Below are positions 1 to 30,000 of a stretch of 30,000 bases of DNA, in pieces. The stretch lies in contig JAHBMJ010002644.1 in assembly GCA_018398765.1 (NCBI GenBank), positions 33,784 to 63,783 on the forward strand, written 5' to 3'. The stretch comes from Chromera velia (taxonomy: Eukaryota; Sar; Chromeraceae). The stretch's first letter is position 1, and every line of letters starts with the position of its first letter. The notes under the pieces are model-generated. The model saw nothing but the letters and a program-made list of their open reading frames with translations, did no database searches and had not been told where the DNA came from. The translations under genes were made by a program, and so were the position numbers.

Positions 1-1341
1 GGGGGGGGGGGGAGAAGGCAAGAGAGAGTTTTGTCAAGCAGAAGGACAGAAGCCAGGCAGCCAATCAGACAAGGAGGTAGTCAGACTTCTCTCTCTTCTG
101 TGTGCGTAGTCCGACATGGCATGTCGAAAAGTTTTAGTCTGATCGATATTGTTGCTGGGGACATTTCATATCTTTGTTTATTTTCCTTCTTTGCCTGTTT
201 GAATTTCGCTGGCAATACAAAGGCAAAGGCAGGCGCTGCATGTCCACTCATGCTTTGGCTGGTTGCGTGCCGGGGTTGTGAGAAGGCCCTTCCAGCTCTG
301 AAACAAGTGCAGTTTCTTCATTTTGTCCCCGCTCCTTCATTTTTCCCCTCTTCCCTCCGTCCCTCTCTCTCCCTGTGTGTTTTTGGTAGGCATTTTGGTC
401 GCAGGGGGAAGGGAGGGCGGAGAACTTGACAAGATCTGAATTCATCAGATGGTTCTGAGAACTCTAGCCTGCATGTCGGAAATCGGATGCAGTTTGCGTG
501 CTGCTGGTATTGTATTAATATCATATGCTGCTGTCATGTTTGCTCCTCCCTTTGCCTAAAGATCTGCATGCCAGAAGATGAGACTGTTTTTGTTGGCCTG
601 TCAGGATCTTGGGCGTCGGTATCGGGGGGGGGGCAGGGGGTTGTTTTGTCCAGTGGTCCGTCCAGGAGCCACTAATCAGTCTGGTATCTTCTTTCTTCAT
701 TCATGCATGCATGTGTGTACAATCCGTCTGATAATCAGGGGTCGTCGTTCTTTCTTGGCCCTGGCATTTGTATTCTCATTCAGAATCCCTACATCCATTT
801 TTTTGCATTGAGCAGATATTCTTCTTTTTCAACTCTCTGCACCCATTTCCGGAACACGCCAAGCAGACTGCAGACGGGAAGCTTTTCTTGCTTCGTTTCA
901 TTCTTTCGTCTTGACCGTCTACTGACAAGGAGTGCAGTGCAACTCTGGAGATGCAATTAACTATGCACGCAACAGAGAAAGATGCATTGAAAGCGTATCT
1001 ACCAAAACAAAACAAAACCATGTCGCCGCGTCATTTTATCCGGGCCGTGCTTGGTTCGTGGCTCCGCTTTGGGCTGAGCCATTTTTGCTGAATCAGATAT
1101 CAACACACAGGCAGACGTCACTCGTAGAGAGGTGATGCGCATCGGTCGACCACATTAATTGAATTTGTCTTGTCAATGCAGCAGTGGCCACAGACTAATT
1201 TTTGCAGCACTACTCATACACTTCGGGCCTCATGCAGATGCATGCATGCCGCCTCTTTTCTGTTCTTTTCTTTCTCGAGAGCTGAGTGCCTGCCCCTTGA
1301 TCGAAGTCAAGGAAGAAAGACAATTTAGACAGCGAGACAAA
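1..1341. other. Intergenic, nothing recognised
   Basis: Starts with a run of 12 G. Short frames on both strands show no domain or motif. TGCATGC palindromes occur near 704 and 1239-1249. Confidence 0.5.
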
Positions 1342-1399
1342 CAGAAAGAAAGAAAGAAAGAAATAAAGACAGACAGACAGACAGACAGATAGATAGATA
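1342..1399. repeat. Compound GAAA-GACA-GATA microsatellite
   Basis: AGAAAGAAAGAAAG followed by AGACAGACAGACAG and AGATAGATAGAT. Confidence 0.95.
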
Positions 1400-1902
1400 T
1401 GCAGTCTACGGTACAGAGAGAGACAGCAGGAAATATAGGGCCACGGAGATGGAGATCCGGAGAGACAGGAACACATACTAGAGAGAGAATTTGAAGAGAA
1501 ACCAAAAGAAAGGGAGGTGGGGCCTGGACGAGACCATGCAGACACTTTCTCGATTCTTAGACCTATTAATTCTGTCGGTCTTTCACCATTCCTTTTCGAA
1601 GTCTCGTACGAATGAAGCTATGCATTCAGATTGACTGCATGAGCGTCTGGCCGAATGCGGCTTAGACCGTCGGTTCTGATTTGAAGTTATGTAAGATATG
1701 AACTGTAGGTCAGTTCCTTGCGTAAACTTGATATGCATATTGCAGTGGCGCCAAGTGCGGGAAAAGCGGTGTACAAGCCGACGCACCACTGGGCACACTA
1801 TGCAAGAGCGGCCATTCTGAAGTGGTTATATTTTATACGGGCCTAAACGGGCCCTAGTACTCGCCTAGCATTTCTTTACATAATTGGATGTGTTATTGAT
1901 AT
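1400..1902. other. Intergenic, nothing recognised
   Basis: No gene-like frame or repeat before the LTR element. Confidence 0.5.
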
Positions 1903-1907
1903 ATATT

Positions 1908-2272
1908 TGTTATGCTCTTAGGAACTAAAGTGAGGACTTAACATACAACTTGACTTATCGAGCTTAACGCACGTGGAGGAATCTGTCCATCAGACCTCCT
2001 TGTTCCTTTTGTATTGTTTTGTTTCAATCTTAATCAATCTTATTCTTTCCATACATTGACTTATATGCATGCATGCTTCTATATTTCTGAATTAATTTTT
2101 TTTCCATGAAACCTCAGGGCGTGGGTGACGCCGTAGCGGACGGCCTGACGTCGGACCCTTGTGCCTGCGCTTTCTTAAGCACTGGCTCTACTGATTGCCC
2201 GGCGCTGCCCCTTCACCTGCTAGTTCGATTTGTGCGCACGGTGAACTAACTTCGGTAGAGCTTGCCGTAACA
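1908..2272 (-). repeat. 3' LTR of the gypsy-like element
   Basis: 365 bp, TGTTA...TAACA ends, paired with 6445-6809. It includes TGCATGCATGC at 2066-2076. About 27 differences from its partner were counted by eye, nearly all transitions. Confidence 0.92.
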
Positions 2273-2341
2273 CATCCCCCCTTCCAAACTGACACGTCCC
2301 GGATCAGCCCGAAGGTCCGGTACTGTTGCGAGATGCTTTTC

Positions 2342-2918
2342 TCAAAATCCAACTTTCACTCTTTCTGTTTCTCCCCTTTCTTTCTTATCTTGCGTTTCTT
2401 TCCCATGCAGCGCCCTGCGTTTGTGTCTTTCAAAATCGGCCACTAGTTTTGGAGCCCCTGTGTCCTTTGCTGCCAACCAGGCAAAGGAACCGTCGTTATA
2501 GGAGACTCGGTACTCGGTCTCCCCCTCTGTTTCTCTTGACGCCTGAATGCAAACTAGAACCACCCGGTGACTGACGCGTTGCTTGCATGTGCCGGAGCGC
2601 TGGGACACAGCAGGCAGAAACTCATCCCTTCTTGGAGGGCTGTCACGTTAAAACTCTTCATCCAAAACTTCCCCCAGCTCAGCAAGAATTTCATTCGCTG
2701 CCCTGTCCGAGTTTGAGTCGGCATCTTCACTCAACTAACTCAAAATCTCATTTAGTCCTTCTACAGGACCTTTTCCGTTTTCTATTGTAGAGGGCTGCTG
2801 TGGAGCCTCTGCCTCTCTCTCGCCTTCTGCATTGTCAGCAGACGGCTGAGAATCCTTTCTCTCTGTCGCTCCTTCTGCATCTGCTGCAGGGCTGACTATT
2901 TGTTTGCCTCCCCTAACC
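2342..2918 (-). pseudogene. Distal pol tail with SH3/chromo-like module, frameshifted
   Basis: Minus-strand translation continues after the integrase fragment in shifted frames: an acidic segment (SADNAEGEREAEAPQQPS, later ILAELGEVLDEEF) broken by stops, then EYRVSYNDGSFAWLAAKD and KLVADFERHKRR. The last resembles the Y.V.Y.DG...W..a.dl...l...FE pattern of chromo/SH3-like tails found at the end of some gypsy integrases. At least one frameshift and two stops separate the parts. Confidence 0.55.
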
Positions 2919-3311
2919 TTAAGTCTGTCTGACTCGGAACCTTCGCAAACAAGAAAGATGAATCACCTCTCTCTTTCTTCCCTCCTGCGGTCGAACCACA
3001 TAATGCATGGGACGCTCCAACACTTGCCCCACAACAATAAATGGTCCCCTCCATGCCGTCTGGAGTTTGTTTCTCTTCAACCTTTCAATCCTCATGAGGA
3101 CCAACTCACCCACTGAGAAAGCAAACTTCCTCACTGGTGGTTTCCTCTTTTCTGTCCCTTGCTGACTCTTCTGGATGCTCTGTCCAATTTTCTCCTGTGT
3201 CTCCTCCATCTCCTTCTTTAAGAATTCAAGCCAGTCGGGAATGTCGGTTGCTGGCAAATCTGTAAACGCATGTGCAGGGAGAAGAGGGTGAGGCGGTGTC
3301 ACACCAAACAT
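2919..3311 (-). pseudogene. Integrase C-terminal fragment (gypsy-type pol)
   Basis: A 130-codon frame starts LMFGVTPPHPL, matching the FG..P..P motif after the catalytic core of Ty3/gypsy integrases. It continues through a coiled linker into VGELVLMRIERLKRNKLQTA and WRGPFIVVGQVL, the usual 'GD.V..r.......KL...w.GPF.V' block of the integrase C-terminal domain. An in-frame stop lies just upstream (about 3321-3323), and the catalytic core itself is missing, so it is inactive. Confidence 0.82.
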
Positions 3312-3375
3312 AAGTTGAAGTTAGTGACTGAATGGAGGGTAGAATGAGGGTAGTGGAGGCGGCTCATCTGACAGA

Positions 3376-4310
3376 GTGAAGTGTCGGGTCTACAACGGCC
3401 CTCACTTTATAGCTGAGTGTACAGATCCTCGGGCAGAGGGTTGGAGAATGTGCCAGGGCTTCTACAAGAACAGAGGGGGCTCGTCAAACAGGAGGGGTAG
3501 GCGTGGCTGAAGGCCCCGCGTCCTGTCCATCCTTCCGGGTCTTGAGTCGAGAGTGAAGAGAAGACACGTGACCTGCCGGCAATGGCTAGCAGTGAATCCT
3601 GTCCTGTGAGTGTGATTCATAATGCAGGGCAGTGCATCACTCAAATGTGTGTCAGTGGGAATATGAATGACAAAGGCGTATGCATCCCTGCACGTCTTAA
3701 TATATGTGCAGGTCTCGGATTGAGCAGTGAGACGTTTACATGAAAATGTGGGTATGAAATCCGGGAGACAAAATTTGATTTGATGGCGTATGGAGGAGCC
3801 AATGTGGAGGTGGTGGGGGAGACGACGCTTTTCCTCTCCCATCCCCAATCAACTCTTTCTGTACTCCCGTGGGACGTTCTCATCACTCGGGGGAGCAACA
3901 TCGAGCTTTAAAAGAATCTGTTGGACTTGGATTTCCTGTCCAATAAGAAGGATGTCACGTTCGACCTAAAGAACAACAGAATGATCTACTCGCACTTTCC
4001 AGTCTTCCCTCTCTCTTCCACAATCTCATTTCAGCAGCAGCCTGTCTCTATTATGCAGCGTCTGCCTAGGCAAGTAGAGGTGGAGATCGTTTGTTCAGTA
4101 AGTGGGTTTGAGTCAGGGGCAGAAATCCACATCGAAAAGAAATGGCAGCAGGAGAATGGGAAATTCCAGCTGGCCGTCCCTGATTAAGTGCTGAAGATAG
4201 AAGGAGGAGGAGTTGTGAAGATGAGAGTTTCCAATTTTGGAGAGGAAGAATGCACCCTGGGGGCTGGACAGGAGATAGCCAAGGCAATCTTTGTCAAAAA
4301 ACGTGTTCTG
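3376..4310 (+). pseudogene. Opposite-strand gag-zinc-knuckle and aspartic-protease remnant
   Basis: On the plus strand, 3376-3510 encodes KCRVYNGPHFIAECTDPR, a degenerate CCHC knuckle whose second Cys reads Tyr. From about 3783 a frame reads ANVEVVGETTLFL, then, after one in-frame TAA at about 3908-3910, LLDLDFLSNKKDVTFDLKNN, close to the (L)G.DFL......D...N pattern at the end of retropepsins. Near 4200-4310 KMRVSNFGEEECTL and GAGQEIAKAIFV match the protease-RT linker of gypsy elements. No D-T/S-G active-site triad was found. The order knuckle, protease, linker is that of gag-pol, so this is one decayed element inserted against the outer one. Confidence 0.62.
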
Positions 4311-4365
4311 TGACTGTTTTGGGTCACGGACCTCGAGTTGGGTCGGACACCCCCCCCCCCCCCCC

Positions 4366-4602
4366 GTTCAGAAGTCCGCACTTCTGAACCTTGGGCCAGG
4401 GGGGTCAAACCCCCCCGCCGCCAGGTCCAGACATGGGCTTATCGTGGGTCTAGGAGGCGCCGCCACGGGGCCAGAGGGGGTGGCAGCACCCTGCCCCTTC
4501 GACGCACGCAGCCGACTTTGCCTCTGTTGGCCAATAATCGGGTCTGAAGTCTCTTGTCCGTCTTGAAGGTCCACAGGTTCAAAACTGCGGAGTTCTGAAC
4601 CT
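4366..4602. mobile_element. Foldback/MITE-like element with palindromic ends
   Basis: The left end (4366-4389) is a perfect palindrome, GTTCAGAAGT-CCGC-ACTTCTGAAC. The right end (4577-4602) is a near-palindrome, GGTTCAAAACT-GCGG-AGTTCTGAACC. The two ends are inverted copies of each other with about three mismatches, including the loops (CCGC and GCGG). A C-run (4350-4365) abuts the left side. No clear target duplication is seen. The interior is GC-rich and noncoding. Confidence 0.5.
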
Positions 4603-4641
4603 CTGAGCAAACGGACTTTTCCCACAGAAATGTTGCCACAA

Positions 4642-4698
4642 AAAACGCTCTGTCAGATGTCTTCTGATGGTCTTAGAAGATGTCTGACAGAGCGTTTT
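4642..4698. repeat. Long hairpin: 24-bp arms, 9-nt loop
   Basis: AAAACGCTCTGTCAGA begins the left arm and its complement ends the right arm. Arms at 4642-4665 and 4675-4698 match at 22 of 24 positions around the loop GATGGTCTT. It lies 40 bp after the foldback element inside the LTR retrotransposon. It may be the end of another small element. Confidence 0.75.
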
Positions 4699-6029
4699 CT
4701 CGGTTTTGACTTTTTTTTCGGGAGTGCACTTTCGGGGCTCTGGAGGAGACGGCTACAACAACAGTTGCCGGGTCACCTCGGGTCGGCATGAAGTGGAGCT
4801 TAGAGGTGGGTCCAGTGGACACCAGCCGTCTTGATCTTGTTTTTAACGTCTTTCTGCTTGCTGCTTCTCCTCCTGTTCAAGCGGGGAAGGGCTGCCAGCC
4901 TTATCTAGGTATTAAAGTACTGCTGCCTTCATCGCTCTCCTTACTCTTTCCTTGCAGGTCACAGTCTTGGGAGCCCCGGGGTTAACCCCCAGGTCAGCCT
5001 GTCCGGACCCGCTGCTTCTTAAGCTCTTGGTTTTGTCCTTGGAACCTTGTGCATACAGAATAAGCTGGACAGAAGTGCTTCCTTGACTGCACAAAGCGTG
5101 AACGCCTGTCCCTCCGTGTTTGCAGATGTTGGTGGACGGAGATTTGAGAACACCTGCAGGTCAGTTAAGGAAGCGCGGCTTGCTCTCTCGCTTTGTATGA
5201 TGATTTGCTTAGCATTCAGCTTCTTTTTCCTGCTAGAAGCTTGACAAAAACGCACAAGGGAAGTCACTGGGACAGGGTCGATGGAGAGTCTCTATTTTTT
5301 GACCGCCTCTTCTGAAGCTTTGCACAGCTCTCAGTCGTGCCAGACATTTTTCCACCCAGACCAATCACTCAGCTTTCATGCATTTGAATGTCTTCCACTT
5401 GCTCCGTGTGTGTCAGTCTTTCAAAGCGGTCCATACTATCCCGACGCAAGTACTACTTACTCGTTCATCCTTTCTCATTTGTGGCACTCCGTACTGGTCT
5501 CCCTCTGAACATCTGGATCTACCTACAGACCTATCCTTCTTTTTTACAGTTTCTCATTGACACACGCAGAACGATTTGCAAGCTTTTACGCCATGTAGTG
5601 TGAGTTCTTTGTGAATAGAATTATGTTGTGTCTGTGCTCTGTTCTTAGGAATCCTCTCCAACCCCTGCTGACCGTCTCCTGTCCGGTCTGTCCAGCCTAG
5701 CTGTGAAGCCCTCCTTCCTGCACTGTTTCCCTTACAGAAAAAGCAATTCTTTGTACTTGATTAGCGGCGCTAAACGTTGCTGTTAAGTATATCCATTCGT
5801 GTTGTGCCTGTGTATTTCTTTGCAGGTAACATTCACTAACTTCCACGTGCCGCGGTGATCGTAATTTTTCCCTAGCTAATCAACCAGTCTTTTGAGCAAA
5901 TTTTGAGCAGATTCGCACAGAAGTAGCGATTTTAAATGCTCTAAAAAACTTTAGATTGCTTTAAGTAACCTAGTTTTACTTTATAATGAAGCTAGAATAT
6001 AGTAAATTTAAAAGTTACTTTGAATTCCA
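4699..6029. other. Retrotransposon interior without recognisable coding
   Basis: Between the hairpin and the gag remnant no reverse transcriptase, RNase H or protease motif is found on either strand; all frames are short. The part after about 5880 is AT-rich. Confidence 0.5.
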
Positions 6030-6344
6030 CTAAGTCCTACTTTGGAGTCCACTCTGTTCCAAACGTTCAACTTCCTTTGGACCCTGGCTCTCGAGAAAAG
6101 CATCCTCAAGTTCTTTTCTCATCTTCACAGTCCCTGTTACTTTGAGATCCAGCCACCAGCACAAAGCTTCTCTAGAGAGATGACGACCAAAGTATCCGAT
6201 GGTCGTTGCATTATCGAGATCTAGAACTGTTCCCCCTGTCTGTTCCATAAAATTCCGAATCCAGACAGCCAGATCATCGCCTTCAAGTGCCTTCAGGTCC
6301 ACTTTCGGCTTGTATACTACACAGCAAGGCTGAAGCTTCTTCAT
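6030..6344 (-). pseudogene. Retrotransposon gag remnant
   Basis: A 104-codon frame begins with ATG about 100 bp inside the 5' LTR, the expected place for gag; an in-frame stop precedes it. It contains AVWIRNFMEQTGG and YFGRHLSREALCWW, a pattern typical of the capsid region of gypsy-type gag (an aromatic-rich helix with a paired Trp). It stops early and no zinc knuckle follows on this strand, so it is broken. Confidence 0.6.
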
Positions 6345-6444
6345 GTTCTCCAGCTTGCTGAAGTTAATCTTTCAATACATGCAGAGACGGATGACTGTTG
6401 TTTACTCAGAGGTCCCCGAGAAGCAGAGAGCTCTAGCTACTACT

Positions 6445-6809
6445 TGTTACGCTCTTAGGAACTAAAGTGAGGACTTAACATATGACTTGACTTATCGAGC
6501 TTAACGTACGTGGAAGAATCTGTCCATCAGACCTCCTTGTTCCTTTCGTATTATTTTATTTCAATCTTAATCAATCTTATTCTTTCCATACATTAACTTA
6601 CATGCATGTATGCTTTTGTATTTCCGAATTAATTCTTTTTCCATAAAACCTCAAGGCGTGGGTGACGCCGTAGCGGACGGCCTGACGTCGGACCCTTGTG
6701 CCCACGCTTTCTCAAGCACCGGCTCTACTGATTGCCTGGCGCTGCCCTTTTACCCGCTAGTTCGATTGGTGCGCACGGTGAACTAACTTTGGTAGAGCTT
6801 GCCGTAACA
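6445..6809 (-). repeat. 5' LTR of the gypsy-like element
   Basis: 365 bp, same length and ends as the copy at 1908-2272, followed by the ATATT target duplication at 6810-6814. As the upstream LTR on the minus strand it would carry the element's promoter. Confidence 0.92.
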
Positions 6810-6814
6810 ATATT

Positions 6815-7120
6815 CAGTAAGATAACTGTTACATAAAATTTTACTAGTTTTTCACATAGTTTTCATACTTTTTCTCGGCCTTAGACTAAAAAAGAAAAAA
6901 CTTAAATTTTTATATTTTTTTTTCTATTTGTTACTAGATTTGACTTCAGACCTAGCTTCAAACTTGACTTGGGGTTTAAAGCTAGTATCAGATAAGCCTG
7001 ACAGTGGACAGGCGAAGTCCCCCCCCAAAAAAGAAAAACTTATGAAAAAACAGATTGATGAATTTAAGAATCTTACCTTAGTTACCAATGTAGTAAATTA
7101 ATTGATGATTGATTGATTTA
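6815..7120. other. AT-rich spacer between transposons
   Basis: No gene-like frame. It has short poly-A and poly-T runs and GATT repeats before 7121. Confidence 0.5.
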
Positions 7121-7622
7121 CAGGGATGGGAAATAGGTTATTAACCGAACCGAACTGAATTGGCCGTCAAAAGACGTTTTAGTTCGGTTAACCTATCAGT
7201 TATATAACATTTTTAAGTCTACAGGTCGTTCCCTCATTAAAATTAAAACTTTTCACTTTAAAAACATGATTTTTGCAGGTATGACATACAAAAAACGAAT
7301 GAAAGACAACCAAAACATAGTAAAAACACATTTTTGATTGATATAACCAGTTGTTTAATTGTATGTATGATCCAAATACTAAGAAAAACAGGATGATTCA
7401 CACCGTTTCAGTTGTCTTAACTAAATTTTGCTGTCGTTTTATCATGTTTTTAATAAATTTTTGCTTGTTTAAAGTTGTTTCTACCTTTAATATGGTTTTT
7501 ATTAGGTCTTACTGGTTAACCTAGCGGTTAACCTGGTTAACCGCCAGTTATGACCGGTCATCAGAACTGGAGGGGCAATAACCTATAACCTAACCTCATA
7601 ACCTACCTTTTTCCCTACCCTG
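7121..7622. mobile_element. Possible non-autonomous hAT-type element
   Basis: The left end CAGGGATGGGAAATAGGTTA and the inverted right end (CAGGGTAGGGAAAAAGGTAGGTTA when complemented) form imperfect terminal inverted repeats that start CAGGG, the common start of hAT elements. The interior has inner inverted repeats of GGTTAACC, including GCGGTTAAC-CTG-GTTAACCGC at 7524-7544. The flanks do not give a matching 8-bp duplication, so it is old or its edges are wrong. Confidence 0.5.
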
Positions 7623-7752
7623 ACAAAATCTTACTACAAATTTTTAGAAATTATATAATCATTAGTTAGGTCTTTGTATGTTATGTATTGAAAACGGATA
7701 ATCCAAGTTTAAATCCAAATTAGATCTCTTTTATTGATCATGCAGTAATATG

Positions 7753-8003
7753 ACTAGGCGTAAGATATCAAAAACCTAGGCCTATCATGGAGAAAAAAAA
7801 AAATTTAATCCCGTTCTCACTTATTTTTTTTTTTTTGTCCGACGATGTTAGGTGACAAACAATCATAACTGTTATTCAAGTGTTGCATAAGTGTTGTTTT
7901 GGTGTTGCACAAGTGTTGCTTAGGTGTTATAAAAAAAAATAATAATAATAATAATTTAAGCCAATTCTGGTTTACTTTTTTTTTTTGCTGTGATACGCCT
8001 AGT
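7753..8003. repeat. A/T-rich repeat with 10-bp inverted ends
   Basis: ACTAGGCGTA at 7753-7762 and TACGCCTAGT at 7994-8003 are exact inverted repeats around a segment with poly-A, poly-T and (AAT)n runs and several AAGTGTTG-like words. Part of it is similar to 12985-13115. No target duplication is visible. Confidence 0.4.
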
Positions 8004-8073
8004 GAAAAACAATGTTCTCAAACTTAGTCTCATCAGAGTTTTGCACCAGAAGGGTGAAGCTGTTATCTTTGAT

Positions 8074-9891
8074 TAGGGATAGCTATTGTATCGTATTGGT
8101 ATCGAATCGGTATCGAATCGGTATCGTATCGGTATTGTATCGGAATTTAAGGTTCCCAAAAAAGGGGGTATCGTCAATAATTTCGATACTGACATAAAAT
8201 TTTTAGCGTACGAGGCTGAAACCTAGTGCGATCGGTATCATTCGTAAAACTGTAAACTTTTTGTAAAAATCTCATGTTTTTAAAGAGTCAACTTTACTTA
8301 GAAAATGGGTTCCGAAACGTTCAAAAGGCCAAACTCCCCTTAAAAAGAGTCAACACATCATAAGATTGAGAATGACTTCATCAACATGCCGCTCCTGGAA
8401 ATTTCATGCCAGACACAAACTGTTAGACTCGATTTTATTCTAATGTACGTGCCAAAATCACCTAAATGTAAGTGAATACATACAAAATTTACAGCAAAAC
8501 GCAGACATCCACATGCTATTCTGCACTTACGAAGGAACCATGTAGATTTACAGCACGAAGAAGAAAGAAAAAACAAGCTACGCAGCAAGCAGCTTAGGTT
8601 GGACTCTCTTGGGCGACGTGGTGGTTGATACTCAGCGAGCGAAGTGAAAAGAAAATTGAGATCAAAGGTCTGATAGTGTGCAGTGGTCTGTATGCTTAAT
8701 ATCTGTATGTGTGTGCATCTCCATGAAAATCAACCAATACGCAAAACGGCCGGTTGGGACTTCAAAGCTGCAACAATTTGACGGAATAGATCCATGGTGA
8801 GACACTCCTTAGCTTTTTAGACTTTGGGGAAGCCCCTTTCTTCCTCTGCGAAATGGGCACAAGTGATAAACACTCACCGGTCATTCTGGGGAGGGCAAAT
8901 CCAGTTCCGAAAAAACAAACACAACACTGCTTGCGGTATTAAGAGTTCCTTCTACACAAATAAAAGCATGAAGGAGACTGAGACAAACACGTTAGACTAC
9001 AAAAGTTCCCAAAAGGAAATAGATAGACGGTCTTGATGTGATTCACAGGGTGGCTGGAAGCTAGGTCAACGTCGAAAAACAAGTAGTGAGTCGCCAAGTA
9101 GCGAGCTTTTATAAAAGATGAGGTCATCAGAGATATGTTCAGTGGTTAAACATCAATAGTAAAGTGGCAAGCTTCAATGGCAGAGCATGGATGTCACCAA
9201 ATGATAGTGACCTCACTCGTGTCTGACCTTTCCAAATCTCAGTTCACCCATATTGACAGCCTGGTCGATCCGGTCACTCCTGAAGCTCCAAGACGGCACA
9301 AAAAGAAGAGACAACACTGTGGAAAGACGATTCTTAGATTACTGTCCTTGAGCTGTTTGGACGTTGGCCAGTGAGCCAACTCCAACAGGGCAACAACGGG
9401 TCAAACAACTCTGCATGCTGAGGAGACGAAATTTCTATCCGCCTGACGTTTATAATATGCCCACACCTTACCTTGTTTTTTCCCCTTCTGGCTGTTATGA
9501 TGCTTTGATTGTCCAGAAGCGGTTTTGTTCAGAAAACAAAAATGATAAAGCTCTGTTAAATCGGATGCAGTGTATATGCAGTCTTCTGTTGAAGCCAAGT
9601 CGGGCTGTTCTGGCCGCTGAGGCTGAATTCAGTGCACATTGGAGCCGGTTCCGCATTCATCCATGTATGGAGCCGGTTGGGGACGTATACGTGTTACGAG
9701 GCCCGCGGCCACGCCCGGTCTTCGAGCACCGAGGCCCGGCCCGGCGCACGCCTTACCCAGCTAGTCCTTCACAAGCTCTAAGCAGGCTAATACTAACCAA
9801 TACTCGGCCACTCAAGAAAGAACCGGTAGTCGATACTTCGATACCGATACCGATACGATACAATACGATATTGATACGATAGCTATCCCTA
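8074..9891. mobile_element. hAT-like DNA transposon, non-autonomous, 1.8 kb
   Basis: Terminal inverted repeats begin TAGGGATAGCTAT (left, 8074 on) and end with its complement (right, to 9891), with one mismatch. Flanks TCTTTGAT (8066-8073) and TCTTTAAT (9892-9899) match at seven of eight bases, as expected of an old 8-bp hAT duplication. Just inside both ends lie arrays of GGTATCG/GTATCG words (about 8090-8140 and, inverted, about 9835-9880). No hAT transposase motif is found in the interior; the longest frame (9364-9882) starts at TTG and resembles nothing known. Confidence 0.8.
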
Positions 9892-9899
9892 TCTTTAAT

Positions 9900-11046
9900 A
9901 ACGGGACCGGTAAAATGTTGCCTCGTTAAGCTAAAAATTGACTGAACTTCAGCCAGTTTGAAGCATTCAACCTCCTTCTTCTGGCCTTACGGGAGGAGGC
10001 GGGATGGCTTTACGTACGTTAGCCCTGGAGCAGCCATAGCAGAAGCAAGAAATTTAAGCAAGAGACTAACAGTTGGCTGAGGAGGCAGCTGCACAGCAGT
10101 CTGAGGCAGAGAGAAAGCGGACGCAGTATGTCTCCCCCGCTTAGCCATCACCCGAAGGCCTGCGGCGAAGGGAAATGAGATGGCCCAACACCGGGCAAGA
10201 AGAATCTTTAATAAAATCTGATAAGAAATAAATTGGAAAAAATAATGAAAAAATGGAAATAAAAACAAAATAAAAAATTGACATGTATTTAATCTCTAGT
10301 TAATTTTTTTTTTTTAATGTCCTGCGCCTAGCAATATGGCTTTTAGTCACAATCTTTGTATGTAGTCATAATCTTTTTTTTTATTTTTGGTCATAATCTT
10401 AGTATTATAATAAACTATAAATGAAAGAACCATATACTAGTAGAACTATATGTACGTGCTGCTGTAACGTGCATAGTATTTTGATTTTAAAAGGTTAATA
10501 TCAGAGTCTAAACGGCGCTGGAAACCAGGAAACGGCGGCGTTTCCTTCTGAATCCTTCAACTATTGGACTGACATCAACTCAGGCTTACATCAAAATAAT
10601 AATTAATAGTAGATCAATTTTGTAGCTGTCTGACGAGACTCCAGCTGGGATTGTACGTGGATCACTGGTGGTATATAGAGAGAATATACACCGTGCGTCT
10701 GTCGGTATTTGAGGAGGAACGCATCCAAAATTGCCAGTGATTAGTGAATGGAATAGTGTATACATCCTCACAACAGGTTGAAACGTCTCAAGAAAATTTG
10801 TGACGATTGTTGATTGTGGTACACTGGCTGAAGCTGTGCCTGATTCGATGGCGATTTTGAGTGAGCGGGAAAGTAAGACGGAACAGTGAACGGTTGTCAT
10901 GGCGAAGGTCCACGCTTGACTGCTGGCAGTTGATATGCTTCTACGGGAAACCTCATCGGAATATGGAAGCCAAAGAATCCATCTCCACTCCGTCCTTTCC
11001 AAGTATACTCCTTCCCCGAAGTTGCATGCAGAGATTCGGTCGATCG
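9900..11046. other. AT-rich intergenic region
   Basis: Poly-T and AT-rich stretches around 10200-10450. A 138-codon minus frame (10586-11002) begins with TTG and shows no known motif; it could be part of the 3' region of the Lys/Glu-rich gene. Confidence 0.45.
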
Positions 11047-11709
11047 TTAGTGGATCTTTCCAATGACCCGAATGAGCATTTCTCTGATTTTTTGGTCCTT
11101 GACCTCTCCAGCAAGTTTTCGTATTCTTTCAATCTTCTTTTGCATATCCTCCCACGAAAGCTGAAGAGGTTGATGCATTGGGTCAAGAGGCGAGGGTTTC
11201 TTTTTGGTGTTCCCGGTTGAAGGTGGTTCTTTGTCTTGTACTGCGACCAGCTGCTGCGCGCCCGTCCTTGGATCTCCAAGCGGCTTTTCCGCAACAGGCT
11301 TCATATCCACAGCAGCCGCTTTTTTACTCTCCGACACCTCCGCCTTTTGAGTCTTTACTTCAACAGAAGAGTCCTTTGCCGGCTGGCTGTGTCCAGCGAC
11401 TTCTTCACTTGGTTCACTCTCCCTCTTCCCTTCTGTCCTTTCTTTGCTTCCCTCCTTTCCGTCCTTTTCCTTCTCCACCTCACGTTTTTCCTCCTTCTGC
11501 TTGTCATTAACAGGCCCCAGTCCCCACCAGTCAAAGGCAGCAGAATCGTCGACACCTTTCCCCTCCTCCTTCTTTGGGTCTCCCATCGTGCTTAGCCATT
11601 TGGAGGCAGGGGTTGTCGTGGGGTTCTTGTTCGTGGGGCTCGGGTCCTCTTCCCTTGCTGCGGTCAGCTGGAGGTCCTCCCGCGTGCCTTTTGAAGTAGT
11701 GGGAGCCAT
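11047..11709 (-). CDS. Hypothetical lysine/glutamate-rich protein
   Basis: A 220-codon frame from the ATG at 11709 to TAA at 11047. The frame stays open further upstream but only with a GTG. It is highly charged: the N-terminal third is Thr/Pro/Asp-rich and includes AAFDWWGLGPVND; the middle (about residues 75-125) is dominated by Lys and Glu; the end (WEDMQKKIERIRKLAGEVKD) looks like an amphipathic coiled-coil helix. No membrane span, signal peptide or recognised domain is seen. It could be a single-exon gene or one exon of a larger gene. The sequence is pyrimidine-rich on the plus strand, which by itself favours long Lys/Glu-rich frames, so coding status is not certain. Confidence 0.4.
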   Translation of the reverse strand: MAPTTSKGTREDLQLTAAREEDPSPTNKNPTTTPASKWLSTMGDPKKEEGKGVDDSAAFDWWGLGPVNDKQKEEKREVEKEKDGKEGSKERTEGKRESEPSEEVAGHSQPAKDSSVEVKTQKAEVSESKKAAAVDMKPVAEKPLGDPRTGAQQLVAVQDKEPPSTGNTKKKPSPLDPMHQPLQLSWEDMQKKIERIRKLAGEVKDQKIREMLIRVIGKIH

Positions 11710-11969
11710 CGAACGGAAAACCTTCTGGCAATGCCTTGGGCAGGCTCCTGGATGTGCAGTTGAGTGCGTATGTAGACGGAACGAGTGCACGACTCCACTA
11801 TCTTTGCATGCGGTGTGAATTCGAACGAAGACAGGGGGCTGTTTGATGGACCCGACTGTTTTCAGAGACGTGCCTAGCTAGGCCGCTTTGCACATATACA
11901 GCAACTTGCTTCTGCCTCAGTATGTCTTTATGCCTGTGCACACAGTAATGGATAGGAGACTCCGACCTG

Positions 11970-12320
11970 TGTGCATGCATGCATGTATATGTCCCCTCGG
12001 CTCAGTGATCTCCTCATGCAAAGTGTTTGACCTGATCAGCTGGAGACACAACCTCTGAGTCAGCTGGAGGCACAGCTGGATTTGCTCGCAAGTGCTCAAG
12101 AACCCAATTGAACGAGAGAAGCTGATTTGTAAAAACACGCTCAATTGTCGCGATCGAAAGAAGATCATGCATGCAGCTATGGCATATATATAGCTTTTTT
12201 TTTTTTTTTTTTTAGCTGCATGCATGCACATGGCTGCATGCTGCACTGCTGCATGGGTATCGGTTTTTGCCATGCATGCATGCACCGGGGATCACAAAAC
12301 TGCTGGAACACGTATGCGCG
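11970..12320. promoter_or_regulatory. Cluster of TGCATGC palindromes
   Basis: Overlapping TGCATGC sites lie at 11972-11982, 12168-12174, 12217-12228 and 12273-12284, with further GCATGC-like words around. A T-run (12195-12213) lies between them. This is upstream of the Lys/Glu-rich minus-strand ORF. In apicomplexans this motif is bound by AP2-domain factors; the link here is inference. Confidence 0.35.
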
Positions 12321-14421
12321 CATGCAGAGAGCACCGGTTGAGACTTGCAGAATGCATTTCATTGATCTGTTTGTATATATCTGTTCGAGTCGTTCGAGCA
12401 AAGTGGGTGTTGCAGGGATGAGAAATTAAGGGGTCCAGGATTGGGTCCAGTGTATGATGTGGCTGTCAAACATGTTGTTTGAAAGAGACTTTTTTTATGT
12501 CAAATGACCCTTCTTTTCTTTACAAACAGGTGAACTTGAATAATGGTAGTATTTTTCATTTTAAAACTCAGTGCCCTTCCGTCTGTATATGACCATCTCT
12601 ATTGAATTACATGGCCTGCCGTAATAGTACCGTTAGTGTCTTTTATACATATGACCGCTCTATGTGTTCCATTAGTTGTGTTCCATTAGTTTAGTACCCG
12701 CCGATGCATGCTTGCTAATACATATAGTCGAACGCACGCCATATTTCCGATGCATAGGGCCCTTAATTTTTTTTTTATTCTCAAATTTATAATCCATTCC
12801 ATTCAGTCTAGAAGTTTAACGTCAAAACTTATAGGCTCTTGATCCATTTACTCTAGTTGCCATGAGTATCTCTGGGTACATGTGTTGTGGCAATACTTCC
12901 GGTACTAGCAAAGGAACACTGCCCCCATGGTTACTTTCTTAGCTTTCTTTCTGCCCCAGGACTATTACAACAACAACAAAAAAATCAATTCTCATTTTTT
13001 TTTTTTGCGGACCAACGATGTCAATTGACATATAACTATTCTTCAAGTGTTGTGTAATTGCTAAGCATCGCACTCTGATAAAAAAAAATAAATGTTAAGC
13101 AATTTTTTTAAACAATAGAAGAAAAAAAAAAAGAGACGAGAGAACCAAGAAAGAAGAGGTTGTTTCAAGCTTCTAACGACTGCTTCTGACAACTTATGAA
13201 GGTCAAACAATGACAAACATATGTGGAAGGTCAAAACAATGATTGTGATATATTCTGATGCGTGCCCCTTGCCTGCGTAGAATTTGCACGGCCCAAGGGC
13301 GACGTAAACGAGACAGAAAATCTAATAGCCCCTCAAGCCACACGTATGTATGAAGTGCGGAGAGCTAACATTGTTAAACCGCAATTTAACCTCTGAATAC
13401 TGCGATACAATATTAAATCCGTAAAACAACTACTGCCTAGTCTACTGGCTCTAACCGGCTCAATTCGTGACATCCAACAGATTGAATTGCATGTTTTCTT
13501 TTTTACCAGTGTATACATGGCAAAATCTTTAGAAATCCTATGAAATCCTGCTGAAGAGACCTTTCGCAAGGTTGAAACAGCTGTACAGGGAACAATAAAG
13601 ACAGAAACATAATTTGTGCATAAAGATTTTTAAGTAGATTTGTATGCAATCACTCAGAAATAAATGCCATTGGGATCGACTCAGATCTACCATTATTCTC
13701 TCACTAGAAGAAGAAAAACTTTTGTTTGATCCTCTTTGAAGCACAAAACCTAAGTAACTCATAAGTTTTTTGTTTGTTTGAGCTTTAACGATCATCTTAA
13801 AAAAAAAAAAATCATAGAAAAAATCTAGTATTCAACCAATCTAATTCAACTAATCTAAAAAAATCTTGTGAATTGTTTTCTATTCGTCATTGTGGCCCTC
13901 TTCCTCTCTCGTATGTGATGAGGGCTTAGCAGTTTTCTCTCAACATGTCTGTTTGTCTGTCAGTCTATGCGTATATCTGTATGTGTGTGTGTGTGTATGT
14001 GTGTGTATGTCTATGTGTGTGACTGGCTGCATGAGTGAAGTAGTTGAGGTGTCTTGCAGAGAACCACACAATCATGAAAAGCCAAATACGTGTACAAACA
14101 TGAACAGATAGGACAGGGGATGGCTCACAGATGAATTATGAAGAGCAGAATTTTACATAAGGGTTGGTAGACCCAGAGAGACCTGAACAGATACGGCTTT
14201 TATATCTTCTTCCCTTTTTTCAATCATTTATTATATGTGTATCTGAATTGTCTATTGATTCAAGTTGATTCTCTTATTTCACAGTTGATCATTTCTTTTG
14301 TTCTCTTCCCAAGTTGTCCTCTTCTCTACTCCTTCTCTTTTCTATATTCTTTTGCTTTCCTTATGTGCCATTTCCCTTCTTCCTTCCTTCCTGCTTTCTC
14401 TATTTCGATCTTGTTTCTGTG

Positions 14422-14426
<5 letters not shown>
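12321..14426. other. AT-rich intergenic region
   Basis: No supported gene. It contains the dispersed repeat at 12985-13115, a TG-rich run at about 13980-14022 and a TGCATGC at 12705. Confidence 0.5.
12985..13115. repeat. Second copy of an A/T-rich dispersed repeat
   Basis: The order poly-T, (C)CGACGATGT/CAACGATGT, TGACA, a TTCAAGTGTTG word, then ATAAAAAAAAATAA and TTAAGC is shared with about 7805-7970. A weaker fragment with TGTTTGAGTGTTGCAC is near 16625. Family ends are not defined. Confidence 0.4.
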
Positions 14427-14453
<27 letters not shown>

Positions 14454-14459
14454 TTCTTT

Positions 14460-14490
<31 letters not shown>

Positions 14491-14517
14491 TTTTTTTTCT
14501 TTTTTCTTTTTTTTTTT

Positions 14518-14549
<32 letters not shown>

Positions 14550-14570
14550 TTTTTCTTTTTTTCTTTCCTT
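14427..14570. repeat. TTTC/TTTTC microsatellite
   Basis: Repeated CTTT units with T-run interruptions, split by the MITE and resuming at 14803-14835. The long Lys/Arg/Glu-rich minus frames here are products of the repeat. Confidence 0.95.
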
Positions 14571-14802
14571 CGCGGCCCATCCACTCGGGAATTTTTGGTA
14601 TCAGAACTTTAAAACCCCTGCCAAATTTTCCCTTTTTTGCCCCCCCCTTGCCAAACTTTCCCACAAAGGCTCAAATAAGGTAAAAAACACGGCTAAAATC
14701 AAAACATCTGACCCATTGAAGGCTGATTTTCTCTAGTCTTCAATACCAAATATTCCTGAGCTAAAGACCCCTTACCAATTTTTCCAGAGTGGATGGGCCG
14801 CG
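14571..14802. mobile_element. 232-bp MITE with 8-bp target duplication
   Basis: CGCGGCCCATCCACTC at the left end is exactly inverted at the right end, and similarity continues for about 30 bp (GGAA...TTGGTA). CTTTCCTT flanks both sides (14563-14570 and 14803-14810). The element sits inside a TTTC microsatellite, so part of the duplication match could come from the repeat itself. The interior contains a smaller inverted repeat, ATTGAAG...CTTCAAT. Eight-base duplications suggest hAT or P-type mobilisation. It has no coding capacity. Confidence 0.82.
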
Positions 14803-15081
14803 CTTTCCTTCCTTCTTTCCTTCCTTTCTTTCTCTCCTTCATTTGTTCTTCAATCGGTTTGTCTGTGAAAGAGAAAAAAGATGAAAAAGCAAAAACGAAG
14901 AACACATAGTCTATCTGTCTTCTCTTTTTCTCTTCCGTTTTCCCAGCTCCCTCTTTCTCTTACTTCCTTCCACGTAATCTTTGTGTTTTGTTTTATTGGG
15001 GTACAAGGAAAGCAGTTTACTCAAAGTATATATGCAGATCTCTCATTGTCTCCTTATATCTGCTCCCTTCGTCTCTTGTAG

Positions 15082-15311
15082 GAGAGGAGCAGCACCTGTT
15101 TGACTGCCTTCTCCACCTTCAACAGCTGTCGCAAGGGACTCCAAATGCAGCATGCAGCCAATATCGAGTGAGTGTATTAGGTAGGTGGGGGGGGAGAAAA
15201 CGGGAAATAACGCTATCAAAGGGAGTCCTGTTCTGTCTCTTACTCAGAAAACCGATGGAGAGTCAAGCAAAGAGATCCATGTTTGAGGAAGATTTCAATC
15301 CAGATGCTTAA
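15082..15311 (+). CDS. Possible last two exons of a CX9C (CHCH-type) mitochondrial protein
   Basis: A strong pyrimidine-rich acceptor ends at 15081. The exon 15082-15167 encodes CLTAFSTFNSC, a CX9C motif followed by RKGLQ, and ends at a good donor (GTGAGT). An 80-nt intron (15168-15247) ends in CTCAG. The second exon, 15248-15311, continues in phase and ends SMFEEDFNPDA before TAA. CHCH proteins carry two CX9C motifs that form disulphides in the mitochondrial intermembrane space, and the second is commonly followed by RK. Here the first motif should be just upstream, but I could not find that exon; the MITE and TTTC tract occupy the nearest 500 bp. It is either a gene with a long disrupted intron or a chance pairing. 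Confidence 0.33.
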
Positions 15312-16772
15312 GAGTTGGGATATTTTTTTTTATACCTTTGTGATGCTAAGATGTAGTTTTAAAACGGCAGAAAAGAATTCATTTCAGAGAAGATAAACAA
15401 AACGACTTGGCAAGCTTTTTCCCGTGATGACTAACCTATGGCCTCGCGCACATACAGAGTCACTCACTCACTTTCTCATATGCACTGCATGCATGTGTAT
15501 CAAAGTAGAGGCATCTTTTTCTGCATGAAGACTGTAGCTCACAAGGCTTCATGCGTGCACCCATCTCTACACCTGCAGAAACTTAGTGATCAAGCGGGAC
15601 GCTGCTGATAATTGAGTAAACGTCTGTTAGTGTCTGCAATTAAGTATCGAAAAGAGAAAAGCCGCACAATTTGAAACGGCTCAAAATCAATTCAAAAAAC
15701 TTAAAAAACTTAATATGCAAAGCAAGCAGACAGCAACGAGGAAGCGTCGGTCCGAGGTGAAGGCCCGCTCTTGCTGAGTTGCTCTCTTTTCTGCGTTCAT
15801 ATCTGTTTGTCTCTTTGGTCTCGTTCGTCTTTTGGAAGTTTGTGAGTAAGTCAGTTGGTGTGATGGGTGGGGTCGACCTACCTCTGATACGAAAAAGTCT
15901 GCATGAGCATTTCCCTTACAGGTCTTCTGACAACGGCAGTTTTGGTTAATTTTATGCAATTGTCAATGCAGGCCCTTTTCACGCGGCGATTCCTTTTGTT
16001 CAACAAGCTGAGGGGGCCCGAAATGCCATAACTCACCTGATATTGGCTGACAGCCGTTGCGTAGAGAAAAAGAAGACGCAAGGAGACGGCAAAGGACATA
16101 AGAGGATCCCTCTTTAGAGAAGGGCGAGGGCCTCTCCTCTTTTTCGACCAGCCAAGAGCACACTGACTGCGTATGTATATTGCCAGTGGATGTAGGGGCA
16201 CACGCCCAATCTCTTTCTCTGCAGTATTTGTAAGGGCCCTCTTCGTCTCTTCCTTCAGGTCGGAGAGGGAGGGCGTCATAGACTTCCCTCCTTTCTGTGC
16301 GTGCCCCCCTCTTTTGTTCGCCCTGCATTTCTTTTTTCCTTGAAAATTTGAGGGTCTCAGGATAGTCCTCATCGTCATGAAGCTGCTAAGAGTCAGTAAG
16401 ATGATGACGAGGACGGTGAGTCATAAATCGAGTGGATAATTCAAAAGATGCCGACTTGTAACTATTAGATTCATAATTAGAAAAAATAAGTAGAATAATA
16501 ATGATTGATTGAATAATGATCTAGATGATGATTTGAATCTTTCAACTTTGAAAATGTTAGGTGGATACATGATTTAATTAACATGGTATTACGTATATAT
16601 AGAAAAACAGTTTAACAACCGTGACTGTTGTTTGAGTGTTGCACACTGCACAGGTCGTAATCGACCCCCCCCCTAACCTTCTTGAAGGCTTGACACCTTG
16701 GCTTGTGACCCATTAGGTCGTATTACCGTCGTAAATAAATTTTTTGATGGCCGCTCACTCTCTTACTACTTC

Positions 16773-16813
<41 letters not shown>

Positions 16814-17379
16814 ACACTTGTGTCTTCGATCAGAGTAATTTCGGAAAATATAAAATACATTCGCCTACACTTTCCTATCATTTTTTATCTTGTTTTTTTT
16901 TTCATCATATGATTTTTTATAATCTTTTTCTGACATCCATGCAGGGTCTATAGTATGTTAGGAATTCAGTAGCCACTCGGACCTTAGTCTGACCTACTCA
17001 TGTTGCTTTGTTAGCTGATATTTGATGATTGATTCAACATATATGTGTTAGGCGACTGAGTGTTTTGCAAAACGTAGTGCAAAACTCAATCATTTCTGCT
17101 TTTAATTTGAGTGACACCCGGCCAGGCCCATTTTATGCCTTCGCTTACAAGTTTGAAGGCTTGAAGATGTTGAAGCCATCCAACGCTGTTGAAACCACGC
17201 ATCCTGCAGAAATGTTGCAAAGGAAAGAAACGCAAAGCAAAAATTTCGGGGCTCCAAAAGGTCTTGATGCTGCCCGAAACAAAATACGGGACGCATGTGT
17301 GTAAACCCGAACTTCTCGTCTGCCCGTTTTCGTCCGCGAAACACGTCAGGCCAAATCCGGTTTCCTCCTAGCTCTACGA
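15312..17379. other. Intergenic, no supported gene
   Basis: Overlapping minus frames of 166 and 121 codons (15878-16378 and 15963-16328) and a plus frame (17029-17304) have no recognisable domain or clear splice partners. The (AT)n run is at 16775. The right end is the 3' flank of the GRWD1-like gene. Confidence 0.45.
16775..16810. repeat. (AT)n microsatellite
   Basis: About 18 uninterrupted AT units. Confidence 0.97.
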
Positions 17380-18044
17380 TCACCTACACTGAAAAGAAAT
17401 GGGGTCTGCTCCAACTTGAGAGTGGCGGTCGATTCCGCACTTCGGGTGTGAGTTGATGAATACCGAACTGCCGGAAAAAAAAAGATAAGTCAGTCTCGAG
17501 AACTGAAGGACTTTTTCGAAGTCCCTGAAGAATAGCACAGCTGAAACACCTGTATTCTTTTTTGTCGTGTGTGTCGTCAGACAGGAAAAAAGACAGAAAC
17601 GCAAACAGACAGACTGAGACAACAACACAAACAACTGACCAGGAATCAGTTGATGCCACTTGACTTCCTTCACGTCTGTTTGCCCTTGATGCAGAAACAA
17701 CAGCTGCGGAGGGTAGTGCTCTGCCCCCTCGGGTTTCGCCTGTCCCGCCAGCACCTCGTCGTCTTCCTCAACAGAAAGGTCCCACAGAGAGACCTGAACG
17801 AACGAATCTCATGTTGCCAAGACTTAATGATTCCATGCCAACGCCCATATACATGAATTCGTGAGAACGGATGAAACTGGAAACACAAATCAAGACAGCG
17901 CCAAAAGAGGGTCACGAAAGCCCTCCCGCAGGGGAAAAACAAAAGAAATGCAGAAAACATTCATTCACTCACCATTCCGTCAGCCGCAGAGACAGCGAGT
18001 GCAGCCTCGTCTGCCGGGTGCCAGTCGACGGACTGCAGTGCGCC

Positions 18045-18077
<33 letters not shown>

Positions 18078-19958
18078 TCAAATCACAACGTCGGAAATTC
18101 ATCGCAGTAGTCACGACACCAACACGATCAACACAACAAAAAGAGAGGGAATGGGGGGATCTAAGCAAGCATGACGAAGACGCCCAAACTTGGAAGGTTG
18201 TACCTCGAAGCACAGAAAGTGAAACGAAAAACAAAAAAAACAAAACCAGCAGAAGCGAACAAGACAAACAAGAAGAAGAGAGAAAGGCTTCTACAGAAAG
18301 AACGCTCTTCCTCCGTCCTGTTCTTTCTTTCCAAGATTCAAACAGTCAGCCAAACGCCCACCGTGATCGGCGCATTGTGCCACTTGAAATGAGCCATCGC
18401 TCCAGCCCTGCAGAACAAAAGAAATTCAAAAACAAGGACTTGTTCAGGGGGCTGATGGACACAATGAGAGAAGGCGAACATGAAGCTCTTCCTCCCAGAC
18501 GGACGGGTTTTCTTCGTACGTCACGTCTAGATCAAGCAAAACACAAGAAGTGCTTTCAGTGGCCAGAAAAAAGGTTTCTCCCCCCCATCTTCCATCCACC
18601 TGCCTGTGTGTCTGGCTTCTGTTGTGACTGGTGGGCGAGGCGCAGAGAAGTGTGGCGCATGAATGCACTTGCCACGCAACTTTCTGTCTCTCGGTCTGAT
18701 AAATAATTTCCTGCCTGTCTGTCTGTCTATTATCTGTCTGTCTGTCTGCCTGCCTGTCTGTCTATCTGTCTGCCTGCCTGCCTGCCTCTCTTACTGACTG
18801 ACTCCAGGTTTCGGACGTCGAAGACCTTGAAGGCCCCCTCGTCCCCCCCCGTCAGGAGGAGCTTCCCGTCTAGAGGGTGCCAAGAGAGGACGTTCACATC
18901 CGCAGGGTGGGCGTCCTCGATCTGTACGTACACAAAGAGGGGGGAGATGGGGAGGGAGAGAAGGAGAATGGGAGAGGGCATTGGTGGCTGATTGACTTGT
19001 CTTGCATACGCTGTACGGGCATGTGCGTGTGTGTTTCTCTTGTTTTCATTGTCTGTGTCTCCTCCCCGATTTCCCCCCCCCCACCTGTGTGTGCGTGAGA
19101 GAGAGCCCATATCTGTGAGCGAGTGACTCTGCTCTGTCAGTACGAGGGTGGAACCAGAGGCACCAGCGCAGAGAAATACACACACACAGTGTGGCAGGCA
19201 TTCAGGCATATGTAGAAGAAAAAACGTGGAGATGGAGAAGACTGACCTTCAATACAGACTTCTTCTTCCTCCTCACATCCCAAAATCTGTAGGGAAGGTA
19301 TTCACGCATTGGAGGGGAACAGTCGGGAAAACGTGGTAGGCGAAGAAATGCGACAGTTCGCTCTCTCTGCCTGTCTCTATTCCTGTCTCTGTGGCTCTGC
19401 GTTATTGTTTGTCTTTCTTCTTATCTGTCTCTGTCTCCATTCATGCTCAGTGCGATCAATCCACTGTCAGCATTGAAGAGAACCTTACTGACGGAACCAG
19501 GAAGGAAGAGAAAGGGGGGGGCGACAAAAAAAAAAGGTCCAACGAGTCGAGTAAGAATGCTCATTGAGTTACAAAAAAACAGAGAAAGCAAAACCTGAAG
19601 ACAGGGAAAAGCGATAAAACGGGGAGAATAAAGCAAGAGGTCAAACAGATCAATTTAGATACAGTGAGAATGTGAAACCCAACGGCTCACCTGACAGATC
19701 GATCAACAGAACACGAAGCGAAGACGTCCCCTGTTCCCTCGCCCTCTTTCTTCCACTGCACAAAGCAAAGCCAGAAAGAAGAGATGGTGAGACGAGGGAA
19801 CTATGAGCAACACGGACACTCCACAAAAGACAGGTAGAGTAGGGGGATTCTTCATCTTCCTAAAGCAAAATCAGCGGCCTCTCCGCTGCATGTGTTCAGA
19901 TGTTTCTTTCAGCCAAGTCTTCAGCACCACGCGAATGAACTGTTTGTTTTTCCATATT

Positions 19959-19998
<40 letters not shown>

Positions 19999-20073
19999 AG
20001 CGTTCCCCTCCCTCGCCTCTCTGACCTGAACGTCCTCCACACTCTTTTTGTGTTCGCTGAAGGGGGTCTGCAC

Positions 20074-20114
<41 letters not shown>

Positions 20115-21091
20115 GACACACACAAAACGACAAACAGGCAAATAAAAAAACGGGTTGAGAGAGAGCGAACGCTGTACAAGGAGGCAGCAGAACTGGGGAA
20201 ACAGAACTGGCAGGTAAAGCAAAAACATCCTCCTCAAGACCCTCCGCTCTTTTTTCAATAACTAGGACAGGAGAAACATGGAGAAGACAAACAACACAGG
20301 GTGGATTGAGGTCAGACTGTGAAGAAAAAAGGTTTCAGGACAACACAGCTACAGGGACACCACTTTCCTCAACTGACATCATCAGGAGTCCACCCCCCCT
20401 CCGAGGGATTGTGCAGATAGATGAACCTCTTGCAGTCCCCTGTGACGAACTTCCCTGTCACAGAGGGATTGAAGTCCATCGCAAACCCCTCCCCAGAGTG
20501 ACCTGTAAGAAGAAATAATGAACAGCAAAACGATGTGCGACATTTGCATACCCATATCCGGTTCGCTTACGGGCAATCTAAGGGAACAAAAACGAAACGG
20601 ACGAGCTTGCGGGTACTCGGATACATGGACAGATACGGATATGCACGGAGTTTTGTCCCTCGCTCCGTCTGTTTGCATGGAAGGAAACGCTTCGATCTAA
20701 TGCCGAGAGAGAATCCCCCCCCTGTCGGGTTGTCGTCGTTCAAGCTTTGTCCGCTCGCTGAGAAACAAAGCAAGGGAGAAACAGTCATTTATGGAAGTCA
20801 AACCCTTTTCTCCTGCTTCCTCTTCTGTGTGGTTCTACGTGCCCCCCCCCTTGCCTCTTCACGGAGCCCCCAGCTTCTGACCTTCAAATGTGTAAATCGG
20901 GTCCACCTTGGGGTTTGGGGGTGCGCCTGTAGAAGAAGGAATGACACAAAGTGTGAGACGCAGAAGGAGAGGAAGATGAAGAAAGGAAGAGGGAAAAAAA
21001 TCGAAAGAAGAAGGAGATGCAAAGAGAAAAATATCGCCAGAAAAAGGAATAGACGTCCACGAATCGCCTCGAGAACTTCCTCAAGATGCCT

Positions 21092-21122
<31 letters not shown>

Positions 21123-23639
21123 ACTCTCACCCACCCTGCTTATCGAGCCTCTCCAGATGAGCCTGCAGGTCCCACACCTGTACTCTTCCCGTGTCTGCCC
21201 AGGTGGCCACCACGAAGGGCAGCTGCTTCATCGATCTGATCCTGTTCACACCTCCAGGATGCGCAATCACTCGAAAGTCCAAAATCGCATCATCGTCTGT
21301 GCCTTCCTCGTCCTCGTCTTCGTCATCGCTCTCGTCCTGCATGCATCCGTCATCCCTCCCTCCATGAGGATAGATCCTTCGACAAACCCCAAATCAAGTG
21401 TGCAAAAAGAGTCGCTGCACTCACATGAGAGGGATAATGACAGCCAGTGAATCTCCGGATGAAGAGACAAAGACGAAGACGGCCAGAAGAGAAAGACGCA
21501 GTGACAACAAGAAGAAAAGGAGGACAGCCCACCCATTCACTCACACACCCATGCATCCACTGACCTCCCTGTCCTCTTCATCAATCCCATCGTGCTTCGT
21601 CTTGTGCAGCTTGTGCCATTTCATCACGTAGATGCGATTCCTGTAAGTGGTTTTGTTTTGTAACCATCGATCAGATCAGTCCAAGGAAGCGAAGGAAGAA
21701 ACGGAGAAGGGAACTGGCTGTCTCTTTTTCAGGTACTCACACACAAAAAAGCAAAGCCCGCGAAAAGAAAAAAACAGCAAAGCTTCCCTGGCAAGGTCAT
21801 CAACCCACTCGCGGCCTCAAATTCCCAACCCCAGGTAGACAGACAGGCAGACAGACAGGCAGACAGACAGACAGACAGGCAGACAGACAGACAGACAGGC
21901 AGACAGACAGGCAGACAGACAGGCAGACAGACAGACAGGCAGGCAGACAGACAGACAGACAGACAGGTAGACAAACCAACCGACCTGTCATGTTCGTCTG
22001 CCTGAGTTCCTGCCACCACAGACAGACAGGCAGGCAGACAGGCAGACAGACAGACAGGCAGGCAGACAGGCAGACAGACAGACAGACAGGTAGACAAACC
22101 AACCGACCTGTCATGTTCGTCTGCCTGAGTTCCTGCCACCACAGGCAGGCAGACAGACAGACAGACAGATAGACAAACCAACCGACCTGTCATGTTCGTC
22201 TGCCTGAGTTCCTGCCACCACGTACGCTGTGTGGGGAAATTTCTTTCGTGCCTGCAAGAAGGGAGACAGAGAAAAAGCGTTACAAAAAGCATCTTCTCCT
22301 TTCCTTGTCCTTTCAGAAACCAAAATCCATAGAAGGGACAATTCTTTGCATCCGAATACATTTGTTTCGAGGAAATCAGCAGGGAAGAAGGGGAGGAAGA
22401 AAGGGAGGAAAGAAGGAAGAGGCCAGCGGTCATCCATCCTCACGGAGGTAGAATGAAAAAGAAGCATTCGCATTCGACATGAGTCAGACTAACCGCTCCA
22501 AGAGTGTCTTGGAGGATGTCGAAGGAGAGACAGGGCCACTCCACCGTCGCCCTGTGCAGCATGTCATACGCAGTCGGATCGTAGTCGAGCTCCTCTCCTG
22601 CACCGCATCGCACCACAAAGAAAAGAAGAAACGGTTCCTGCTCGGTTCTGTCTGTGATGAATGTTGGCAGGAGATCACTTTGGTATCCGTCTCCATAAGT
22701 GAGGGAGGGAACTCCCTGCTTTGAAAACTGCAAGGCTGTCTTTTCTTGATAAGGTGATCATCACTCTTCGATGGCAAAACAAAAAACACCATGCCTGGCC
22801 TGACCATCTTCTACCCTGTCGATACCCGGTCGGAACACCTTTTTCGGTTCCTGCAATAAGAAGCAGCGAGATAGAGATGACAAACACACAGACAGGAAGA
22901 CCGGCAGTACTGTAGAGATGCAGGCAGGAAGACAGATTGGAAGACGGTCAGGCAGGCAGGCCGTTGGGAAGTCAGGAAGTCAGTGAGACAGACGAAAAGG
23001 ATGAATGACAAGCACGAAGCCACGCAGCCAAGGCATAAATGGAGCAGAACATCGTCGAATGGGGGGGTTAGAAGAGGAAGGGAACGCTTCCTTCTCAAAG
23101 GCACCGAATCGATGTCTCATCAAATCACGTCACCCACCCACCCACCCACCTCCCCCCGGAGCCCCGCTCCCTCCCCCTTTTCCTCTCCATCAGCTGAATG
23201 GAAACACACGACCCACCCTTCCTAACACTCTCTCTCACCCCCGCCACCCCCTCCCTTTTGCAGACTGACCACATCTTCCATATCTTCATCCCGCCCCTCC
23301 TCCTCGTCTCCGTCTTCGTCCCCATTCCCGTCAACTTCCTCGTCCTCAATCACGTCTCCAAAGGGATCCTCAAACGGTCCAATGTCCTTTTCCTGCAAAT
23401 ACACACACAGATGGCATGTGTGGGGGAAGCGGGGCGAGTGGGGAGCTGAGCAATGCACTTCTTGCCAGACTGCACAAGAAGCTATGGTGTGCCTGAAGTG
23501 CAAGGCGACTGACGTCCCCAAACTCCACATTGTTCTTTGCCTCGACGTGACTCCTGGGAAGAAAACCCAGTTTTGAGTCTACGTCCGTACGCTTTGCCCC
23601 CTGGTCAGTGGAGGCGTTGCGGTCTCGCTTGCCACTCAT
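17380..23639 (-). CDS. GRWD1: Glutamate-rich WD-repeat protein, GRWD1/Rrb1 family, 17 exons
   Basis: A nucleolar histone/ribosomal-protein chaperone family needed for 60S ribosome assembly. I joined exons 23639-23514, 23392-23270, 22850-22805, 22597-22494, 22251-22187, 21640-21565, 21336-21135, 20926-20882, 20502-20378, 20067-20026, 19755-19691, 19286-19247, 18921-18803, 18407-18362, 18032-17973, 17793-17640 and 17549-17380. All junctions have GT...AG ends and keep frame, giving 535 residues (human about 446, yeast Rrb1 about 511). Acidic stretches lie at about residues 43-83 and 181-200. The H4-binding-like N-terminal segment (CAF1C type) spans about 84-155 and contains EELDYDPTAYDMLHRA, WPCLSFDILQD and AYVVAGTQA. 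WD repeats follow: HSGEGFAMDFNPSVTG, SVEDVQW to SVRFWDVR, AHPADVNVLSWHP to FKVFDVR, and FKWHNAPITSVDWHP to VSLWDLSVE. The family C-terminal block PPQLLFLHQGQTDVKEVKWH ends exon 16. The start is the first ATG before exon 1. The last exon is least certain: its sequence matches the family poorly and other acceptors exist. Confidence 0.9.
18050..18077. repeat. (GA)n forming the pyrimidine tract of an acceptor
   Basis: On the minus strand this is a CT run ending about 18 nt before the acceptor of exon 15. Confidence 0.9.
18716..18788. repeat. CTGT/CTGC tetranucleotide repeat in intron 13 of the GRWD1-like gene
   Basis: Variant CTGT, CTAT and CTGC units ending about 15 nt from the donor of exon 13. 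Confidence 0.9.
19961..19997. repeat. (CT)n in intron 10
   Basis: An uninterrupted CT run; on the transcribed minus strand a GA run about 28 nt downstream of the exon 10 donor. Confidence 0.95.
20069..20124. repeat. (CA)n next to the exon 10 acceptor
   Basis: On the minus strand a TG-rich run that ends directly in the acceptor TGTGCAG of exon 10. Confidence 0.95.
21095..21122. repeat. 28-bp homopolymer C
   Basis: An unbroken run of 28 C, on the minus strand 28 G, starting about 12 nt past the exon 7 donor of the GRWD1-like gene. Confidence 0.95.
21834..22220. repeat. CAGA/CAGG minisatellite with three identical 50-bp units
   Basis: A tract of CAGACAGACAGG-type repeats fills much of intron 5 of the GRWD1-like gene. 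It is interrupted by three identical 50-bp units at 21969-22018, 22092-22141 and 22171-22220. On the minus strand each unit encodes most of exon 5 (VVAGTQADEHD) and carries the donor AG/GTCGGT. Only the unit at 22171-22220 is attached to the rest of the exon and its acceptor at 22252. The spacings between units are 123 and 79 bp, as expected from repeat-driven duplication. Confidence 0.9.
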
Positions 23640-24113
23640 TTCGATAAGAGAGACGGTACAAGAAACAAATTCCTCTGAAGGCCTCTGCACACCGCAGCTG
23701 GCCGGATACAGAAGCAATCTAAAGAAAGTCTTCTTCAAGCAGAAAAAATGTATGGAATGAAGGAGGCGGGAAAGTCGACACACAGCGCACACAGGTCAGT
23801 CGATTTCAAATTCGGATCTTCCGGTTTTTCAGCAATCGGAGACGAATCCGTCATCCGCGCTTGACGCACGCAAACGCGAGGGCCGCAATGCAACAGAATT
23901 TTTGGGAGACGGATCTTTTCTTCTTCCTCTTGAACCTCTTGCCAAAATCTTCCCAATTAAAGCTTCCTTCTCATATTTTCTCAGGGAAAGATCATCTTTT
24001 GCTTCAGCTGTTTCGTTTGTGGAAGTATTCAAGCGTTGCATTTCGGGAGTGGGTCTCACGTTTTGTTACACTTTCACTGAGTTTGTTCACAGATCTGACA
24101 GGCCTTATTGCCC
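23640..24113. promoter_or_regulatory. Shared intergenic region between divergent genes
   Basis: 474 bp separate the start codon of the GRWD1-like gene (minus) from that of the membrane-protein gene (plus), so the promoters and 5' UTRs of both must lie here or overlap. No TATA box or repeated motif stands out. Small ORFs on both strands cross it but resemble nothing known. Confidence 0.5.
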
Positions 24114-26404
24114 ATGTCAAGAAATCACGGCGTGTCTGGCTACAGGGGGCCAGAGAAGCCCTCAATCGACCCTGAGATGGGTCTGCAGAACTCCTTTGAC
24201 ACGCTACCTGAGGATGAGCCCTCAGGGGGGGGGATCCTTACCTCAAGCGCTACTGCCACAGCTACTGGAGGTGAATTGATGGAGGAAATTCCCGTGGCTG
24301 ATGCAGAGAGAGATGCAATGACAGCTCTCAAGACCCCCTCAAAACTTCCAGTGCCACGGCACAGCGAAGAAGTCCTTTCTGGACAGACACAGATGTGGAT
24401 GGATGATATCTTCGGACAGGAAGAAGAGAAGGAAGCACCAGCTCACTGCACTGCTTGTGCACCTGTCAACTGGTTCTTAAAGTTCTTTCACTTCCGGGCC
24501 CTCGAGCTCGTCCTGATTCTCGCGATGCTCGCCATTGGTCTCATTTTGTGGGGTGTGAAGAGGTACCATACGATTGAAGATGGGGTGGTCGGCCAGATCG
24601 GACTTGTCCTCGTTGGCATCAGCATTGGTCTTGCAGTGGTGAAGATGGTGACCTTTTTCCTCAGGTTGGTCTTGATGTTCTTTTCCGCCCTTCCTGCTTC
24701 TCAAGTGTGCTCTTCTTGCAAGTTTCTCTCGGTCTCTTTGCCCGCATCCCTGCCCGCATCCCGATCAATCGCATGTCGTACCTTGCTGGAAAGTGCTGTG
24801 GACCAGCTGGCAAGGATTTGCTTACCGATCTAGACTTCCGACGAAGAATGACAGCGGGAAAGTCATGCGTTTGTTTGTTCAAAAGTTTCCAGATCGAAGT
24901 GTAACCGGTGTAACTGAATCCACCTGTCTGCCTGTTGATGCAGACGGTTGATCTACTTCCTGATCAAACTCTGCGACCCCTCGGAGAAGAGTGCTGTCTC
25001 CATCGTTCTGCACGCCTTCGACCCCTCCTTCTGGCACGTCCTGCACGCCATTCTTGTGCTGGTCATGTGGCGGGCCTGGTTCCAGACAGGTGGGTGGGTG
25101 CAAGGGGGTCCGGCGGGGTGGGCTGGGGTCTGATTGGTTGTGAGGGCTGAAAGATCTCACCTTCAGGTGACTGGAGCATCATGAGGAGAAGTTGAAACGA
25201 ACCAGGGAGGTGCACAGTCTTTCTTGTCGAGACGGCAGAGAGGGGGAATTCCCAGTCTTTCTTGCAGGGCGTGCGTAGACTGCAGAGTGACTGGAGAAGA
25301 TGAATCTCCTTTCGTTTCGTTCTTTATGTCCTTGCAGGTCTCTACAAGGAAGTGCTTGACGGAAAGCCCCGGGGGGGTGACTGTCCTCCGGAAGTTTCCT
25401 CCAAAGCATTGGACGATGCGGTTCTTGGATTCGAAACGGGCACAGATGGGAACAGTGGGCCTGCCACTGTGGCTGAGATTCTCTGCTCTGAGACTGCCAG
25501 AACTGGAATGAAAGTTATCAACAACGTCAGTCGGCAGCAGGGAAGTTCTTGTCTTTTATTAATGATGAGGTGGACATCTTCGCACCCTGGGACCCTTTCC
25601 CCCTCCCTTTCATCTTCACTCGACCTTGTCTCGTATTCTCGTTGCCTTGAGTCTTCTTTGGTGGGCAAGAGTGTGAGCGAGAGCGTGTGGGTCTGGATGT
25701 GAGTGTCTCTGTGCCTCTGTGTGTGGATGTCTGGATGTGAGGTTGCAGATCCTGATCATTTTCCTCCTGTACAACATCAAGGGGCTCATCCTGGCGTTTG
25801 CACACATCTATTTCTCCATGTACTCCTTCAAGACCAGGCTCGGTCAGTCTGCCTTGTTCAACTTTTTGTTTTTCTTCTGGTGGACTTTCCGGATCCGTTG
25901 AATTATTTTGCGTCTTTGCCCTCTTGTTCTTACTATTTTCGTCTGCACAGACGTTTTTGTTTTTTTCGAACGCATTTATGGGACTCACAGCATGGGGTGG
26001 TTCTCCGTTGCTGACTGGCAGGCTGTCTGTCTTACGAGTTCGTGTGTGCGGACACGTAAGCGTTTTCAGATCCTCCCTGTAATGTTTTATTTCTTTCCCT
26101 GGACTTCTCGGAATCTGCATCTGAAAGAAAGGGTCCGCATGTTTTGGGGTCAACTTGTTGCCATACTTTAGTGACCCTCTTCAGCTTTTTCCTCTTCCTC
26201 TGTGTGTGTGTGTGTGTGTGTGCAGGCGAGGTGCAGTCGATTCTGTTCCGCTTCGACTGCTGGAGACTGCTGGATCCTTACGGGTGCGTGTGGTGGGGGT
26301 GGAAAATAAAGTGTGTGGGGTTGGGTGGGATGGGTGTTTCGCTCCTCCCTCCCTCTCCCCCTCTCCCCCCCCCTCTCTCTCTCTCCCCTTCCTCTCTCTC
26401 CTTC

Positions 26405-26472
<68 letters not shown>

Positions 26473-29400
26473 TTGTGCATGTGCGTGCTTCTGCTGATCA
26501 TTTTCGAAAAGTTCTGCGTGAACAATTTTTGAATCTTCCCCTCCTCATGTCCTCCCTTGACCCGTGGTGGAGTTTTTTCTTGACGTTTCTCTTCGATTTG
26601 GGTCCTGCAACTTTTCTCCTTCCTGCCTGCCTGCCTGCCTTCCCTTCCTTCCTTCTGTTTTTTGTGCAGAGCTGAAGATGGGAACCGGAGGCGGAAGTCC
26701 ATCCTGGAGACGGCCGGTGGGTCTCTTCGCTCTTCCTCTTTCTCCCTCTCGCTCTTGCTCTTTCTCTTGCTCTTTCTCCACTCTCTCTGTTCTCGCTGTC
26801 TCTTTTTTGCCGGAGTCACCTGTCCTCCGCCTCTCTCTGCTCTGTCCTCTCTCTGTCTGTTGTGCTGAGATGCATGCACACATTACATTTCATGTGGAAA
26901 TACTTTTTGGTGGAGATGCCTGCTGATTTGTCTCTGCCTCTGTCTCCGTGCAGGCGTCCGGCTCTCGAACAAGCACGTCCTGAAGCAGATGACAAAAACG
27001 AGAGCCAGGGTGGTAAGTTGGTTGCGGGTTAGAAAGGGAACTGAGATTGGCGGTGACCTGCGGGAAAGGGGAGGGAAAAGAGTGCCGTACCTCTTCTTTG
27101 CTGTGCGTCCTTTTTCCTGTTTTTTCTCTTGCTTCGCTAGTGCATCTGACACGGTTTATGCTTTTCGCTCCGTTGAGACCCTGTGTCTTGCATCCACAAC
27201 CCTCCGTTCAAGCCTGTACAGTCTTTTTTTCTGCGATTCGAAAGCCCCTGCGCTGTTCTGTGCTGTATGTATTTTGCCCCTTCGTGTTGCTGTGCGTCCA
27301 TGCATGCAGGACCCTTCGTTCAAGCCCGACGGGAAGCCTGACATCGTCGTCAGCAGCGACGACGAGAGCAAAAAGCCCAAGGGAATGGGTATGNGAGTTT
27401 TTTCTTGACGTTTCTCTTCGATTTGGGTCCTGCAACTTTTCTCCTTCCTGCCTGCCTGCCTGCCTTCCCTTCCTTCCTTCTGTTTTTTGTGCAGAGCTGA
27501 AGATGGGAACCGGAGGCGGAAGTCCATCCTGGAGACGGCCGGTGGGTCTCTTCGCTCTTCCTCTTTCTCCCTCTCGCTCTTGCTCTTTCTCTTGCTCTTT
27601 CTCCACTCTCTCTGTTCTCGCTGTCTCTTTTTTGCCGGAGTCACCTGTCCTCCGCCTCTCTCTGCTCTGTCCTCTCTCTGTCTGTTGTGCTGAGATGCAT
27701 GCACACATTACATTTCATGTGGAAATACTTTTTGGTGGAGATGCCTGCTGATTTGTCTCTGCCTCTGTCTCCGTGCAGGCGTCCGGCTCTCGAACAAGCA
27801 CGTCCTGAAGCAGATGACAAAAACGAGAGCCAGGGTGGTAAGTTGGTTGCGGGTTAGAAAGGGAACTGAGATTGGCGGTGACCTGCGGGAAAGGGGAGGG
27901 AAAAGAGTGCCGTACCTCTTCTTTGCTGTGCGTCCTTTTTCCTGTTTTTTCTCTTGCTTCGCTAGTGCATCTGACACGGTTTATGCTTTTCGCTCCGTTG
28001 AGACCCTGTGTCTTGCATCCACAACCCTCCGTTCAAGCCTGTACAGTCTTTTTTTCTGCGATTCGAAAGCCCCTGCGCTGTTCTGTGCTGTATGTATTTT
28101 GCCCCTTCGTGTTGCTGTGCGTCCATGCATGCAGGACCCTTCGTTCAAGCCCGACGGGAAGCCTGACATCGTCGTCAGCAGCGACGACGAGAGCAAAAAG
28201 CCCAAGGGAATGGGTATGACAGAGGTCGCCACCGACATCCCTCCCGGATCCCAGAGGAAGCTGCTGAGACAGAGAACCGCACAGCAGAGAGGAAAGGAAT
28301 TGAGTTTTGCACCAAACAAGCAGAAGACAGGAGGTATTATGGGAAGAGGACACACGATGGTGAACATGGGCAATCCCGACTATGCCACCATCAACCCGCT
28401 GGCAAAGAAGGTGCGTGCATGTATGGCTCCATCTTTTTTTTGGTTGCATGGCCCCCATATCCCCCCCCTGATTTATCTTCTCCCTCCTGTTCTGGTTCGT
28501 TATTGGAACACCGTCACACTGCATTGCTTTTTGGGTGTGTCTCTAGCTTCCCTCGCTCTAGGTCAGTCGACCCTCTTGTTTGTTGGCAGGCTGTCTCATA
28601 CCACTTTCCTACGTACCAAAATCTCGTTGTCTGTGCGTCTGCCTGCCTACCTCTCTTCCTCTCTCTGTATTGCAGATCATGCCCGCAGGCGACTCAAAGG
28701 ACCTTAGGGAGAACCCGATGCCCATGAACTGGTGGCAGCTCTTCCAGGTTTGTCCTCCTCCTCCTCCTCTTATGAGGATGCATGGATGAACGAACGCAGA
28801 GAGTGCCGGCGTTGGTTGTGTTCTTCGTACATTTCCAAAAGAGAGTTCGAAGGCTTTTTTTCTGTTCTCTCCAAAAAGTGGACAGGGTTGAAGAATTTTG
28901 GGGGTGTCCTCTCCGCGTCCCTGGGTGGTCTTTTTGTGTGTTTTTGTTTTTTTTCATTTTGGAAAAGGAAGCGAGCGCCTTGTTGACCGGGGGGGATGAT
29001 TACCGCAGGGTTTCCATCTCTCTCCTCTGATTTTACTGGGTCGAAACGTTCTTTTCTTTTGGGTTTGTTTCGTGCTGATACATGTGAAACGACGTGCGTT
29101 GAAAACTGTACTGTGGCGAGTCTGCAGGCAGTCGAGTGCGTGCGTCACGCCCCCCTTCGCGTTGTTGCTGGAGGTCTGTGCCGCGTCTTCTTTCGGTGCA
29201 TTTTGAATATTTGACTTTTTTTCTCCGTTCCGTACTTGCCCCCCTCCTTCTGTTCGAGGAGTGTGAGAACAGAGACAGAGGCAGAACCTGCAATTCAAAG
29301 AAACAGTGGGAAGAGCGCTCCTGGCAGTTTCCCCACTCCCCACAAGGCAAACCTCTGCAGCTTTAATGTGACCTCCACCGATCTTTTTTCCCTTGGTGTT

Positions 29401-30000
29401 TGTGCTGATTTCTGTGCGTGCAGGACTGGTGCGCGAGTTGAATGACAAGAGGTGAGCAGTCTTTTTGTCTTCTCAGTGGCTAGTGTTGAGGCAGTCTTCT
29501 CATAACTTGAGCTGCTTCTTCTCATTTTCCCTGACTACCTGGCCGACAAAACAGAGTATGTTCAAATGGCGCAAGAGAAGGGAGCGACTGCTTAAATCTG
29601 CGACAGAGCAGAGACAACGAGACCTTCTGGGGGGCTTTGTAGCAGAAGAAGGGCAGACGCAGTGCGGCGTGTCCACGTCAAACCTGTCTGTCTCCCCCCT
29701 GTTCTGATGTGTCTGTGTCCCTCCCTCCCTGCAGGGCAACAAGTTCTGCCGCCTCGATGTTGTTCAAGGAGATGGTGCAGAGAGAAGAGGACGAGGCAGC
29801 AGAGGCCAAACAGAACAGCACAAGAATCACGGCTGTCCCGGGAGGACCTGCAGCAGGAACCCCGCAGTTGGAGTCGATCCAGGAGGAACCCGAGTCTCTC
29901 GTGCAGGTGGGTGGGCATGGATGTGCATGCGAGGAAAATTGCTTTCAGCGCAAAGCTGCACGAATGCATAACAGTGTTTTGCCCCCGTTCCAGCGAGGAG
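24114..30000 (+). CDS. Multi-span membrane protein, probable MscS-like mechanosensitive channel (5' part)
   Basis: Proposed exons: 24114-24664, 24944-25089, 25338-25525, 25749-25842, 26226-26283, then 26670-26716 and 26954-27012 (or their copies 27495-27541 and 27779-27837), 28135-28410, 28676-28747, 29424-29451, 29735-29906 and 29994 onward. Phases agree except between 28747 and 29424, where a 46-nt exon at 29128-29173 would restore frame; a 31-nt exon at 29009-29039 also would. The ATG at 24114 is chosen because the upstream in-frame codon is TTG. Hydrophobic spans lie at about residues 127-147, 160-182, 213-229 and 296-318, followed by a long basic and acidic cytosolic stretch and the segment LNDKRATSSAASMLFKEMVQ. 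Four N-terminal spans, a long loop and an EA..AA..IF-like helix resemble plant MSL channels, where the MscS pore domain comes later. That domain is outside the window, so the family call is inference. The N-terminus shows no signal peptide. Confidence 0.6.
26203..26475. repeat. TG and CT/GT repeats flanking exon 5 of the membrane-protein gene
   Basis: A TG run ends in the acceptor TGTGCAG at 26225. After exon 5, a CT-rich run (about 26345-26424) passes into a GT run (about 26425-26475). Confidence 0.9.
26570..28218. repeat. Exact 824-bp tandem repeat joined by one N (likely false duplication)
   Basis: Bases 26570-27393 recur at 27395-28218 with a constant offset of 825 and no difference that I could see; long reading frames in the two copies translate identically. 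The single unknown base at 27394 sits exactly at the join. Each copy carries the same two short exons (26670-26716 and 26954-27012; 27495-27541 and 27779-27837) and the start of the next exon, which is cut off in the first copy. This is how an unmerged contig overlap looks. Confidence 0.93.

Follow-up and report, generated by a model that had tools for sequence, protein, structure and literature searches.

A splice donor and the adjoining exon end occur in three identical copies among tetranucleotide arrays in a WD-protein gene of Chromera velia

In a conserved WD-protein gene of Chromera velia, the assembled sequence presents one splice donor three times in a row, raising the question of how the extra copies arose, which donor serves the message, and whether the copy number belongs to the chromosome or to its assembly. 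We analyzed a 30,000-nt stretch of contig JAHBMJ010002644.1 (hereafter the window, meaning this whole stretch, numbered from its first letter), in which the gene and its repeat units lie on the minus strand. The model of exons 1–6, drawn up manually on the basis of reading frames and splice signals, runs from the ATG at 23639 to 21565: exon 1 (23514..23639), exon 2 (23270..23392), exon 3 (22805..22850), exon 4 (22494..22597), exon 5 (22187..22251; 65 nt, ARKKFPHTAYVVAGTQADEHD plus the AG of R), the acceptor AG of intron 5 (21641..21642), and exon 6 (21565..21640).

The spliced protein, including exons up to part of exon 9, aligns with positions 2–69 of 69 of PF12265 (CAF1C_H4-bd) at 63.9 bits, exceeding the curated cut-off of 22.7, and the spliced exons 4–6 match this domain in full. 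A PDB search recovered 21 distinct solved-structure sequences, each RBBP4, RBBP7, CAF1, Mis16, or histone acetyltransferase B subunit 2. Judged by its sequence, the gene is of the RBBP4/GRWD1 type, which upholds its initial annotation as a conserved WD-protein gene; the subfamily label GRWD1, a name suggested by the GTQA motif and an acidic N-terminus, is a candidate. A search of the genome returned five exon matches, every one at this locus, and the gene is therefore treated as single-copy at that search depth; with one gene locus found, a paralogue was rejected as the source of the copies. The donors at 23513, 23269, 22804, and 21564 read GTCAGT or GTCAGG (four of the six in the hand-built model, none of which is GTAAGT), possibly a splice-site preference of the organism. 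A second CAGR/YCTG array lies at 18711–18791, directly after a likely donor of the same gene, GTAAGAGAGGCAGG; the scan for exact repeats showed no non-simple repeat of at least 30 bp there. As a side observation, the light-harvesting family gave 58 matches in the genome, and for two light-harvesting frames the PDB offered no sequence of close identity.

The tract at the exon 5–intron 5 border is built on a 52-bp unit present three times with no mismatch between copies, as read from the one available assembly. Copy 1 (22170..22221) comprises 35 nt of exon 5 and 17 nt of intron 5, with its donor G at 22186; copy 2 (22091..22142) has its donor G at 22107 and carries a TGA at 22113–22111 in the read-through frame of exon 5; and copy 3 (21968..22019) has its donor G at 21984. 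These donor positions are those that had been estimated beforehand, and the claim of a triplicated donor is borne out, with CAG|GTCGGT standing at the same point in each copy and the 35 nt upstream identical for all three donors. Both spacers between the copies are pure YCTG: spacer 1 (22142..22169) has seven units with the C/T code TTTTTCC, spacer 2 (22019..22090) has 18, and a third YCTG array (21840..21967) follows copy 3 on its 3' side. Copy-to-copy spacing is 79 bp and then 123 bp. The duplicated core is, more strictly, 51 bp, since in copies 2 and 3 the outermost G also belongs to the array. The initial annotation's statement that the unit holds most of the exon falls short, the share being 34–35 of 65 nt, or about half, together with 17 nt of intron. 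Only copy 1 belongs to a real exon, in line with the claim that the exon's acceptor precedes the first copy alone.

Chance origin is no concern for an exact 52-bp triplicate. When 89 bases of the region were searched against the organism's own genome (4040 contigs, 177.8 Mb), just these three places matched; a dispersed element was rejected on the grounds that no further copy was returned. The perfect identity itself had been correctly noted and had been taken to indicate recent duplication, a conclusion that it supports poorly, because zero differences over about 102 compared sites (an arithmetic bound from the unit lengths) only place neutral divergence below about 3%.

What the three donors would yield is decided by frame. 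When donor 1 is joined to the acceptor at 21641, the frame is kept and the domain is complete (exons 1–6 match PF12265 from 2 to 69 at 65.2 bits). Donors 2 and 3 read through the repeat, as had been proposed, and add 79 and 202 nt; both offsets equal 1 modulo 3 and shift the frame, so that the product matches PF12265 only from 2 to 56 (49.1 bits) before it stops. The products of donor 2, donor 3, and intron retention all end at the TGA in copy 2, after 179 residues. Being out of frame and meeting this TGA, the later donors provide no coding alternatives in the assembled allele, and the idea that they serve as backup donors was rejected for the same reason. Copies 2 and 3 were also considered as small cassette exons. 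Every AG in 22186–21961 falls within a unit copy, the YCTG spacers having none, and in each of the two copies the choices tested were 25, 17, 13, and 0 nt long. The first three all shift the frame, and the cassette role was rejected on that account; with the zero-length choice (AG|GT, at 22107 or at 21984), it is preserved and the message is unchanged.

Neither the sequence nor the predicted structure around the donors singles one out. Since all three are identical over the unit, sequence does not favor donor 1, and donor recognition in this organism looks ordinary, given that ACTTACCTG is read near the 5' side of the genome's best U1 match (79.3 bits, above the family cut-off). The array is complementary to the exon end (CAGGCAGAC...ACAGG). 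In fold predictions with 60 shuffles, the mean unpaired values of donors 1–3 were 0.13, 0.21, and 0.13, versus 0.30, 0.29, and 0.31 with shuffled spacers; the observed value was equaled or undercut in a fraction of 0.05, 0, and 0.017 of the shuffles, respectively. All three donors are thus predicted to be more hidden than with shuffled spacers, and similarly so. The outcome varies with the length folded, donor 1 reaching an unpaired value of 0.51 when folded at ±80 nt. Because the effect is alike for the three donors and depends on folded length, folding picks no donor, and RNA structure was rejected as the selector. Considering the frames and the domain, donor 1 is most likely the donor used.

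We then asked whether arrays elsewhere in the genome show similar architecture. CAGR arrays are abundant (4811 + 5423 overlapping 32-mer matches); a reversed-pattern control (3057 + 3380 matches) was discarded as background, since reversal does not stop a pure CAGA array from matching. Merging matches less than about 300 bp apart into array places, we sampled 20 small regions, which took in 21 of the 23 places among the matches listed and left out two; the matches listed were the first in contig order, so the sample is not random. Non-simple segments repeated between arrays were found at four of the 20 other loci (L035, L037, L042, and L047), the repeat at L047 being weak and nearly simple. 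Scores of at least 34 were reached by 10 of 79 within-locus pairs, three of these ten coming from the present window, versus none of 1937 between-locus pairs; at a score of 28, the counts were 13 of 79 versus 2 of 1937. L035, L037, and L042 are compound arrays in which islands of roughly 20–56 bp, of varying divergence, stand between CAGR/YCTG tracts; those at L035 and L037 have diverged, and those at L042 are nearly exact and could in principle be an assembly product themselves. These loci, L047 weakly so, resemble the present tract in having a non-simple segment repeated between CAGR/YCTG arrays; here that segment is an exon end with its donor, whereas theirs were compared as arrays alone. 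Given the repeated islands at these four loci, the copying process looks general rather than peculiar to the WD-protein gene, and the exon end was probably captured by accident; it may be this capture that is unusual. A larger sample comprised 21 pieces and 230,000 positions, window included, some of them N; six pieces from the same contig were counted for N, which came to 18,241 in three of them, and the other 14 fetched pieces went uncounted. Exact non-simple repeats of at least 30 bp within 700 bp gave nine rows at four places in this sample; array-flanked ones were seen in this window only, but an array of at least six units was present in just four other pieces.

The reading we favor, with a probability of about 0.72, is an incidental, repeat-driven duplication with donor 1 in use. 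A YCTG tetranucleotide array in intron 5, beginning 17 nt past the intron start, would have undergone slippage, template switching, or unequal exchange that duplicated adjoining DNA, thereby placing a copy of the donor and of the final 35 nt of exon 5 in the intron. We infer the order of events, like the copying mechanism, from the flanks. Copies 2 and 3 have a common junction, CTG|TGGTGG, and a common CTACCTG after the unit, and therefore look like sisters from a first duplication; copy 1 shows ACG|TGGTGG and CTATCTG. The spacer 1 code TTTTTCC recurs at the start of the third array after one extra unit (C-TTTTTCC), as expected if the unit and the array start were copied together. Accordingly, array and exon may first have been fused at a short GT overlap, with that copy multiplied in a later event. 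The extra copies would now be intronic passengers: the spliceosome would take donor 1 and yield the conserved protein, while use of donor 2 or 3, or of a small cassette exon from a copy, would give frame-shifted, prematurely stopped messages, the only silent step being the zero-length one at AG|GT within a copy.

The copy number could instead be an assembly product, as it comes from one assembly: the segment would have been repeated when gaps were closed or the graph was resolved across the array, at a locus that truly has one or two units. A 74-bp exact repeat, the longest in the tract, spans copies 2 and 3 (at 21948 and 22071), and 71-mers consequently repeat inside the tract. Passages of PMC4501334 describe a Chromera velia genome that was built with velvet (k = 71) and gap filling and is rich in low-complexity DNA; if that assembly applies to the genome used here, its k was shorter than the repeat. 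The same contig also has an exact tandem duplication 4.3 kb from the tract, in which 26570–27393 and 27395–28218 agree at all 824 bp with a single N (27394) between them, probably an unmerged contig overlap left by scaffolding and thus a false duplication. That N is the only one in the window, however, and the tract has none; the two spacers are unlike in length and in C/T code, both flanks of copy 1 depart from those of copies 2 and 3, no k-mer of 75, 81, 91, or 101 bases repeats in the tract, and the diverged islands at L035 and L037 are not expected from an assembly fault. On balance, we regard an artefact as unlikely.

The remaining alternatives accept the copies and give them a role in splicing. 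In functional unproductive splicing, splicing would draw on donors 2 and 3 at a fixed rate, and their stopped messages would lower the protein level; the three identical donors and the TGA shared by both later-donor products and the retained-intron product fit this idea, as does the reported use of downstream repeat units as donors in human 6-16/IFI6 (in passages of PMC4526556). Arrays that have no known donor association nevertheless show similar architecture (genes were not sought there), and we consider such regulation very unlikely. Array length might also act as a splicing frame switch that turns the later donors from poison into a longer isoform and differs between strains. Among spacer 1 lengths of 4 to 11 units, 6 or 9 (versus the present 7) would bring donor 2 into frame without a stop, since a 51-bp core is combined with a spacer that lengthens in steps of 4, so that multiples of three units restore the frame; donor 3 lies a further 123 nt on, a multiple of three. 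We hold a switch of this kind to be highly improbable. Stepwise (recursive) removal, in which donor 1 would be joined to the AG ending copy 2 or 3 and rebuild the same donor with the message unchanged, agrees with the finding that, of the copy-derived choices tested, all but the zero-length exon (at 22107 or at 21984) shift the frame, and with AGGT duplication as the classical model of intron gain (in passages of PMC4974935). Against it, the 20 nt ahead of the AGs in the copies are purine-rich exon sequence and make a poor acceptor, leaving this the least credible explanation, with hardly any weight.

If the copy number is real, the locus offers a clean natural test of how the spliceosome chooses among identical donors 79 and 123 nt apart and possibly an early stage of intron change by tandem duplication. 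The tract further suggests that the tetranucleotide arrays of this genome can carry adjoining DNA along while growing. Among the literature matches listed, no case was closer than IFI6, which is not proof that none exists.

A minisatellite bearing several donors is already known in human IFI6 (6-16), whose transcripts, according to passages of PMC4526556 citing Turri et al., use two downstream repeat units as donors, with variants that encode isoforms; the 1995 report by Turri et al. of the 6-16 minisatellite with multiple splice donors is also cited in PMC2572611. As in IFI6, a tandem repeat at an exon end here places several copies of one donor in a row, each unit with its own. Unlike IFI6, where downstream units are reported in those passages to be used and to give isoforms, the later donors here are out of frame and run into a stop rather than coding on; moreover, the present unit is 52 bp, holds about half the exon, and has tetranucleotide arrays between its copies. 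Tandem duplication is also described as a source of novel introns (in passages of PMC4974935 and PMC2891723), the new intron and exon in PMC4974935 being backed there by reads and phylogeny. The present tract shares with these cases a tandem duplication over an exon–intron border that yields extra splice signals, and GACAG|GTCGG in every copy makes its duplicated segment AGGT-bearing, as that mode of intron gain demands; in contrast to the intron gain presented in those parts of PMC4974935, the copies here sit within the existing intron 5.
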